Assembly (NCBI GenBank): GCA_015709205.1
Contig: JACCQO010000001.1
Coordinates: 143,748-207,747, forward strand
Direction: 5' to 3'
Length of the DNA: 64,000 nucleotides
DNA from: Desulfovibrionaceae bacterium
GTDB lineage: Bacteria; Desulfobacterota; Desulfovibrionia; Desulfovibrionales; Desulfovibrionaceae
The position numbers and the translations under genes are program-made. A model generated the notes under the pieces. That model worked only from the letters and a program-made list of their open reading frames with translations. It had not been told where the DNA came from and did not search any database. This document shows positions 1 to 64,000 of the stretch, piece by piece (positions within the stretch are counted from its first letter, which is position 1; every line of letters starts with the position of its first letter).

Positions 1-456
1 TCGGTCTTCCACGCGCGCAAGCCGGTCATGCTCCTGAACGCCCTGGGGCTGGTCCTGCTCTTCGCGGTGCTGGCCCAGTGGGGCGCGGAGTTGCCGCTCT
101 GGGCGCTGTACCTGTGGTTCCTCTGCCTGGCGGCCTGCGGCATGGGTTCGCTGTCCGTGGGCTTCGCCTCGGTGCGCGACATGTTCGGCGACGCGGCCAC
201 GGGCACGGGAGGCGGGCTGCTGAACACCCTGCCCTCCTTCGGCGTGGCCCTGTTCCAGCCCCTCACGGGATGGATCCTGGAACACCACCGCGCCGCGGGC
301 GGCGGCTTCACCATGGAAGGCTATTCCATGTCCTGCCTGTTCTACATGGCCGTAGCGCTGGTCGGCGTCCTGGCGGCGCTGCTGTTGCGCGAGCCCATGC
401 GGGACCGCGCCGCGACGCCGCAAGGCCGGACTGCGGAGGAAAGCGCACCGGCATAG
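1..456 (+). CDS. MFS transporter, C-terminal part
   Basis: The reading frame is open from the first base of the window, so this is the 3' end of a longer gene. The visible 151 residues form about four hydrophobic membrane helices with a loop rich in small residues (GTGGGLLN) followed by FGVALFQPLTGWILE, a pattern typical of the C-terminal half of major facilitator superfamily transporters. It ends in a short basic and polar cytoplasmic tail. The substrate cannot be read from this fragment. The next gene is convergent. Confidence 0.7.
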   Translation, partial: SVFHARKPVMLLNALGLVLLFAVLAQWGAELPLWALYLWFLCLAACGMGSLSVGFASVRDMFGDAATGTGGGLLNTLPSFGVALFQPLTGWILEHHRAAGGGFTMEGYSMSCLFYMAVALVGVLAALLLREPMRDRAATPQGRTAEESAPA

Positions 457-520
457 CTCCTTCCCCGTTCACTCCCCGTCGGGAAAGGATCCGCGCGGGC
501 GGCCCGGAAGGCCTGACTCG

Positions 521-2404
521 TCAGTTCTGCGTGCTGCGCAGACGCCGCCAGAGGGTGGTGGTGCTGATGCCCAGGCGCCGGGCCGTTTCCGCGCGGTTCC
601 CGTCGCATTCGCGCAGGGTGCGGTGGATCATGTGAATTTCTTCCTGGCGGAGCAGGGAAAGCTTCTGGGGCGCGCGGCAGCATTCCGCCGCCTCCTCGGG
701 GGCATTCTCCAGGTTGCCCAGGATGTCCCTGCGCGTGACCCTGCGCCCCCGGCACTCCACCATGATCCGCTCCAGGATGCTCTTCATCTCGCGCACGTTG
801 CCCGGAAAGGAATAGGCGTGCAGCACATCGAGGGCCTCGGCCTCGAACTCCGGGGGCGGCCCGCCCAGGTGATGGCCGATGTGTCGGCCGTAGTGCTCGA
901 TGAGCGTGTCCAGGCAGCTGCCGCGCTGGCGCAGCGGAGGCAGGTGCAGCCGCAGGACGTTGATGCGGAAGTACAGGTCCTGGCGGAACCGGCCGTCCTC
1001 GACCATCTGCGCCAGGTTGCGGTTGGTGGCGCAGAGCACGCGCACGTCCACCGAAGTCAGCCGCTCGCTGCCCAGACGCATGATCTGGCGCTCCTCGAGC
1101 ACGCGCAGGAGCTTGACCTGCATGGTCATGGGCATCTCGCCGATCTCGTCCAAAAAGATCGTTCCCGAATCCGCCAGCTCGAAGAGCCCGGCCCTGCCGT
1201 TCTTGTGGGCCCCGGTGAAGGCCCCCTCGCTGTAGCCGAAGAGCTCGCTCTCCAGCAGGTTGTCCGGGAGCGAGGAGCAGTTCAGGGCCACGAACGGGCC
1301 GTAGCGCCTGCGGCTGGAGTTGTGGATGCTCTGGGCGATGAGCTCCTTGCCCGTGCCGCATTCGCCGGTGATCAGCACGGTGGAGTCGGCCACGGCGAAC
1401 TGGCGCGCCTTGGTGATCAGGGCGCGCATGGCCCTGCCGCTGTGGATGATGTCCTCGAAATGGTGCTGGGCCACCAACCCCTTTTCGGAAATGGAGTGCT
1501 GCTGCTTCCGGTTCCTGGCCGGCGTGGACTCCAGCACGAGCACGGCCCCGAAGTTCATGCCGTCGCGGGACAGGGGATGCATGCGGCACAGGTATTCCCT
1601 GTCTTCCTCCCTGGAGCGGACCACGCCGCCCCAAGGCTCCCCGCGCCCCAGGGCCTCCAGGATCTCCCCGGAGCGCAGTTGGCGGAATGCGCCGTCCCTG
1701 GTGAACAGGGAATCCTCCACGCCGGGGTCCAGGGCCAGGAGCTGGTTGGACTGTTCGAGCCGCCCCTGGCCGTCGAGCACCAGCACCCCTTCCCGCGAGG
1801 AGTTCATGACCACCTGCTGGCGCAGTTCCCACTCCTTTTCGCGGCGCACGACCTCGGCCATCTGCAGGGCTTCGTCCAGCGTGGTCAGCAGGATGGACTT
1901 CTGCGAGCCCAGGGGAAAGCCCTTGAGCCCGTAGGATTCGGCCAGGGAGACGGAATAGGGGTTGCCCATGACCACGGTGTAGCCCTGCCGGGTGATCGAT
2001 TCCATGACCCGGGGGATCTCGTCGGAGGACTTCAGTTCGAAGATGCCCAGTTGCACGGTGATGATCGGCGCGGCCACGCGCGCGGCCTTGACGATCTCGC
2101 CGAAGCCGATGACCGCGATGCGGTCGCTGTACTGGCGGGCCTGGTCGATGAGCGGAATGACGTCGTGGACCGTGATGGGGATGTCCACCACCGGGACGTG
2201 GACCGCGGTGCGGATGGATTTCGTGGTTTCGCCCCGGCTGATGAGCACCTTGGCGCCCAGCTCCACCAGTTCCTGGGCCGCAGGGATGGCCGCCTCGAGC
2301 AGCCCCATGCGCAGGGTGAAGTCGAGCACGGATTCTTCCCGAATGGTTTCGAACATGGCCATGAGGGCGATGTCCGGGGCAATGACGCCGATGTCCGCAG
2401 GCAT
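521..2404 (-). CDS. Sigma-54-dependent activator with PrpR-type N-terminal sensor domain
   Basis: A 627-residue enhancer-binding protein. Residues about 1-175 resemble the PrpR N-terminal domain that senses methylcitrate-type ligands in propionate regulators. A PAS-like segment follows (about 190-290), then the AAA+ sigma-54 interaction domain with Walker A GECGTGKE, the sigma-54 contact loop GAFTGA and Walker B FLDEIGEMP. A Fis-type helix-turn-helix closes the protein (NRAETARRLGISTTTLWRRL). There is no receiver domain, so it is probably ligand-gated. It is divergent from the histidine kinase gene, with about 220 bp between them. Sigma-54 promoters lie upstream of both that gene and the lyase/TRAP operon. 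I infer that it senses an acid related to the substrate of the downstream pathway. Its ribosome-binding site is weak, so the start is likely but not certain. Confidence 0.85.
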   Translation of the reverse strand: MPADIGVIAPDIALMAMFETIREESVLDFTLRMGLLEAAIPAAQELVELGAKVLISRGETTKSIRTAVHVPVVDIPITVHDVIPLIDQARQYSDRIAVIGFGEIVKAARVAAPIITVQLGIFELKSSDEIPRVMESITRQGYTVVMGNPYSVSLAESYGLKGFPLGSQKSILLTTLDEALQMAEVVRREKEWELRQQVVMNSSREGVLVLDGQGRLEQSNQLLALDPGVEDSLFTRDGAFRQLRSGEILEALGRGEPWGGVVRSREEDREYLCRMHPLSRDGMNFGAVLVLESTPARNRKQQHSISEKGLVAQHHFEDIIHSGRAMRALITKARQFAVADSTVLITGECGTGKELIAQSIHNSSRRRYGPFVALNCSSLPDNLLESELFGYSEGAFTGAHKNGRAGLFELADSGTIFLDEIGEMPMTMQVKLLRVLEERQIMRLGSERLTSVDVRVLCATNRNLAQMVEDGRFRQDLYFRINVLRLHLPPLRQRGSCLDTLIEHYGRHIGHHLGGPPPEFEAEALDVLHAYSFPGNVREMKSILERIMVECRGRRVTRRDILGNLENAPEEAAECCRAPQKLSLLRQEEIHMIHRTLRECDGNRAETARRLGISTTTLWRRLRSTQN

Positions 2405-2526
2405 TTCCGTCTATCCGGCTTGTTGAAGAAACCCTTGAATCAGGGGCAAATTGTAGGTGAAGCGTGTCGCACTGTCCAGCGGCGCGGCGGGCACGGAAGC
2501 AGGCGTCCGCGCCCCGGACGACCGGC

Positions 2527-2542
2527 TGGCAGGCAATTTGCT
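2527..2542 (+). promoter_or_regulatory. Sigma-54 (-24/-12) promoter of the kinase operon
   Basis: The + strand reads CTGGCAGGCAATTTGCTT. The GG (2528-2529) and GC (2540-2541) are separated by exactly ten bases, as in the -24/-12 consensus TGGCAC-N5-TTGC. It lies about 90 bp upstream of the histidine kinase start and between two genes of sigma-54 regulatory type, which fits its orientation. Confidence 0.6.
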
Positions 2543-2628
2543 TAAGGACAGGGTTCGGGGCTACAAGAACCGGGCCCGAAAAGCATGCCGGATGCGGCCA
2601 CGCCCGCGCCGCATCCCCAGAGGTTACC

Positions 2629-5217
<2,589 letters not shown>

Positions 5218-5255
5218 CACAACATGGTACTGCGCCAGGAAAAAAGGATTGCAGC

Positions 5256-6665
<1,410 letters not shown>

Positions 6666-6704
6666 TCGCGCCCCGAAAAGCGCTATTCGCTTCCGCATAA
6701 CCAC

Positions 6705-6746
6705 AAAAGCGGCATGTTCATCATAACCCGCCGCTTTTTATTTTCT
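6705..6746 (+). terminator. Rho-independent terminator after the two-component operon
   Basis: The inverted repeat AAAGCGGC / GCCGCTTT (about 6706-6737) is followed by a T-rich run. It closes the kinase/regulator operon. Confidence 0.75.
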
Positions 6747-6862
6747 TTCCCCCCTCTCAAGAATCGCTCTTAGCGAAGATTGCATACCCCTTCCCCTGCT
6801 CCGGTCCCCAAAAAACGCGGCGCGAGGCAGGCCCGCGCCCGTTTTTTTCGGCGTGCGCCCTT

Positions 6863-6878
6863 TGGCCTGGCTCTTGCT
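6863..6878 (+). promoter_or_regulatory. Sigma-54 (-24/-12) promoter of the lyase/TRAP operon
   Basis: TTGGCCTGGCTCTTGCT has GG at 6864-6865 and GC at 6876-6877 with the required ten-base spacing. Transcription would begin near 6889 and give an untranslated leader of about 75 nt before the lyase start. It lies just downstream of a sigma-54 response-regulator gene. Confidence 0.6.
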
Positions 6879-6965
6879 CTTCCCACGTCGCACAACGGCG
6901 CGATTTGATGAACGGCTGCGCGCCATTGCAAGCAACAACCGATCATTCAGCCAGGAGACTCACCC

Positions 6966-7832
6966 GTGAAGAAGACGACTCTGTTGAAGAAGTTGCTCAA
7001 GGACCCCAAGCTGCTCGTGGCGCCCGGGGCCTACGACGTGTTCAGCGCCAAGATGATTCAGGAACTCGGCTTCGAGGCCGTGTACATGACCGGGTACGGC
7101 ACCTCGGCCAGCGTCCTCGGCCAACCCGACGTGGGCCTGTTGACCATGACCGAGATGGCCAGGCGCGCCGCGGACATCGCCGCGGCCGTGGACGTACCCG
7201 TGCTCGCCGACGGCGACACCGGCTACGGCAACCCGCTCAACGTCATCCGCACCGTGCGCGAGTACGAGAAGGCCGGGGTCTGCGCCATCCAGCTGGAGGA
7301 CCAGGTCTTCCCCAAGAAGTGCGGGCACATGATGGGCCGCAGGATCGTGCCCATGGCGGAGATGGTCCAGAAGATCAAGGCCGCGTGCGACGCCCGCGTG
7401 GACGACGACTTCGTGATCATCGCCCGCACCGACGCCCGCACCAACCACGGCCTGGAGGAGGCCCTCCGGCGCGGCAAGGCCTACGAGGAGGCCGGCGCGG
7501 ACCTGATCTTCATCGAATCCCCGGAGAGCGAGGAGGAGATGCGCGAGCTGAACAAGGCCTTCCCGCACACGCCCACCCTGGCCAACATGCTCGAAGGCGG
7601 CCGCACGCCCGTGCTGCCCACCGACGTGCTGGAGGGCATGGGCTACGGCATCGCCATCTACTGCACCGGCCCGCTCTACGCCGCGGCCCAGGGCGTGAAG
7701 GACTACCTCTCCGCGCTCAAGAACAAGAAGACCACCGCCGACTACGAACGGTTGATCGCCTTCAGCGAGTTCAACCAGTTCATCGGCCTGCCGGGCTACA
7801 TGGAGCTGGAGAAGAAGTACGGCACCGACTAG
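6966..7832 (+). CDS. Isocitrate lyase/PEP mutase superfamily lyase (2-methylisocitrate or 2,3-dimethylmalate type)
   Basis: A 288-residue single-domain TIM-barrel enzyme. It has the metal-site signature VLADGDTGYGNP and the flexible catalytic loop EDQVFPKKCGHMMGR. The KKCGH cysteine is typical of C-C lyases (isocitrate, methylisocitrate and dimethylmalate lyases) and not of PEP mutases or phosphonopyruvate hydrolases. It is the first gene of an operon with a TRAP transporter and a LeuCD-type hydratase. Known precedents for lyase plus LeuCD-type hydratase include nicotinate fermentation, where dimethylmaleate hydratase and dimethylmalate lyase yield propionate and pyruvate. The exact substrate is inferred. 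GTG at 6966 is the chosen start. Confidence 0.85.
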   Translation: MKKTTLLKKLLKDPKLLVAPGAYDVFSAKMIQELGFEAVYMTGYGTSASVLGQPDVGLLTMTEMARRAADIAAAVDVPVLADGDTGYGNPLNVIRTVREYEKAGVCAIQLEDQVFPKKCGHMMGRRIVPMAEMVQKIKAACDARVDDDFVIIARTDARTNHGLEEALRRGKAYEEAGADLIFIESPESEEEMRELNKAFPHTPTLANMLEGGRTPVLPTDVLEGMGYGIAIYCTGPLYAAAQGVKDYLSALKNKKTTADYERLIAFSEFNQFIGLPGYMELEKKYGTD

Positions 7833-7863
7833 CCCGGCGCGCCAGGGGAGAAATCCGGCCGCG

Positions 7864-7886
7864 GTCCGCCCGCCGTCGTGGCGGAC
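7864..7886 (+). promoter_or_regulatory. Intercistronic hairpin between lyase and dctP
   Basis: GTCCGCC (7864-7870) can pair with GGCGGAC (7880-7886). No T run follows, so it is more likely an mRNA-stability or attenuation element than a full terminator. Confidence 0.35.
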
Positions 7887-7965
7887 GGACCGGACCGGCA
7901 ACGGCCCGGCCCCGGACATCCGATACCGGATACCGGCAACCGGGCCAAAAGAAAAAGAGGGAGCT

Positions 7966-8973
7966 ATGCGTACGAAACATCTGTGGTGCCTGCTGATCGC
8001 CCTGATCGGTTTCGGCCTCGTGGGCTTCGTGCCCGGCAACGCCCAGGCCGAGAAGACCTTCAAGCTGACCTATTCCACCTACTTCAATCCCAAGTACACC
8101 TTCATCGTCGGCCCCATGGAGAACTTCGCCAAAAAGGTGGAGCAGCGCACCAACGGCCGCGTGAAGATCGACATCTACCACAGCGCGCAGCTCTACAAGG
8201 CCAAGGAAGAGATCGCGGCCTGCGAGCGCGGCGTCATCGACATGACCTCGCCCCTGGACACCTACACCACCGGCATCATCCCGGCCATGGGCATCGGCGG
8301 TCTGCCGTTCCTGTTCAAGGACGCCGCGGCCATGCAGCGCAGCCTGCACGCGGGCCTGTGGGACTTCGGCGTGACCAAGGCCCTGGACGAGCACAACCTC
8401 GTGCTCCTCGGCGTGGCCGCGGCCGGCGGCTATCAGATCTACTCCAAGGAGGAGGTCGTCTCCCCCGAGCAGTTCAAGGGCAAGATATGGGGCGTTTCCG
8501 GCAGCACGGCCAGCAAGATCTGCCAGGACCTGGGCGGCTCGCCCACGACCATGAGCTCCGGTGAGCTGTACCTGGCCCTGCAGCGCGGCACCATCGACGG
8601 CTGCACCCGCCCGCTGATCACCGGCGCCGGCCGCAAGCTCGACGAGGTGGCCAAGCACCTGACCCTGACCGACATGTACTTCTGCAACTGCTTCCTGGTC
8701 ATCAACAAGGACGTCTGGAACTCCATGCCCAAGGACATCCAGGAGATCATGAAGCAGTGCGCCGCCGAGCGCGACGAGGAAGAGCTCGCTGGCCTGCTCG
8801 AGTTCGAGAAGGGCGTCGTGGACAAGTACAAGGCCTCCGGCGTGGCCGTGCACAAGCTGAGCGACGCGCAGTTCGATGCCTTCGCCAAGGCCGTTGCGCC
8901 GGTTTACGACTGGTGGCTCGGCGAGGTCGAGAACGGCCAGAAGTACATCGAGTTCGCCAAGACCCATCAATAG
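7966..8973 (+). CDS. dctP: TRAP transporter substrate-binding protein, DctP family
   Basis: A 335-residue periplasmic solute-binding protein. Residues 1-27 are a Sec signal peptide (basic start, hydrophobic core, cleavage after AQA). The mature part begins KTFKLTYSTYFNPKY and contains the DctP landmarks GVIDMTSPLDTY, GIGGLPFLFKD and the segment LALQRGTIDGCTRP, where an arginine usually pairs with the ligand carboxylate. GAGGGAG precedes the start. It is followed by the small and large membrane subunits, giving a complete tripartite importer for an organic acid. Confidence 0.93.
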   Translation: MRTKHLWCLLIALIGFGLVGFVPGNAQAEKTFKLTYSTYFNPKYTFIVGPMENFAKKVEQRTNGRVKIDIYHSAQLYKAKEEIAACERGVIDMTSPLDTYTTGIIPAMGIGGLPFLFKDAAAMQRSLHAGLWDFGVTKALDEHNLVLLGVAAAGGYQIYSKEEVVSPEQFKGKIWGVSGSTASKICQDLGGSPTTMSSGELYLALQRGTIDGCTRPLITGAGRKLDEVAKHLTLTDMYFCNCFLVINKDVWNSMPKDIQEIMKQCAAERDEEELAGLLEFEKGVVDKYKASGVAVHKLSDAQFDAFAKAVAPVYDWWLGEVENGQKYIEFAKTHQ

Positions 8974-9030
8974 GCCGCGCCGGCGGGAGCGGGCATCTCC
9001 CCGGCCCGTGACCGGCGGCGTCCGTACCCT

Positions 9031-9109
9031 CCGGCCCGGCGCAGCATGCCGGGCCGGCCAAGGGGCGGCCGCGGCCATCCTCCCCGGGGGCAGGCGACGG
9101 CCCCCGGGG
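9031..9109 (+). promoter_or_regulatory. Tandem hairpins between dctP and dctQ
   Basis: There are two strong stems in the 159-bp gap: CCGGCCCGGC (9031-9040) with GCCGGGCCGG (9048-9057), and CCCCGGGGGC (9082-9091) with GCCCCCGGGG (9100-9109). Neither has a T tract. Such elements often protect the abundant binding-protein mRNA and lower expression of the membrane subunits; this role is inferred. Confidence 0.45.
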
Positions 9110-9132
9110 AATCCAGACGAAAGGACGTACCA

Positions 9133-9663
9133 ATGAACACAAGAGGCAATCCGATCCTGGGCGGCATCGTCAAGCTGTCCCGCTTCGCGGAAGTGCTCAC
9201 CGAAATCGGGCTCGTGGCGCTCATGCTGATGGTCTTCAAGGAGGTCATCTGCCGCTACGTGTTCCAGAGCCCGAGCGTCTACACCGTGGAGGTCAGCGAA
9301 TACATCCTGATCTTCATGACCTTCATGGCCAGCGCCTGGGTGCTGCACACCGACCGCCACGTGAGCATGACGGTGGTGACCTGCAAGCTGCCGAAAAAAC
9401 TGGCGCTCATTCTCGACTGCGTCACCTCTGTGCTGACCATGGGGCTGTGCGCCGTGGTCATCTGGACCGGCATGCAGACCGTGGTCATGGCCCTCGAGGG
9501 CGACTACCGTTCCGCATCCCTGCTGAATTTCCCGCTGTGGATCTCCTATTCCTTCATCTGCGTGGGATTCGCACTTCTTTTCCTGCAATACATCGTGCGG
9601 ATAGCCGACAACATCTCGCGCCTGAAAGACGACGAAAAGGGGGCCTGCAGATGGACCATATGA
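9133..9663 (+). CDS. dctQ: TRAP transporter small membrane subunit, DctQ family
   Basis: A 176-residue protein with four predicted membrane helices and the DctQ pattern of a long amphipathic N-terminus, then FKEVICRYVFQSP and YTVEVSEYILIFMTFMASAWVLHTDRHVSMTVV. The ATG at 9133 is preceded by AAGGA at suitable spacing; the frame is open upstream but lacks a better start. It overlaps dctM by 13 bp, which suggests translational coupling. Confidence 0.9.
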   Translation: MNTRGNPILGGIVKLSRFAEVLTEIGLVALMLMVFKEVICRYVFQSPSVYTVEVSEYILIFMTFMASAWVLHTDRHVSMTVVTCKLPKKLALILDCVTSVLTMGLCAVVIWTGMQTVVMALEGDYRSASLLNFPLWISYSFICVGFALLFLQYIVRIADNISRLKDDEKGACRWTI

Positions 9664-10955
9664 TGCTCATCACCCTTGGGATCATGGCGGTGTTCTTCCT
9701 GCTGCTGATCATGGGCCAGCCCGTGTTCGCGGCCCTGGGCACCGCCAGCATCGTCGGCATCCTCGTCCTCCAGGGCCCGCGCGGCCTGGCCGCCGTGCCC
9801 GGGGTGCTCTACGACCGGCTCAACAGCTTCACCCTGGTGGCCGTGCCGCTCTTCATCCTCATGGGCGAGATAATCTTCGTCACGGGCATCGGCTCGGACC
9901 TTTACAACGCCGCGAGTTCCTGGCTGAACCGGCTGCGCGGCGGCCTGGCCATGGCCAGCGTGGTGGCCAGCGCCATCTTCGGCGCGCTGTGCGGCGTGAG
10001 CATCGCCGGAGCCGCGACCATCGGCAGCTTCGCCATTCCCGAGATGCTCAAGCGCGGCTACCACAAGTCCCTGGCCACCGGGCCGGTCACGGCGGCGGGC
10101 GCGCTCTCGCTGCTCATCCCGCCGAGCCTGGCCTTCATCCTCTACGGCGAGGTGGCCGACGAGTCCGTGGGCAAGCTCTTCGTGGGCGGCATCGTGCCCG
10201 GCGTGGCCCTGGCGATCATGATGATGATCTACATCTGGGTGATCTGCAAAATCCGCCCGGAGTACGCGCCCGACGCGGACGAGACCATCACCTGGGCCGA
10301 CCGCGCCCAGAGCATCAAGCGTGTGATCCCCTCCCTGGGCCTGATCGTCGCGGTGCTCGGCACCATCTACTTCGGCATCTGCACGCCCACGGAATCCGCG
10401 GCCATCGGCTGCGTGGGGAGCCTGCTCATCAACCTGCGCCGCAAGACCCTGACCTGGGCCTCCTTCCGGGGCATCCTGCAAAAGACCATGCTCACCTCGG
10501 GCATGATCCTGCTGATCTTCTCCTCGGCTCTGCTCTTCGGCTACGTGCTGACCCGGCTGCGCGCCCCGCAGAACATCATCGGCCTGGTGGAGGCCGCCAA
10601 CCTGCCGGATTGGGGCGTCCTGACCCTGATCATGGCCATCCTCATCGTCATGGGCATGTTCATGGACATCGTCTCCGTGATCCTGATCAGCACGCCGCTG
10701 CTGCTGCCCATGGTCCAGAACATGGGCTACGACCCGCTCTGGTACGGCATCATCGTGGGCATCACCTGCGAAATGGCGGTCATCACCCCGCCCATCGGCC
10801 TGAACCTCTACGCCATCAAGGGCATCGCGCCGGACGAGATCAGCCTGCAGGACATCATCAAGGCGGCCTTCCCGTTCGTCTTCGTGGAGCTCGCGGCCCT
10901 GGTGATCTTCATCGCCTTCCCCAGCCTGAGCCTGTGGCTGCCCAACAACATGTAG
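9651..10955 (+). CDS. dctM: TRAP transporter large membrane subunit, DctM family
   Basis: A 434-residue polytopic protein with about 11-12 membrane helices. The first conserved block, ILMGEIIFVTGIGSDLYNAASSWLNRLRGGLAM, and the repeated PPSLAFILYG / TPPIGLNLYAIKGI motifs are characteristic of the Na+-driven DctM/IT-superfamily permease. The start at 9651 follows an AAGGGGG Shine-Dalgarno inside the end of dctQ. The gene lies 13 bp before the hydratase large-subunit gene. Confidence 0.93.
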   Translation: MDHMMLITLGIMAVFFLLLIMGQPVFAALGTASIVGILVLQGPRGLAAVPGVLYDRLNSFTLVAVPLFILMGEIIFVTGIGSDLYNAASSWLNRLRGGLAMASVVASAIFGALCGVSIAGAATIGSFAIPEMLKRGYHKSLATGPVTAAGALSLLIPPSLAFILYGEVADESVGKLFVGGIVPGVALAIMMMIYIWVICKIRPEYAPDADETITWADRAQSIKRVIPSLGLIVAVLGTIYFGICTPTESAAIGCVGSLLINLRRKTLTWASFRGILQKTMLTSGMILLIFSSALLFGYVLTRLRAPQNIIGLVEAANLPDWGVLTLIMAILIVMGMFMDIVSVILISTPLLLPMVQNMGYDPLWYGIIVGITCEMAVITPPIGLNLYAIKGIAPDEISLQDIIKAAFPFVFVELAALVIFIAFPSLSLWLPNNM

Positions 10956-10968
10956 GAAGGACCCCGCA

Positions 10969-12258
10969 ATGACCGCACCAATGACCATGAGCCAGAAGAT
11001 CCTGGCCCGGCACGCGGGCCTGGACGAGGCGGCCCCGGGCCAGATCGTCGAGGCGGCGGTGGACTTCGCCTTCACCAACGACGTGATGATCCCGGTGGTG
11101 GCCAAGGCCTTCGAAAAGATCGGGGCGAAGACCGTCTTCGACGCGGAGAAGGTCGGGCTGTTTCCGGACCACTTCACCCCGAACAAGGACATCAAGTCCG
11201 CTGAGAACGCCCGGACCCTCCGGGAGTTCGCCAAGAAGCACAAGATCCGCCACTACTACGAGGTGGGCCGCGTGGGCATCGAGCACAGCTTCGTCGTGGA
11301 GCAGGGACTGGCCGCGCCGGGCGAGATCGTCATCGGCTCGGACAGCCACACCTGCACCGCCGGAGCCCTGGGCGCGTTCGCCACGGGCGTGGGCAGCACG
11401 GACCTGGCCGCCATCCTGGCCTCCGGAAAGACATGGCTGCGCGTGCCGGAGACCACGCGCTTCGTGTACCACGGCAGGCTGCCGCAATGGATCGGCGGCA
11501 AGGACCTCATCCTGCTGACCATCGGCCGGATCGGCGTGGACGGGGCCAACTACCGGGCCATGGAGTTCGCGGGCGAGGCCGTGGCCGAGCTGCCCATGGC
11601 CGGGCGGTTCACCATGTGCAACATGGCCATCGAGGCCGGTGCCAAGACCGGGCTCATGGAGGTGGACGAGACCGCCCTGGCCCACCTGCGCGGCTGCGTG
11701 ACGCGGCCCTTCGCGGCCGTGGCGTCCGACCCCGGCGCGCCCTACGCCGAGGTCCACGAATGGGACGTAAGCGACCTGGAGCCGCTGGTGGCCTGCCCGC
11801 ATCTGCCCTCCAACGTGCGCCGGGCCTCGGAGCTGGCGGACGTGGCCCTGGACCAGGTGGTCATCGGCGGCTGCACCAACGGCTGCATCGACGACCTGCG
11901 CCAGGCCGCGGCCCTGCTCAAGGGCCGCAGGGTGGCCGAGGGGATCCGCTGCCTGGTGATCCCCGGAACGCAGGCCATCCACCGGCAGGCCATGCGCGAG
12001 GGCCTGGCCGAGGCCTTCGTGGACGCGGGCGCGTTCTTCAGCGGCCCGACCTGCGGGCCGTGCCTGGGCGCGCACATGGGCATCCTGGCCGCGCGCGAGC
12101 GGGCCCTGGCCACGACCAACCGCAACTTCGTGGGCCGCATGGGCCACCCGGAGAGCGAGGTCTACCTGGCCGGGCCCGCGGTGGCCGCCGCGTCCGCCGT
12201 GCTCGGGCGCATCGCGCATCCCGCGGAAATCGCCGATCCCAAAGGAGGTGCGGCATGA
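10969..12258 (+). CDS. LeuC-type (aconitase superfamily) hydratase large subunit
   Basis: A 429-residue Fe-S hydro-lyase subunit. The three cluster cysteines lie in DSHTCT, VIGGCTNGC and SGPTCGPC. At about 430 residues it is of the shorter LeuC2/homoaconitase/DmdA class rather than the classical LeuC of about 466 residues. A strong AGGAAGGA precedes the start. Located behind a TRAP importer and a methylisocitrate/dimethylmalate-type lyase, it probably rehydrates an unsaturated branched diacid, as DmdA does with dimethylmaleate, and is unlikely to serve leucine synthesis since no leuA or leuB is nearby. Its stop overlaps the small-subunit start. Confidence 0.85.
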   Translation: MTAPMTMSQKILARHAGLDEAAPGQIVEAAVDFAFTNDVMIPVVAKAFEKIGAKTVFDAEKVGLFPDHFTPNKDIKSAENARTLREFAKKHKIRHYYEVGRVGIEHSFVVEQGLAAPGEIVIGSDSHTCTAGALGAFATGVGSTDLAAILASGKTWLRVPETTRFVYHGRLPQWIGGKDLILLTIGRIGVDGANYRAMEFAGEAVAELPMAGRFTMCNMAIEAGAKTGLMEVDETALAHLRGCVTRPFAAVASDPGAPYAEVHEWDVSDLEPLVACPHLPSNVRRASELADVALDQVVIGGCTNGCIDDLRQAAALLKGRRVAEGIRCLVIPGTQAIHRQAMREGLAEAFVDAGAFFSGPTCGPCLGAHMGILAARERALATTNRNFVGRMGHPESEVYLAGPAVAAASAVLGRIAHPAEIADPKGGAA

Positions 12259-12755
12259 GCATGCTCAAGGGAAGGGTCTGGACCTTCGGCGACAACATCG
12301 ACACGGACGTGATCATCCCGGCGCGGTTCATGAACGACCCGAGCCCGGAGAACATGGGCGCGCACTGCATGGCCGACATCGCGCCGACCTTCGCGGCCGA
12401 GGCCCGCGAGGGCGACGTGCTCGTGGCGGGCCGCAACTTCGGCTGCGGCTCGTCGCGCGAGCACGCGCCCATCGCGCTCATCGCCGCGGGCATCCGCTGC
12501 GTGGTGGCCGCGAGCTTCGCGCGCATCTTCTACCGCAACGCCTTCAACATGGGGCTGCCGATCCTGGAATGCGAACAGGCCCATGCCGCCCTGGCCCAGG
12601 GCGACGCGGTGGAGGTCGATCTGGCCACGGGCCGCGTTCTCTGCCCAGCCAAGGGGCTGACCCTGGAGAGCCGCCCGGTGCCGGAGTTCATGCGCGCCTT
12701 GGTGGCCCAGGGCGGGCTGATCCCCTACACCCGGGCCAAACTGAACCTGCGCTGA
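12255..12755 (+). CDS. LeuD-type hydratase small subunit
   Basis: A 166-residue swivelling-domain partner of the preceding gene. It shows the LeuD signatures DNIDTDVIIPARF and GRNFGCGSSREHAP, followed by the substrate-specificity region FARIFYRNAFNMGLPI. The ATG at 12255 has an exemplary AAAGGAGGTG Shine-Dalgarno inside the end of the large-subunit gene, with which it overlaps by 4 bp. It is the last gene of the lyase/TRAP/hydratase operon. Confidence 0.87.
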   Translation: MSMLKGRVWTFGDNIDTDVIIPARFMNDPSPENMGAHCMADIAPTFAAEAREGDVLVAGRNFGCGSSREHAPIALIAAGIRCVVAASFARIFYRNAFNMGLPILECEQAHAALAQGDAVEVDLATGRVLCPAKGLTLESRPVPEFMRALVAQGGLIPYTRAKLNLR

Positions 12756-12810
12756 GGATTCGGGCCTCCTCCACCCGGACCAAAGGCGAGGGCCGGACCC
12801 GGAAGACGAA

Positions 12811-12846
12811 GGGGCCGCCGTCCGAATCGGACGGCGGCCCCTTGCG
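12811..12846 (+). terminator. Strong hairpin ending the lyase/TRAP/hydratase operon
   Basis: A perfect 14-bp stem: GGGGCCGCCGTCCG (12811-12824) and its complement (12828-12841), with an AAT loop. Only a short T run follows. It also separates the operon from the distal end of the CRISPR array. Confidence 0.6.
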
Positions 12847-12899
12847 TTCGTACGGCAGGGAAGGCGCGGGGGCTGGGCATGCCCGCCACGAACTGGGTT

Positions 12900-15800
12900 C
12901 GAATCAGCCCCGCGGATGTGGGGAACACGGCACCTGGGCCCACGTCTGCTTGGTCGCCGTCGGATCATCCCCGCGGGCGCGGGGAACACCTGCTGCGCGA
13001 GGCCCGGCTGTACGCCATGGGCGGATCATCCTTGCGGGCGCGGGGAACACAGCCCCTTGGCCCTGAACCAGGCCAGGGCGTCCGGATCATCCCCGCGGGC
13101 GCGGAGAACACTCGTTGGCGAACCGGGTGCGCACCACCTCGGGCGGATCATCCCCGCGGGCGCGGGGAACACGTGCCGAACCGCCAGTGCTACATGGCCG
13201 AGAACGGATCATCCCCGCGGGCGCGGGGAACACTCAAGGAAGAAATGAAGCGGCTACGCAAGCAGCGGATCATCCCCGCGGGCGCGGGGAACACGTTAGG
13301 CGATCGTCAGCACGCGCCAGAGTTTCCGGATCATCCCCGCGGGCACGGGGAACACCCCGAGGAGTCGGTGAAGGACAGGCCCAGGGCCGGATCATCCCCG
13401 CGGGCGCGGGGAACACGCCTACAAGGGCCAGATCGGCGGCGTGTCCATCGGATCATCCCCGCGGGCGCGGGGAACACATCACCGACGGCACGAACACCGC
13501 GCCGTTCCGCGGATCATCCCCGCGGGCGCGGGGAACACGAAGACCATTGCACGCCGCGCCAGGCGCACTTCGGATCATCCCCGCGGGCGCGGGGAACACC
13601 GCACGTCCCGCGCGATGCGCACCAGCCGCGCCGGATCATCCCCGCGGGCGCGGGGAACACCTGCAGACCTTCCGGTCGGTCTCCGGCGACACCGGATCAT
13701 CCCCGCGGGCGCGGGGAACACCTGGAGCAGCACGTCGTCCAGCATCAGCCCGGCGGATCATCCCCGCGGGCGCGGGGAACACCGCGTGAAGCGCACATCC
13801 AAGGCAAGCTTGGGCGGATCATCCCCGCGGGCGCGGGGAACACTTTGGGCACCCCCACCTCTCTTCCTCTCTCTTCGGATCATCCCCGCGGGCGCGGGGA
13901 ACACTGCCGCGGGTCGATTTTCTTTTGCGACTTGGACGGATCATCCCCGCGGGCGCGGGGAACACTGGTGCGGGAACTGCAGGCTGACGGTGACGAACGG
14001 ATCATCCCCGCGGGCGCGGGGAACACCCGCCGCGCTCCAGGATGGCCTCCTGGGGCGACGGATCATCCCCGCGGGCGCGGGGAACACTCGCTGAGCCACG
14101 CAGCGATCTCGGCGGGGTCCGGATCATCCCCGCGGGCGCGGGGAACACGTATCCGCGCGCACTCGTCAGAGCAAACATCCCGGATCATCCCCGCGGGCGC
14201 GGGGAACACGCACCATCATCGAAGACTCGGAGCGGTTTCAACGGATCATCCCCGCGGGCGCGGGGAACACCATGTCGGCGACGTCCTTGACCTGCCCGCC
14301 GTCGGATCATCCCCGCGGGCGCGGGGAACACATCATTCTGCGCGATCCTGCGGGGACATGGCTCGGATCATCCCCGCGGGCGCGGGGAACACGTCGAGGG
14401 GGTGCGGCTGCTGCGGATCAGGAACGGATCATCCCCGCGGGCGCGGGGAACACGCCACACCGAGCATAGGCCCGGCGCTCGGCTGAGGATCATCCCCGCG
14501 GGCGCGGGGAACACGTAGGGGAGACCTTGTCTGACGACGGCGTGACCGGATCATCCCCGCGGGCGCGGGGAACACGTCCGGAGGACGGCGTTGCGCACGG
14601 TCGGGTTCGGATCATCCCCGCGGGCGCGGGGAACACTGGTTAGCTATCACTGAGCGTGGACACGTCCACGGATCATCCCCGCGGGCGCGGGGAACACGCG
14701 GCACGGTTAGCCCTGCCGGTACGCTTGACCGGATCATCCCCGCGGGCGCGGGGAACACCGTCTGCTGGTCCACGGTGCCCGCGTCGTCCGCGGATCATCC
14801 CCGCGGGCGCGGGGAACACGACTGGGTTGCATAGGCCATGTCTGTTCTCCTCGGATCATCCCCGCGGGCGCGGGGAACACGTGCGCGGCTATGTTTCGGC
14901 CATCCGTTCTCTCGGATCATCCCCGCGGGCGCGGGGAACACCGCGATCCCGTGGCGCTCATCTACATGACCGACGGATCATCCCCGCGGGCGCGGGGAAC
15001 ACCCGTCATTTTCGGCATCGGCTGGGTCACATTCCGGATCATCCCCGCGGGCGCGGGGAACACTATACAATCCCCTCATTCACAGGATAGTTCCACGGAT
15101 CATCCCCGCGGGCGCGGGGAACACTCGAGACTACCCGAGGCGAAGACGAAATTCGTCGGATCATCCCCGCGGGCGCGGGGAACACGCCGCCGTCAACACA
15201 ACGTCCAAAACCCATGCCGGATCATCCCCGCGGGCGCGGGGAACACATACATGTTTCCGAGTCGGCATACACCGTCCACGGATCATCCCCGCGGGCGCGG
15301 GGAACACCCGACACCGGCCAGGAACACCTCGCGCGGCGTCGGATCATCCCCGCGGGCGCGGGGAACACTCGGTAACGCTGCGGCCCGACCCATCCGGCCC
15401 CGGATCATCCCCGCGGGCGCGGGGAACACGCAACTCAATGAGCTTTCCGGCCCACTCCCCCGGATCATCCCCGCGGGCGCGGGGAACACGGAGTAGCTGC
15501 GCATTATGCTCCCCTCCTCACCGGATCATCCCCGCGGGCGCGGGGAACACGTCATGAGACGCGGGCAACTAGAGACTGGCGTCGGATCATCCCCGCGGGC
15601 GCGGGGAACACTGGGTATTAAACAAGAAAATGAAAAAGGGGCGCGGATCATCCCCGCGGGCGCGGGGAACACTAGCAAGCATTTAGCAGGGTTGCCTAGG
15701 TTGTCGGATCATCCCCGCGGGCGCGGGGAACACGACATCATGAGCCTGCGGGCCATGCGCATGGTCGGATCATCCCCGCGGGCGCGGGGAACACGCGTCC

Positions 15801-16952
15801 GGGATGCCGAGGGCCGCGCGCAACTGCGGATCATCCCCGCGGGCGCGGGGAACACGGACAGCTCGTCGAATGCCAAAGGCGCGCGAGCGGATCATCCCCG
15901 CGGGCGCGGGGAACACTAGTATTTGCCTGCCAGCTCGAACGTGGGCTGCGGATCATCCCCGCGGGCGCGGGGAACACGAGATTACCCAATCACTAAAGGG
16001 GATAGGGGCCGGATCATCCCCGCGGGCGCGGGGAACACGGGTGATCACGGGTCCGGACACGGGCCCGCGTCGGATCATCCCCGCGGGCGCGGGGAACACG
16101 CCGGCCAGGTCCTCGGGTTCGATGCGCGGATCGGATCATCCCCGCGGGCGCGGGGAACACCACGCGAACATGAGGAACCCGCCAGGATAGGACGGATCAT
16201 CCCCGCGGGCGCGGGGAACACGCGAAGAACTTGTCCGCGAAGAGCGCGGAAACCGGATCATCCCCGCGGGCGCGGGGAACACCGCCGGAGGACCTGCACA
16301 AGAAGGACCTGGGGCGGATCATCCCCGCGGGCGCGGGGAACACAGCTCGGTAAGCGTGGAGCAGTTGAAGTTGGTCGGATCATCCCCGCGGGCGCGGGGA
16401 ACACTACGATTGTCATGACAATTACGGCGTCTAGGTCGGATCATCCCCGCGGGCGCGGGGAACACTAGTAAAAAAACGCATAGTAGCTAGCCATAGGCGG
16501 ATCATCCCCGCGGGCGCGGGGAACACGCCCCGAAATAGGATTAACGCGGAGCCCTAAGCGGATCATCCCCGCGGGCGCGGGGAACACGTCTGGCCAAAGC
16601 CCGCCAATTCCGCCTCGCGCGGATCATCCCCGCGGGCGCGGGGAACACCTGGGCTGGAGCCCGAACGGCCGGGCCCGCGACGGATCATCCCCGCGGGCGC
16701 GGGGAACACACGCGCAGCAGCTGCACGCCTCCGGGAATGGGCGGATCATCCCCGCGGGCGCGGGGAACACCGCTTGTGCCAAGGTTTGCGCGACTATCTC
16801 GTCGGATCATCCCCGCGGGCGCGGGGAACACGTGGCGATGGAGGATCCCTGCATGCTGCTGGCGGATCATCCCCGCGGGCGCGGGGAACACGCATGCTGG
16901 TGGGCGGGTGCGCGATGACCAATCGGATCATCCCCGCGGGCGCGGGGAACAC
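12900..16952 (-). CRISPR. Type I-E CRISPR array, 67 repeats and 66 spacers
   Basis: A 29-bp repeat recurs every 61 bp. On the + strand it starts CGGATCATCCCCGCGGG and ends CGCGGGGAACAC. Spacers are 32 bp, with a few of 31 or 33. Counting repeat starts from 12900 to 16924 gives 67 repeats. The orientation of the I-E consensus means the crRNA is read from the minus strand, with the leader at the right beside cas2. In that direction each repeat is 5 nt, a 6-bp stem with a 4-nt loop, and the 8-nt handle AUGAUCCG. Consistent with this, degenerate repeats cluster at the left, leader-distal end (12900, 13022, 13083, 13327). Many spacers are visibly more AT-rich than the host. Confidence 0.98.
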
Positions 16953-17145
16953 TCTTGCGGGAACTGCGCGGGCTTGTTCCGGAAAAATCGGCTCCTCAAA
17001 ACTACCAACTTTTATCGCCAACATTCCGGATAGTTGCAACAACAAAGTCAGCACGCTACAACAGCCCGACAGCACTGGGTTTTTATTGCACTCAAAAGCG
17101 GTACTGGAAAAACCTATTTGATTGTCAAAGAACCAGCCACGTCAC
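16953..17145 (-). promoter_or_regulatory. CRISPR leader with array promoter
   Basis: About 190 bp between cas2 and the first repeat, AT-rich compared with its surroundings. On the minus strand a TTGCAA (17034-17039) and a GATAAA (17011-17016) are spaced by 17 bp, a plausible sigma-70 promoter that would start the pre-crRNA about 50 bp before the first repeat. New spacers should enter at 16952/16924. Confidence 0.65.
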
Positions 17146-18390
<1,245 letters not shown>

Positions 18391-18403
<13 letters not shown>

Positions 18404-19074
18404 CGCCGCACCAGCAGCAGGCCGCAGCCGAAGGCCTTGGCCTTGCCCACCCCGTTGAACAACGCCGCGCGCACCCGCTCCGCGTCCGCCACCCGGGCCA
18501 CGCCCTGGTAGTCCAACGCACTGAAACGGATGGCGCGCTTGCGCGGCACGCTCGGACCCAGGCGCATGTCGTGCTGCATGTAGCCGTCCGCGCGCAGGGT
18601 CTGGGACAAGAACTCCAGCCCCAGCGCCTCGCCGCGCGCCAGCAGCCAGTCGCAACCGGCCTGCTGCGCCAGCAACGGCCGCTGCGGCAGCCCGTCCTCG
18701 GGCACGCCCTGCCGCAGCAACTCGTGACGCGCGTGCATGACCACGTCCACGCGGCGCTTCACGCCCCGCTCGTCCGTAACCACACGCACCGGATTGGCGC
18801 GCAGGCTGAAGCGCAGCAGGTCACCGGCCCTGAGCGCCGGATCATACTCCCGCGTCCGAACGCCGAACCCGGCCCCGTTCCCCGGCCGCCGGTGCGAAAC
18901 CACCAGATATTCCAGTCCAGAACCGTCCATGCGGCGGAAGAGGAAGTCGCGCGGCGCGCCGTCCGCGCCGCCGAACAGCCGCCACAGGGCCTGATGCGCG
19001 CCGTAGAACCCCGAACGCGCCAGTGCGCAGGCCGTCACGGTCTCGGTCACCGTCGCCTTGGTCATGTACATCAT
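18391..19074 (-). CDS. cas6e: pre-crRNA endoribonuclease Cas6e (Cse3)
   Basis: A 227-residue RAMP protein that should cleave the repeat at the base of its hairpin and leave the 8-nt 5' handle. It shows the Cas6e N-terminal pattern with a histidine in GFYGAHQALWRLF, DFLFRRMDG, and the glycine-rich RAMP loop near the C-terminus (GVGKAKAFGCGLLLV). Its start overlaps the cas5e stop by 4 bp (ATGA). Confidence 0.94.
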
Positions 19075-19817
19075 TCACCTCCCTGCTCCCGCATGCCGGG
19101 AGCGGGCGCGCGCAGATGCGCCTCGGCGCGCCGCTTGAATTGCCAGGCCGCCCGCGACGCCAGCGCGTCGTGCCGGAACACCGTCTCCGGAGCCTCGACC
19201 CAGCCGTCCTCCACGTACACGTCGCACGGCACGCCCCGCCCGGGGCACAGCCGGGACAGCAGTTGCGGGCAGCCGTAGCCGGCCAGGGCCTCGAGCACCG
19301 TATCCGCTTCGCGGATCTGCGGCCCCAGGGGCAAGGCCGCGGGGCAGGAACGCCGCCCAAGGTAGGGAATGAACGCCGGGGCGTTGAGTGCGGCGGCCAG
19401 TTCCACCGGGGTCCTTTCCGTCGCGGCGACCACGGGCCAGAGGCAGACCGTAAACAGCGCGTCCTGCAGGTAGGTGCGCTGCGAAACGGTGGTCGAGAGC
19501 GCGGCGGACTCCGGACGCATGTCCACCAGCTCGTCGCGCCGAGTGCGGCAGCGCCCGGCCCACTTCCCGGCCGGCGTCTGCACGGTGTGGAAGTCCGTGA
19601 CCGGCACGCCCGGCGCGTCCACGCGCACGGCAAAGCCCCACTGCGCGTGCAGTGCGCGGTGCGCGGCCTCGTCGGCGCGGTCGATGCCGAGCGCCCCGGC
19701 CACCAGCCCGAGGACGGCCGTCTTCGAAGGGCGGTCCCAGGAATCGCGGATCACGTTCACGGCCACCGAGCCCCAGGAGGCCAAGGGCCCGTAGAGTTGG
19801 AAGAGCACGTGTTCCAT
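19071..19817 (-). CDS. cas5e: Cascade subunit Cas5e (CasD)
   Basis: A 248-residue RAMP-fold subunit that caps the crRNA 5' handle. The N-terminus LFQLYGPLASWGSVAVNVIRDSWDRPSKTAVLGLV is the signature of Cas5. It begins 4 bp after the cas7e stop. Confidence 0.95.
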   Translation of the reverse strand: MEHVLFQLYGPLASWGSVAVNVIRDSWDRPSKTAVLGLVAGALGIDRADEAAHRALHAQWGFAVRVDAPGVPVTDFHTVQTPAGKWAGRCRTRRDELVDMRPESAALSTTVSQRTYLQDALFTVCLWPVVAATERTPVELAAALNAPAFIPYLGRRSCPAALPLGPQIREADTVLEALAGYGCPQLLSRLCPGRGVPCDVYVEDGWVEAPETVFRHDALASRAAWQFKRRAEAHLRAPAPGMREQGGE

Positions 19818-19821
19818 GGCC

Positions 19822-20922
19822 CTACTCCGCGACGAAGTCCCAGACCTCGGCCATGGAACCGCCCTCGCCCACCAGGCATTCCCTGGACTCGAAGGCCATG
19901 TCGTAGCATCCGTCCATGGTCTTCTTGGCCGTGCGCAGGGCGTCCACGGCCTGCGCCAGCATGCCCGCGTCCTTGTGCGGCTCGATGGGATCCAGGAAGG
20001 CCACGGACAGATTGCGCGGCTGCGCCGGACCGCGTTCGGCCAGCAGGTAGGAGGCGTAGGCGCGCGAGCCGAAGCTGTTCTGCTTGCCGGAGGGGGCCAC
20101 GGTGCAGGCGGCCTCGGCCAGGGCGCGCAGGGCCTTGCGGGCCAGATCCTCGTTGCCGTCCAGGTTCTTCACCAGCAGGCCGCGGTCCACGCAGACGTAG
20201 AGGTAGAAAAGCCCGGCCCCGAACTCCTGGATGCCCATGTGCCCGGCCCCGGCATCCTCCTCCATGCGGTTGAGGTCGTCCACGGCGGTGAAGAAATCGT
20301 CCTCCACGTGCGCCGTGTTCACGGAGATGGGGTGCGCCACCTGCACAGCGGCATCGGTGTTGAAGGCGGGCTCGGCCGCGATCATGCGCCCGAACATGGC
20401 CACGTCCACCGGACTGGACTTGCGCAGAAGCACGAGTTCCTTCTCGTCGATCTTGGCGCCGCCCTTGAAGACGTCCAGAAGCTCCTGCACCGCGGCGATC
20501 TCGGCCGGGCCGATGTGCACCATCTGCTCGGTCTCCAGCACGGCGAAGGGGTTCTTGGCGTCCTTGGCCTTGGCCTTGCCGAAGCAGCCGGCGATGGCCC
20601 CGGCCAGATCCAGCGCCTTCTTGTCCGGCTTGGCCTCGCGGTCCAGGTCCAGCGGGGCGGCCAGGGCCTCGGCGTAGGTCGCGCCGCGGGTCAGGGCCAG
20701 ATAGGCCCGCAGCCCGGCCTCCTTGGTGCGCACGCCCATGTGCCCGGCCAGGGCGGACTGGAACGCATCGCTCGTGCGCCAGGCGCGCTTGATGCACTGG
20801 GAGGAGATGCGCAGCCGCATCCGCCCGCCCACGATGGCGGTCTTGGGGCGGCCCAGATCGTCGCGATTGAGGTTGGCCGGGGGATAGTTGGTCAGAATGT
20901 GCATTTGAATAAAAGTGCTCAT
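19822..20922 (-). CDS. cas7e: Cascade backbone subunit Cas7e (CasC)
   Basis: A 366-residue protein that forms the helical crRNA-binding backbone. It is recognised by its start MSTFIQMHILTNYPPANLNRDDLGRPKTA and RLRISSQCIKRAWR, and by the internal DVAMFGRM and VEDDFFTAVDDL blocks typical of Cse4/CasC. It is separated from cas11 by 9 bp. Confidence 0.96.
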   Translation of the reverse strand: MSTFIQMHILTNYPPANLNRDDLGRPKTAIVGGRMRLRISSQCIKRAWRTSDAFQSALAGHMGVRTKEAGLRAYLALTRGATYAEALAAPLDLDREAKPDKKALDLAGAIAGCFGKAKAKDAKNPFAVLETEQMVHIGPAEIAAVQELLDVFKGGAKIDEKELVLLRKSSPVDVAMFGRMIAAEPAFNTDAAVQVAHPISVNTAHVEDDFFTAVDDLNRMEEDAGAGHMGIQEFGAGLFYLYVCVDRGLLVKNLDGNEDLARKALRALAEAACTVAPSGKQNSFGSRAYASYLLAERGPAQPRNLSVAFLDPIEPHKDAGMLAQAVDALRTAKKTMDGCYDMAFESRECLVGEGGSMAEVWDFVAE

Positions 20923-20931
20923 GGGGCGCTC

Positions 20932-21501
20932 CTATTTGGTTTGGTTCTGTTCGCGCTGCTTGGACGGCAGGGCGTTGTAGTAGTTCTTGGCCCATTCCAC
21001 GCGGGTCGCGTCGTCCCACTTGAAGCAGGCCCAGGCCAGGCTCTTGAAATTGGTGCGCTGGCCGGTCATCTTCACCAGCCGCACGAGCATGGTGTAGAGA
21101 TCGTCGGGCTCCTGGATGCGCAGGAGCTTGCGGAACCGCGCCGGGGCCACGGCCGCCGTGCCGCCACCCTCGCGCGCGGGAGCGGCCATCAGACGCGCGA
21201 AGGGCGTGCCCTCGACCGGGGTGCGCACATGGGCCCCGATGCCCGCGAGCATGGCCAGCGGCACAAGCTCCGCCTCGGCAACGCCGATGCCCCGGGCCTC
21301 CAGCAGCGGCAGCAGCCCGCCACCGAAGGCCGCGGTCATGCAGACTTCGAGCGGGCTCTTGGCGCGGCACAGTTCCGCGCGCATTCCACGGTCAGGCGCT
21401 TCGCGCTCCTCCTCCTGGTCGGCCGAAGCCTCCCGAAAGCCGGAGACACTCTTCCACCACTTGCGGAACGTCTTCTGAAACTCCTCACGTTCGTGGATCA
21501 T
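20932..21501 (-). CDS. cse2: Cascade small subunit Cas11e (Cse2/CasB)
   Basis: A 189-residue, largely helical small subunit; two copies stabilise the non-target strand in the E. coli complex. The ATG at 21501 (MIHEREEFQKTFRKWW) overlaps the cas8e stop in an ATGA junction. The longer open frame upstream is cas8e read out of frame. The C-terminus carries the typical FKSLAWACFKWDD segment. Confidence 0.9.
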   Translation of the reverse strand: MIHEREEFQKTFRKWWKSVSGFREASADQEEEREAPDRGMRAELCRAKSPLEVCMTAAFGGGLLPLLEARGIGVAEAELVPLAMLAGIGAHVRTPVEGTPFARLMAAPAREGGGTAAVAPARFRKLLRIQEPDDLYTMLVRLVKMTGQRTNFKSLAWACFKWDDATRVEWAKNYYNALPSKQREQNQTK

Positions 21502-23156
21502 CGATTGGCTCCTTGTTCTTGGGGTGCTGCCTGCTCCGCGAATTCCGGGGATTCCGGGGGTTCCGGGCGCTCCGGACGCCGCGGCGGCAGGATTCCGAGA
21601 ATGTCCCAAACGCGGGACTTATCGCCGTGCGTGTAGCCGCGCAGCTTGCCCCAGGCCGCGCCGATGCGCTCGAACTGCGTGTCGTCCGGCGAGACGGCGA
21701 GCACGCTCTCGTTGAAGATGGCCGCGGCCCGGTTCTGCAACGTCTCCAGGAACACCCGGCGCGCGGCCTTGCGGGCGTCCTCGTCGTCCAGACGGGCCAG
21801 GCAGCGGTCCACCGCGTCCAGAAACGCGGGCTGCGTGGCGGACCAGAAGCGGACGTTGACCGCCTCCAGGAGCGTGGAGCCGTTGGGCGACTTCTGTTTT
21901 TCGTCGGCCAGGGCACCGCCCACGGCGGAATAGAGGCAGGAGCGCACGTGGTCCGCGCAACGCACCAGCCGTTCGACCTCCTCGGCCTGCTGCTTGCGGT
22001 CCTCGGAGGTCGCGGCCACGCGCGCAGGCATGGTCTCCTCGGCCCAGGCCAGGGGCTTCATGTTGTCCATGGCATACCCGCAGAACCGCAGGCGGATTTC
22101 GTGCACGTCACGGTACTCGCTGTGCAGCCGTTCGAGATGGCGGAGGACCGCGGGCGACGGGTGGCGGCGCGTGACCATCTCGTCGCCGACCTTTTCGCGC
22201 TCCGCGAACAACAGTCCCCACCAGTCTCGATAGCAGCCCATCAGCGCCGTGCCCTTGATGGAAAGCGGCCCGGCGTTCTGGTCGATGCGCATGGGCGTGA
22301 GCGGATGCCGCCATTCGCCGGAGTATTTTCCGCCATGGTGCACGGCCCGGAAGGAGGTGACCACCGGCCCGGAAATGCCGCAGACGTCGCACTGCCCCTC
22401 CGTGTCTGGAGCAGTGAGGCGGATGCGCCGGGGCATGGACCAGAACACGTGCAGCGGATGCACGTTCCCGGCGAGGATCGCTTCATCATTGCTGCTGGTG
22501 CGGGTCGGCGCAAGCCAGGGGAAGATGCCGCCCGCTCGCGGGGCCTGCGCATCGGTGCCCTTGTCGTAGTCCTTGCGGAGCACGACGTTGCTCCAGAGCG
22601 TCGCCCAGAGCGTGTCGCCGAGCACCAGGCCGCTCACCGGCCCGCCGCCGCGCAGACTCACACGATGCCCGCGCCCGCCGCTCGGGGCGAATTGCTGCAG
22701 CACCTGCAGCGCGGCGGCCGCGCAGCTCGGGCACAGGGCGCGCACGGCTCCGGACCGGACGAACATCTCGCTTCCGGCCGCGCTGATCAGCAGGTCGCGA
22801 ATGTCCCAGTCCTTGTGCAGGTCGCCCGGCGTGAAATCCTGCTGAAAAGCCGGGCCGTCCTCATTGAACAGCTCGAAGGCGTCCGCTTCCTTTGCAAACG
22901 CCACGCGCAACGATTCGGGCTGGGGCGGGGCCGTGAGCAGCCGTTCCCACGCCTTGTCGTCGGCGGGTTCCAGGGTGGTCTGCAGCAGTCCGACGAGAAA
23001 TTCGGCCACGCCCGCCTCGAAATCGGGCCGCGGCCAGTCCATGGCCACGACGGGATTAACGTCCATCCCGTCCGTGATCCCCCACGGCGGAATGGCCTCG
23101 CGCTTGCCATCCCGCCGAACAACCGGGATCCAGGCTTCAGAGATCAAGTTGAACAT
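21498..23156 (-). CDS. cas8e: Cascade large subunit Cas8e (Cse1/CasA)
   Basis: A 552-residue large subunit that reads the PAM and recruits Cas3. It begins FNLISEAWIPVVRRDGKREAI, the standard Cse1 N-terminus, and carries CDVCGISGPVVTSFR, a zinc-finger-like CxxC region of Cse1. It is the first gene of the Cascade operon and has an unusually long non-coding upstream region of 518 bp that contains its promoter and a candidate regulatory RNA. Confidence 0.95.
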   Translation of the reverse strand: MFNLISEAWIPVVRRDGKREAIPPWGITDGMDVNPVVAMDWPRPDFEAGVAEFLVGLLQTTLEPADDKAWERLLTAPPQPESLRVAFAKEADAFELFNEDGPAFQQDFTPGDLHKDWDIRDLLISAAGSEMFVRSGAVRALCPSCAAAALQVLQQFAPSGGRGHRVSLRGGGPVSGLVLGDTLWATLWSNVVLRKDYDKGTDAQAPRAGGIFPWLAPTRTSSNDEAILAGNVHPLHVFWSMPRRIRLTAPDTEGQCDVCGISGPVVTSFRAVHHGGKYSGEWRHPLTPMRIDQNAGPLSIKGTALMGCYRDWWGLLFAEREKVGDEMVTRRHPSPAVLRHLERLHSEYRDVHEIRLRFCGYAMDNMKPLAWAEETMPARVAATSEDRKQQAEEVERLVRCADHVRSCLYSAVGGALADEKQKSPNGSTLLEAVNVRFWSATQPAFLDAVDRCLARLDDEDARKAARRVFLETLQNRAAAIFNESVLAVSPDDTQFERIGAAWGKLRGYTHGDKSRVWDILGILPPRRPERPEPPESPEFAEQAAPQEQGANR

Positions 23157-23364
23157 TTTTTCCTCCCGATAGAGCTTGCGGCTGGATTACCGCGACAACA
23201 TGACGTACGATACAGGCGCATATATGATCCGATGATGGCGACCGGATCACGAACCGCATCCCCAGTTCCCGGAGTCGCTTCGCGAGAGCGACCGGCCCGA
23301 ACGCCGATTCCAACCCGTCGGGCCACGGGAAAGGGGTGCGGGGACAGCTTAGGGTTCGCCAGCT

Positions 23365-23388
23365 GGGAAATACGCTTCCCAATGGGAA
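23365..23388. promoter_or_regulatory. Operator-like inverted repeats in the cas8e leader
   Basis: GGGAA (23365-23369), TTCCC (23376-23380) and GGGAA (23384-23388) form two overlapping inverted repeats, the tighter being TTCCC-AAT-GGGAA. They lie about 25-45 nt downstream of the predicted cas8e transcription start, so they could be a repressor site or an RNA hairpin. Confidence 0.3.
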
Positions 23389-23417
23389 GAATTAGCGTTG
23401 TGCCGTGCATGTGAGAA

Positions 23418-23447
23418 GGAATACTCACTGCAGCGTTTTTTTGTCAA
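23418..23447 (-). promoter_or_regulatory. Predicted cas8e operon promoter
   Basis: On the minus strand a perfect -35 TTGACA (23447-23442) is followed 18 bp later by TATTCC (23423-23418). The start would be near 23411, giving a leader of about 255 nt before cas8e. The -35 box overlaps the end of the site matched by the candidate guide RNA described at 23517-23617. Confidence 0.55.
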
Positions 23448-23470
23448 TTCATCATGATAATTAAATACTT
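23446..23470 (-). promoter_or_regulatory. Candidate Cascade-binding site with AAG PAM at the cas8e promoter
   Basis: On the minus strand AAG (23470-23468) directly precedes TATTTAATT (23467-23459). These nine bases are identical to the first nine of the guide in the neighbouring crRNA-like RNA, and AAG is the canonical type I-E PAM. The remaining guide positions do not match without gaps, so a full R-loop and Cas3 cleavage would not be expected. A 22-nt footprint would reach the TTGACA -35 box. Confidence 0.6.
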
Positions 23471-23516
23471 TGTTTTTTTGTAAGATTTAATTTTTCCAGT
23501 CTGTTAGCAATAGAAA

Positions 23517-23617
23517 GCGGCAGCAATTTATTGCCGCCGCCTCTCCCCCCGCCGTGCGGGGAACACTCAAATCATCTCAAATTAAATACGGTTCATCACC
23601 AAACTATTGGCGAACAT
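23517..23617 (-). ncRNA. crRNA-like regulatory RNA (CreR/CreA-type) between cas3 and cas8e
   Basis: Read on the minus strand. The first degenerate repeat (23617-23589) has exactly 29 nt in the layout of the array repeat: 5 nt, a 6-bp stem CGCCAA/UUGGUG with a 4-nt loop, and the 8-nt handle AUGAACCG (7 of 8 identical to the array). The stem sequence differs on both sides yet still pairs. A 22-nt guide follows (23588-23567) beginning UAUUUAAUUUGAG. The second degenerate repeat (23566-23547) keeps GUGUUCCCCGC and its pairing arm GCGGGG but loses the handle. A GCGGCA/TGCCGC hairpin (23537-23517) then precedes TTTCT, a possible terminator. Such RNAs are known to guide Cascade to repress cas or toxin promoters through short seed matches; the role here is inferred. 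Confidence 0.7.
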
Positions 23618-23623
23618 TTTTTA

Positions 23624-23653
23624 AGAATAACTCAACTTTCCACAAAAAGCCAA
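23624..23653 (-). promoter_or_regulatory. Predicted promoter of the crRNA-like RNA
   Basis: On the minus strand TTGGCT (23653-23648) and TATTCT (23629-23624) are spaced by 18 bp. The predicted start falls at about 23617, the first base of the upstream degenerate repeat. Both boxes match 4 of 6 consensus positions. Confidence 0.45.
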
Positions 23654-23674
23654 TCATCAAAATGTGATATCGTT

Positions 23675-26395
23675 TCAAAAGTATTCGCTCCGAGATACGA
23701 ACAGTCCCGTTTTATGCTCATATTCGACTTGTACAGACGCTAAACTGCTGCGCCCCCCCTGTACAACGCCAGAAGCGATCCAACCGTTGGGAATCCTTGC
23801 CACCAGCGGCACCACCAGCGTGTCGTCGTGGCCGCGCCAGGTCGCACGCAGAGTCGCGATCTGCGCCGCGCATTCCGGGGACGGGGCGTCTACCGAATCC
23901 AGCAGGGTCCGGCGCACGCGCAGTTCGCTCAGGGACCAGGCCCGCTGCTCCGTGGCCGCCGCGCACCACGGGGCCAGCCGCGTTCCGTCCCAGCGCGCCA
24001 GGCGTAACAGGCGCGTGGGCTCGCCCAGGCGCGTGGGGATGCGCTCCTCGGCGTCCCAGCGGTCGCCAAAGGCCGTGGCGTAGCCGCGCTCGAATTCCAG
24101 GGTGTTGAACGCCGCCATCTGCGCCATGGCCCGCAGTTCGCCTTCCGCCCGGATGTCGCGCCTGGCAAGCCCCTCCGGAACCTCCACCGCGTCGTCGCCG
24201 TGCACCGCCTCCACCAGGGCGCGCGCGTCCCCGGGCAGGTCCAGGCCGCCCCGCTCCAGCAGGACGCGCGCCGTGCGCCACAGGACGCCGTGCACCGGAT
24301 AGACCCAGCGCCCGCGCGAAAAAAACGCGGCGTACCAGTCCGCGCCCGGCGCATCCGTATACTCCGGCCCGTGCACGAGCAGCCGCGGCGTACGCCCCAA
24401 GCCGCGCCGGTGGCGGCAGAGCCGCCCCACGCGCTGGATCAGCGCCTCCACGGACGCGAGGTCCGAAACCATAAAATCGAAATCCACGTCGAGAGAGGCC
24501 TCGGCCACCTGCGTGGCCACCACGATGCGCCCGGCGCGGTCCGTGCCGTGCTTGCCGAACAGGTCCAGGAGCCGCTGCTCCACGTCCAGCCGGTCGCCGG
24601 CGGCAAACCGCGCATGAAAGAGCAGCACCCGGTCCGGGTCCACGCCCTCCATGGCCCGCAGCGCCCCGCAGGCCTCCACGGCATCGTCCACGGCGTTGCG
24701 CACCCAGCACGCGCACCCGCCGCCCCGCGCCACGGCGGCCAGGGCCGCGCAGGCCTCGTCCGAATCGTGCGCCCAGTCCACGGCCACGCGGCGCGGGGCC
24801 CACGGGGCCGGTTCGACGGCGCGCTCCGCCACGCCCGTCCCGGCCGAAACGGCCCCGGCCAGCGGATAGGCCACGGACGCCGGTACGGCGGGCTCGACGC
24901 CGAGGCCCTCCTGAAAGGCCGCGGCCAACCGGCGCTTCAGGTTCAGCGGCAGGGTGGCCGAGAGCAGAACGGCGCTGCCGCCCAGCGCGGCGTGGAAGCG
25001 CAGCAGGTTGCAGAGCAGCGCGTTCACGTAGTCGTCGTAGGCGTGCACCTCGTCGACCACGAGCACGTTGCGCGCCAGCCCGAGCAGCCGCAGGCTCTGG
25101 TGGCGCGCGGGCAGCACGCCGAGCAGGGCCTGGTCCACGGTGCCGACCCCGGCCGGGGCCAGCAGCGCCTTCTTGGCGTTGTCCGCGAGCCACCCCGCGC
25201 ATTCGGGCCCGGCCTCGTCGCCGTCCACCGTGCCCGCCGCGCCCGGGCCCTGCGCCGCGATGCCATCCAGCGGGATGGACGCGAGATAGGCGTCCACCAG
25301 CCGCCGCCCGCCGTGGGCCAGGGTCAGCGACGGGCGCTCCCCGGCCGCGAACAGCCGCCGGTAACACCCGGCCAGACGTGCGTACATGGCGTTGGACGTG
25401 GCCATGGTCGGCAGGGCGAAATAGAGCCCCTGGGCCAGTCCTTTGTCCATCAGCCGCGCGGCCAGAATCAGGGCTGCCTCGGTTTTGCCGCTGCCGGTCA
25501 GGTCCTCGAGGATGTGCAGCTGCGGGCCGTCGGCCAACTCCGCGTCCCGGGCGTGGCGCTGCAGCGGCGTGGGCGGGTGACCGATCAGTTCCGGGAAAAG
25601 GTCCTCGAAGCGCAGCCCACCGCGCGCCGCCGCGGGGAGCACCCCGGACGCGTCCAGGGCTTGGCGGGCCGACGGCAAGGCGCACCGGTGATAATAGTCC
25701 GCATAGTCCGCGATGTGCGGCGCGGGCGGGAAGAACCGCTCGTCGGACCCGAGCCAGTCCGCGAGCACGCAGAGCCCGGCCAGCAGCCACGAAAACCGCG
25801 CGCACGCCGCGAGCTCGGGCATGGGCCCCGGGCTTGACGGCGGCAGGAAAAGTCCGACGCACAGTTCGGCGTATTCCAGGACCGCGACGAGGTCGTCCTT
25901 GGAAAAGCACTCCTCGCGGTTCACCGCCGGACGGGCCGGGACGGGCACGCCGTGATGTCCGAACACGGCGGCGGCCAGCGGCGCGAGCGCCAGGTCCACG
26001 TCCTCGGGGTCGTGGGCCTCCAGCCCCAGCCGACTGCGCAACAGGGGGAAGACATGGCGCGGCAACAGGGCCGTGGCCAACAGGGTATGGTGGCGCTCCC
26101 GGCCATAGGGCACGGAAGGCGCGCGGCCCTGCAGCCGCCGGAGCAAATCGGGCCGCGAGCCCTGGAACACGTGGGAGAACTTGCCCGCGTCGTGCAGCGC
26201 CACGAAAAAAACGGCCGCCCCGGGCCACAGCGCGCCGGGGAACGGGCACAACGCGCCCAGCCGCGCCCCCAGCCACGCGTCCCGCTCGACCAACGCCTGG
26301 GCGCACGCGGCCACGTCCAGGCCGTGGCACGCCAGGGGATGGTACGTCCCGTCCCCGGCTTCCCGGCCCGCCTTGCCCCAGTATCGTGCGATCAT
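23675..26395 (-). CDS. cas3: CRISPR-associated helicase/nuclease Cas3, type I-E
   Basis: A 906-residue protein. The N-terminal HD nuclease has the HDAGK metal motif near residue 70 and conserved histidines before and after it. The superfamily 2 helicase follows with motif I TGSGKTEAAL, motif II DEVHAYDD, motif III SATLP and motif VI QRVGRLCRHRR. It degrades DNA marked by Cascade. It is on the same strand as the Cascade operon but separated from it by 518 bp containing a terminator-like hairpin and two promoters, so it is probably transcribed separately. Confidence 0.96.
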   Translation of the reverse strand: MIARYWGKAGREAGDGTYHPLACHGLDVAACAQALVERDAWLGARLGALCPFPGALWPGAAVFFVALHDAGKFSHVFQGSRPDLLRRLQGRAPSVPYGRERHHTLLATALLPRHVFPLLRSRLGLEAHDPEDVDLALAPLAAAVFGHHGVPVPARPAVNREECFSKDDLVAVLEYAELCVGLFLPPSSPGPMPELAACARFSWLLAGLCVLADWLGSDERFFPPAPHIADYADYYHRCALPSARQALDASGVLPAAARGGLRFEDLFPELIGHPPTPLQRHARDAELADGPQLHILEDLTGSGKTEAALILAARLMDKGLAQGLYFALPTMATSNAMYARLAGCYRRLFAAGERPSLTLAHGGRRLVDAYLASIPLDGIAAQGPGAAGTVDGDEAGPECAGWLADNAKKALLAPAGVGTVDQALLGVLPARHQSLRLLGLARNVLVVDEVHAYDDYVNALLCNLLRFHAALGGSAVLLSATLPLNLKRRLAAAFQEGLGVEPAVPASVAYPLAGAVSAGTGVAERAVEPAPWAPRRVAVDWAHDSDEACAALAAVARGGGCACWVRNAVDDAVEACGALRAMEGVDPDRVLLFHARFAAGDRLDVEQRLLDLFGKHGTDRAGRIVVATQVAEASLDVDFDFMVSDLASVEALIQRVGRLCRHRRGLGRTPRLLVHGPEYTDAPGADWYAAFFSRGRWVYPVHGVLWRTARVLLERGGLDLPGDARALVEAVHGDDAVEVPEGLARRDIRAEGELRAMAQMAAFNTLEFERGYATAFGDRWDAEERIPTRLGEPTRLLRLARWDGTRLAPWCAAATEQRAWSLSELRVRRTLLDSVDAPSPECAAQIATLRATWRGHDDTLVVPLVARIPNGWIASGVVQGGRSSLASVQVEYEHKTGLFVSRSEYF

Positions 26396-26877
26396 CTCCC
26401 GTCCCTCCCGGCGTTTTCAGCGGCCTGCGCCGCGCGGCGCTCCTGTTCCCGGCGCGTGCTGCACGTCCGCCGTCACCCGACGGAAAGGCGCGTCGACGTT
26501 GGCGCCGCGTTCGATCCGCGCGACCGATATCGGCTGCAGGATCTCGAGATAGCTATGCGCGTTTGCTCCTGCGACGGCAAGTGAGCGCCGATGTCCCCGG
26601 CCGGACCTGCACGTCGGCCCTCTCCAGTCTTCGCAATCCTGATGCCGCCGGGCCGCCGCACGCGCATGCGCCCCCCCAGGGATCAGGCCTCAAAATATGG
26701 CGACGGAACCCCGTCTCGGAACGGTCGGGAAGAATGGCTTGAGCGCTTCGTCCCTCTTCGGCCCGGCTGCGCCTCTCCTTGAACGGGAGTAGACCCCGAT
26801 CGACTAATATACCATATTAACTACTGTAATATATCCATGCACGTTCATATACGTGCGTCTGACAAAGGTGGGACGCT
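26396..26877. other. Intergenic region upstream of cas3
   Basis: I see no convincing gene in these 482 bp. One minus-strand frame ending at 26417 (containing ILQPISVARIERGANVDAPF) looks like coding sequence but has no start and no family I recognise; it may be a remnant. The last 80 bp become AT-rich (AATATACCATATTA) and probably hold the promoter of the following gene. Confidence 0.5.
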
Positions 26878-27915
26878 TTGTTGCGCAAATCAGCGGCCAT
26901 TTTTCTCGTTCTGTGCGTCGTGACCATTGTGGCCAATCAGTGTCCGGCCGCAGACGTCGTGACCGGACAAGGATGCGCGCCCCTTGCCCTGGGACGGGAC
27001 CTCGCGTTGGAAATGGCGCGCAAGAACGCCCTTCGCAACGCATCCGAACGCTTCGGAGTCCGAATTTCCTCCAAGACGCTGGTCGATATGGGCATCCTTC
27101 TTGATGACTTCATCCACTCCAAGACCCTGGCCTCTGTCAAATCCCATGACGTGCTCAAGGAATGGGAACGCGACGGTGAGTTTTGCGCCGAGGTCGAAGC
27201 CTGGATCAAGGAAGGCGGCCAAGATGAGGCCGACAGGGAACTGGCCTGCCTGCGCAGCTTCGCGGTCATCGCCAGAGGGTCGGGCTCGGAGATCATCCGC
27301 CGCATCCTTCTCTCGGGCCTCGGCAAGCTCGGCCTTCACGCCTTCAGGCTTCCCCCCGATGCGACCACGTTCCGGCAGGTCCAGAAGCCCCACCGCCTCC
27401 TGGCCGACTACGTCATCCTCGTGGAATCCTCCATGGAGTTCTCCCAGCGCAACAGCGGCATCGAATCCTACTCCGCCCTGGCCGAAATAAGCCTCATGCA
27501 GTTTTCCAAGGGCCAGGTCGTGCTCCACGAGCCGACCGGCGAATTGGTCTTCGGCCTCAACGAGGACCGCGCCCTGCACGGCAAGCGGCCGGATCAGTTC
27601 AAGGCCCGGGTGGCGGCGCCCCTTGCCGCGTCCTTCTTGACTTCCCTGGGGCAAGTGACGAGCAGCAACACCAGGGATGTGTCCGTAAAACTGGCCGGGC
27701 CGTGCGCCATGGAGGAACTCCGGTCGTTCAAGGACCTCTTGGCCGCGCTTCCATGGGTGGAGGCTGTGGGAGATACCCGGCTTTGGGACTCCGGCTGCGA
27801 GGTGGTCGTCCGCTACGGCGAAAAATCCGTCTACTTGGCATCCATGATCGAGGTGCGGGGGCGATACCGGGTACGTTCCCATGGCTGGGATGGCATAGAA
27901 CTCGTCCCCCGATGA
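26878..27915 (+). CDS. Secreted protein with FlgT N-terminal/LPP20-like domain
   Basis: A 345-residue exported protein. The N-terminal 26 residues form a Sec-type signal peptide. The segment ARKNALRNASERFGVRISSKTLV, with LASVKSHDVLKEW and an EVEAWI ending, has the pattern of the FlgT N-terminal domain, which is related to LPP20-like lipoproteins; the rest is not recognisable to me. The predicted start is TTG, preceded by AAAGGTGGG. It is followed 19 bp later by a CsgG/LpoB-like gene; FlgT itself combines both fold types, so the pair may act together in the periplasm. No flagellar genes are adjacent. Confidence 0.6.
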   Translation: MLRKSAAIFLVLCVVTIVANQCPAADVVTGQGCAPLALGRDLALEMARKNALRNASERFGVRISSKTLVDMGILLDDFIHSKTLASVKSHDVLKEWERDGEFCAEVEAWIKEGGQDEADRELACLRSFAVIARGSGSEIIRRILLSGLGKLGLHAFRLPPDATTFRQVQKPHRLLADYVILVESSMEFSQRNSGIESYSALAEISLMQFSKGQVVLHEPTGELVFGLNEDRALHGKRPDQFKARVAAPLAASFLTSLGQVTSSNTRDVSVKLAGPCAMEELRSFKDLLAALPWVEAVGDTRLWDSGCEVVVRYGEKSVYLASMIEVRGRYRVRSHGWDGIELVPR

Positions 27916-27934
27916 CATGAATTCGGAGATTCCC

Positions 27935-28501
27935 ATGAAGTTACGATCCCTTCTCCTTTCTTTCGTCGTATGCCTGATCCCCTCCACTGCCCTGTGTGAA
28001 AAACCCGCGGAATACATGGACACCCAGGCCAGGGCGGCTTTTGGACAGCTCGCGCCCCAGGCGCATGGGCAGAAGGTGTTTATTGCTCCTTTTATCCAGC
28101 ATAGCTACGGCGATGAAGAGGAAAAATACACCTACGACTGCTCTGCCAACACCGACGAACGTTATTTTGAAAGCGCCCTCAGAGAACAGTTCGTCCTGAG
28201 CGGGAAATTCAGGGTGGTGGCCCGCTCCAAGCTCGACAAGGCATTGGAGGAACTCAAGCTCCAACGCTCGGATCTATTCGATGCAGACAGTGTCAAGGCC
28301 ATCGGGAAATTTGTGGGCGCGGATACCATCGTGGTCATCGAGGGGGAAATCCGAGAACAGGGGATGTCGACTTCATCGAGAGCAAGATACTACCATGGCC
28401 CTGGTTTCAATGACTTCTTTGACGTCAAGGTCTATTACATCTCCATTGAGACGGGTGAGATTCAAGGTTTTTGGAAGCGAAGGTCCGGAGACCCGCAATG
28501 A
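27935..28501 (+). CDS. Exported CsgG/LpoB-like protein
   Basis: A 188-residue protein with a signal peptide (MKLRSLLLSFVVCLIPSTALC) and the CsgG/LpoB/FlgT-middle pattern: KVFIAPFIQ, a histidine and cysteine-bearing insert, FESALREQFVLSGKFRVVARSKLDKALEELKLQ, and ADTIVVIEGEI. The ATG at 27935 is chosen because GGAG lies six bases upstream; an in-frame ATG at 27917 lacks a site. The end may be artificial: a short TrbI-like frame overlaps and continues in another phase immediately after. Confidence 0.6.
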   Translation: MKLRSLLLSFVVCLIPSTALCEKPAEYMDTQARAAFGQLAPQAHGQKVFIAPFIQHSYGDEEEKYTYDCSANTDERYFESALREQFVLSGKFRVVARSKLDKALEELKLQRSDLFDADSVKAIGKFVGADTIVVIEGEIREQGMSTSSRARYYHGPGFNDFFDVKVYYISIETGEIQGFWKRRSGDPQ

Positions 28502-28664
28502 AATGGGCTCGGCCCTGGTCGCGCAGCTCGGGCAGTTCACGCTCCAGCTTTTGCAAAAGAACCTGAACGTCAAACCCACGCTGAAAATTCGGCCCGGCTA
28601 TCAGTTCAACGTCATTGTGACCAAGGTCATCGTGTTTCAGCAGCCATACAAAGCGGGGCTGTAG
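28476..28664 (+). pseudogene. Fragment of a TrbI/VirB10 conjugation protein
   Basis: In a different frame from the CsgG-like gene, the stretch ALVAQLGQFTLQLLQKNLNV followed by KPTLKIRPGYQFNVIVTKV closely follows the C-terminus of TrbI/VirB10 (typically NLNxxPTLxIxPGYxFNVxVxxD). It has no start of its own and lacks the rest of the protein. It indicates that a conjugative element once lay here, and that the preceding gene may have been truncated by the same event. Confidence 0.6.
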
Positions 28665-28673
28665 GAAATGCGG

Positions 28674-29045
28674 TCACGGCGCATTGCTTCCTCTGGGCGA
28701 AGCAGTGAGCAGTCTCTCCTTCAACAGCTCGGTGAAGTTGCGCCGTCCATCGGCCACGACATGAATATATACCTCGTTGGAGGTCTTGTTGACCTGGTAG
28801 ACGACTCTATACCGAGAGACCTGGATTTCCCGATACGACAGGACGTTGATCCGCTTCAGTTCAGGAGGGATACGCCCCCGGTCGGGGAGTTCGCGCAAGC
28901 TGTCCCGCGCCTCGATAAACGTACCCAGAGTCGTTTCGGCGATGTCCGGCCCATCTCTATCGGCAATGAAAGAGAAAATGCCCAAGATGTCTTCTTCCGC
29001 ACGGCGGGTAAACGCGACTCGCCAAGTCCTTTTATCCCCGCTCAT
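28674..29045 (-). CDS. RelE/ParE family toxin
   Basis: A 123-residue protein of the ParE/RelE fold: WRVAFTRRAEEDILGIFSFI at the N-terminus and EIQVSRYRVVYQVNKTSNEVYIHVVADGRRNF at the C-terminus. It overlaps the 3' end of the antitoxin gene by 14 bp, the usual antitoxin-first order. The target (ribosome-bound mRNA or gyrase) cannot be told from sequence alone. Confidence 0.85.
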   Translation of the reverse strand: MSGDKRTWRVAFTRRAEEDILGIFSFIADRDGPDIAETTLGTFIEARDSLRELPDRGRIPPELKRINVLSYREIQVSRYRVVYQVNKTSNEVYIHVVADGRRNFTELLKERLLTASPRGSNAP

Positions 29046-29322
29046 TGCGTTTCTCCGCGATCATCTTGCGGATGTCGGCAAAGACCTCGTCCGAATCGCG
29101 GAGATTACCGGCTTCCACATCGGCGGCGCTGTCCGCAAGCATACGCAGAAGCGCCAAACTTTCCTGCATCTGGTCATATGCCCGGACGTTCATCACCACG
29201 GCCTTTGCCTCGCCGTTTTGGGTAATGACCATGGGATTGCCCGTTTCATCAACGGTCTCAATGAGTTGCTTGGCGTTGTTTTTGAGCCAGGAGATGGGCT
29301 TGATATCCGAATGTAGCTGCAT
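29032..29322 (-). CDS. Phd/YefM family antitoxin
   Basis: A 96-residue antitoxin. It has the Phd/YefM DNA-binding N-terminus (DIKPISWLKNNAKQLIETVDETGNPMVITQNGEAKAVVMN), followed by a charged helical tail that would wrap the toxin. It is the first gene of the toxin-antitoxin operon and is presumably autoregulatory. Confidence 0.88.
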   Translation of the reverse strand: MQLHSDIKPISWLKNNAKQLIETVDETGNPMVITQNGEAKAVVMNVRAYDQMQESLALLRMLADSAADVEAGNLRDSDEVFADIRKMIAEKRNERG

Positions 29323-29601
29323 ACGGCCTCCATATGGGAAGAATTATGACTGAATTAAGGGTAACCACTACCGCTGAATAAAGCAATCCCTTTTGGCCAT
29401 TGCTCTCGCAACAACCTCGACTCACAACCAATCCGGGCCAAGCACTAGAGGCCGCATAGCGGCCTTGAGGAGAATGTCTGGCTGCAACAGCCTGGGAATG
29501 GAAAAACCCTACAAGCACGTCCTGGGGCATTCCTTGGTACTCGCCCGGTCGGGAATCATGGCAGAAGCGGCTCATTCTCGGGTGGCAGGAGGGAAAGGGG
29601 G
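29323..29601. other. Intergenic region between toxin-antitoxin operon and tRNA
   Basis: No gene seen. The first part should contain the toxin-antitoxin promoter and operator; there is a short inverted repeat GGCCGC-ATA-GCGGCC at about 29449-29463. Confidence 0.4.
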
Positions 29602-29643
29602 AAGAAAAGAAAAAGGGATCACGGAATGATCTTCCGTAACCCC
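29602..29643 (-). terminator. Terminator of the initiator tRNA
   Basis: On the minus strand the stem TTACGGAA / TTCCGTGA is followed by CCCTTTTTCTTTTC, a typical Rho-independent terminator ten bases beyond the tRNA 3' end. Confidence 0.8.
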
Positions 29644-29652
29644 TTGATTCCT

Positions 29653-29729
<77 letters not shown>

Positions 29730-29818
29730 TCACGTGAGAAAGAGTGTTTATACCTCCGCCCGCCCGGCTGTCAACTCTATTTACAACCTTTTTCAAATCC
29801 TCTACACCTGTCCCCGAC

Positions 29819-30541
29819 ATGAGCACCATCTCCTCCATCTCTCTGGTCATTCCCGTCTACAACGAGGAAGACAACCTGCCCATCCTTTACAGGGAAATCG
29901 CAACCGCCCTGGAACGCGTCGAAAAAACAGCCGAGATCCTCCTGGTGGACGACGGCAGCAAGGACCGCAGCTTGGACGTCATCAAGGCCCTGGCCGACGG
30001 CGACGCGCGCGTCAGGTTTCTCGCCTTCGCCGAAAACCGCGGCCAGTCCGCGGCCTTCGCCGCCGGCTTCCAGCACGCCGCTGGAGACGTCATCGTGACC
30101 ATGGACTCGGACCTGCAGAACGACCCCGCCGACATCCCGGCCCTGCTCGCCACCTACGAGCAGGGCCACGACATGGTCATCGGCTGGCGCGCCAATCGCA
30201 AGGACACCTGGGTCAAGCGCATGACCTCCAAGATCGGCAACGCCATCCGCAACCGCATCAGCCGCGAAACCGTCAAGGACACCGGCTGCTCCCTGAAGGT
30301 CATGCGCGCGGACATGGCCCGCCGAATCCCCATGTTCAACGGCATGCACCGCTTCCTGCCCACGCTCATGAAGCTTCAGGGCGCGCGCGTGGCCGAGGTC
30401 GCGGTCAACCACCGCCCGCGCGTGCACGGCCGCTCCAAGTACGGCGTGCTGGACCGCGCCATGACCACGTGGTACGACCTCATCGCCGTGCGCTGGATGC
30501 AGCTGCGCTACATCGATTACCGGATCAAGGAAAAGAACTAG
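29819..30541 (+). CDS. Family 2 glycosyltransferase (dolichol/undecaprenyl-phosphate sugar transferase type)
   Basis: A 240-residue soluble GT2 enzyme. ISLVIPVYNEEDNLPIL is the nucleotide-binding start, LLVDDGSKD and TMDSDLQNDPADIP (the DXD region) are metal and sugar-nucleotide sites, and VNHRPRVHGRSKYG is the conserved acceptor-side motif of DPM1/ArnC-like enzymes. There are no C-terminal membrane helices. It is followed closely by a small LAB_N-like membrane protein, an arrangement seen in lipid-linked sugar pathways. The ATG at 29819 is chosen from the domain start. Confidence 0.85.
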   Translation: MSTISSISLVIPVYNEEDNLPILYREIATALERVEKTAEILLVDDGSKDRSLDVIKALADGDARVRFLAFAENRGQSAAFAAGFQHAAGDVIVTMDSDLQNDPADIPALLATYEQGHDMVIGWRANRKDTWVKRMTSKIGNAIRNRISRETVKDTGCSLKVMRADMARRIPMFNGMHRFLPTLMKLQGARVAEVAVNHRPRVHGRSKYGVLDRAMTTWYDLIAVRWMQLRYIDYRIKEKN

Positions 30542-30547
30542 CCCCGC

Positions 30548-30871
30548 ATGCCCCTTGTCGCCGAACGGTTGCTGCTCGCCTGCGGAGTCGCGCTCCAGGT
30601 CCTGTTCCTGGCGCGACTGGCGGTGTCGCCGCGCCACGGTGCACGGCGCGCGCCCTTGAACTCCGGCGCGGGCTCCAAAACGGACGCGGGCGCTACGGCT
30701 TCCGGGCCCGGCGCAGCGCGCGGCGCGCGGCTGCGGCCCTGGCTCGCGGCGGCCTTTGCGGGCGGCGTGGCCGTGCTGGCGATGGGGCTCTGGCGCGTGG
30801 ACCTTGTGCTCGTCGCCGGACAGGCGGCCGCCCTGCTGCTCTACCACCCCCTGGCCGCGACGCGCGGCTGA
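30548..30871 (+). CDS. Small membrane protein resembling the lipid A biosynthesis N-terminal domain
   Basis: A 107-residue protein with two or three hydrophobic segments. The ends LLACGVALQVLFLARLAVSPR and WRVDLVLVAGQAAALLLYHPL follow the pattern of the LAB_N domain (GQxLFxxRFxxQW ... DPVFILGQxxGLxIYxRN), but an Ala/Gly-rich linker replaces the middle. It starts six bases after the glycosyltransferase stop and so is probably cotranscribed with it, perhaps as a lipid-sugar membrane partner. Confidence 0.45.
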   Translation: MPLVAERLLLACGVALQVLFLARLAVSPRHGARRAPLNSGAGSKTDAGATASGPGAARGARLRPWLAAAFAGGVAVLAMGLWRVDLVLVAGQAAALLLYHPLAATRG

Positions 30872-31030
30872 GGCCGCGTGGCCCCGGGCATCCAGACGGG
30901 CACGCCGCCCCCCGCACCCCGTGGGCGAACCCGAAAGCAGCCAGGACCACCCCCGGAGCAACAAGCGCCGCACACACGACCAACACCGCCCGGACCGGCC
31001 CACCGCCGCGCCCGGCGAGACACGACCCGC

Positions 31031-31699
31031 ATGGACAGAAAACTCCGCTCGATCCTCAAGGGGCTGATCCTCATCGCCACCCTGGTCGGCGTGGTCTGGG
31101 GCGTGCGCGCCTCGGGCCTGGGCCAGCTCTTCGACACGGACTGGGCCGACCACTTCGTCAAGGGCCAGGGGCTGCACGGCAGGCTCCTGTTCCTGGCGCT
31201 GGCCGCCGCGTTCACGGGCGTGGGGCTGCCGCGCCAGGTGGTCAGCTTCATCGGCGGCTACGCCTTCGGCATCCTGCCCGGCACCCTGCTGGCCCTGGCG
31301 GGCACCCTGCTCGGCTGCTGCGGCACCTTCTTCTACGCCCGCTGGCTGGGCCAGGGCACGGTCAATCGCCGCTTCGCCGGGCGCATCGCCAAGATCAACG
31401 CCGTGCTCTCGTCCAACCCCTTTCTCATGACCCTGATCATCCGCTTCCTGCCCGTGGGCTCCAACGTGCTCACCAACCTCGTGGCCGGGGTCAGCCGCAT
31501 TCCGGCGTCCTGGTTCCTGCTCGGCTCGCTCCTGGGCTTCATCCCCCAGACCTTCATCTTCGCCCTGCTCGGCAGCGGCGTGCGCGTGGACGCCACCACC
31601 CAGACCGTGCTCGCCGTGGTCCTGTTCGTGCTCTCCGTGCTCCTGGGCTGGAAGCTGTACCGCAAGTACCGCATGGACCGGGCCATGAACGGCGACTAG
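31031..31699 (+). CDS. TVP38/TMEM64 (VTT-domain) membrane protein
   Basis: A 222-residue protein with five to six hydrophobic helices. The core motif FxGGYAFGILPGTLLALAGTLLGCCGTFFYARWLG, followed by RFLPVGSNVLTNLVAGVSRIPASWFLLGSLLGFIPQTFIF, is diagnostic for the VTT/SNARE-associated (DedA-related) superfamily, thought to act in lipid scrambling or transport. The start at 31031 is selected by its position just before the first helix. It probably belongs with the two preceding genes. Confidence 0.88.
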   Translation: MDRKLRSILKGLILIATLVGVVWGVRASGLGQLFDTDWADHFVKGQGLHGRLLFLALAAAFTGVGLPRQVVSFIGGYAFGILPGTLLALAGTLLGCCGTFFYARWLGQGTVNRRFAGRIAKINAVLSSNPFLMTLIIRFLPVGSNVLTNLVAGVSRIPASWFLLGSLLGFIPQTFIFALLGSGVRVDATTQTVLAVVLFVLSVLLGWKLYRKYRMDRAMNGD

Positions 31700-31929
31700 C
31701 GCCGCTCCCCCTCCCGGTCCCTGCCACCGACAACCGACACCGCCACCCGAGTTGGCACGCACCTGCGCCGAAAGTTGCAGCGTGATTTTTTCTCCATAGA
31801 ATCCAGCGAGTTTTATTCTGGCATGGCTCCTGCTCTTCGTGTATGCAAGGACACGGGACGGCCGCACGCATTTTGCCGCGCCGCCACCGTTTCCGAGCAA
31901 AGCCACACCATCTTGCCAGGAGTACGCTC

Positions 31930-32274
31930 ATGAGCCTTTTCCCATCGTCACGTTCCCGCATCATCCCGCCGGCCCCCGCCCTGTTGGCCGTCCTGTTGTT
32001 GGCCGCAACCCTGCTGCTCCCGGCCGCCGCGCCCGACGCCCTGGCCGGCGGCAGTTCCAAGAAGACCTGCGGCACCACGATCCCCAGCGGGTCGTACAAA
32101 AAATATTGCAAGAACTGGCGCTGGAGCACCTCGTTCACGGCCGACGACAGCACGTTCGTCGCCGAGTGCTCCCACAACGGCAAGGGCTACGACAAAAGGA
32201 TGCTCAGTTGCGGAGAAGTCAAGCAATGCAACTTCGAGCTCTCGTTCCAGGCGCACTACCTGCGTTGCGACTAG
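31930..32274 (+). CDS. Small secreted cysteine-rich protein, CVNH-like (paralog 1)
   Basis: A 114-residue protein with a long signal peptide cleaved near ALAGG. The mature domain of about 70 residues has the motif IPSGSYKKYCKN, TFVAEC, LSCGEVKQCNFEL and a final LRC. This matches one module of the cyanovirin-N homology fold (GSxxxxC-N ... LxAxC ... I-L-x-N-x-G-x-L-x-C) in cysteine and aromatic spacing. Three paralogs lie within 3 kb. It is predicted to be periplasmic or secreted, possibly sugar-binding. AGGAG precedes the start. Confidence 0.55.
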   Translation: MSLFPSSRSRIIPPAPALLAVLLLAATLLLPAAAPDALAGGSSKKTCGTTIPSGSYKKYCKNWRWSTSFTADDSTFVAECSHNGKGYDKRMLSCGEVKQCNFELSFQAHYLRCD

Positions 32275-32340
32275 CCAACCCCACGCGGGCCATTGCCCGG
32301 CTCGACATCGAATCATCGACGCATTCAAAGGAGCAACTGC

Positions 32341-32631
32341 ATGTCGAAAAATATTTTCCGCACGGCTCTCCTGCTGCTGGCCCTGCTTATGCTCGCCGCG
32401 CCCGCCATGGCCGGTGGCGTGTCCAATGAAAAGCAGTGCAGCAAGGACTATCCCGAGGGGTCCTATCTGGACAAATGCAACAACATCTATTGGGATGCAC
32501 AGGGCAAGCTGCACATGACCTGCGGCACGGCGCCCGTCAACAGGTGCCGGATCACGACCACCTGCTCGTTCGTGAAGAACTGCCACTGGAAGCTCGAAAA
32601 CCCGTACCTGTGCAAGCTGGTCTGCGAATGA
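32341..32631 (+). CDS. Small secreted cysteine-rich protein, CVNH-like (paralog 2)
   Basis: A 96-residue protein. The signal peptide MSKNIFRTALLLLALLML ends at AMAGG. The mature part shows YPEGSYLDKCNN, LHMTCG, and SFVKNCHWKLENPYLC, the same skeleton as its neighbours with extra cysteines. AAAGGAG precedes the ATG. It follows paralog 1 by 66 bp, so the two are probably cotranscribed, and a strong terminator follows. Confidence 0.55.
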   Translation: MSKNIFRTALLLLALLMLAAPAMAGGVSNEKQCSKDYPEGSYLDKCNNIYWDAQGKLHMTCGTAPVNRCRITTTCSFVKNCHWKLENPYLCKLVCE

Positions 32632-32659
32632 TCCGCTTCGCGACCAGCCAGCCTCACGC

Positions 32660-32693
32660 AAAACGGCCCGCGGCGAACGCCGCGGGCCGTTTT
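32660..32693. terminator. Bidirectional terminator
   Basis: A perfect 16-bp stem with a two-base loop. AAAACGGCCCGCGGCG (32660-32675) is complementary to 32678-32693, giving a T run on either strand. It separates the convergent CVNH-like paralog 2 and AhpD-like genes. Confidence 0.85.
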
Positions 32694-32715
32694 CCTTGCT
32701 CGTCGCGCCGCGCCG

Positions 32716-33057
32716 CTACAGAAGGCCGCGCTCTTCCAGATAGGCCACCACTTCGCCGGTGCGGGAACCGGCCATGGTGCCGCCCAGCGAAATGGAGACG
32801 GAGCAGGCCTCGAGAATCTCCTCCCCGGTCGCCCCGGCCTTGACGGCCATGTCCGCATTGCCGAGCATGCAGCCCATGCAACCGTGCGTCACGGCAATGG
32901 CCACGGCGATCATGCGCTTGGTCTTGGCGTCCAGCTTGCCGTCGCTGAAGGCCTCCTGCTGCTGCATGTCGTAGATCTCGGACATGCCGGGCCGCAGTTC
33001 CCGATAGCGCCCCCAGTTCTTCCTGATGTCCGCGATTTTCTCCACACGCTTGTCCAT
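32716..33057 (-). CDS. Carboxymuconolactone decarboxylase/AhpD-like family protein
   Basis: A 113-residue helical protein with the family motif THGCMGCMLGNADMAVKAGAT, in which the CxxC pair and the downstream histidine-to-asparagine region mark the AhpD/CMD redox or decarboxylase site. KTKRMIAVAIAV precedes it as expected. The ATG at 33057 has AAGGAG upstream. It is divergent from a LysR regulator, which probably controls it. Confidence 0.87.
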   Translation of the reverse strand: MDKRVEKIADIRKNWGRYRELRPGMSEIYDMQQQEAFSDGKLDAKTKRMIAVAIAVTHGCMGCMLGNADMAVKAGATGEEILEACSVSISLGGTMAGSRTGEVVAYLEERGLL

Positions 33058-33155
33058 GATCTGCTCCTTGTTGAAGGTTGCGTTCTGCCGGTATGCGCAG
33101 CATGCACGGGCACAATCCATTCGACAAACGAATTCTTTTGATGCTATCGATGCGT

Positions 33156-34169
33156 ATGTCTGATGGATATACCGACACCATCACCGGCCCGGCCGAAGCG
33201 CACGATTCGCTGCGGCTCGCACGCCTGCCGCAGCTCTCCATGGACGCCCTGCGCACCTTCGTGGCCGCTGCCGAACACGGCAACTTCACCCGGGCGGGCG
33301 AGGTGGTGAACCGCTCCCAGTCCGCCGTCTCCATGCAGATCAAGCGCCTGGAGCAGGACCTGGAATGCAGGCTTTTCGAGCGCAGCGTCCGCGCCGTGCG
33401 CCTGACCAACGACGGCGAGACCCTGCTGGGATACGCGCAGCGCCTCGTGCGTCTGCACGACGAGGCCGTGGCCTCCATGACCGCGCCCGCGATCACCGGC
33501 GAGGTGCGGCTCGGGGTGCCGGACGATTACGCCACCCGCTACCTGCCCGACGTGCTGCTCCGGTTCGCGCGCCAGTGCCCGGGCGTGCGCGTGGAGGTCC
33601 GCTGCGACAACACGGGCGCGCTGCGCCGCAGTCTGGAGGAAGGGGAACTGGACGTGTGCCTGGCCACCACCGCCATTCCGAACGGCGCTGAGCCCGCCCC
33701 CCGCCATCGCGTGCTCGCGGGCGCAAAGGGCGACATCGGCTGCTGGGACAGCCTGGTCCTGGCGCGCATGCCCCTGGTGTGGGTCGGGGCGCGGCATCTG
33801 GACCTGGACGCCATCTGGAACAAAGGCGCGGGCCCGCTGCCGCTGGCCGTGTTCCACGAAGGCTGCCTGCACCGCAAGGGCGCGCTGGAAGCGTTGCGCC
33901 GGGCCGACATCCCCTTCCGCGTGGCCTTTGCCAGCGTGAGCCTGGCGGGCGTCATGGCCGCGGTGCGCACGGGCCTTGCCGTGGCGCCCAGCACGGCAGG
34001 CTGCGTGGACGCGGCCTGCCGCGTGCTCGGCCCGGAGAGCGGCCTGCCGCCGTTGCCCGCCGTGCACGTGACCCTGCACCGCCGCACCGCACCGGCCCAT
34101 CCCGCCGCGGACCGGCTGGCGCAGTTCGTGGTGGAGTGCTTTCGGGAAACGGGCATTCCCACTGTCTGA
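33156..34169 (+). CDS. LysR family transcriptional regulator
   Basis: About 337 residues from this start. The helix-turn-helix is LRTFVAAAEHGNFTRAGEVVNRSQSAVSMQIKRLEQDLECRLFER, followed by the effector-binding domain (ITGEVRLGVPDDYATRYLPDVL). LysR proteins normally begin just before the helix-turn-helix, so the ATG at 33240 is an alternative; neither site has a good Shine-Dalgarno. It is divergent from the AhpD-like gene across roughly 100 bp. Confidence 0.9.
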   Translation: MSDGYTDTITGPAEAHDSLRLARLPQLSMDALRTFVAAAEHGNFTRAGEVVNRSQSAVSMQIKRLEQDLECRLFERSVRAVRLTNDGETLLGYAQRLVRLHDEAVASMTAPAITGEVRLGVPDDYATRYLPDVLLRFARQCPGVRVEVRCDNTGALRRSLEEGELDVCLATTAIPNGAEPAPRHRVLAGAKGDIGCWDSLVLARMPLVWVGARHLDLDAIWNKGAGPLPLAVFHEGCLHRKGALEALRRADIPFRVAFASVSLAGVMAAVRTGLAVAPSTAGCVDAACRVLGPESGLPPLPAVHVTLHRRTAPAHPAADRLAQFVVECFRETGIPTV

Positions 34170-34417
34170 ACCGGGCGATTCTTCCCGCGGGCCGTTGCCT
34201 CGCGGCTGGGGCGCAACGGCGTCCAAGGCCCGTGCGACCGGGACGCGGGCACAGCCGCCATCCCTGCCAACGATATGGACGCCAGCGGATGTCCTTGCGC
34301 TGAATATTCGTATATACACATGCATATCAATATGATAGATTCTGGCACGTCTTGTGCTAACGACCGAAGAGGACCCGGGCGACCCATCGCCCGAAACAAC
34401 CAACCCCGGAGTCTCCC

Positions 34418-34774
34418 ATGAAGGCCAGACGATTCGCCCTGTTCGCTTCGATCACCCTGCTCCTGTGCGTGTGCGCCGCCGGACCTGCGCAGGCATCCGA
34501 TCCCATGCAGCCCCTGGGCCCGCAGCCCCCGTCGAGCCAGTTCGAGTGCGGCGTGGACATCCCCTCCGGTTCCTACCTGCACACCTGCGTGGAGGGCAGA
34601 TGGACCGACGCGCAGACCTTCACTGCCGACTGTGAATCCGCCGGGCGGCCCGGCATGCCGGGCCCGAAGCTCAGGGCGGCCATCGGTTGCGGCAAGATCA
34701 TGAAGTGCCAATGGAAGCTGCGCAACACCAACGGCAATCTGGAGTGCGAAGGCGACGCGGTCGGCGTCTACTGA
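34418..34774 (+). CDS. Small secreted cysteine-rich protein, CVNH-like (paralog 3)
   Basis: A 118-residue protein with a signal peptide ending near PAQASD. The mature part shows IPSGSYLHTCVEGRW, TFTADC, AIGCGKIMKCQWKLRNTNGNLECE. The last segment, WKLRNTNGNLEC, is the clearest match to the CVNH C-terminal signature. A proline-rich linker precedes the domain. The 250-bp upstream region is AT-rich around 34300-34350 and probably holds its promoter. Confidence 0.58.
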   Translation: MKARRFALFASITLLLCVCAAGPAQASDPMQPLGPQPPSSQFECGVDIPSGSYLHTCVEGRWTDAQTFTADCESAGRPGMPGPKLRAAIGCGKIMKCQWKLRNTNGNLECEGDAVGVY

Positions 34775-34945
34775 CGCCCGTTTCGCCGGACTCGGCCCGC
34801 GACCGGGAGGTGGATCGCACATCGCCGTCCTATCCATTCCGACCGAGGTCCCACGCCGTCGCGCCCAGGCATGGCGGCGTTTTTCCGAAACCGGACCGGG
34901 CGCCGCCACGAGCGGCCCGAGCCAAACCACCCATGAGAAACACCC

Positions 34946-35254
34946 ATGACGCACCTGCGCACCTTCCTCTTCCGCCCGGCGACCGGTCTGATCGCGGCCG
35001 TCCTGATTTCCGCCCTTTGCGCCGCCCCGGCCCTGGCCGGAGGCTCGCTGTCCAAGACGTGCGGCTCCACCCTCCCGGAGGGATCGTACAGGTCGAACTG
35101 CAACCGGCTGGTATGGCGCACGAGCGACACCTTCACGGCCAACTGCAAGAAGGACGGGGGCCTGATGACGGCCGCCAACATCTCGTGCGAGAAGATCAAG
35201 GACTGCAACTGGAAGCTGAGAAACGACAACGGCGCGCTGAAGTGCGAGGACTAG
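34946..35254 (+). CDS. Small secreted cysteine-rich protein, CVNH-like (paralog 4)
   Basis: A 102-residue protein with a signal peptide ending ALAGG. The mature part shows LPEGSYRSNCNRLVW, TFTANC, ISCEKIKDCNWKLRNDNGALKC. It is the most canonical of the four, with the NDNGALKC ending resembling the DGTLK ending of cyanovirin modules. It is separated by about 170 bp from paralog 3 and closed by a strong terminator. Confidence 0.6.
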   Translation: MTHLRTFLFRPATGLIAAVLISALCAAPALAGGSLSKTCGSTLPEGSYRSNCNRLVWRTSDTFTANCKKDGGLMTAANISCEKIKDCNWKLRNDNGALKCED

Positions 35255-35319
35255 CAGGGCGCCCGGCGCACTCCCGCACCCGTCGGCGCATCCGCCGCCC
35301 CGGAAGCGCCGACGGAAAA

Positions 35320-35354
35320 CGGCCCGCGAACGTGGTTCGCGGGCCGCTTTTTTT
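35320..35354 (+). terminator. Terminator after CVNH-like paralog 4
   Basis: CGGCCCGCGAAC (35320-35331) pairs perfectly with 35335-35346 across a GTG loop and is followed by seven T. Confidence 0.88.
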
Positions 35355-35401
35355 GGCGTCATGGACCGCAAGCGCGAAAGGCCACGCGATGCCCCTGCGG
35401 C

Positions 35402-36325
35402 TCAGGCCTCGCCCTTGCGCCAGATGCGCGCCAGGCCCACGCCCGTGAGGTTGTGCCAGAGGCTGAAGAGCGCGCCGGGCAGGGCCGTGGCCACGCCGAA
35501 ATGCTTCACGGCCAGGGCCACGCCCAGGCCGGAATTCTGCATGCCCACCTCGATGGCCATGGTCCGCGCGTCACGCCGCGTGCACCCGGCCAGCCGCGCC
35601 CCGGCGTAGCCGCCCGCCAGGCCGATGCCGTTGTGCAGCATCACGGCCAGGGCCGCCAGCCACGGCCAGGTCAGGATCGTGGCCCGGTTCAACCCCACGA
35701 TGCAGGCGATGAGCAGCATGATCACGGTGATGGAGAGGGACGGGAACCAATCCAGGAGCCGGTCCACGCGGCGGCCCAGGAGGTGGCGCGCCACCAGCCC
35801 GCCCGCCAGCGGCAGAACCACGATGCGCGTGACCGAAGCGACCATGGCCCAGAAGTCCACGTGGACCTGCTCGCGCAGGAGCAGGTAGATGATCGCGGGC
35901 GTGAGCAGGGGCGCGACCAGGGTGGAGGCCAGGGTCATGGTCACGGAGAGCGGCACGTTGGCGCGCGCCAGGTAGGCGATGACGTTGGAGGCCGTGCCCC
36001 CGGGGCACGCGCCGACCACCACCGTGCCCACGAGGACCTCGCGCGGCACGCCGATGAGCGTGCACACGGCGAAGGCGGCCAGGGGCATGACCGTGTACTG
36101 CAGGACCACGCCCAGGCCCACGATGCGCCACTTGCGCAGCACGTCGCGGAAATCCTCCAGGCGCAGGGTCAACCCCATGCCGAACATGATCACGCCCAGG
36201 GACAGGGCGATGTGCGGCTTGAGCCAGATGAACAGGGCGGGTTCGTAGAGCGCCAGGGCCGAGAGGAGCACGGTGGCGGGGATGAAGCGGCGTTCGATGA
36301 AGCGGGGGATGGCGGGGGCGGGCAT
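35402..36325 (-). CDS. Bile acid:sodium symporter family (BASS/SBF) transporter
   Basis: A 307-residue polytopic protein with nine to ten helices. GVIMFGMGLTLRLEDF, VVGACPGGTASNVIAYLARANVPLSVTMT and EVGMQNSGLGVAL are the diagnostic BASS motifs (the CPGG/EVGMQN Na+-binding regions). The ATG at 36325 has AAGGAC upstream and avoids a GC-rich extension without transporter character. The substrate is likely a small organic acid but cannot be specified. Confidence 0.9.
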   Translation of the reverse strand: MPAPAIPRFIERRFIPATVLLSALALYEPALFIWLKPHIALSLGVIMFGMGLTLRLEDFRDVLRKWRIVGLGVVLQYTVMPLAAFAVCTLIGVPREVLVGTVVVGACPGGTASNVIAYLARANVPLSVTMTLASTLVAPLLTPAIIYLLLREQVHVDFWAMVASVTRIVVLPLAGGLVARHLLGRRVDRLLDWFPSLSITVIMLLIACIVGLNRATILTWPWLAALAVMLHNGIGLAGGYAGARLAGCTRRDARTMAIEVGMQNSGLGVALAVKHFGVATALPGALFSLWHNLTGVGLARIWRKGEA

Positions 36326-36424
36326 GGACCTGTCCTTCAAAATTGTTGCTCGGTGAGCAACGGGATGGGCCAAAGCCGCGCAAATGTCAAATCCGCGCGC
36401 GGCGCGGTTCCGGAGCGGCGCCCC

Positions 36425-37114
36425 TGACCTGCACCCCCGAAAACCGGCCCACATCGGATGTTGGCAGTATGGGCCACGGGGCCTGAAAGTACTCGGAAAC
36501 AACTTAAGAAGGGGCGGCTGTGGTTGAAAATGACGACGCCAGTGTTCGGCTACCCCTCTGCCGGCCCAGCCATTTCGGGCCTACGACTTCGTCATGGGCC
36601 GTACGCATGACGGCAAGGCGTTTCGCAGGCTGACCTACGGACTCACCCGAGAATGCTTGGCAATTCCCGTTGCCAGAAGGATGCGAAACGAAAACGTCGT
36701 GCATGCACTGGCGGAGTTGTTCGTGAGTCGCGGGCACCCCGATTCCCTCCGATCCGACAACGGTTCGGAGTTCACGGCGAAACCGATCAGGCAAGGGCTC
36801 GAGGCTGTCGGCATGAACACCGCGTTCATCGACCCCGGCAGCCCGCGGGAGAACGGGTACAGCGAAAGCTTCGACGGCAAGCTGCGAAACGAGTTGCCGA
36901 ACGGCGAAATATTCTGTTCGCTCAGGAGGCCAAGGTGGTGACCGAGAATTGGAGACGGGAATACAACACGATCAGGCCCCATGGCTCGCTGGTGCACGAG
37001 CCTCCCGGGCCGGTCGCCTGTCTCCCCCATGTGGGAGACAGGCGACCGGCTGAACAACCCGAGCACTCGGAGTGCAGACGAACACAAGCCCGGTACATGA
37101 ACCGGGTGCAGGTC
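36425..37114 (+). mobile_element. Deleted IS3-family insertion sequence
   Basis: The element is bounded by perfect 12-bp inverted repeats, TGACCTGCACCC at 36425-36436 and its complement at 37103-37114. At 690 bp it is about half the size of an intact IS3-family element. Inside is only the C-terminal part of the OrfB transposase (from about 36570), with the DDE core pieces SDNGSEFTA and RENGYSESFDGKLRNE, then a frameshift near 36930 into EAKVVTENWRREYNTIRPHGSL. The orfA region and the first catalytic Asp are missing. No clear target-site duplication is visible. Confidence 0.8.
37009..37050. repeat. Long perfect palindrome inside the IS3 remnant
   Basis: GCCGGTCGCCTGTCTCCC (37009-37026) is the exact complement of 37033-37050, an 18-bp stem with a 6-bp loop. 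It lies immediately after the transposase end motif RPHGSLVHEPPGP. Confidence 0.8.
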
Positions 37115-37118
37115 AGGC

Positions 37119-37418
37119 CTACCATCTGCCTTTTGTTTTATAGACAATCTTGATGACGGCACCCGGCCCCGGAGTATAATCGACACGTTCCAGCCTGCAG
37201 TCTTCGCTCATATAGATTATGTCTGTGCTTTTATCGGGCCCCTCCACACCACACGTCTCGTTCACAAAGCACGAGGTGCACATGTACATGGTGGTGGCCT
37301 GGCTGGCGGGTGGGAACCCGTCCGTGCCAAGGATATGGGCCATACCGTAGCCGCAGGCAAATATCGACAGCACAAAAAACACCTTGAAAATACGTTTCCA
37401 CTTCATTATTCTTAACAT
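37119..37418 (-). CDS. Hypothetical small membrane-anchored or secreted protein
   Basis: A 99-residue protein I do not recognise. Residues about 8-27 are hydrophobic (FKVFFVLSIFACGYGMAHIL), a signal anchor or signal peptide, followed by MYMCTSCFVNETCG, with three cysteines including CTSC, and a short beta-rich tail ending VIKIVYKTKGRW. GAAGGGG precedes the ATG at 37418. Base composition is clearly lower in GC than neighbouring core genes and it lies between two IS3 remnants, which suggests acquisition. Confidence 0.5.
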   Translation of the reverse strand: MLRIMKWKRIFKVFFVLSIFACGYGMAHILGTDGFPPASQATTMYMCTSCFVNETCGVEGPDKSTDIIYMSEDCRLERVDYTPGPGAVIKIVYKTKGRW

Positions 37419-37569
37419 TATGCACACCCCTTCAGTTTGTGTTATTGACAATACTTCACAGATGTAGAGTAAGATGAAAACTTTCTTTTTGTCAAGCAAG
37501 GTTCATACACTTGTAAAGTCCCCTTCCTCGGCCAGCTACAGGGAGAGACTCGGCGGGTTTTAATGGGCC

Positions 37570-37605
37570 GCCCAGGGGGCAGGGGGTAGCCCCTGCCCCC
37601 TGGGC
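37570..37605. repeat. Long perfect palindrome next to the second IS3 fragment
   Basis: GCCCAGGGGGCAGGGG (37570-37585) is exactly complementary to 37590-37605 with a four-base loop. It follows the transposase end motif SLGSLTPMDFVA on the minus strand. Confidence 0.8.
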
Positions 37606-37608
37606 GAC

Positions 37609-37692
37609 GAAATCCATCGGCGTCAAACTCCCCAGCGATTCGTGCGGCCGCTCTTCGTTGCACGCGAGGATGAAATCCTCGGTGACGGCGGG
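37609..37692 (-). pseudogene. IS3-family transposase C-terminal fragment
   Basis: Twenty-eight codons reading AVTEDFILACNEERPHESLGS followed by LTPMDF, the conserved end of IS3-group OrfB (YNxERPHxSLGxxTPxxF). Nothing else of the element is recognisable on this side. It is inserted between the hypothetical gene and the metG terminator. Confidence 0.7.
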
Positions 37693-37704
37693 CAGCGGCC
37701 CCCC

Positions 37705-37734
37705 AAAAAAAACCGGCCCTTCGGGGCCGGTTTT
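37705..37734 (-). terminator. metG terminator
   Basis: On the minus strand AAAACCGGCCCC-GAA-GGGCCGGTTTT is followed by a run of T, ending about 30 bp after the metG stop. The stem also has a T run on the other strand. Confidence 0.85.
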
Positions 37735-37761
37735 CGATCGCATCGGTTGGGGCGCCAACCG

Positions 37762-39771
37762 CTAGGAGACCTTGCGGCCCGGATTCACGGGCTCGGACGG
37801 GGTGAGCAACCGCATGGCCTCGCCGTCGCGCACGGCCAGGACCATGCCGTGCGAGGTCAGGCCGCGCAGCTTGCGCGGCTTGAGGTTGGCCACGACCACC
37901 ACCTGGCGGCCGATCAGGTCCTCGGGCGCAAAGTGCTCGGCCAGACCGCCGACCACCTGGCGCGGGCCGCCCTCCTCGCCGCAGTCGATGTCCATGCGGA
38001 TGAGCCGGTCGGCCTTGGGGTGCTGCTCGGCGGCCACCACGGTGCCCACGCGCAGGTCCACCTTGGCGAAATCCTCGTACTCGATTTCGGGCGCGGGCTC
38101 GGCCTTGGCGGCCTCCTCGACCGGGGCGGCGGCCTTCGCGTCCTTGCGCCCGTCTTTGGCAGCGGCCGGGGCCTCGGCCCCGCCGGGCCCGTCGGTCCCG
38201 TCGGGCCCGGGCGCGGCCTCCAACTCCACGCGCGGGAAAAGCTGCGAGGTGGCCGAAAGCGCGGTGCCCGGCGCGAGCACGCCCCAGGTTTCGGCCTCGC
38301 CCGCCAGGCGGCCCGAATCCACCGCGCCATGCTCCACGCCCACGCCGAGCTGGGCGAGCATCTTTTCCGACGACTCCGGCATGACCGGCCAGAGGTGCAG
38401 GGCCACCTTGCGCATGCATTCCAGCAGGCAGTACATGACCGTGCCCAGCCGCGCGGTGTCGCCCTGCTTGAACAGGGTCCAGGGCGCGCTGGCGTCCACG
38501 TGCTTGTTCAGGCCGCGCACCAGCTCCCAGAGGGCCTCCAGGCCGTAGGAGAAGCGCACGCAGCCGAAGAGCTGCTGGAAGTTGGCGCAGCTCGTAAGCG
38601 CCAGTTCCTTGAGGTCGCGGTCCAGGTCGGTCCAGTCGGCCTCGTCCTGGGGCGCGGGCACCACGCCGCCGAAGTACTTGCGCGTCATGGAGAGCACGCG
38701 GTTGAAGAGGTTGCCCAGGTCGTTGGCCAGGTCGGCGTTGAGCCGGGCCACCAGGGCCTCCTCGGAAAAGCTGGCGTCGTTGCCGTAGTGCATCTCGCGC
38801 AGCAGGAAGTAGCGGAAGGGGTCCAGGCCGTAGTGTCGGGCCATGTCCAGGGGTTCGACCACGTTGCCCAGGGACTTGGACATCTTGGTGTCCTTGACCA
38901 GCCAGTAGCCGTGCACGTTGAGGTGCCGGTAGGGCTCGAACCCGGCGGCGCGGAGCATGGTCGGCCAGAACACGGCGTGGGGCTTGAGGATGTCCTTGGC
39001 CACCAGGTGCTGGGCCACGGGCCAGAACTTGCCGAAGTTCTCGCCGTCGGGCCAGTCCAGGGCCGTGACGTAGTTGAGCAGCGCGTCGAACCAGACGTAG
39101 GTGACGTAGTCGGTGTCGAAGGGCAGCTCGATGCCCCAGGTCAGCCGCGTCTTGGGCCGGGAGATGCACAGGTCGTCCAGCGCGCCGGATTCCAGCAGGC
39201 TGAGGACCTCGTTGCGGTAGCGCTCGGGGCGCACGAAGTCCGGGTTGGCCTTGATGTGCTCGATGAGCCACTGCTGGTGGCGCGACATGCGGAAGAAGTA
39301 GTTCTTCTCCTGGATGAATTCGGGCTTGACCTTGTGCTGCGGACAGAGCCCGTCCTCCAGCTCCTTTTCGGTGTAGAACCGTTCGCAGCCGTAGCAGTAG
39401 TGCCCGCCGTACTCGCCGAAATAGATGTCGCCGCTGTCGTAGACCTTCTGGAGGATGGCCTGGACGACCTTCTTGTGGCGCGGCTCGGTGGTGCGGATGA
39501 AGTCGTCGTTGCTGATGTTCAGTTCGGGCCAGAGGTCGCGGAACAGGCCGCTGATGCGGTCGGTGTATTCCTGCGGCTGCTCGCCGTTCTTTCCCGCGGC
39601 CTGCACGATCTTGTCGCCGTGTTCGTCCGTGCCGGTGAGAAAGCGGGTCTCGAAGCCCATGGCGCGGTGGAAGCGGGCCAGGGCGTCGGCCACGATGGTG
39701 GTATAGGCATGCCCCAGGTGGGGCTTGGCGTTGACGTAGTAGATGGGGGTGGTGATGTAGAAACGCTGCAC
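37762..39771 (-). CDS. metG: Methionyl-tRNA synthetase with C-terminal tRNA-binding domain
   Basis: A 669-residue class I synthetase. HIGH motif PHLGHAY near residue 17, zinc-knuckle region YCYGCERFYTEKELEDGLCPQHK, KMSKS motif TKMSKSLGN, then the anticodon-binding helical domain. An Ala/Lys/Glu-rich linker leads to an EMAP-II/Trbp111-like OB fold (VDLRVGTVVAAEQHPKADRL) that aids tRNA binding and dimerisation. The gene is 63 bp downstream of the ricT-like gene on the same strand and is closed by a strong terminator. Confidence 0.98.
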   Translation of the reverse strand: MQRFYITTPIYYVNAKPHLGHAYTTIVADALARFHRAMGFETRFLTGTDEHGDKIVQAAGKNGEQPQEYTDRISGLFRDLWPELNISNDDFIRTTEPRHKKVVQAILQKVYDSGDIYFGEYGGHYCYGCERFYTEKELEDGLCPQHKVKPEFIQEKNYFFRMSRHQQWLIEHIKANPDFVRPERYRNEVLSLLESGALDDLCISRPKTRLTWGIELPFDTDYVTYVWFDALLNYVTALDWPDGENFGKFWPVAQHLVAKDILKPHAVFWPTMLRAAGFEPYRHLNVHGYWLVKDTKMSKSLGNVVEPLDMARHYGLDPFRYFLLREMHYGNDASFSEEALVARLNADLANDLGNLFNRVLSMTRKYFGGVVPAPQDEADWTDLDRDLKELALTSCANFQQLFGCVRFSYGLEALWELVRGLNKHVDASAPWTLFKQGDTARLGTVMYCLLECMRKVALHLWPVMPESSEKMLAQLGVGVEHGAVDSGRLAGEAETWGVLAPGTALSATSQLFPRVELEAAPGPDGTDGPGGAEAPAAAKDGRKDAKAAAPVEEAAKAEPAPEIEYEDFAKVDLRVGTVVAAEQHPKADRLIRMDIDCGEEGGPRQVVGGLAEHFAPEDLIGRQVVVVANLKPRKLRGLTSHGMVLAVRDGEAMRLLTPSEPVNPGRKVS

Positions 39772-39834
39772 CGCGTGCTCCTGTAAAATGCGCCGCGCGG
39801 GCGGCGCTGGATCGGTTCTCGTCCTCGGTTCTTG

Positions 39835-41892
39835 TCAGTTTTCATCCGAAGGATTGGAGGGCGTGCCCTTGCCGCCGCGGCCGCGCGGCCTGCGGCGGCG
39901 GCGACGGCGCGGCTTGCCGGGCTCGTCGGCGTCGGAGCCGGACGGCCCGTCGGACCGGCCGGAGTCCGCGGCGCGGGGTGCGCCCTGGGCGGAGCCTTGG
40001 CCGTCGGAGGAATCCCGGCCGCCCTGGCCGTCTCCGGTGTCCCTGGCGCCCCTGGAATCCCTGGAGCCACCGGAATCCCTGGAGTCGCCGAACTCCCTGG
40101 AGTCACCGGACGGCCGCCGCGACTTGCTGCGCCGCCTGCGCGAGGAGCGGCTCTTCTTCTCGCCGCCGTCCTCGTTGTCGGAACCGGAGCGGTCGTCGCC
40201 GTCGGTGCGGAGGGTGTCGCCGCCGGGGCGCGCGCCCTGCTCCTTGGGCTTGCGGCCCCGGCCGCGGGGCCGCGAACGCTGGCCCGCGGCCCCCGATTCG
40301 CCGCGGTCCCCGGCCGCATCGGCAGCGCCCTTGGCCGCATAAGCCGGGCGCGCCAGGAAAATGGCCCCGTCGTCGGCTTCGTCCCCGTCCGCGAAATCGT
40401 CGTCCTCATAGTCGTCCGCGCCATCGGCATCGGGAAAATCGGCATCGGCGAAATCGGCGTCCGTGGAATCGGCGGCCTCGTACTCCACGCCGGGGGCCAC
40501 CCCCGCGGGCGCTTCGGCGTCCACCACGGCCACGTCGGCCGCGCCTTGCGCGCCACCGGCGCTCCAGTCCTCCCCGGCCCAGTCGTCGCCGTCAGAGCCG
40601 AAGGCCATATCGAACGGCGCGGGTTCGTCGCCGCCCCCCACGGCCCGGGCGGCCCCGGCCCCCCCGGACGCCATATCCGGCCGGGGGGATTCCGGTGCGG
40701 CGCCCTGCCCCCGGTCCGCGCCGCGGCCGCCCTCCCGGCCGGGCTCGCGGCCCTGGCGGCCCCGATCGCGGCCCCGATCGCGACCCCGGTCGCGGCCCTT
40801 GTCGCCGCGGCCGGGCCTGCCGCCGGGAGCGCCGGAGTCCCCGGAACCGGCGGATACACCGGCAGCCCCGTTGGCGGCCGCATTGCCGGCCCCACCAGCG
40901 GAGGCACCGCCCCCGCCGTCAGCATCCGCCGCGGCATCGCCCGGGCCGCCCGGTCGCGCACCGCCCTTGCCGCGCGGCGGCCTGGACGGACGCGGGGCGC
41001 GGGCACGGGCGCGGCGCTCCTGCTCCTGTTCCTGCTCCTGGCGGAGCACGTCGGGGGGCAGTTCGTCGGGGCGCTTGGGGTTCATCTCCTGCCATTCGTC
41101 CAGGGTCACCTCGCGCTCCTCGGTGCCGTCCACGAGCACGGACAGGGAGTTGCGGAACAGGTTGGCGCGCAGGACCTTGACCGGGCCGATGGTGGTGTAG
41201 AACTTCTTGCCCGTCTTGGGACAGCTGCGGTGGAAATTCTCGTAGTTGGACTGCTCGTAGCTCAGACAGCACAGCAGCCGCCCGCAGATGCCGGAAATCT
41301 TGGTGGGGTTGAGGAACAGGTTCTGTTCCTTGGCCATCTTGATGGTCACGGGGTCGAACTGGCGCAGGAAGCGACGGCAGCAGCAGACCATGCCGCAGTT
41401 GCCCACCGCGCCGACCATCTGGGTCTCGTGGCGCACGCCGATCTGGCGCAGCTCGATGCGCGTGCGGTAGTTCTTGACCAGGTCCTTGACCAGCTCGCGG
41501 AAATCGATGCGCGTGGGCGCGGTGAAATAGAAGATGATCTTGGAGCGGTCGAAGAAGACCTCCACGTCCACGAGCTTCATGTCCAGCTTGCGCTCGCGCA
41601 CGCGGTCGCGGCAGAAACGGAAGGCCTCGGCGGCCAGGATCTCGTTTTCCTTGATCTTCTCGTGGTCGTCCGGCCCGGCGGCGCGCAGGATGGACTTGAT
41701 GACCGTGCCGTCCTCCGGGCCCTGGGCAGGCGCGTCCGGCAGGGTGTCGCTCAGGAGCACGACCTCGCCGTAGCCCTGTCCCTGCTCGGTCTCCACGATG
41801 ACCTGGTCTCCGGGGCAAACTTCCTGCCCGCCTGCCTCGAAATAGTATACCTGGCCGTGCGGCCTGAATTTGAGTCCGATGATTTGTGGCAT
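39835..41892 (-). CDS. PSP1-domain (RicT/YaaT-like) protein with long disordered C-terminus
   Basis: A 685-residue protein. Residues about 1-280 are the PSP1/RicT domain: IIGLKFRPHGQVYYFEAG, DVEVFFDRSKIIFYFTAPTRIDFRELVKDL, and the conserved cysteines of GNCGMVCCCRRFL and GRLLCCLSYEQ, which bind Fe-S clusters in the Bacillus Ric complex. The remaining 400 residues are low complexity: Gly/Asp/Ala/Arg-rich, including GRDRGRDRGRDRGRQ, acidic stretches and a basic SRRRRSKSRR block near the end, so probably disordered and RNA-binding. The ATG at 41892 is the domain start. It lies in an operon with metG, suggesting a role in RNA metabolism or translation. Confidence 0.85.
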   Translation of the reverse strand: MPQIIGLKFRPHGQVYYFEAGGQEVCPGDQVIVETEQGQGYGEVVLLSDTLPDAPAQGPEDGTVIKSILRAAGPDDHEKIKENEILAAEAFRFCRDRVRERKLDMKLVDVEVFFDRSKIIFYFTAPTRIDFRELVKDLVKNYRTRIELRQIGVRHETQMVGAVGNCGMVCCCRRFLRQFDPVTIKMAKEQNLFLNPTKISGICGRLLCCLSYEQSNYENFHRSCPKTGKKFYTTIGPVKVLRANLFRNSLSVLVDGTEEREVTLDEWQEMNPKRPDELPPDVLRQEQEQEQERRARARAPRPSRPPRGKGGARPGGPGDAAADADGGGGASAGGAGNAAANGAAGVSAGSGDSGAPGGRPGRGDKGRDRGRDRGRDRGRQGREPGREGGRGADRGQGAAPESPRPDMASGGAGAARAVGGGDEPAPFDMAFGSDGDDWAGEDWSAGGAQGAADVAVVDAEAPAGVAPGVEYEAADSTDADFADADFPDADGADDYEDDDFADGDEADDGAIFLARPAYAAKGAADAAGDRGESGAAGQRSRPRGRGRKPKEQGARPGGDTLRTDGDDRSGSDNEDGGEKKSRSSRRRRSKSRRPSGDSREFGDSRDSGGSRDSRGARDTGDGQGGRDSSDGQGSAQGAPRAADSGRSDGPSGSDADEPGKPRRRRRRRPRGRGGKGTPSNPSDEN

Positions 41893-42125
41893 CAGTATGT
41901 GGTCAGCCGTTTCAGCCGGCTGCACGCTGCTTGGGTATCGGCCCCGCGCGCGACGCCCCCGGGGCGGCAAGGCCGTTCAACATTTCATCTTCGACATTTT
42001 TGCGCGTCGTGTCAACAAAGCCGCCTTGCGGGCCGCGCCCTCCCCGGCTATCCTGGCGCCACGGCGCGCCGCACGCCGTTGGCCCGCGCCCGCGCCCACC
42101 GCACCATCTCAACCAAGGAGCCGCC

Positions 42126-42683
42126 ATGCTCACCCGCGACGCCGCCCTGCAACTGCTCGCCGCCCAGAACCCCGACCCGCACCTGATGCACCACAGCCTG
42201 CAGTCCGAAGCCGTGCTGCGCGGCCTGGCCGCCCACCTGAACCAGGACGTGGAGCTCTGGGGCCTGGCCGGGCTGCTGCACGACGTGGATTTCGCCCACA
42301 CCAAGCAAACCCCGGAACGCCACGGCCTGATGGCCATGGACATCCTCGGCGACGCGCTGCCCGCCGAGGCGCTCACGGCCATCCGCGCGCACAACAGCGA
42401 ATGCACCGGCGAGGAGCCGACCACTCCTCTGGACTTCGCCCTGCGCGCCGGGGAATCCGTCACCGGGCTGGTGGCGGCCAACGCCCTGGTGCGGCCCGAG
42501 GGCATGGACGGCATGAAGCCCAAGAGCCTGAAGAAGAAGATGAAGGAAAAGGCCTTTGCCGCCAACGTCAGCCGCGAGCGCATCCGCGAGTACGAAAAGC
42601 TGGGGCTGGAGGCCGGAGACTTCTTCCAGATCGCCATCGACGCCATGGCGCCCATCGCGGCCGAGACCGGGCTGGCCAAGTAG
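42126..42683 (+). CDS. HD-domain protein
   Basis: A 185-residue predicted metal-dependent phosphohydrolase. Conserved histidines appear in HHSLQSEAVLR, the HD pair in GLLHDVDFAHT, then ERHGLMAMDIL and AIRAHNS, the order typical of short HD hydrolases. The C-terminal half is helical and lysine-rich (PKSLKKKMKEKAF). AAGGAG precedes the start. The substrate is unknown; it is followed by a phosphofructokinase gene in the same direction after 190 bp. Confidence 0.85.
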   Translation: MLTRDAALQLLAAQNPDPHLMHHSLQSEAVLRGLAAHLNQDVELWGLAGLLHDVDFAHTKQTPERHGLMAMDILGDALPAEALTAIRAHNSECTGEEPTTPLDFALRAGESVTGLVAANALVRPEGMDGMKPKSLKKKMKEKAFAANVSRERIREYEKLGLEAGDFFQIAIDAMAPIAAETGLAK

Positions 42684-42873
42684 CGGCGGGCCGGACCTGC
42701 TGCCGGGCTTCCGGACCGCCCCGACGCCCACCCGCGGCCAGCGCCTGCGGGCCGCGTCACGCAACGGACACACGCGGAGCGCAACACCCCTCTGGTCTTG
42801 CGCGCCCCGCTGTGCTACCGCTTTCCCTTGGAACCCCGCGCCCGCGCGCGCATCAACCCGCCAGGGAGGCCGT

Positions 42874-44220
42874 ATGCCCAGCAAAAGCAAAAAGAACAAC
42901 TCGATTTCGGCGGCCACGGACATCGCGACCCTCGGCCCGGCCAAGATTCCCTCCAGGCTGCCCTACTGCCGCTTCGAGCAGGATGCGGAAAAGATCCTCA
43001 TCCACCTCTCCAAGGACCAGTTCGAAGAGACGCCCAGCGAGAAGGAATACCTCAAGTTCGAGGTGGCCGGGCCGCGTCGCCACCTGTACTTCGACTCCAC
43101 CAAGACCAAGTGCGCCATCGTCACCTGCGGCGGGCTGTGCCCGGGCATCAACGACGTGATCCGCGCCATCGTCATGGAGGCGCACCACAACTACGGCGTG
43201 GCCGCCACCCTGGGCATCCGCTTCGGCCTGGAAGGGTTCATCCCCAACTGCGGGCACGAAATCGTCGAACTCACGCCCGCCAACGTGGGCGACATCCACC
43301 AGTTCGGCGGCACGATCCTGGGCTCCTCGCGCGGGCCCCAGACCGCGGAGGAGATCGTGGACGCCCTGGAGCGCATGAACGTGAGCGCGCTGTTCATCAT
43401 CGGCGGCGACGGGACCATGAAGGCGGCCCTGAAGATCGCCGACGAGGTGGAGCGGCGGAGGCTGAAGATCTCGGTCATCGGCGTCCCCAAGACCATCGAC
43501 AACGACATCAACTTCGTGAACAAGTCCTTCGGGTTCGACACGGCCGTGGAAAAGGCCACCGAGGCCATCAGCTGCGCGCACACCGAGGCCACGGGCGCGG
43601 TCAACGGCATCGGCCTGGTCAAGCTCATGGGCCGCGAGTCCGGGTTCATCGCCGCGCAGGCCACCCTGGCGCTCAAGGAGGTCAACTTCGTGCTCATCCC
43701 GGAGGTGGACTTCGCCATCCGGGGCGAGGGCGGGCTGCTGCCCGCCCTGGAGCAGCGGCTGCTCGCGCGCCGCCACGCGGTCATCGTTTGCGCCGAAGGC
43801 GCGGGCCAGCAGCTCCTGGCCACCACGCGCGCCACGGACGCCTCGGGCAACCCCATCCTGGGCGACATCTGCTCCCTGCTCATCTCGGAGATCAAGGACC
43901 ACTTCAAGGAGCGCGACATCCCCATCAACCTGAAGTTCATCGACCCCAGCTACATCATCCGCTCGGTCCCGGCCAACGCCAACGACCGCGTGTACTGCGG
44001 GTTCCTGGGCCAGCACGCCGTGCACGCGGCCATGAGCGGCAAGACGCGCATGGTCGTCAGCCGCCTCATGGAGCGCTACGTGCACCTGCCCCTGGAGCTG
44101 GTCACCAGCCGCCGCCGCAAGCTGAACATCGCCTCGGACTACTGGCGCGCGGTGCTGGAATCCACGGGCCAGGGCGGCATGAAGGGCATGTTCCAGGAGT
44201 GCCCGGGCGATCAGGACTGA
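42874..44220 (+). CDS. ATP-dependent 6-phosphofructokinase, TP0108-like
   Basis: A 448-residue PFK of the long bacterial/plant-type group. CGGLCPGINDVIRAIV is the phosphate-binding start, IIGGDGTMKAA the nucleotide loop, GVPKTIDNDI the catalytic loop with the essential Asp, and GRESGFIAAQATLA the fructose-6-phosphate site. GGDGT (Gly rather than Asp at the discriminating position) predicts ATP rather than pyrophosphate use, although the following loop has the Lys found in pyrophosphate enzymes; this mix is usual in the TP0108-like ATP group. It catalyses the committed step of glycolysis. GGGAGG precedes the ATG. Confidence 0.92.
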   Translation: MPSKSKKNNSISAATDIATLGPAKIPSRLPYCRFEQDAEKILIHLSKDQFEETPSEKEYLKFEVAGPRRHLYFDSTKTKCAIVTCGGLCPGINDVIRAIVMEAHHNYGVAATLGIRFGLEGFIPNCGHEIVELTPANVGDIHQFGGTILGSSRGPQTAEEIVDALERMNVSALFIIGGDGTMKAALKIADEVERRRLKISVIGVPKTIDNDINFVNKSFGFDTAVEKATEAISCAHTEATGAVNGIGLVKLMGRESGFIAAQATLALKEVNFVLIPEVDFAIRGEGGLLPALEQRLLARRHAVIVCAEGAGQQLLATTRATDASGNPILGDICSLLISEIKDHFKERDIPINLKFIDPSYIIRSVPANANDRVYCGFLGQHAVHAAMSGKTRMVVSRLMERYVHLPLELVTSRRRKLNIASDYWRAVLESTGQGGMKGMFQECPGDQD

Positions 44221-44271
44221 TCCGCGCGGCCGCGCCCGCGCGGTGCGGAACGCGGACGGCGACGAGAACAG

Positions 44272-44303
44272 GGCCGGTCCCCTTCGTGGGGACCGGCCTT
44301 TTT
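44272..44303 (+). terminator. Terminator after phosphofructokinase gene
   Basis: GGCCGGTCCCC (44272-44282) pairs with GGGGACCGGCC (44288-44298), followed by five T. Confidence 0.85.
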
Positions 44304-44745
44304 CCGTGCGGCGCAAGAGAGCGGGCGCGGGGGAAGTGCGCGGATCGGCCGCCGGTGAAGGTGTGGTCGGATGCGCGGGCGATAAAGCGGCCCGAAGCAT
44401 CCGCCCACACCTCCCCCGACGGCCAGGCGGCGTGCCGACGCGCAAGGGGAAAGAACGAAGCGCGACTCGGGGGAGGACGGCCGAACGCGGCCGGGCAGCG
44501 GAAAGAAAGGAGGACGGCGGAATGGAGGCCGATGCGGGCCGGGGCCGTCGGAACAACAGGCACCGGATCCTGGAGGGCGGCAGCCGGTGCCGGAAAACGG
44601 GGTGAGGCCGGATGGACGAGAGAGAGGGCGGCGGGCAGGAACGGACGAGGCGAACGGCGGCCGGCGCGAACGAACGTGGGCCTGGGGCCACGCCGACGGC
44701 CCTGGACGAGCGGCGGCAGGGTGGGCCGGCGGCCGCGCGCCGGGC
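44304..44745. other. Purine- and GC-rich intergenic region
   Basis: No convincing gene. The + strand is strongly purine-rich (many GGA, GAA and CGG runs), which leaves several frames open by composition only. None has a recognisable family, start signal or coding character. Confidence 0.5.
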
Positions 44746-45051
44746 TCAGGACTCGGCCGCGGCCAGATGCGACGGCCCGGGGTCCAGCCCCAGGTCCAGC
44801 CGGATGCGACCCCGGTCCGACAGGTCGCCCACGTAGCGGCGCACCGGGCCCGGCGAACGCTTGAGCAGCATGGGCGTGGCCAGGATGTGTTCGTCCTCGG
44901 CCAGTTCGGGATGCGCCAAAATGTCCACGACCTCCACGTCGCACCGGCCCCCCAGCTCGGCTTCGCAGAGTTCGCGCAAATTGTTCTCCGCCCGGCGCGA
45001 GCGCGGCGTGGCGCCGGTGACGAACAGCTTGAACGAGTACCTGACTTCCAT
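44746..45051 (-). CDS. KaiB-like thioredoxin-fold protein
   Basis: A 101-residue protein of the KaiB family: YSFKLFVTGATPRSRRAENNLRELCE at the N-terminus, then DVEVVDILAHPELAEDEHILATPMLLKRSPGPVRRYVGDLSD. These are the KaiB-type beta-alpha-beta motifs with the conserved TPxLxKxxPxPxRRxxGDLSD. GGAGGAAG precedes the ATG at 45051. In cyanobacteria KaiB works with KaiC; no kaiA or kaiC lies nearby, so a stress or signalling role as proposed for non-cyanobacterial KaiB is more likely. Confidence 0.88.
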   Translation of the reverse strand: MEVRYSFKLFVTGATPRSRRAENNLRELCEAELGGRCDVEVVDILAHPELAEDEHILATPMLLKRSPGPVRRYVGDLSDRGRIRLDLGLDPGPSHLAAAES

Positions 45052-45305
45052 GCTTCCTCCATGGTCCGCGGGTTGCCCCCGCAGGACGAACCCGCGCGCC
45101 CGCCCCCGCCGGGGCGTGCGGCCCGGGGGACGCCCGGCGGGCGCACGGGCGATTTTCCCGGAAAGCCTAGCACGGCGCCATGACCTTGTCACACGATTTC
45201 CGCCATCGTTACACTTCGCCACCTTGCGTTCCCGCGCGCGCTTCCTTCCGCCTGCGCCAACGCCGCGCCCTTTTCGGCCCGCGCGTTTTGCGCTACTCCT
45301 TGGCC

Positions 45306-48300
45306 ATGCTACAACAGGTCAAGGCCTCGGCCGGATCGGGCAAAACCTACGCCCTGACGCGCGCCTTCCTGAACCACCTGCGCGGGGCGCGCGGCGGCGG
45401 ACCGCGCTCGGCCTGCTGCGCGGCCGCCCCCGGCTACCGCTGGTCCGAGATCATGGCCGTGACCTTCACCAACAAGGCCGCGGCCGAGATGAAGGAACGC
45501 GTGGTCGGCGCGCTCAAGCTGCGCGCCCTGGGGAGCACGGACACCCCGGCCGCGGACTGGTCCCCGCGCGAGGCCGAGGACAAGCTGGCCGCCCTGCTGC
45601 GCTCCTTCTCCTCCCTGAACATCCGCACCATCGACAGCTTCCTGAACATGTTCGTGCGCCTCAACGCGCTCGAACTGGGCATCGTGCCGGACTTCGAGCC
45701 CGCCTTCGACCTGGGCGAGCTGGCCCGGCCGCTCTACGACGCGCTGGTGGCCCGGGCCGAGGCCGGAGACCCGGCCGCGCGCGAGCTGCTCGCGCGCGCC
45801 GTGGACACCCTGCTGCGCACCGAGCAGCTCAAGGGCTTCCGGCTCACGGACTCCTTCCACGAACGGCTCATGCAGGCCTTCGCCTTCCGCCTGGAGGACG
45901 ACCACCCCCTGGCCGCCGACCCTGCCCCCCTGGCCGAGCGCATCGTCGGCCTGCACGCGGCCCTGCGCGACGCGGGCGCGGCCCTGGCCCGGCGCATCGA
46001 CGACGAGGGGCTGGCCGTGGATAAGCGGTTCAACGACTTTCTGCGGAAATGCCTGGCCGCCGAGCCTTTCGACGCCGCGTTCAAGGAATCGGCCTACGGC
46101 GCGCGGCCCGATCTGGACTCCGTGTGCAACAGGACGTCCAAGGGCCGGGGCTCGGAGACGGCCCAAGCCGCGTTCGCGGATTTTTCCCGGGCCTACGGCG
46201 CGCTCTTTGCGCAGCGCGCCACGCTCCTGGGCTGCTACCGGCTGGCCCCGCTCGGGGCCCTGGCCGAGCGGCTGGCCCGCGACCTGGAGGAGCACCAGGC
46301 GCGCGCCGGGGTGGTGCCCAACGTGCGCATGGCCGCCTACGCCCTGCGCGCCCTGGAAAGCGGGTCCGCGTCCGAGGCCTTCTGCCGGTTGGGCACGCGG
46401 CTGGCCCACCTGCTCGTGGACGAGTTCCAGGACACCAGCCGCGAGCAGTGGCTCTCCATGGCCCCGCTGGCCACGGAATGCCTGTCCAAGGGCGGCTCGC
46501 TGTTCTACGTGGGCGACGTGAAGCAGGCCATCTACGGCTGGCGCGGCGGCGATGCCCGGCTCTTCGAGGAAGTCGCCGCCGATCCGGAGATCATCGGCCC
46601 GGCCGGGACGCTGGAGCGGCCCGAACTGCCCATCAACTGGCGCAGCGCCCCCGAGGTGGTGGAGTGCAACAACACCCTGTTCGGCCGGTTGGGCGATGCG
46701 GCCACGGCCGCGGCCGTGGCCGACGCCATGCTCGCCAAGGACGCGCTCCCGGCCGAGCGCGAGAACCTGGCCCGCGCCCTGGCCGAGGCCTACGCGGGCG
46801 CGAAGCAGAAAGTGAGCCCCAAGGCCGATCCGGAAAAGCTGCCGGGGTTCGTGCGCTTGACGGACCTGCGCGCCGAGACCGCCGCGCTGCTGGACGAGGC
46901 CGTAGGCGATGCGCTGGAAACGCTCTTCACCGAGGAACTGCTTCCGCGCCGCCCCTTCGGGCACATCGCCGTGCTGGTGCGCGGCAACAGGCAGGCCGCG
47001 CTGGTGGCCGAGCGGCTCATCGGCCTGGGCGTGCCCGTGATCACGGAGAATTCGCTCCTGCTGGCCGAGCACCCGCTGGTGCGCCAGACCGTGGCCCTGC
47101 TCGCCTTCCTGGACTACCCCTACGACGACGCCAGCCTGTGGGACGTGCTCGCGGGCGAGGAACTCTTTCTGGGCGCGGCGGGGTTGACGCGCGAAACCAT
47201 GACCGACTGGCTGGCGCGGACCTCGGAACCGGCCGGGGGCCCGGCGGAAGGCCCTGGAGGGGCCCGGGGGGGCTCCGGCCGGGGCGGTCCGCTCTTCCGC
47301 CGCCTGCGCCGCGATTTTTCCGAGGCCTGGGCGCGGCTGATCGGCCCGTTCTACTCCAAGGCCGGGCTGATGAGCCCCTACGACATGGCCCGCGAGATCT
47401 TCACGCGCTTTCGCGTCTTCGAACGGCGGCCCGAGGACGAGCTCTTCGCGCGGCGCTTTCTGGAGGCCGTGCACGCGGCCGAGATCGCGGGGCGGCGCTC
47501 CCTGTCCACCTTCCTGGAGCACTGGGCCGAGCACGGCGACCAGGAGAAGGTGCCCCTGCCCGAGCACCTGGACGCCGTGCGCGTGATGACCATCCACAAG
47601 GCCAAGGGGCTGGAATTCCCGGTGGTGGTCACGCCGTTCAGCAACTTTTCGGCCCGGCCGCACGAGGCCCTCACGGCCGTGGACACGCCGTCCGGGCGCT
47701 TCCTGGCCCGGCAGTCGCGCGAGCTGGGCGCGACCTACGTGCGCAAGGCCGTGCAGGAGCTCACCGAGCAGATCAACCTGCTCTACGTGGCCTGGACGCG
47801 GCCCACCGAGGAGCTCTACGCCTTCGTGACCTCGACCACCGGACGCGGCGGCGGGCGCACGCCCACGGAAAAGGCCCTGGCCGTGCTCCTGGCGGGCGAG
47901 CCCTTTTTCCTGGAGGCCGAGGACGCCACCTACGAGTCCGGCCGCCCGCGCGACGCCTCGGCCGAGCGGCCCGTGGCTCCGGCGCGACGCGGCGCGCCGG
48001 AGCCCCCCGGAGCGGGCGAAGCGGGCGGGGCGGGCGGGGAAGCCGCCGCCGAAGCGGACGCAACCGACGGCTGGAAGCCCATGGCCTGGCTGCCGCGCCT
48101 GAAGATCCGGCGCAACGCGCTGGAGCGCGAGGTCTTCGACCGGCGGCGGCGCGGCGAGCTGGTGCACGGCTGCCTGGAGGGGCTGCGCCTCACGGGCGAC
48201 GCGGCCGGGGACGCGGAGCGCGCCGTGCGCTTCGCCCTGGGCAACGCGCCCGAGGCGGACCGCGCCCGGCTCGGCGGCGAGCTGCGCGCCATCCTGCACT

Positions 48301-48647
48301 GGCTCATGGCCCTGCCGGACTTCGCGGCCTGGCGCGCGCGCGGCCTGCCGGAGCGCTCCATCCTGGACGAGCGCGGCGAGGTGCACCGCGCGGACCTGCT
48401 GGTGGAGGAGCCCGGGCGCACCCTGGTGGTGGAATACAAGACCGGCCGCGCCACGGACGAGCATGCGGCCCAGGTGCGCCGCTACATGCGGCTGCTCGCG
48501 GCCATGCCGTCGCGGCGCGGCAAGCCCGTGGCCGGGCTGCTGGTGTATCTGGACGAGCGCCGCCTGGAGCCCGTGATTCTGGCCCCGGAGCGCGGCGCGG
48601 CGCACGGCGCGCCCGACGGCTCCGGCCCCGCCGGGGAGAACGCGTGA
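45306..48647 (+). CDS. addA: AddA-like UvrD-family helicase/nuclease
   Basis: A 1113-residue double-strand break repair helicase. Motif I ASAGSGKTYALTRAFL, motif Ia AVTFTNKAAAEMKERV, motif II LLVDEFQDTSREQW, motif III VGDVKQAIYGWRGGDARLF, motif V MTIHKAKGLEFPVVV and motif VI LLYVAWTRPTEELY are all intact. The C-terminal PD-(D/E)XK nuclease reads RADLLVEEPGRTLVVEYKTG. The ATG at 45306 places motif I at the N-terminus. It is coupled to addB by a TGATG junction. It would process DNA ends to give 3' tails for RecA. Confidence 0.92.
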   Translation: MLQQVKASAGSGKTYALTRAFLNHLRGARGGGPRSACCAAAPGYRWSEIMAVTFTNKAAAEMKERVVGALKLRALGSTDTPAADWSPREAEDKLAALLRSFSSLNIRTIDSFLNMFVRLNALELGIVPDFEPAFDLGELARPLYDALVARAEAGDPAARELLARAVDTLLRTEQLKGFRLTDSFHERLMQAFAFRLEDDHPLAADPAPLAERIVGLHAALRDAGAALARRIDDEGLAVDKRFNDFLRKCLAAEPFDAAFKESAYGARPDLDSVCNRTSKGRGSETAQAAFADFSRAYGALFAQRATLLGCYRLAPLGALAERLARDLEEHQARAGVVPNVRMAAYALRALESGSASEAFCRLGTRLAHLLVDEFQDTSREQWLSMAPLATECLSKGGSLFYVGDVKQAIYGWRGGDARLFEEVAADPEIIGPAGTLERPELPINWRSAPEVVECNNTLFGRLGDAATAAAVADAMLAKDALPAERENLARALAEAYAGAKQKVSPKADPEKLPGFVRLTDLRAETAALLDEAVGDALETLFTEELLPRRPFGHIAVLVRGNRQAALVAERLIGLGVPVITENSLLLAEHPLVRQTVALLAFLDYPYDDASLWDVLAGEELFLGAAGLTRETMTDWLARTSEPAGGPAEGPGGARGGSGRGGPLFRRLRRDFSEAWARLIGPFYSKAGLMSPYDMAREIFTRFRVFERRPEDELFARRFLEAVHAAEIAGRRSLSTFLEHWAEHGDQEKVPLPEHLDAVRVMTIHKAKGLEFPVVVTPFSNFSARPHEALTAVDTPSGRFLARQSRELGATYVRKAVQELTEQINLLYVAWTRPTEELYAFVTSTTGRGGGRTPTEKALAVLLAGEPFFLEAEDATYESGRPRDASAERPVAPARRGAPEPPGAGEAGGAGGEAAAEADATDGWKPMAWLPRLKIRRNALEREVFDRRRRGELVHGCLEGLRLTGDAAGDAERAVRFALGNAPEADRARLGGELRAILHWLMALPDFAAWRARGLPERSILDERGEVHRADLLVEEPGRTLVVEYKTGRATDEHAAQVRRYMRLLAAMPSRRGKPVAGLLVYLDERRLEPVILAPERGAAHGAPDGSGPAGENA

Positions 48648-51600
48648 TGCGCGCGGTCACCGTGGTGCCCTGGGAGCGGGATTTCCTGGCCGCGCTCAAG
48701 GAGATCGTGCTCGCCGAACGCGGCGACGACCTGGCGGCCACGACCATCGTCTTTCCGCACCGCCGCCCGGCGCGCTACCTGCTGGACATCTTCCGCCACG
48801 ACGCCGCCCTGCCCCGGCCGCTCCTGCTGCCGGAAATGACCTCCATCCCGGACTTCGTGAACCGGCTGCGCCTGGATCTTTCCGACGTGCCCTTCACCGA
48901 GGCCACGGTGCTGGACCAGGTCGGGCTGCTCTACGAGGTCGCGCGGGGGCTCAAGCTGGAAGGGCGCGGGGCCCTGGCCCGGCTGCCGCTCGCGCCGCAG
49001 CGCTTCTTTCCCTGGGGCGTGCGGTTGGCGCGGCTGCTCGACGACATGCTCCGCCAGAACGTCGCACCCACGGACATCCGCGACATGGAGGGGGACGTGG
49101 AGCCGTTCGCCGCGGCCCTGCTGGAACAGCTCGGCGCGGTGTTCGAACGGTTCACCACGGCGCTGGAAGAGCGCGGCTGGACCACGCCCGGGTTCGCGGC
49201 CTACTGGGCCCCGCAGTGGCTGGACGGCATCGCGGCCGGGCTCGCGGGCCGCGCCGTGTACTTCGCGGGCTTCTACGCGCTCACCGGCACCGAGGACGCC
49301 CTGCTGCGCGCCCTGTGGGAGCGCTGCGGGGCGCGCATGATCCTGCACGGCGACCGCGCCCTGGCCGACCCGGCGGCCGCGCCGCACTGGTCCTGCGCCG
49401 AGCACCGGCGCATGCTCGACCGCTGGCGCGCGCGCGCGGAACTGTTCGTCCCGGCGTGCGAAACGGGCGACGTCCCGACCTGCCCCGGGCCTACGCCCAT
49501 CCGTTTCATCGAGGGCTACGACCTGCACTCCCAGCTCGACGCGCTTGCGCGCGAGCTGGCGGACCTGCGGCCCCCGGCGGCCCCGGAGACCCCCGAGACG
49601 GACGCCGACGAGCCCGCCCCCGCTCCCGCCGCGGCCCACGGCCAGGCCCGCGCGGCCGTGGTCCTGCCGGACACGGCCATGCTCCTGCCCGTGCTGCACC
49701 ATTTGCCGGTCAAGGACGTGAACGTCTCCATGGGCTATCCCCTGTCGCGCACCACCCTGCACCGGCTCCTGGAAACCCTGCTGCGCCTGCAGGAGACGCG
49801 CCCGCCCGAGCCCGACGCGCACCCGGGAGGCTCCGCAACCGCGCGCCCCGCCGCGCCCGGCCGGACCTACTACTGGCGCGAGCTCATCGACTGCATCCGC
49901 CATCCGTACCTGAAGATGCTCGACCTGGACGGCGCGCAACCGCTGCGCATCGCCTTCCACGCCCTGGAACGCGTCGTGCGCACGGGCGAAAAATTCACGG
50001 ACCCGCGCGCGCTGGCCGCCGCTCTGGCCGACGAGGAGCTGGAGGCCGGTGCGACCGGTGCGGCCGGTGCGGCCGAAACGGGTACCGCCACGGGCCGCTC
50101 CCCGACGGCGGACGCCGAAACGCCGCCCGCGCCCGAGGCCGTGCGCGCCCTGCTGGAGGAGGTCTTCGCCGCCTGCCTGGACGCCTTTGCCCCGGTGCGC
50201 ACCCTGGCGCAGTTGGCCGACGCCCTGGACGGGCTCTGCGACCTGCTGCTGCGCCACGGCGGCACGCTCTGGACGCGCTTTCCGCTGGACGCCGAGTGCC
50301 TCTACCGGCTGCTGCACGAGACCATCCCGGCCCTGCGCCAGTGCACCCTGGCGGACGAGGAGTTTCCGCGCGCCGTGCTCTTCTCCATCCTGCGGGAATT
50401 CCTGGACACCGAGCGCGTGCCCTTCGAGGCCGAGCCCCTGGCCGGATTGCAGGTCCTGGGCATGCTGGAGACGCGGCTGCTGCGCTTCGGCCGCGTCTAC
50501 GTGGTCAACGCGGTGGACGACCTCCTGCCCGGCGCGCCGAGTCACGACCCGCTCCTGCCGGACGCCCTGCGCGCCCTGCTCGGCCTGCCGGACAACCGCA
50601 TGCGCGACCTGGTGGCGGCCTTCAACTTCCACCGCCTGATCCGTGGAGCCGACGAGGTCGTAATCCTCTACCAGTCCGGCACGGGCGGCGAGGGCCCGGA
50701 CGCGCGCGCCGTGCGCAGCCGCTTCGTGGAGGAACTGCTCTGGGAGCGCGAGAAGCCCGCCGGGCGCGTGTTCAAGGCCGGCGAGGGGCCGCTGGAAACC
50801 GTCTCCTACCCGATCACGCCCATCCGGCGCGAGCGGCCCGGCACGCGCAAGACCCCGGCGGTGGCCGCGCGGCTGGAAAACTTCCTGGACCGCCGTCCGC
50901 TCTCGGCCAAGGCCCTGGACGCCTTCCTGACCTGCCCGCACCGCTTTTTCCTGGAAACGCTCTGCGGCCTGCGGCCCGTGGAGGAGGTGGGCGAGGAAGG
51001 CGACCCGGCGCAATTCGGCAACGTCGTGCACGAGGTGCTGCGCGAGTTCTTCCGGCCGCACCTGGGCATGGAGCTCGCGCGCGAAACCCTGTCGGCCGAT
51101 GCCCTGGCCGATGCGCTGGAGCGCGCCGTGGCCGCGGATTCGTTCTTCCGGCAACTGCCCTTTGACCAGCGCACCCTGCTGCTGGCCGCCGGGCGGCGGC
51201 AGATGGCGAAATTGCTCGCGGAGATGCCCGAGCACACCACCGTGCTGCTGTTGGAAGAGGAACTGACCGCCGACCTGCCGACGCCCACGCGCACCTTCCG
51301 GCTCCAGGGCGTGCTGGACCGCGTGGACCGCCGGACCGGCGGAGCCGGGGGGGCGGGCGGGGCCGAAAACGGAAACGACGGCGGCTTTGGGGACGTGATC
51401 GTGGACTACAAGACGGGCGCGCTGAAGAGCGTGAAGCCGGACCTCTGGACCGACGCGGACCTGTGGTCCATGATCCGGGCGCGCCCCGAGGGCCCGGAGC
51501 TGGCGGACGTGCTGGCCCTGGTGGCGGAGCGCGCCGCGTCCGTGCAGATGCCGCTCTACCTGCACCTCTACGCCCAGGCCGCGCACGCCGCCCCGCGCGA

Positions 51601-51802
51601 CGCCGCCCTGGTGGAGCTCAAGGACTCGTGCAAGGAGGTCCCGCTCCTGGCCGCCCTGGACGCCCCCACCCGCGCCCTGGTCCTCACCGAGCGCATCCCC
51701 GCCCTGCTCGCCTTTCTCTGCGAATCCCTGGTGCGTTGCGACGCCTTCCCCGCCCGCCCCGGCCGCCATTGCGACTGGTGCCCCCTGCGCGCGGGGTGCT
51801 AG
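48647..51802 (+). CDS. addB: AddB-like exonuclease subunit
   Basis: A 1051-residue partner of AddA. The N-terminal region is a degenerate helicase-like domain (TIVFPHRRPARYLLDI). The C-terminus is a PD-(D/E)XK nuclease with LTCPHRFFLETLCGL, QFGNVVHEVLREFF and VIVDYKTG. Cysteines in the CPHRFF segment and in HCDWCPLRAGC at the extreme end match the iron-sulfur staple of AddB nucleases. The start overlaps the addA stop by one base. The last 132 bp are present a second time at 54285-54416. Confidence 0.9.
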   Translation: MRAVTVVPWERDFLAALKEIVLAERGDDLAATTIVFPHRRPARYLLDIFRHDAALPRPLLLPEMTSIPDFVNRLRLDLSDVPFTEATVLDQVGLLYEVARGLKLEGRGALARLPLAPQRFFPWGVRLARLLDDMLRQNVAPTDIRDMEGDVEPFAAALLEQLGAVFERFTTALEERGWTTPGFAAYWAPQWLDGIAAGLAGRAVYFAGFYALTGTEDALLRALWERCGARMILHGDRALADPAAAPHWSCAEHRRMLDRWRARAELFVPACETGDVPTCPGPTPIRFIEGYDLHSQLDALARELADLRPPAAPETPETDADEPAPAPAAAHGQARAAVVLPDTAMLLPVLHHLPVKDVNVSMGYPLSRTTLHRLLETLLRLQETRPPEPDAHPGGSATARPAAPGRTYYWRELIDCIRHPYLKMLDLDGAQPLRIAFHALERVVRTGEKFTDPRALAAALADEELEAGATGAAGAAETGTATGRSPTADAETPPAPEAVRALLEEVFAACLDAFAPVRTLAQLADALDGLCDLLLRHGGTLWTRFPLDAECLYRLLHETIPALRQCTLADEEFPRAVLFSILREFLDTERVPFEAEPLAGLQVLGMLETRLLRFGRVYVVNAVDDLLPGAPSHDPLLPDALRALLGLPDNRMRDLVAAFNFHRLIRGADEVVILYQSGTGGEGPDARAVRSRFVEELLWEREKPAGRVFKAGEGPLETVSYPITPIRRERPGTRKTPAVAARLENFLDRRPLSAKALDAFLTCPHRFFLETLCGLRPVEEVGEEGDPAQFGNVVHEVLREFFRPHLGMELARETLSADALADALERAVAADSFFRQLPFDQRTLLLAAGRRQMAKLLAEMPEHTTVLLLEEELTADLPTPTRTFRLQGVLDRVDRRTGGAGGAGGAENGNDGGFGDVIVDYKTGALKSVKPDLWTDADLWSMIRARPEGPELADVLALVAERAASVQMPLYLHLYAQAAHAAPRDAALVELKDSCKEVPLLAALDAPTRALVLTERIPALLAFLCESLVRCDAFPARPGRHCDWCPLRAGC

Positions 51803-51973
51803 GCGGGGGCCTGCGCCCCGACATCGGCGCGCGGAGTACGCATCTTCTTCGATGATCCTGGAACATTTTCGCCGCCTGAAACCATTTGCGCGGATGCGGA
51901 GATCCCATGAAGCAAGGACGCGTGATTTCGGTTTCCGGCGGGTCCCCGGCGGCATCAAGAACCGTCTGCCGTG

Positions 51974-52594
51974 CTACCGGACCGGATGGCGGATCGTTTC
52001 GACCAGCATCCAGACGGCGACGCCGACCAGCATGCCGCCGAACACGTAGCCCTGCAGCCTGACGTTCCTTTTGGAGGCAAACAGGCGCGTCAGCCAGGCG
52101 CCGCAAACCGCCCAGGTCATGGTCGCGCCGCCGGTCAACGACGTCAGTCCTACCGACAGCAGGATAACCTGGGAAACCTGGCTGGAACGGGTATCGATGA
52201 ATTTGGAGAACATGACCATCATGACCGTGACGACCTTCATGTTCAGCAGTTGCAGGATGACTCCATCGGTAAAGCATGGCGCGTTGTCCGCCACGCCTCC
52301 GGTCGCGACCCGCGACGCCCTGAGGAATTTGGACGCCAGGTACAGCAGATAGAGAGCGCCGCCGTATTGGAGATACCGATACACTGCCGGATAGCGTTGC
52401 AGGACTGCTCCGGCGCCGAAACCGATCAGCAGCGACTGGAGCAGGACGATGAGATTGATGCCCACGATGAAGGGCAACGTCCTTGCGAATCCGAACCGCG
52501 CGCCCAGCGAAGCCATGGTTACGTTCGCCGGTCCGGCGGAAAACACGAGCGGGAAAATCATTGCGAACCAGAGAAGGAATTTGTTTTCGAGCAT
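51974..52594 (-). CDS. LysE/RhtB family exporter
   Basis: A 206-residue protein with six predicted helices. LVFSAGPANVTMASLGARFGFARTLPFIVGINL is the LysE family N-terminal motif (P-G-P-N region, here AGPAN), followed by GGALYLLYLASKFLRA. It exports amino acids or related small molecules. It is on the same strand as a second LysE gene 41 bp upstream, and both are divergent from an AraC regulator. Confidence 0.88.
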   Translation of the reverse strand: MLENKFLLWFAMIFPLVFSAGPANVTMASLGARFGFARTLPFIVGINLIVLLQSLLIGFGAGAVLQRYPAVYRYLQYGGALYLLYLASKFLRASRVATGGVADNAPCFTDGVILQLLNMKVVTVMMVMFSKFIDTRSSQVSQVILLSVGLTSLTGGATMTWAVCGAWLTRLFASKRNVRLQGYVFGGMLVGVAVWMLVETIRHPVR

Positions 52595-52635
52595 CTGTTA
52601 TCTCCTGTGTCGTGCCGCGGGCGGAAGGACGCCGT

Positions 52636-53232
52636 CTACCTGATGACCAGCAATACGGACCCGGCCAGGGCGAGTCCCATTGTCACGTTGAACGCCGTCA
52701 TTGCCCTGTTCGTCTGCAGGATTCGCCGCAAACCGGCCCCAAAGGCGAGCCAGAGAAAGCAACAGGGCAATGCCGCAAGGATGAAGATCATGCCGAAGCT
52801 TATGGATTGCTCGAAGGAGCCGGCGGCGGAGGAATGCATGTAGGCGCCCGCCGCGCCCACGCACGCCATCCACGCCTTTGGGTTGGCCCACTGGAACAGC
52901 CAGGCGCCCCAAAAGCCCAGGAAGCCTTTGCCCGTGGTCGTCTCCGCGGGCCCCGCGGTGGCGATCTTCCAGGCCAGCCAAAGGAGAAAGGCCACGCAGC
53001 AGACTTTAAAAACCGACAAAATTTTGGGATGCTCCAGGACGATGGCGCCGAGGCCGAAAGAGATGACGAACATCATTGCTCCCATCCCGAGGGCCACCCC
53101 GAAGAGGCAGGGCAGGCTGCGCACGACGCCGGAGTTGGCGCCGGTCGAGGTCAGGATCAGATTGCTCGGGCCCGGTGTGATTGCGGCCACCACGGAAAAC
53201 AGAAAAAACGCAACGGCGTGATCGAACGTCAT
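52636..53232 (-). CDS. LysE/RhtB family exporter
   Basis: A 198-residue LysE family protein. The motif AAITPGPSNLILTSTGANSGVVRSLPCLFGVALG is canonical, followed by FKVCCVAFLLWLAWKI and WLFQWANPKAWMACVGA. It is one of two LysE paralogs that may form a pair of exporters. The divergent AraC gene starts about 45 bp away, so regulation by that protein is likely. Confidence 0.92.
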   Translation of the reverse strand: MTFDHAVAFFLFSVVAAITPGPSNLILTSTGANSGVVRSLPCLFGVALGMGAMMFVISFGLGAIVLEHPKILSVFKVCCVAFLLWLAWKIATAGPAETTTGKGFLGFWGAWLFQWANPKAWMACVGAAGAYMHSSAAGSFEQSISFGMIFILAALPCCFLWLAFGAGLRRILQTNRAMTAFNVTMGLALAGSVLLVIR

Positions 53233-53276
53233 GATCTGGCCCCTTCCCTTATCGCTTGATTTCGTGAGTGATCGTC

Positions 53277-54146
53277 ATGGCAGGAAATTCTGACAAACCC
53301 GACGGAATCGGTCTTGAACGATCGTGCACGGGCTCCCCGGCGGAGTACATTCGGCGCAAGACGCTTTCCAGTGGACTGGAATTACTGGAGGTATGGTTTC
53401 ATGGATATGCCTACCAGCGACATCGCCACGACACCTACGCCATTTGCCTGACGAAAATCGGGGTCCAGTGTTTCGGGTATCGGGGGAGCTCCCAGGCCAG
53501 CACGCCCGGGAGCATCGTCGTGCTGCACCCCGACGAGGTGCACGACGGGAGGGCGGGCACGGAAGAGGGGCTGGGGTATCAGATGATCTATGTCGAACCG
53601 CGCATGATCTTCGACGCGGCTCGGGATATCTACGGCCAAGCCATCCCCCTGCCCTTCATCCATCCACCGGTGCAGGTGAACGCGACGCTGTTGCAGGCGA
53701 TCACGGCGGCGTTTCGGGACGTGAACGAGCCTCTGCAGGTCGATGGCCTCGTTACCGAGCTGGTGCAGGGCCTGATCGAATCGAAGCATTGTCCGCATCG
53801 GGCCCCGGCGGCCCGTTGTCTGGATCTCACGGCGCTGGACCGCGCCCGGCAGTATCTCGACGCGGAAAAGACCCGCGTGGTCCATTCCTGGGAATTGGAA
53901 AAGGTGACGGGCCTCTCCCGCTACGAACTCGCCCGCCAGTTTCGCCGCAGGTTCGGGACGAGCCCGTATCGCTACCTGCTGATGCGCCGTCTCGACCTTG
54001 CCCGCATCCAGCTATCCACGCCGCTCCCCCTGGCGGAAGTCGCCCTGCAGGCGGGATTCGCGGACCAGGCGCATTTCACGCGCACGTTCAAGGCCGCCTT
54101 CGGACTGACGCCTGCGGCGTACAGGGGATTGCTGGCCAGGAGATGA
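53277..54146 (+). CDS. AraC family transcriptional regulator
   Basis: A 289-residue regulator. The N-terminal cupin-like ligand domain has HRHDTYAICLTKIGVQCFGYRG and PGSIVVLHPDEVHDGRAG. The C-terminal double helix-turn-helix reads LEKVTGLSRYELARQFRRRFGTSPYRYLLMRRLDLAR and PLAEVALQAGFADQAHFTRTFKAAFGLTPAAYRG. An in-frame GTG at 53268 is an alternative start. It is divergent from the two LysE exporters and probably activates them in response to an amino acid. Confidence 0.9.
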   Translation: MAGNSDKPDGIGLERSCTGSPAEYIRRKTLSSGLELLEVWFHGYAYQRHRHDTYAICLTKIGVQCFGYRGSSQASTPGSIVVLHPDEVHDGRAGTEEGLGYQMIYVEPRMIFDAARDIYGQAIPLPFIHPPVQVNATLLQAITAAFRDVNEPLQVDGLVTELVQGLIESKHCPHRAPAARCLDLTALDRARQYLDAEKTRVVHSWELEKVTGLSRYELARQFRRRFGTSPYRYLLMRRLDLARIQLSTPLPLAEVALQAGFADQAHFTRTFKAAFGLTPAAYRGLLARR

Positions 54147-54284
54147 GAGGGGCCGCCAAGGCATGAGGGAGGTTCCGCGGGGCAGCCGCGTCGTGCCGAG
54201 AAAGAAAGGGGAACATGGTAGCGCTGCCCTTCGAATGGAGGTTGCACCGCATGCCTCGCCACGACGCGGAAAGCGGAGGCCCCG

Positions 54285-54416
54285 CGCGCCCTGGTCCTCA
54301 CCGACCACATCCCTGCCCTGTTCGCCTTTCTCTGCGAATCCCTGGTGCGCTGCGACACCTTCCCCGCCCGCCCCGGCCGTGACCGCGACTGGTGCCCGAT
54401 GCGCGCGGGGTGTTAG
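54285..54416 (+). pseudogene. Duplicated 3' end of addB
   Basis: A 132-bp copy of addB codons for its last 43 residues plus the stop, aligned without gaps to 51671-51802. It reads RALVLTDHIPALFAFLCESL and so on to MRAGC. One of the iron-sulfur cysteines is replaced (HCDWC becomes DRDWC). There is no start codon, and the preceding sequence is unrelated to addB. The two copies bracket the LysE-LysE-AraC cassette. Confidence 0.85.
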
Positions 54417-54550
54417 ACGGCGGGGCATACGCCCCGGTTACCAAAGAGGGAGGATGGGGCGATCCGTGATAAAACAATTCATATGCGATTAAGCATGTTG
54501 TACAAAAAAAATCTCGAGGAATAAAAATTTACGTTTGGCAGCCACGAGAC

Positions 54551-56140
54551 CTACCCTCTTATTACAAGAGACGAAAGCATACCAATATGAATAGCAAGAT
54601 CTTGTTGTCCAGGTTCTCCACCTTTTGCCGCAATTCCAACAACTTTCAATTCTGAGTCTAAAACAGGTCCACCGCTGTTTCCTTTATGGATTTGATCGCT
54701 TAACTCTATTAGCTGAATGGCATGCTCGACTCTATGTGAAATGCAGTAAGTTTCCTTTATCGACAGAGTATGCCCGAGACGATATCCAGGATATCCAGCC
54801 AAGATGAGCTGCTCAGGCGTATTATGGAACTCAGCGTCAGATTTTTCAAGAGCATAATACTTTCTGATGTCTACGCCTAGTGGTCTAAGTATCGCAATGT
54901 CGAGTGCCTCATCCCTTTTTATGATTTCCATGTCGATTTTCCGAAGCGGTGCTCCAGGACGAGTGTCTAGGATCGCACAAGGATTATCTCTGATAACGTG
55001 GGCACACGTAATTATGCCCACACCTTTTAACATAAAACCCGTCCCAGTTTCGATGGTGTTTTTGTCCTCAATTGCCCAGATAGCCGCAGTCAGTTGCTCC
55101 CTCTGCGTTGAAAAAAAGAAGGATTGTTTTCCAAGAAGTAAATCAAAACGATGCTTAAGAAGTTTATATGTCTTATCCTTATCTCCCTTTATCATTTTTA
55201 GATAGCTAAGCTTCCCTGATATGTGATCAAATATGGAAGACGATGATGCATAATTCATACTTTTTTTGTACTTAGCGATATATTCTGATTCCGCAGCGTC
55301 AATATCCTTTTCCATCTTATAAATTGCAGAGCGTAAATTACGTACATACGTTCTTCGAACATTCATTTTTTCATTGACAACTATCCCTGTTATGCTTTGT
55401 CGGCTTTTTTTTGAAGCAAAGTGCACCTTATCCTTGTTAACATAGAATCCATTGTCTTCTATAATATCTTCCAACTTGTCACTAAGTTGAACTAAAGCAA
55501 ACTCGTCATCATGTATCGTTGCAATACCTCTGAAGCTATTTTGTTTCGTCGAAAATGTTATATCATCACAATATCTTGTATAAAGACACTGATTTTCTCT
55601 CGCAATCTTATAGAGCTGCGCGTCAAGTTTACCACAAATCATATTTGCAATAACAGGCGACGATGGCGCTCCTTGTGGGAGCCGGCCATCGACACAGCAT
55701 AGATTTGCTATAATTTTAGAAACGATAAAAGATAAATTGTATGGGGTACTTTTTAGCAATCCGAATATTCTTCCAAAGTGAATTGATGGGAAAAAATTTT
55801 CTAGATCAATGTTTAATATCAGGTTGTTATTGATGTGAAAATTAGCGTTATAGCATATGCCTCTTTTTTTAATAAAAGCAGATGCAGACTTTTTAGGAGG
55901 ATAAAGATCACAAAGAAGAATCGAGATCCTTTTTTGTATCTCCTTCAGCCTGTAAGTTGGAGCCTGGATGGTACGCTGCGCGCCATTCTTTTTGGGTATC
56001 GTGAATACTTTATATTTATATTTAGTAGGCAACCTAATTATTTTGTTAACCTCTGAATCATAAACACCAAGATAACTACAAATGTCTTTTTCTGTTAGCG
56101 CTTGCCGCTCGAATGCCGTAAGATTCTTAATTCGTTTCAT
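54551..56140 (-). CDS. Retron reverse transcriptase fused to a trypsin-like serine protease
   Basis: A 529-residue protein. The reverse transcriptase (about 1-340) has NIDLENFFPSIHF (110), LPQGAPSSPVIANM (156), the catalytic YCDD (190-193) and the retron-type ITGIVVNEKMNVRR segment (about 250). The C-terminal protease (about 360-529) keeps a full triad: His381 in TCAHVIRD, Asp414 in ALDIAIL and Ser489 in KGNSGGPVLD. The ATG at 56140 follows the a2 repeat of the ncRNA directly; the frame is also open through the ncRNA. The gene is markedly AT-rich against the host, a sign of transfer. Retrons with protease effectors are known; this one is inferred to be anti-phage. Confidence 0.9.
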   Translation of the reverse strand: MKRIKNLTAFERQALTEKDICSYLGVYDSEVNKIIRLPTKYKYKVFTIPKKNGAQRTIQAPTYRLKEIQKRISILLCDLYPPKKSASAFIKKRGICYNANFHINNNLILNIDLENFFPSIHFGRIFGLLKSTPYNLSFIVSKIIANLCCVDGRLPQGAPSSPVIANMICGKLDAQLYKIARENQCLYTRYCDDITFSTKQNSFRGIATIHDDEFALVQLSDKLEDIIEDNGFYVNKDKVHFASKKSRQSITGIVVNEKMNVRRTYVRNLRSAIYKMEKDIDAAESEYIAKYKKSMNYASSSSIFDHISGKLSYLKMIKGDKDKTYKLLKHRFDLLLGKQSFFFSTQREQLTAAIWAIEDKNTIETGTGFMLKGVGIITCAHVIRDNPCAILDTRPGAPLRKIDMEIIKRDEALDIAILRPLGVDIRKYYALEKSDAEFHNTPEQLILAGYPGYRLGHTLSIKETYCISHRVEHAIQLIELSDQIHKGNSGGPVLDSELKVVGIAAKGGEPGQQDLAIHIGMLSSLVIRG

Positions 56141-56266
56141 TTGGGCGCAGTTGGCAGATTTCACATTCCACAGAGAACCGCAAACAGCATAGTTGAACAC
56201 AGGATGTATACATGGTGAATCTGTCGCAGTTACGACGACAAGATTAGTCAGGCCAACTGCGCCCAA
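56141..56266 (-). ncRNA. Retron msr-msd non-coding RNA
   Basis: On the minus strand the RNA begins with a1, TTGGGCGCAGTTGGC (56266-56252), and ends with its perfect 15-nt complement a2, GCCAACTGCGCCCAA (56155-56141). The last base touches the reverse transcriptase ATG. Between them a stem AATC(T)TGTCG / CGACAGATT forms an msr-like hairpin. A second, imperfect stem TTCAC / GTGAA encloses about 50 nt, a candidate msd. The likely branching G lies at the end of a1 (GGC). At 126 nt the whole element is within the size range of retron RNAs. Confidence 0.82.
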
Positions 56267-56269
56267 AAG

Positions 56270-56298
56270 ATTATATCTCTATGGGCACTACGTTGCAA
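56270..56298 (-). promoter_or_regulatory. Retron promoter
   Basis: On the minus strand TTGCAA (56298-56293) and a perfect TATAAT (56275-56270) are separated by 17 bp. Transcription would start at about 56263, at the beginning of a1. Confidence 0.75.
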
Positions 56299-56304
56299 CT
56301 GATA

Positions 56305-56337
56305 CCGTGCCGTCGCGATCGAGGCGCGACGGCACGG
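56305..56337. repeat. Hairpin flanking the retron
   Basis: CCGTGCCGTCGCG (56305-56317) and its perfect complement (56325-56337) form a 13-bp stem with a seven-base loop just upstream of the retron promoter. It may insulate the retron from the neighbouring gene or mark the edge of the inserted segment. Confidence 0.5.
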
Positions 56338-56485
56338 AAAGGCGCGCGGGGCGCAGCCTTTAGACTTGGTTGCCTGGCAAAATTTGGCACTAGACCATCC
56401 CATTGCCGCTAAATGCCAAACGTAACAGGTCGATGTTCCTGGCTCCCGCACCACCACACACCAACCTCACCGGACGCTTGACGGC

Positions 56486-57796
56486 ATGGGTGAGAATCGG
56501 CACCTTGCCCCTATGCCCAACACCCCGACTTCCCAAACCTTCCCCCTGCTTGCCGACATTCGGCAGCAATTCGAGACGCGCGAGATCGCGGATGTCGGGG
56601 CGGCCGTGCGGGGGGAGTTGGCGCGGGCGGGGGTGTTGGCGCGCGTGCGGCCCGGGGAGTCCGTGGCCGTGACCGCCGGGAGCCGGGGCATCGACCGCAT
56701 CGCGGAGGTGACGCGCGCGGTGTGCGACGCCGTGCGCGCGGCGGGCGGAGAGCCGTTCGTGGTGCCCTCCATGGGCAGCCACGGCGGAGCCACGGCCGAG
56801 GGACAGACCGCCGTGCTCGCGGCGCTGGGCATGACCGAGGCGAGCCTGGGCGCGCCGGTGCGCTCGAGCATGGACACCGTGGTCCTGGGCACCACCGCGC
56901 GCGGGCTGAAGGTGCACGCGGACCGGTCGGCCGCCGGGGCCGATCACGTAATCGTGGTCAACCGCGTAAAATGCCACACCAAGTTCAAGGCGGAGATCGA
57001 AAGCGGACTCTGCAAGATGCTGGCCGTGGGCCTGGCCAAGCACGCGGGCGCGACCCAGGCGCACCGCCACGCCGTGCGCCTGGGCATGGCCGCCATCATC
57101 CTGGACGCGGCGCGCATGTGCCTGGAAAAGCTCCCGGTGCTCGCCGGGCTGGGGCTGGTGGAAAACGGCGCGGGACGGCTGCACACCGTGCGCGCCCTGG
57201 CTCCGGAAGTCCTGATGGACGGGGAAAAGGAACTGCTCGTGCTGGCCAAGGGGCTGCTGCCCAAGCTGCCCTTCGCGGACATCGACCTGCTCATCGTGGA
57301 CCGCATCGGCAAGGACGTCAGCGGCACGGGCATGGACACCAACGTCACGGGCCGCAACCGCGACATCCTCGGCGACTTCACGGTCACGCCGCGCGTGGCG
57401 CGCATCCTGGTGCGCGGGCTGACCGAGCGCACCAAGGGCAACGCCCTGGGCATCGGCTACGCCGACTTCACCACGGACCGGCTCGTGGCGGCCATGGACT
57501 ACCGGGCCACCGTGACCAACGCGCTCACGGGCATCAGCCCGGAAAAGGCCGCCATCCCGGTGCACTTTCCCACGGACCGCCAGGCCGTGGCCGCGGCCCT
57601 GGATTCCCTGGGCGCGTGGACGGCCGAGACCGTGCGCGTGGTGCGCATCCGCGACACCCTGCACCTGGCGCGTATCCAGGCCTCCCCGGCCCTGCTCCGC
57701 GACCTGCCCGCGCACGCCGTCCAGGACGGCGACCCCGCGCCCATGGACTTCGGCCCGGACGGCAACCTCACCGACATTCCGCTTCAAGACGCCTGA
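56486..57796 (+). CDS. LarA-like (DUF2088, lactate racemase N-terminal domain) protein
   Basis: About 436 residues. VPSMGSHGGATAEGQ and VNRVKCHTKFKAEIESGLCKML, with the surrounding RPGESVAVTAGSRGI, are patterns of DUF2088/LarA-like proteins. The true nickel-pincer lactate racemases need LarB/C/E to make the cofactor, and none is nearby, so racemase activity is not assured. An ATG at 56513 is an alternative start; neither has a good ribosome-binding site. Confidence 0.65.
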   Translation: MGENRHLAPMPNTPTSQTFPLLADIRQQFETREIADVGAAVRGELARAGVLARVRPGESVAVTAGSRGIDRIAEVTRAVCDAVRAAGGEPFVVPSMGSHGGATAEGQTAVLAALGMTEASLGAPVRSSMDTVVLGTTARGLKVHADRSAAGADHVIVVNRVKCHTKFKAEIESGLCKMLAVGLAKHAGATQAHRHAVRLGMAAIILDAARMCLEKLPVLAGLGLVENGAGRLHTVRALAPEVLMDGEKELLVLAKGLLPKLPFADIDLLIVDRIGKDVSGTGMDTNVTGRNRDILGDFTVTPRVARILVRGLTERTKGNALGIGYADFTTDRLVAAMDYRATVTNALTGISPEKAAIPVHFPTDRQAVAAALDSLGAWTAETVRVVRIRDTLHLARIQASPALLRDLPAHAVQDGDPAPMDFGPDGNLTDIPLQDA

Positions 57797-57906
57797 AGGC
57801 CACGGCGGGTCGCTCCCCACTCGCGGGTCGGCCACGCCCACCGGAGCCGGGAGTCTCGGCGTGCGGGGCACGCCTGCCCAACGCCAGCGCCGCCAGCCGC
57901 GAAAAA

Positions 57907-58854
57907 CTATTTCTTCGGATTCCCCGAGCCGGGGTGGGCCTTGTCGTAGACCGCCACGAGGTGGGCGAGATTGAGGTGGGTGTAGCGCTGGGTGGTGGTC
58001 AGGCGCGCGTGGCCCAGGAGCTCCTGCACGCTGCGCATGTCCGCGCCCGCCTCCAGCAGGTGCGTGGCGAAGGAATGGCGCAGCCCGTGCGGCGAGATGG
58101 CCTCGGGCAGCCCGGCGCGTTTGCAGAGCTCCGCGACGATGCGCGCGGCCTGGCGGCGCTGCAGGCGGCCGCCGCGCACGCCGATGAACAGGGCGTCGGA
58201 TTCGCCCGTGGCCAGTTCGCCGCGCGCCGCGAGCCAGCGGTCCAGGGCCTCGCGCGCCGCGTGCGTGAGCGGGGCGATGCGCTCCTTGCCGCCCTTGCCG
58301 AGCACGCGCACCTCCTGCGCACCACGCGCCACGTCGCGCACGTCGAGGTCCAGGGCCTCGCTGATGCGCAGGCCGGAGCCGTAGAGCAACTCGGCCAGGG
58401 CCAGGTCGCGCCGCGTCACGGCGTCGTCCTCGCGCGGGGTCTCCAGCAAGGCCTTGGCCTGGTCCACGTTCAGGGCGCGCGGGGTGCGCTTTTCCTGGCG
58501 CGGGTTGGCCAGCCCCTCCAAGGGGCTTTCCGCGACCACGCCCTGCTCGGCCATGAAGTGGAAAAAGGTGCGCAGGGCCGAGAGCTTGCGGCCCATGGAG
58601 CTCTTCTTGACCCCGCGGCGGTGCAGGTCCGCCAGAAAGGACTGCACGTGCGCGCGGGTCACGGCCGCCGGGTCGTCCAGCCCCGCCCCGCGCGTGCGCA
58701 GGAAGAGGTCGAACTGGTCCAGGTCGCGGCCGTAGGCCGCCACCGTGGCGTCGGAATAGCCCTTCTGCACCGCGAGGCGGCCCAGGAAGGCCTCCACCCG
58801 CACGGGCAGGGGGCGCCCAGGCTGGGAGCGAGGTTTCTCGTTGCGCTTGGCCAT
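57907..58854 (-). CDS. xerC: Tyrosine recombinase XerC
   Basis: A 315-residue site-specific recombinase. The SAM-like core-binding N-terminus (VEAFLGRLAVQKGYSDATVAAYGRDLDQF) is followed by the catalytic domain with Arg in YGSGLRISEALDL, Lys in LGKGGKERIAPL, the HxLRH box SPHGLRHSFATHLLEAGADMRSVQELLGH and the nucleophile region TTQRYTHL. It acts in chromosome dimer resolution. The ATG at 58854 is preceded by GAGGGA. It follows dprA on the same strand with 26 bp between, a common pairing. Confidence 0.9.
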   Translation of the reverse strand: MAKRNEKPRSQPGRPLPVRVEAFLGRLAVQKGYSDATVAAYGRDLDQFDLFLRTRGAGLDDPAAVTRAHVQSFLADLHRRGVKKSSMGRKLSALRTFFHFMAEQGVVAESPLEGLANPRQEKRTPRALNVDQAKALLETPREDDAVTRRDLALAELLYGSGLRISEALDLDVRDVARGAQEVRVLGKGGKERIAPLTHAAREALDRWLAARGELATGESDALFIGVRGGRLQRRQAARIVAELCKRAGLPEAISPHGLRHSFATHLLEAGADMRSVQELLGHARLTTTQRYTHLNLAHLVAVYDKAHPGSGNPKK

Positions 58855-58880
58855 GTCGTTCGTCCCTCGCGCGGAGCGCG

Positions 58881-60395
58881 TCAGGCCGGGCTGTAGACCA
58901 TGCCGGGCCACTGCCGGACGCGGCCGTGCATCTCCAGGAGCAGCAGCGCGCCGCTGACGCGCTGGGGTTCCCAGCCCAGGGCGCGGCCCAGGGCGTCGAT
59001 CTGCAACCGGCCCGCCTCGCGCAGGGCCGCCAGGGCCGCGCGCTCGTCCGTGGTCATGGACTCGTCCAGAGTCATGGATTCGTCAGGGCCCGTGGCATTC
59101 GCGGAAACCGGCGCGGAAATCGGCGCGGGGGCCGGGGGCTGGGCCGGGACCACGAAGGCGCCGGGGGTGGGCGATTCCGAAACGACCGATTCGGCCAGCC
59201 CCGATTCGGCCAAAACCGGCTCCGCCTTGCGCGCGGCGGCCGGGAAGAGTGCGCCGCCCGGCACCACGCGGCTCGCCGCGGTCTCGCCCGCGGCGATGCG
59301 CCGGGCGGCCGCGGCCAGGGCCCACACCGGCGGCGCGCCCAGCCTGCGCAGCAGCGGCCCGCCGGGCGCTTTCGGCACACCGCCGCGCGGATTCTCCGCG
59401 CGCAGCGATTCGGCCAGCTCGCCGAGCACGTCCCCGGCCTCGTACACGGCGCGCGCGCCCTGGGCCACCAGGTCGGCGCACCCGGCAAAGGCCGGGTTGC
59501 CCGGCGGGCCGGGCACGGCAAAGACCTCGCGGTCCGCCTCCAGGGCGTGGCGCGCGGTGATCAACCCGCCGCTCTTTTGCGGGGCCTCGGCCACGACCAC
59601 GGCGCGCGACAGGCCGGAGATGATCCGGTTGCGCTGCGGAAAATTGTGCGCCAGGGGCCGCGTGCCGGGCGCGAACTCCGTGACCAGCAGCCCCGAGGCG
59701 GCCATGCGCAGCCACAGGTCGCGGTTGCCCGAGGGGTAGACCAGGTCCAGGCCCGTGCCGAGCACGCCGATGGACGAGCCCACGGCTTCCAGCGCGCCGA
59801 GATGCGCCTCGCGGTCGATGCCCCAGGCCATGCCCGAGACCACGGTGACGCCCGCGCGCGACAGCCCGGCCGCAATGCGCCACGCGGCCCGGCGGCCGTG
59901 CTGCGTGCAGCGCCGCGCGCCCACGATGCCCACGGCCGGGCCCTTGAGCAAGGTCAGGTCGCCCAGGGCGTAGAGCAGGAGCGGCGGGTCCGGGATGTGC
60001 CGCAGCAGTTCGGGGTAGCGCGGGTCCGCGTGGCAGAGCACCTCCCAGCCCGCGGCCAGCACCGTGTCCCACTCGCGCCGCGCCCCGGCGCGCCAGGCGT
60101 CGGCCGCAAAGGCAGTGGCGGCCTTGGCGGGCACCAGCTTGAGCGCGGTCCAGGACGAGGAGGCGCGCACGGCCTCGTGCGCGGTGCCGAAGCGTTCCAG
60201 GAGCCGCTTGCAGAGCTTAGGCCCCAGGCCGGGCGTGTGCCGCAGGGCCAGGCAGGCCCAGAATTCCGTGCGCCGGTCCGCCCGGGACGCGGCCTCGGCG
60301 GCGACGGCGACGGACAGCGGCGAAGCGGCCGGATCGGCGGGCCGGTCGGCCGCGCGGGCCGGGGCCGGGTTCGTGCGTCGGGAGGAAGGAGCCAT
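58881..60395 (-). CDS. dprA: DNA processing protein DprA
   Basis: A 504-residue protein. A SAM-like N-terminal domain (ALRHTPGLGPKLCKRLLERFG) precedes the Rossmann-like DprA core: VGIVGARRCTQHGRRAAWRIAAGL, VVSGMAWGIDREAHLGALE, LGTGLDLVYPSGNRDLW, FPQRNRIISGLSRAVVVAEAPQKSGGLITARHA. A long Ala/Pro-rich linker leads to the winged-helix DprA C-terminal domain (LGRALGWEPQRVSGALLLLEMHGRVRQWPGMVYSP). It loads RecA onto incoming single-stranded DNA. Confidence 0.95.
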   Translation of the reverse strand: MAPSSRRTNPAPARAADRPADPAASPLSVAVAAEAASRADRRTEFWACLALRHTPGLGPKLCKRLLERFGTAHEAVRASSSWTALKLVPAKAATAFAADAWRAGARREWDTVLAAGWEVLCHADPRYPELLRHIPDPPLLLYALGDLTLLKGPAVGIVGARRCTQHGRRAAWRIAAGLSRAGVTVVSGMAWGIDREAHLGALEAVGSSIGVLGTGLDLVYPSGNRDLWLRMAASGLLVTEFAPGTRPLAHNFPQRNRIISGLSRAVVVAEAPQKSGGLITARHALEADREVFAVPGPPGNPAFAGCADLVAQGARAVYEAGDVLGELAESLRAENPRGGVPKAPGGPLLRRLGAPPVWALAAAARRIAAGETAASRVVPGGALFPAAARKAEPVLAESGLAESVVSESPTPGAFVVPAQPPAPAPISAPVSANATGPDESMTLDESMTTDERAALAALREAGRLQIDALGRALGWEPQRVSGALLLLEMHGRVRQWPGMVYSPA

Positions 60396-60440
60396 GCGAC
60401 CGGTCCCGCCCCGGCGCGCGGCGCGGGGCGGGAGAGCGGG

Positions 60441-61307
60441 CTATTCGCCCATGCTCTTGAGTTTTTTGGCCGCCAGCCGGGCGGGGTCGGAATCCGGGTA
60501 GTCCTGGGTCAGGGTGCGCAGGTAGAGCGCGGCGTTGGACGGATCGCCCAGCCGCTCGTAGGCGTAGCCGATCTTGAGCATGGAGGCCGCGGCCTTGTCG
60601 TGCTTGGGATACTTGCGCGTGACTTCCTTGAAGGTCAGGATCGACTGGGCATAGCGCTTGTCGTGGTAGTAGGTCTCGCCCAGCCAGTAGAGGGCGTTGG
60701 GCACCAGGGGGCTGCTCTTGTAGTCGGCCAGGAATTCCTCGAAGAGCTTGCGGGCCTCGTCGCTGTTGCCCACCTGGACGTGCTTGAGGGCGCGGTCGTA
60801 GAGGTCGTGGCCGGTCTTGCCCCCCGCCGGGGCGGCGGCCGCCTTGGCGCGCGGGGCCGGGGCGGGCCGGGGCGCGGGGGCCGGGGAAAGCGTCGAGGTC
60901 GCGGCGGGTGCGGGCGCGGGCGTGGGCTCCATGCGCACCGAGGCCTGGGGCATGGCGTTGGCCCGGGCCTGGGCCGTGGACTTGAGGACCATCAGGTCCG
61001 AATCGAGCTGCGTGTTCTTCTTGGAGATGTCCTCCAGCTGCCGGGTCATCTCGCCGAGCTTGCGGTCCTGCTCCTCCAGGCGGGTCTGCAGTTCGGCCTT
61101 CTGCCGGGCCTGCTCCTCGCGGAATTCGAGAAAGCTCTTTTCCAGGGACTGCATGCGCCATTCATCGCTCTGCGGCTGGGCCTGCTCCTGCCGGGCCGCC
61201 TGGGCCGGGGCCTCGGCCGCGGACTGGTGTTTATCCCCCCCGCCCAGGAGCGAACACCCGGTCAGGCTCACAATCAGCACCACCAGCGGCACGAACGCGC
61301 TGCGCAT
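60441..61307 (-). CDS. cpoB: Tol-Pal system periplasmic protein CpoB/YbgF
   Basis: A 288-residue predicted lipoprotein (signal with lipobox LTGC, Cys18). A coiled coil (about 45-110, heptads such as EFREEQARQKAELQTRLEEQDRKLGEMTRQLE) and an Ala/Pro linker are followed by TPR repeats (LYDRALKHVQVGNSDEARKLFEEFLADY, ALYWLGETYYHDKRYAQSILTFKEVTRKYP, SMLKIGYAYERLGDPSNAALYLRTLTQDYP). It coordinates outer membrane constriction with peptidoglycan synthesis. It lies 45 bp upstream of dprA on the same strand. Confidence 0.92.
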   Translation of the reverse strand: MRSAFVPLVVLIVSLTGCSLLGGGDKHQSAAEAPAQAARQEQAQPQSDEWRMQSLEKSFLEFREEQARQKAELQTRLEEQDRKLGEMTRQLEDISKKNTQLDSDLMVLKSTAQARANAMPQASVRMEPTPAPAPAATSTLSPAPAPRPAPAPRAKAAAAPAGGKTGHDLYDRALKHVQVGNSDEARKLFEEFLADYKSSPLVPNALYWLGETYYHDKRYAQSILTFKEVTRKYPKHDKAAASMLKIGYAYERLGDPSNAALYLRTLTQDYPDSDPARLAAKKLKSMGE

Positions 61308-61593
61308 CGGCTACCTCCCTCCCCACGTGATTTCGTTCATCGGCGTATCGATACCATCCCATAGGCGACAAACGGCATTTTATCAAGGAAATGGCCCGGC
61401 GAAATGGCTCGGCGCACGCGGCGGAAGGCGTGGGCGACCGGTCCCCGACAAGCCTGCGGACAGGCGCGAACCTTGCCGAACGGCCGTTTTTGGGGCACAG
61501 TTCCCGCGCGTCCGGCCCCTGCGGACGGCCGCTGCGGCGGTCGTTTCCGGCCGAAGACACCGCGCCTCCGGCGCAGACGAAGGAGACCCGACC

Positions 61594-62577
61594 ATGCCCC
61601 TTGCCCCCAGCGAACTGCTGCTCCTCCTGCAGCTCGTGCCCATCGCCCTCTTCTGCCTGCTGCTGCTGGCCGCCCTGGGCGCGCCCTGCGCGGCCGTGGT
61701 CAGCGAGCACGCGGCCCAGGCCAGAAAGCGCGTGTTTTACGACAAGTTCGGCCTGCAGATGGCCAACATGTCCCTGCGCCTGACCCTGGTGGGGCTCATC
61801 GTCTCGGCCGCGGGCACGGTCTTTGCCGTCTCCCGCCTGCCGCAGTTCTACCCGGCCGCCGCGCTGCCGCTCTACCTGACCTGCGGCGGGCTGGGCCTGC
61901 TCTTCGCCGCCCAGGTCTATCTCTACAACGCGTCCTGGAAGGCCATGAAGGAGCACAAGGGCCAGCACAAGCTGCTCGGGGCCACGGCCCGGGTGGTGGG
62001 CATCGCCCTGCTGGTGCTGGTGCTGGCCGTCAAGCGCTGGGTGCTGGTGCACCGCCTGGCCGTGCCGGAGATGGGCTTTGCGGAGATGCTCCGCGCGTTG
62101 CTGGCCCAGCCGCCCTCCTCGGCCCTGTGGCCCGCGGTGGTGCAAGGGACCGCGCTCTCGGTCGCGGCGGCGGGCGCCGTGGGGCTGGTCTATCTGCTGC
62201 TGCGCAGGCGCATCGAGGACTACGGCCGCGACTACTACAATTTCGCCCTGCACGCGGCCGCGCGCTGGGCGCTGCTCCCCGGGCTGGCCCAACTCGCGGC
62301 CCTGGGCTGGCTGGTCTGGGCCCTGCGCGAAGACCTGGCCGCGGCCGGGCCGGCGGGCGCGGCCTGGACCGCGAACCCGCTGCTGCTCCTGGCCGTGGCC
62401 GCCGGAGCCCTGGGGCTCATCGCCTGCGCCCTGTGGCTGGCCGTGCGCCGCAACCGGAACCCCCTGCGCCTCAAGGCGACCATCCTGGCGGCCTTCGTCT
62501 TCCTGGGCGCATCCCTGGCCTGCGAAACGCTCATGGTCCTGCGCCTGCTGCCGCCGATTCCAGGGTTGCCGTTCTAG
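61594..62577 (+). CDS. Polytopic membrane protein of unknown function
   Basis: A 327-residue protein with about eight predicted membrane helices separated by short loops. Charged patches include EHAAQARKRVFYDKFGLQ and LLRRRIEDYGRDYYNFALHAAARWAL. I do not recognise a family. The ATG at 61594 has AAGGAG upstream; the frame is open further but the upstream part is another gene in a shadow frame. It appears to be a single-gene unit with its own terminator. Confidence 0.7.
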   Translation: MPLAPSELLLLLQLVPIALFCLLLLAALGAPCAAVVSEHAAQARKRVFYDKFGLQMANMSLRLTLVGLIVSAAGTVFAVSRLPQFYPAAALPLYLTCGGLGLLFAAQVYLYNASWKAMKEHKGQHKLLGATARVVGIALLVLVLAVKRWVLVHRLAVPEMGFAEMLRALLAQPPSSALWPAVVQGTALSVAAAGAVGLVYLLLRRRIEDYGRDYYNFALHAAARWALLPGLAQLAALGWLVWALREDLAAAGPAGAAWTANPLLLLAVAAGALGLIACALWLAVRRNRNPLRLKATILAAFVFLGASLACETLMVLRLLPPIPGLPF

Positions 62578-62616
62578 CTCCGAGCGCTTGCGCCCCGGGC
62601 AAAGATGCGAAAGGAA

Positions 62617-62653
62617 ACGGGCCGCGACTTGCCGTCGCGGCCCGTGTTTTTTT
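62617..62653 (+). terminator. Terminator between membrane protein gene and cheA
   Basis: ACGGGCCGCGAC (62617-62628) pairs with GTCGCGGCCCGT (62634-62645), followed by a run of seven T. Confidence 0.88.
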
Positions 62654-62722
62654 GCTTGCTGAGGCGGTCCCGAAGCGACGGGCTCCCGGCTGCCGACCGG
62701 ATGGCCGACCTCCGGCCCCAGG

Positions 62723-64000
62723 TCAGATGGCCTTGGACGTGGCCATGAGGTAGATCTCGTGCGGGTCGAGGATCAGCACCACCGAACCGTCGCCCATGAT
62801 CGTGGCCCCGGAGATGCCCTTGAGGTCGCCAAGATAGGCGCCCAGAGGCTTGATGACGATCTCCTGGCGCTCCAAGAGGCTGTCCACCACGATGCCGAGG
62901 CGGCGCGTGCCGTCGTGGATGACCACCACCGAAAGGATCTCGGGGAGCTTCTTGGGGTGGGGCATGTCCAGCAGTTCGGCCAGGGTGACGATGCCCAGGA
63001 CCTGGCCGCGCAGGGTCACGGCCTTGCGCTCGTTGACGTCCGTCAGGCGGCGCGACTCGATCTTGGTGGTCTCGGACACGGCGTCCAGGGGGATGGCGAA
63101 CTCCTCGCCCGCCACCGTGACCATCAGCGCGTCGATGATCGCCAGGGTCAGGGGCAGGGAGAGGGTGAAGGTCGTGCCCTTGCCCACTTCCGAGGCGATG
63201 GCCACGCTGCCCTTGAGGTTCTTGATGTTCGTGCGCACCACGTCCATGCCCACGCCGCGGCCGGAGATATCCGTGATCTTCTCCGCCGCGGAGAAGCCGG
63301 GCGCAAAGATCAGCTCCATGGCCTCGCGGTCGTCCAGGGCCTTGGCCTCCTCGGGCGTGATGATGCCCTTCTTGATGCCCACCTCGCGCATCTTTTCCGG
63401 GTCGATGCCCTTGCCGTCGTCCTGGATCTCGATGGCCACGGAGTTGCCCTTGTGGTAGGCGCGCAGCCAGACCTTGCCGGTCTCGGACTTGCCCTGGCTG
63501 CGGCGCACGTCCGCAGGCTCCACGCCGTGGTCCACGGAGTTGCGGATCAGGTGCACGAGCGGGTCGCCGATGACCTCGACCACGCTCTTGTCCAGCTCGG
63601 TCTCCTCGCCTTCCATGATCAGTTCCACCTGCTTGCCGCTCTTGCGGCTCAGGTCGCGCACCAGGCGCGGGAAGCGGGAGAAGACCGTGGACACCGGCAC
63701 CATGCGCACGTTCATGATCGTGTCCTGGAGGTCGTCGGAGATGCGCGCCATGGAGTCGGTGGTCTCCACCAGGCTCTGGGCGATCTCGGAGACGTTGGCC
63801 CCGTCGGAATCCTCCAACTGGCGGGCAAGCATGGAAAACCGGTTGCGGTTGATGATCAGCTCGCCGATGAGGTTCATGAGGTGGTCGAGCTTTTCGTGGT
63901 CCACGCGGATGGTGGAGGAGGCCTTGGGCTTGGCCGCCTGCTGCTGGGCGGCGGCGGTCGCTGCCGCGGCCTGCGCGGCGGCGGGCCGGGCGGCGCGCGC
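62723..64000 (-). CDS. cheA: Chemotaxis histidine kinase CheA, 3' part
   Basis: The frame is open to the window edge, so the N-terminal phosphotransfer domain lies outside. The visible 425 residues start in an Ala/Gln-rich linker and continue through the dimerisation domain (KLDHLMNLIGELIINRNRF), the HATPase domain with N box HLIRNSVDHGVE, G1 IQDDGKGIDPEKM and G2 GRGVGMDVVRTNI, and the CheW-like C-terminal domain (AIPLDAVSETTKI, VVDSLLERQEIVIKPLG). It phosphorylates CheY/CheB in response to chemoreceptors. Confidence 0.97.
   Translation of the reverse strand, partial: ARAARPAAAQAAAATAAAQQQAAKPKASSTIRVDHEKLDHLMNLIGELIINRNRFSMLARQLEDSDGANVSEIAQSLVETTDSMARISDDLQDTIMNVRMVPVSTVFSRFPRLVRDLSRKSGKQVELIMEGEETELDKSVVEVIGDPLVHLIRNSVDHGVEPADVRRSQGKSETGKVWLRAYHKGNSVAIEIQDDGKGIDPEKMREVGIKKGIITPEEAKALDDREAMELIFAPGFSAAEKITDISGRGVGMDVVRTNIKNLKGSVAIASEVGKGTTFTLSLPLTLAIIDALMVTVAGEEFAIPLDAVSETTKIESRRLTDVNERKAVTLRGQVLGIVTLAELLDMPHPKKLPEILSVVVIHDGTRRLGIVVDSLLERQEIVIKPLGAYLGDLKGISGATIMGDGSVVLILDPHEIYLMATSKAI

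Follow-up and report, generated by a model that had tools for sequence, protein, structure and literature searches.

A crRNA-like guide unit between cas3 and cas8e of a Desulfovibrionaceae type I-E CRISPR locus and its candidate target at a promoter before cas8e

The type I-E CRISPR locus of a Desulfovibrionaceae bacterium raises the question of what a repeat-guide-repeat unit does in the gap between cas3 and cas8e. We analysed a stretch of 64,000 nucleotides (the window), whose minus strand carries a complete type I-E locus:

23675–26395, minus strand: cas3 (PRK09694, 2.1e-126, below the curated cut-off; cas3_core, 3.1e-58)
21498–23156, minus strand: cas8e (Cse1/CasA; TIGR02547, 4.1e-68)
17146–21609, minus strand: cse2, cas7, cas5, cas6e, cas1 and cas2 of type I-E (gene set search)
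12961–16952, minus strand: CRISPR array (62 exact copies of a 29-nt repeat)

The cas3–cas8e gap is 518 bp long and holds the repeat-guide-repeat unit from 23617 to about 23545. The gap gave no match in Rfam (E up to 1) or, used as DNA query, in plasmids, and an exact search of viral contigs with the repeat and seed found none. The array spacers matched four phage records at a poor 64–70% identity, with no usable protospacer, so the PAM is not readable from them.

The unit and the elements around it are as follows:

23624–23653, minus strand: possible weak guide promoter, TTGGCT-18-TATTCT (read by eye; absent from the promoter scan)
23589–23617, minus strand: degenerate repeat 1 (psiR1), 29 nt, with handle ATGAACCG at 23596–23589 (fold and identity to the array repeat)
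23567–23588, minus strand: guide (psiS), 22 nt (sequence reading)
23545–23566, minus strand: repeat 2 (psiR2), whose conservation ends at the hairpin (sequence, fold and comparison with candidate modules)
23509–23541, minus strand: terminator-like hairpin (23541–23519) and T-rich tail (terminator scan)

Repeat 1 is identical to the array repeat at 17 of 29 bases, including 7 of 8 in the handle, and is predicted to adopt the same dot-bracket fold with different stem letters. The guide follows at 23588–23567 and repeat 2 begins at 23566; a GTTC-plus-stem element lies 3′ of the guide in 19 of the 21 candidate modules compared below (one by a relaxed rule; chance about 0.02 per locus). The preliminary description, which had read a repeat in the array-repeat layout with a changed but pairing stem, a 22-nt guide and a second repeat kept to its hairpin only, is borne out in these respects. 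It had also proposed a terminator and a guide promoter. The terminator-like hairpin is present, and by itself lies within chance (one found; shuffles mean 0.7); the promoter is visible by eye, but weak and unlisted by the promoter scan, which listed zero minus-strand promoters and missed the guide-side and cas8e-side ones alike. The 113-nt guide unit is predicted to be more stable than 200 of 200 dinucleotide shuffles (z −3.65). The window contains, outside its array, a crRNA-like unit with a processing stem and handle. An ordinary CRISPR array in the gap was ruled out, as there are two unlike repeats only, not several near-identical ones.

Two features on the cas8e side of the unit are relevant to what the guide might recognise:

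23459–23470, minus strand: target, with AAG at 23470–23468 and a nine-base copy of the guide start at 23467–23459 (sequence, shuffles and genome count)
23418–23447, minus strand: promoter-like TTGACA-18-TATTCC, with TTGACA at 23447–23442 (9 of 12 consensus bases)

The TTGACA box lies 20 nt behind the AAG; the promoter is unlisted because the scan rule demands a final T. These positions confirm the earlier claim of a seed copy behind AAG, beside a TTGACA −35 box upstream of cas8e. The claimed distance of 79 bp does not hold, since the two copies are 121 bp apart when measured between their starts; a value near 79 results when counting from the end of repeat 2. The 12-mer AAGTATTTAATT, comprising AAG and the nine bases, has a single copy in the 4.25 Mb genome, namely the target site. 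In dinucleotide shuffles of the gap (guide unit omitted, both strands), a run of at least nine arose behind AAG in 2 of 10000 and behind any of four PAMs (AAG, ATG, AGG and GAG) in 6 of 10000. A PAM-blind scan of both strands finds other sites that match the AT-rich guide equally well or better, as would be expected if the unit were a leftover repeat-spacer pair and its nine-base match a meaningless coincidence in an AT-rich gap; the rarity of the match in shuffles, the uniqueness of the 12-mer and the geometry shared with relatives make such a coincidence very improbable. On the cas strand, PAM-blind, the AAG site is the top match for the guide, the guide itself excepted. The window's guide does match part of a PAM-flanked sequence at the cas promoter, but weakly: the nine bases, position 6 included, form the shortest and weakest pairing of the module set, without the extended pairing at positions 13–17 found in relatives.

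Comparison of guides with their own gaps carries the argument further. A hairpin-and-handle rule, blind to targets, picked 22 of 102 non-redundant loci; two of them (L106 and L108) are ordinary arrays in the gap and were left out, giving 20 candidates. With a core defined as guide positions 1–5 and 7–11, 17 of the 20 candidates match at 9 or more of the 10 core positions in a site preceded by one of the four PAMs, versus 2 of 380 swapped guide-region pairs. When the PAM is ignored, 18 of 20 reach at least 9 core matches, the two below being the window and L026. The latter (no second repeat, core 8, PAM TTT) was kept in the sets of 20 and 21 and dropped from the counts on 19 modules. These are the modules besides the window, 16 in the order Desulfovibrionales and 3 elsewhere, made up of 18 of the 20 candidates and L017, which the handle rule had missed and which was included manually once its match had been noticed. 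Their PAM-blind best site follows AAG in 17 modules, GAG in 1 and AAA in 1 (L115, outside the four-PAM test and included here). Of the 342 swapped pairs of these modules, 14 yield at least 9 core matches, and AAG precedes the site in 6. The preliminary description had named joint variation of guide seed and promoter site, with AAG kept, as a check in related genomes, and the relatives show it.

The matches also follow a rhythm. Specifically, 16–19 of the 19 modules match at each of positions 1–5 and 7–10, whereas positions 6, 12 and 18 match in 5, 4 and 4 of 19, versus 38, 28 and 24 of 38 for their neighbours. Cascade flips every sixth base out of the crRNA–DNA duplex, so that loss of matching at 6, 12 and 18 is the pattern due for Cascade-bound pairs. 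Sites were chosen without position 6 but with positions 5 and 7, which favours the contrast at 6; of 12 and 18 and the bases flanking them, all but 11 counted at most in breaking ties. Close pairs (L008/L012, L010/L009 and L118/L120) mean that the rows are not fully independent. Taken together, the sequence comparison makes it well supported that a crRNA-like guide would be aimed by Cascade at a promoter in the cas3–cas8e gap. The anatomy of the unit, its unique site and the recurrence of this arrangement among relatives, with guides that match their own gaps, are direct observations. Some modules have tandem target sites: L115 has two with AAA, and L005 two or more with AAG (by eye, three).

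The window's genus comprises one genome only, and the distribution of modules was examined across the order. Relatives of cas8e (E up to 1e-40) occur in 27 of 349 genomes, of which 17 carry a repeat-guide-repeat module with a self-matching site in the cas3–cas8e gap (the window genome, G082, G127, G100, G076, G078, G095, G138, G036, G049, G298, G323, G168, G318, G025, G035 and G023). An ordinary array occupies the gap in 2 of 27 (G294 and G167), and no module was found in the stretch read upstream of cas8e in 8 of 27 (G148, G121, G315, G299, G150, G266, G339 and G010). In G150 (L119/L081), a ParE-like ORF was seen by eye in the gap before cas8e, without a guide unit. Outside the order, an alignment-based contig search gave three modules, in Dethiosulfatarculus (L029), a Rhodocyclaceae MAG (L065) and a Hyphomicrobiales MAG (L096); they were drawn from the best 80 of 330 named loci ranked by similarity and therefore represent a sample, not a census. 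A contig search with the window protein alone as query found no relative. The cas8e of L065 groups among Desulfovibrionaceae in the tree, which may reflect transfer or a binning error.

Within two close cas8e pairs (100/100 in the tree), one member has a module and the other does not (L118 with, L120 without; L010 with, L009 without), hinting at recent gain or loss. This turnover between sister species is what one would expect if the window held a decaying module, a former CreTA or CreR that has lost its toxin, whose pairing has eroded to nine bases and which no longer functions, and the window's stem letters are the most degenerate of the set and its pairing the shortest. We consider such decay distinctly unlikely, since repeat 1 folds like the array repeat despite its changed stem and keeps the handle at 7 of 8 bases, the seed is unbroken over nine bases including position 6, and the PAM and −35 box are in place.

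If Cascade is aimed at this promoter, the question becomes what the promoter drives. Among the 17 modules of the order, an ORF of some kind follows the targeted promoter in 14 (one ambiguous). In particular, a Shine-Dalgarno (SD)-led ORF of 27–36 aa with a basic start and hydrophobic rest is found in 8 of 17 (L005, L006, L007, L008, L010, L012, L013 and L015; the SD of L008 is GGGG-like), and a likely hydrophobic ORF in 2 of 17 (L121, with a GTG start, and L055/G318, where it continues into cas8e). An SD-led mini-ORF of 12–16 aa was read by eye in 2 of 17 (L115 and L118), a RelE-like gene lies in 1 of 17 (L003), and ORF status is ambiguous in L016. No SD-led ORF follows the targeted promoter in the remaining 3 of 17, namely the window, L014 and L017. 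Of the three modules beyond the order, L065 lacks one as well, L029 is targeted on the other strand and the case of L096 is ambiguous. In L014, L017 and L065 (the last outside the order), the site lies 59–127 bp from cas8e with no SD-led ORF between, the arrangement that an autorepressor requires.

The listed SD-led ORFs are more hydrophobic than other SD-led ORFs (8 versus 51, p 0.001), in a test that missed L005 and L015 because of its spacing rule and included one non-hydrophobic ORF of L118; hydrophobicity as high as that of the listed ORFs (2.38–2.73) occurs in 3 of the 51 others. Pfam and NCBIfam gave no family for the eight peptides (one chance match at 0.12). The RelE-like call in L003 comes from sub-threshold matches (YafQ 0.019; RelE_StbE 0.02) together with gene order; PDB sequences gave no match. 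At that place (L128:3317–4049, genome G082), an antitoxin-like HTH_3 gene (2.6e-11) is followed by the guide unit and then, past the guide's target, by the RelE-like gene. Among the relatives examined, which were the top-ranking others out of 102 genomes with a match, 14 of 14 have the HTH gene directly after the toxin gene. On this gene order, L003 therefore seems to be a type II toxin-antitoxin pair split and reordered around the guide. In genome G076 (L131:6463–7051), a HigB-HigA pair (PF05015, 2.9e-19; HTH_3, 4.2e-13) shares the gap with a guide unit. With peptide ORFs in eight modules and likely in two more, and a RelE-like gene in one, the commoner form of the module in the order is CreTA-like.

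For the window itself, the relevant stretch is the one between the targeted promoter and cas8e:

23157–23411, minus strand: expected cas8e leader, without an SD-led ORF and strongly structured

No ORF of 20–45 aa with an ATG or SD-led GTG start ends before cas8e on either strand of the stretch. Three ATG ORFs are present, none preceded by an SD, and on inspection two of the three are too long and not hydrophobic; the sole SD noticed is that of cas8e. The earlier statement that the gap has no toxin frame agrees with this search of the leader for an SD-led ORF, which found none. The 255-nt leader has a fold z of −2.40, with 2 of 200 shuffles equally stable. In the predicted structure, a pyrimidine stretch pairs with the SD of cas8e, and the leader structure is possibly a second layer of control.

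The absence of a recognisable frame bears directly on a CreTA reading, in which the guide represses an unrecognised toxin encoded in the last 250 bp ahead of cas8e (a toxic RNA, perhaps, or a mini-ORF lacking an obvious ribosome site) and loss of Cascade would arrest the cell. The window site lies 311 bp from cas8e, as in toxin-bearing relatives; the hydrophobic ORF occurs at that place in eight modules of the order and likely in two more, among them L121, whose cas8e is the closest to that of the window; the leader is structured; and CreT RNAs are described as poorly conserved (PMC8501985). Nevertheless, given the inventory of ORFs above, we regard a hidden toxin as unlikely, with some probability left for a toxic RNA.

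With no SD-led ORF in the window and a promoter facing cas8e, CreR-like autorepression, in which the Cascade-loaded guide represses the cas8e promoter, is the best reading, with a probability of about 0.57. A one-spacer mini-CRISPR transcript in the gap would be cut by Cas6e into a crRNA-like guide, and guide-loaded Cascade would bind at the AAG-flanked site, immediately ahead of the −35 box of the promoter reading into cas8e. Bound Cascade would block this promoter without calling Cas3, which we propose is due to the short guide pairing. A shortage of Cascade, its saturation by other crRNAs or an anti-CRISPR block would open the promoter, so that more Cascade is made. We infer the transcription, processing, binding and repression in this scheme, and likewise cas8e, rather than an unseen toxin, as the controlled gene. 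Published work (PMC5904413) indicates that five seed bases with AAG suffice for Cascade binding, and that promoter occlusion drops sharply with PAM-distal mismatches, six of them. This loss of occlusion, the nine-base pairing and the 311-bp distance are points against autorepression. Of the type I-E autorepressor put forward in the preliminary description, the Cascade guide at the gap promoter is upheld by the relatives, while the step to cas8e autorepression is only plausible, toxin-like cargo being commoner in the order.

The window points to one small candidate regulatory RNA that is easy to test; of greater interest is the set of modules across the order, whose cargo changes. We suggest tentatively, at slightly less than even odds, that the order shares a cassette between cas3 and cas8e, composed of a mini-CRISPR guide and a Cascade-gated promoter, whose cargo was swapped in evolution (peptide toxins, a type II toxin separated from its antitoxin, cas8e itself) and of which the window shows one state. 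If so, CreTA and CreR would be interchangeable forms of one element, not separate inventions. Modules with and without toxin cargo at one genomic place would make the interconversion of CRISPR addiction and autoregulation testable, and such natural guide-target pairs would allow the six-base rhythm of Cascade to be read from evolution alone.

Both CreR and CreTA have already been published for type I-E, and the idea of autorepression is not new. In the open-access literature searched, we found no description of Desulfovibrionales guide modules and no report of a RelE-type toxin under a CreA-type guide. CreTA of Haloarcula and Halobacterium (type I-B) and of Acinetobacter (type I-F) has two degenerate repeats flanking the guide, the repeat-guide-repeat layout of the window, but belongs to other subtypes and has RNAs as toxins (PMC8501985, PMC10097628). 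The guide pairs at positions 1–5 and 7–11 in H. hubeiense (PMC8501985) and at all but 6, 11 and 18 in Acinetobacter (PMC10097628), both fitting the position rhythm of the modules here. CreTA of the type I-E locus of Citrobacter rodentium occupies the cas3–casA gap, with repeat- and spacer-like segments, a PAM-flanked target at the promoter and, as toxin, a 96-bp ORF requiring translation (PMC12055562). It shares the gap, the repeat- and spacer-like layout and the promoter target with the window, and its translated small ORF is comparable to the peptide ORFs of the relatives described here; it differs in that its guide lies on the strand opposite to the ORF and its PAM is ATG, and the window has no such ORF. 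In CrePA (Shu et al. 2024, as reviewed in PMC12737573), a protein toxin with a KilA-N domain is under a CreA-type guide, as the RelE-like gene of L003 would be, although no KilA-N domain was noticed in the modules here. CreR (Cas-regulating RNA; Liu et al. 2023, Cell Host Microbe) is a crRNA-like RNA partly complementary to a cas promoter, without a toxin (PMC12737573, PMC13131331), and its autorepression is cited for types I-B, I-E and V-A (PMC13131331). The window differs from CreR in that its site is 311 bp from cas8e, and resembles it in having a crRNA-like unit and a partial match at a cas promoter.
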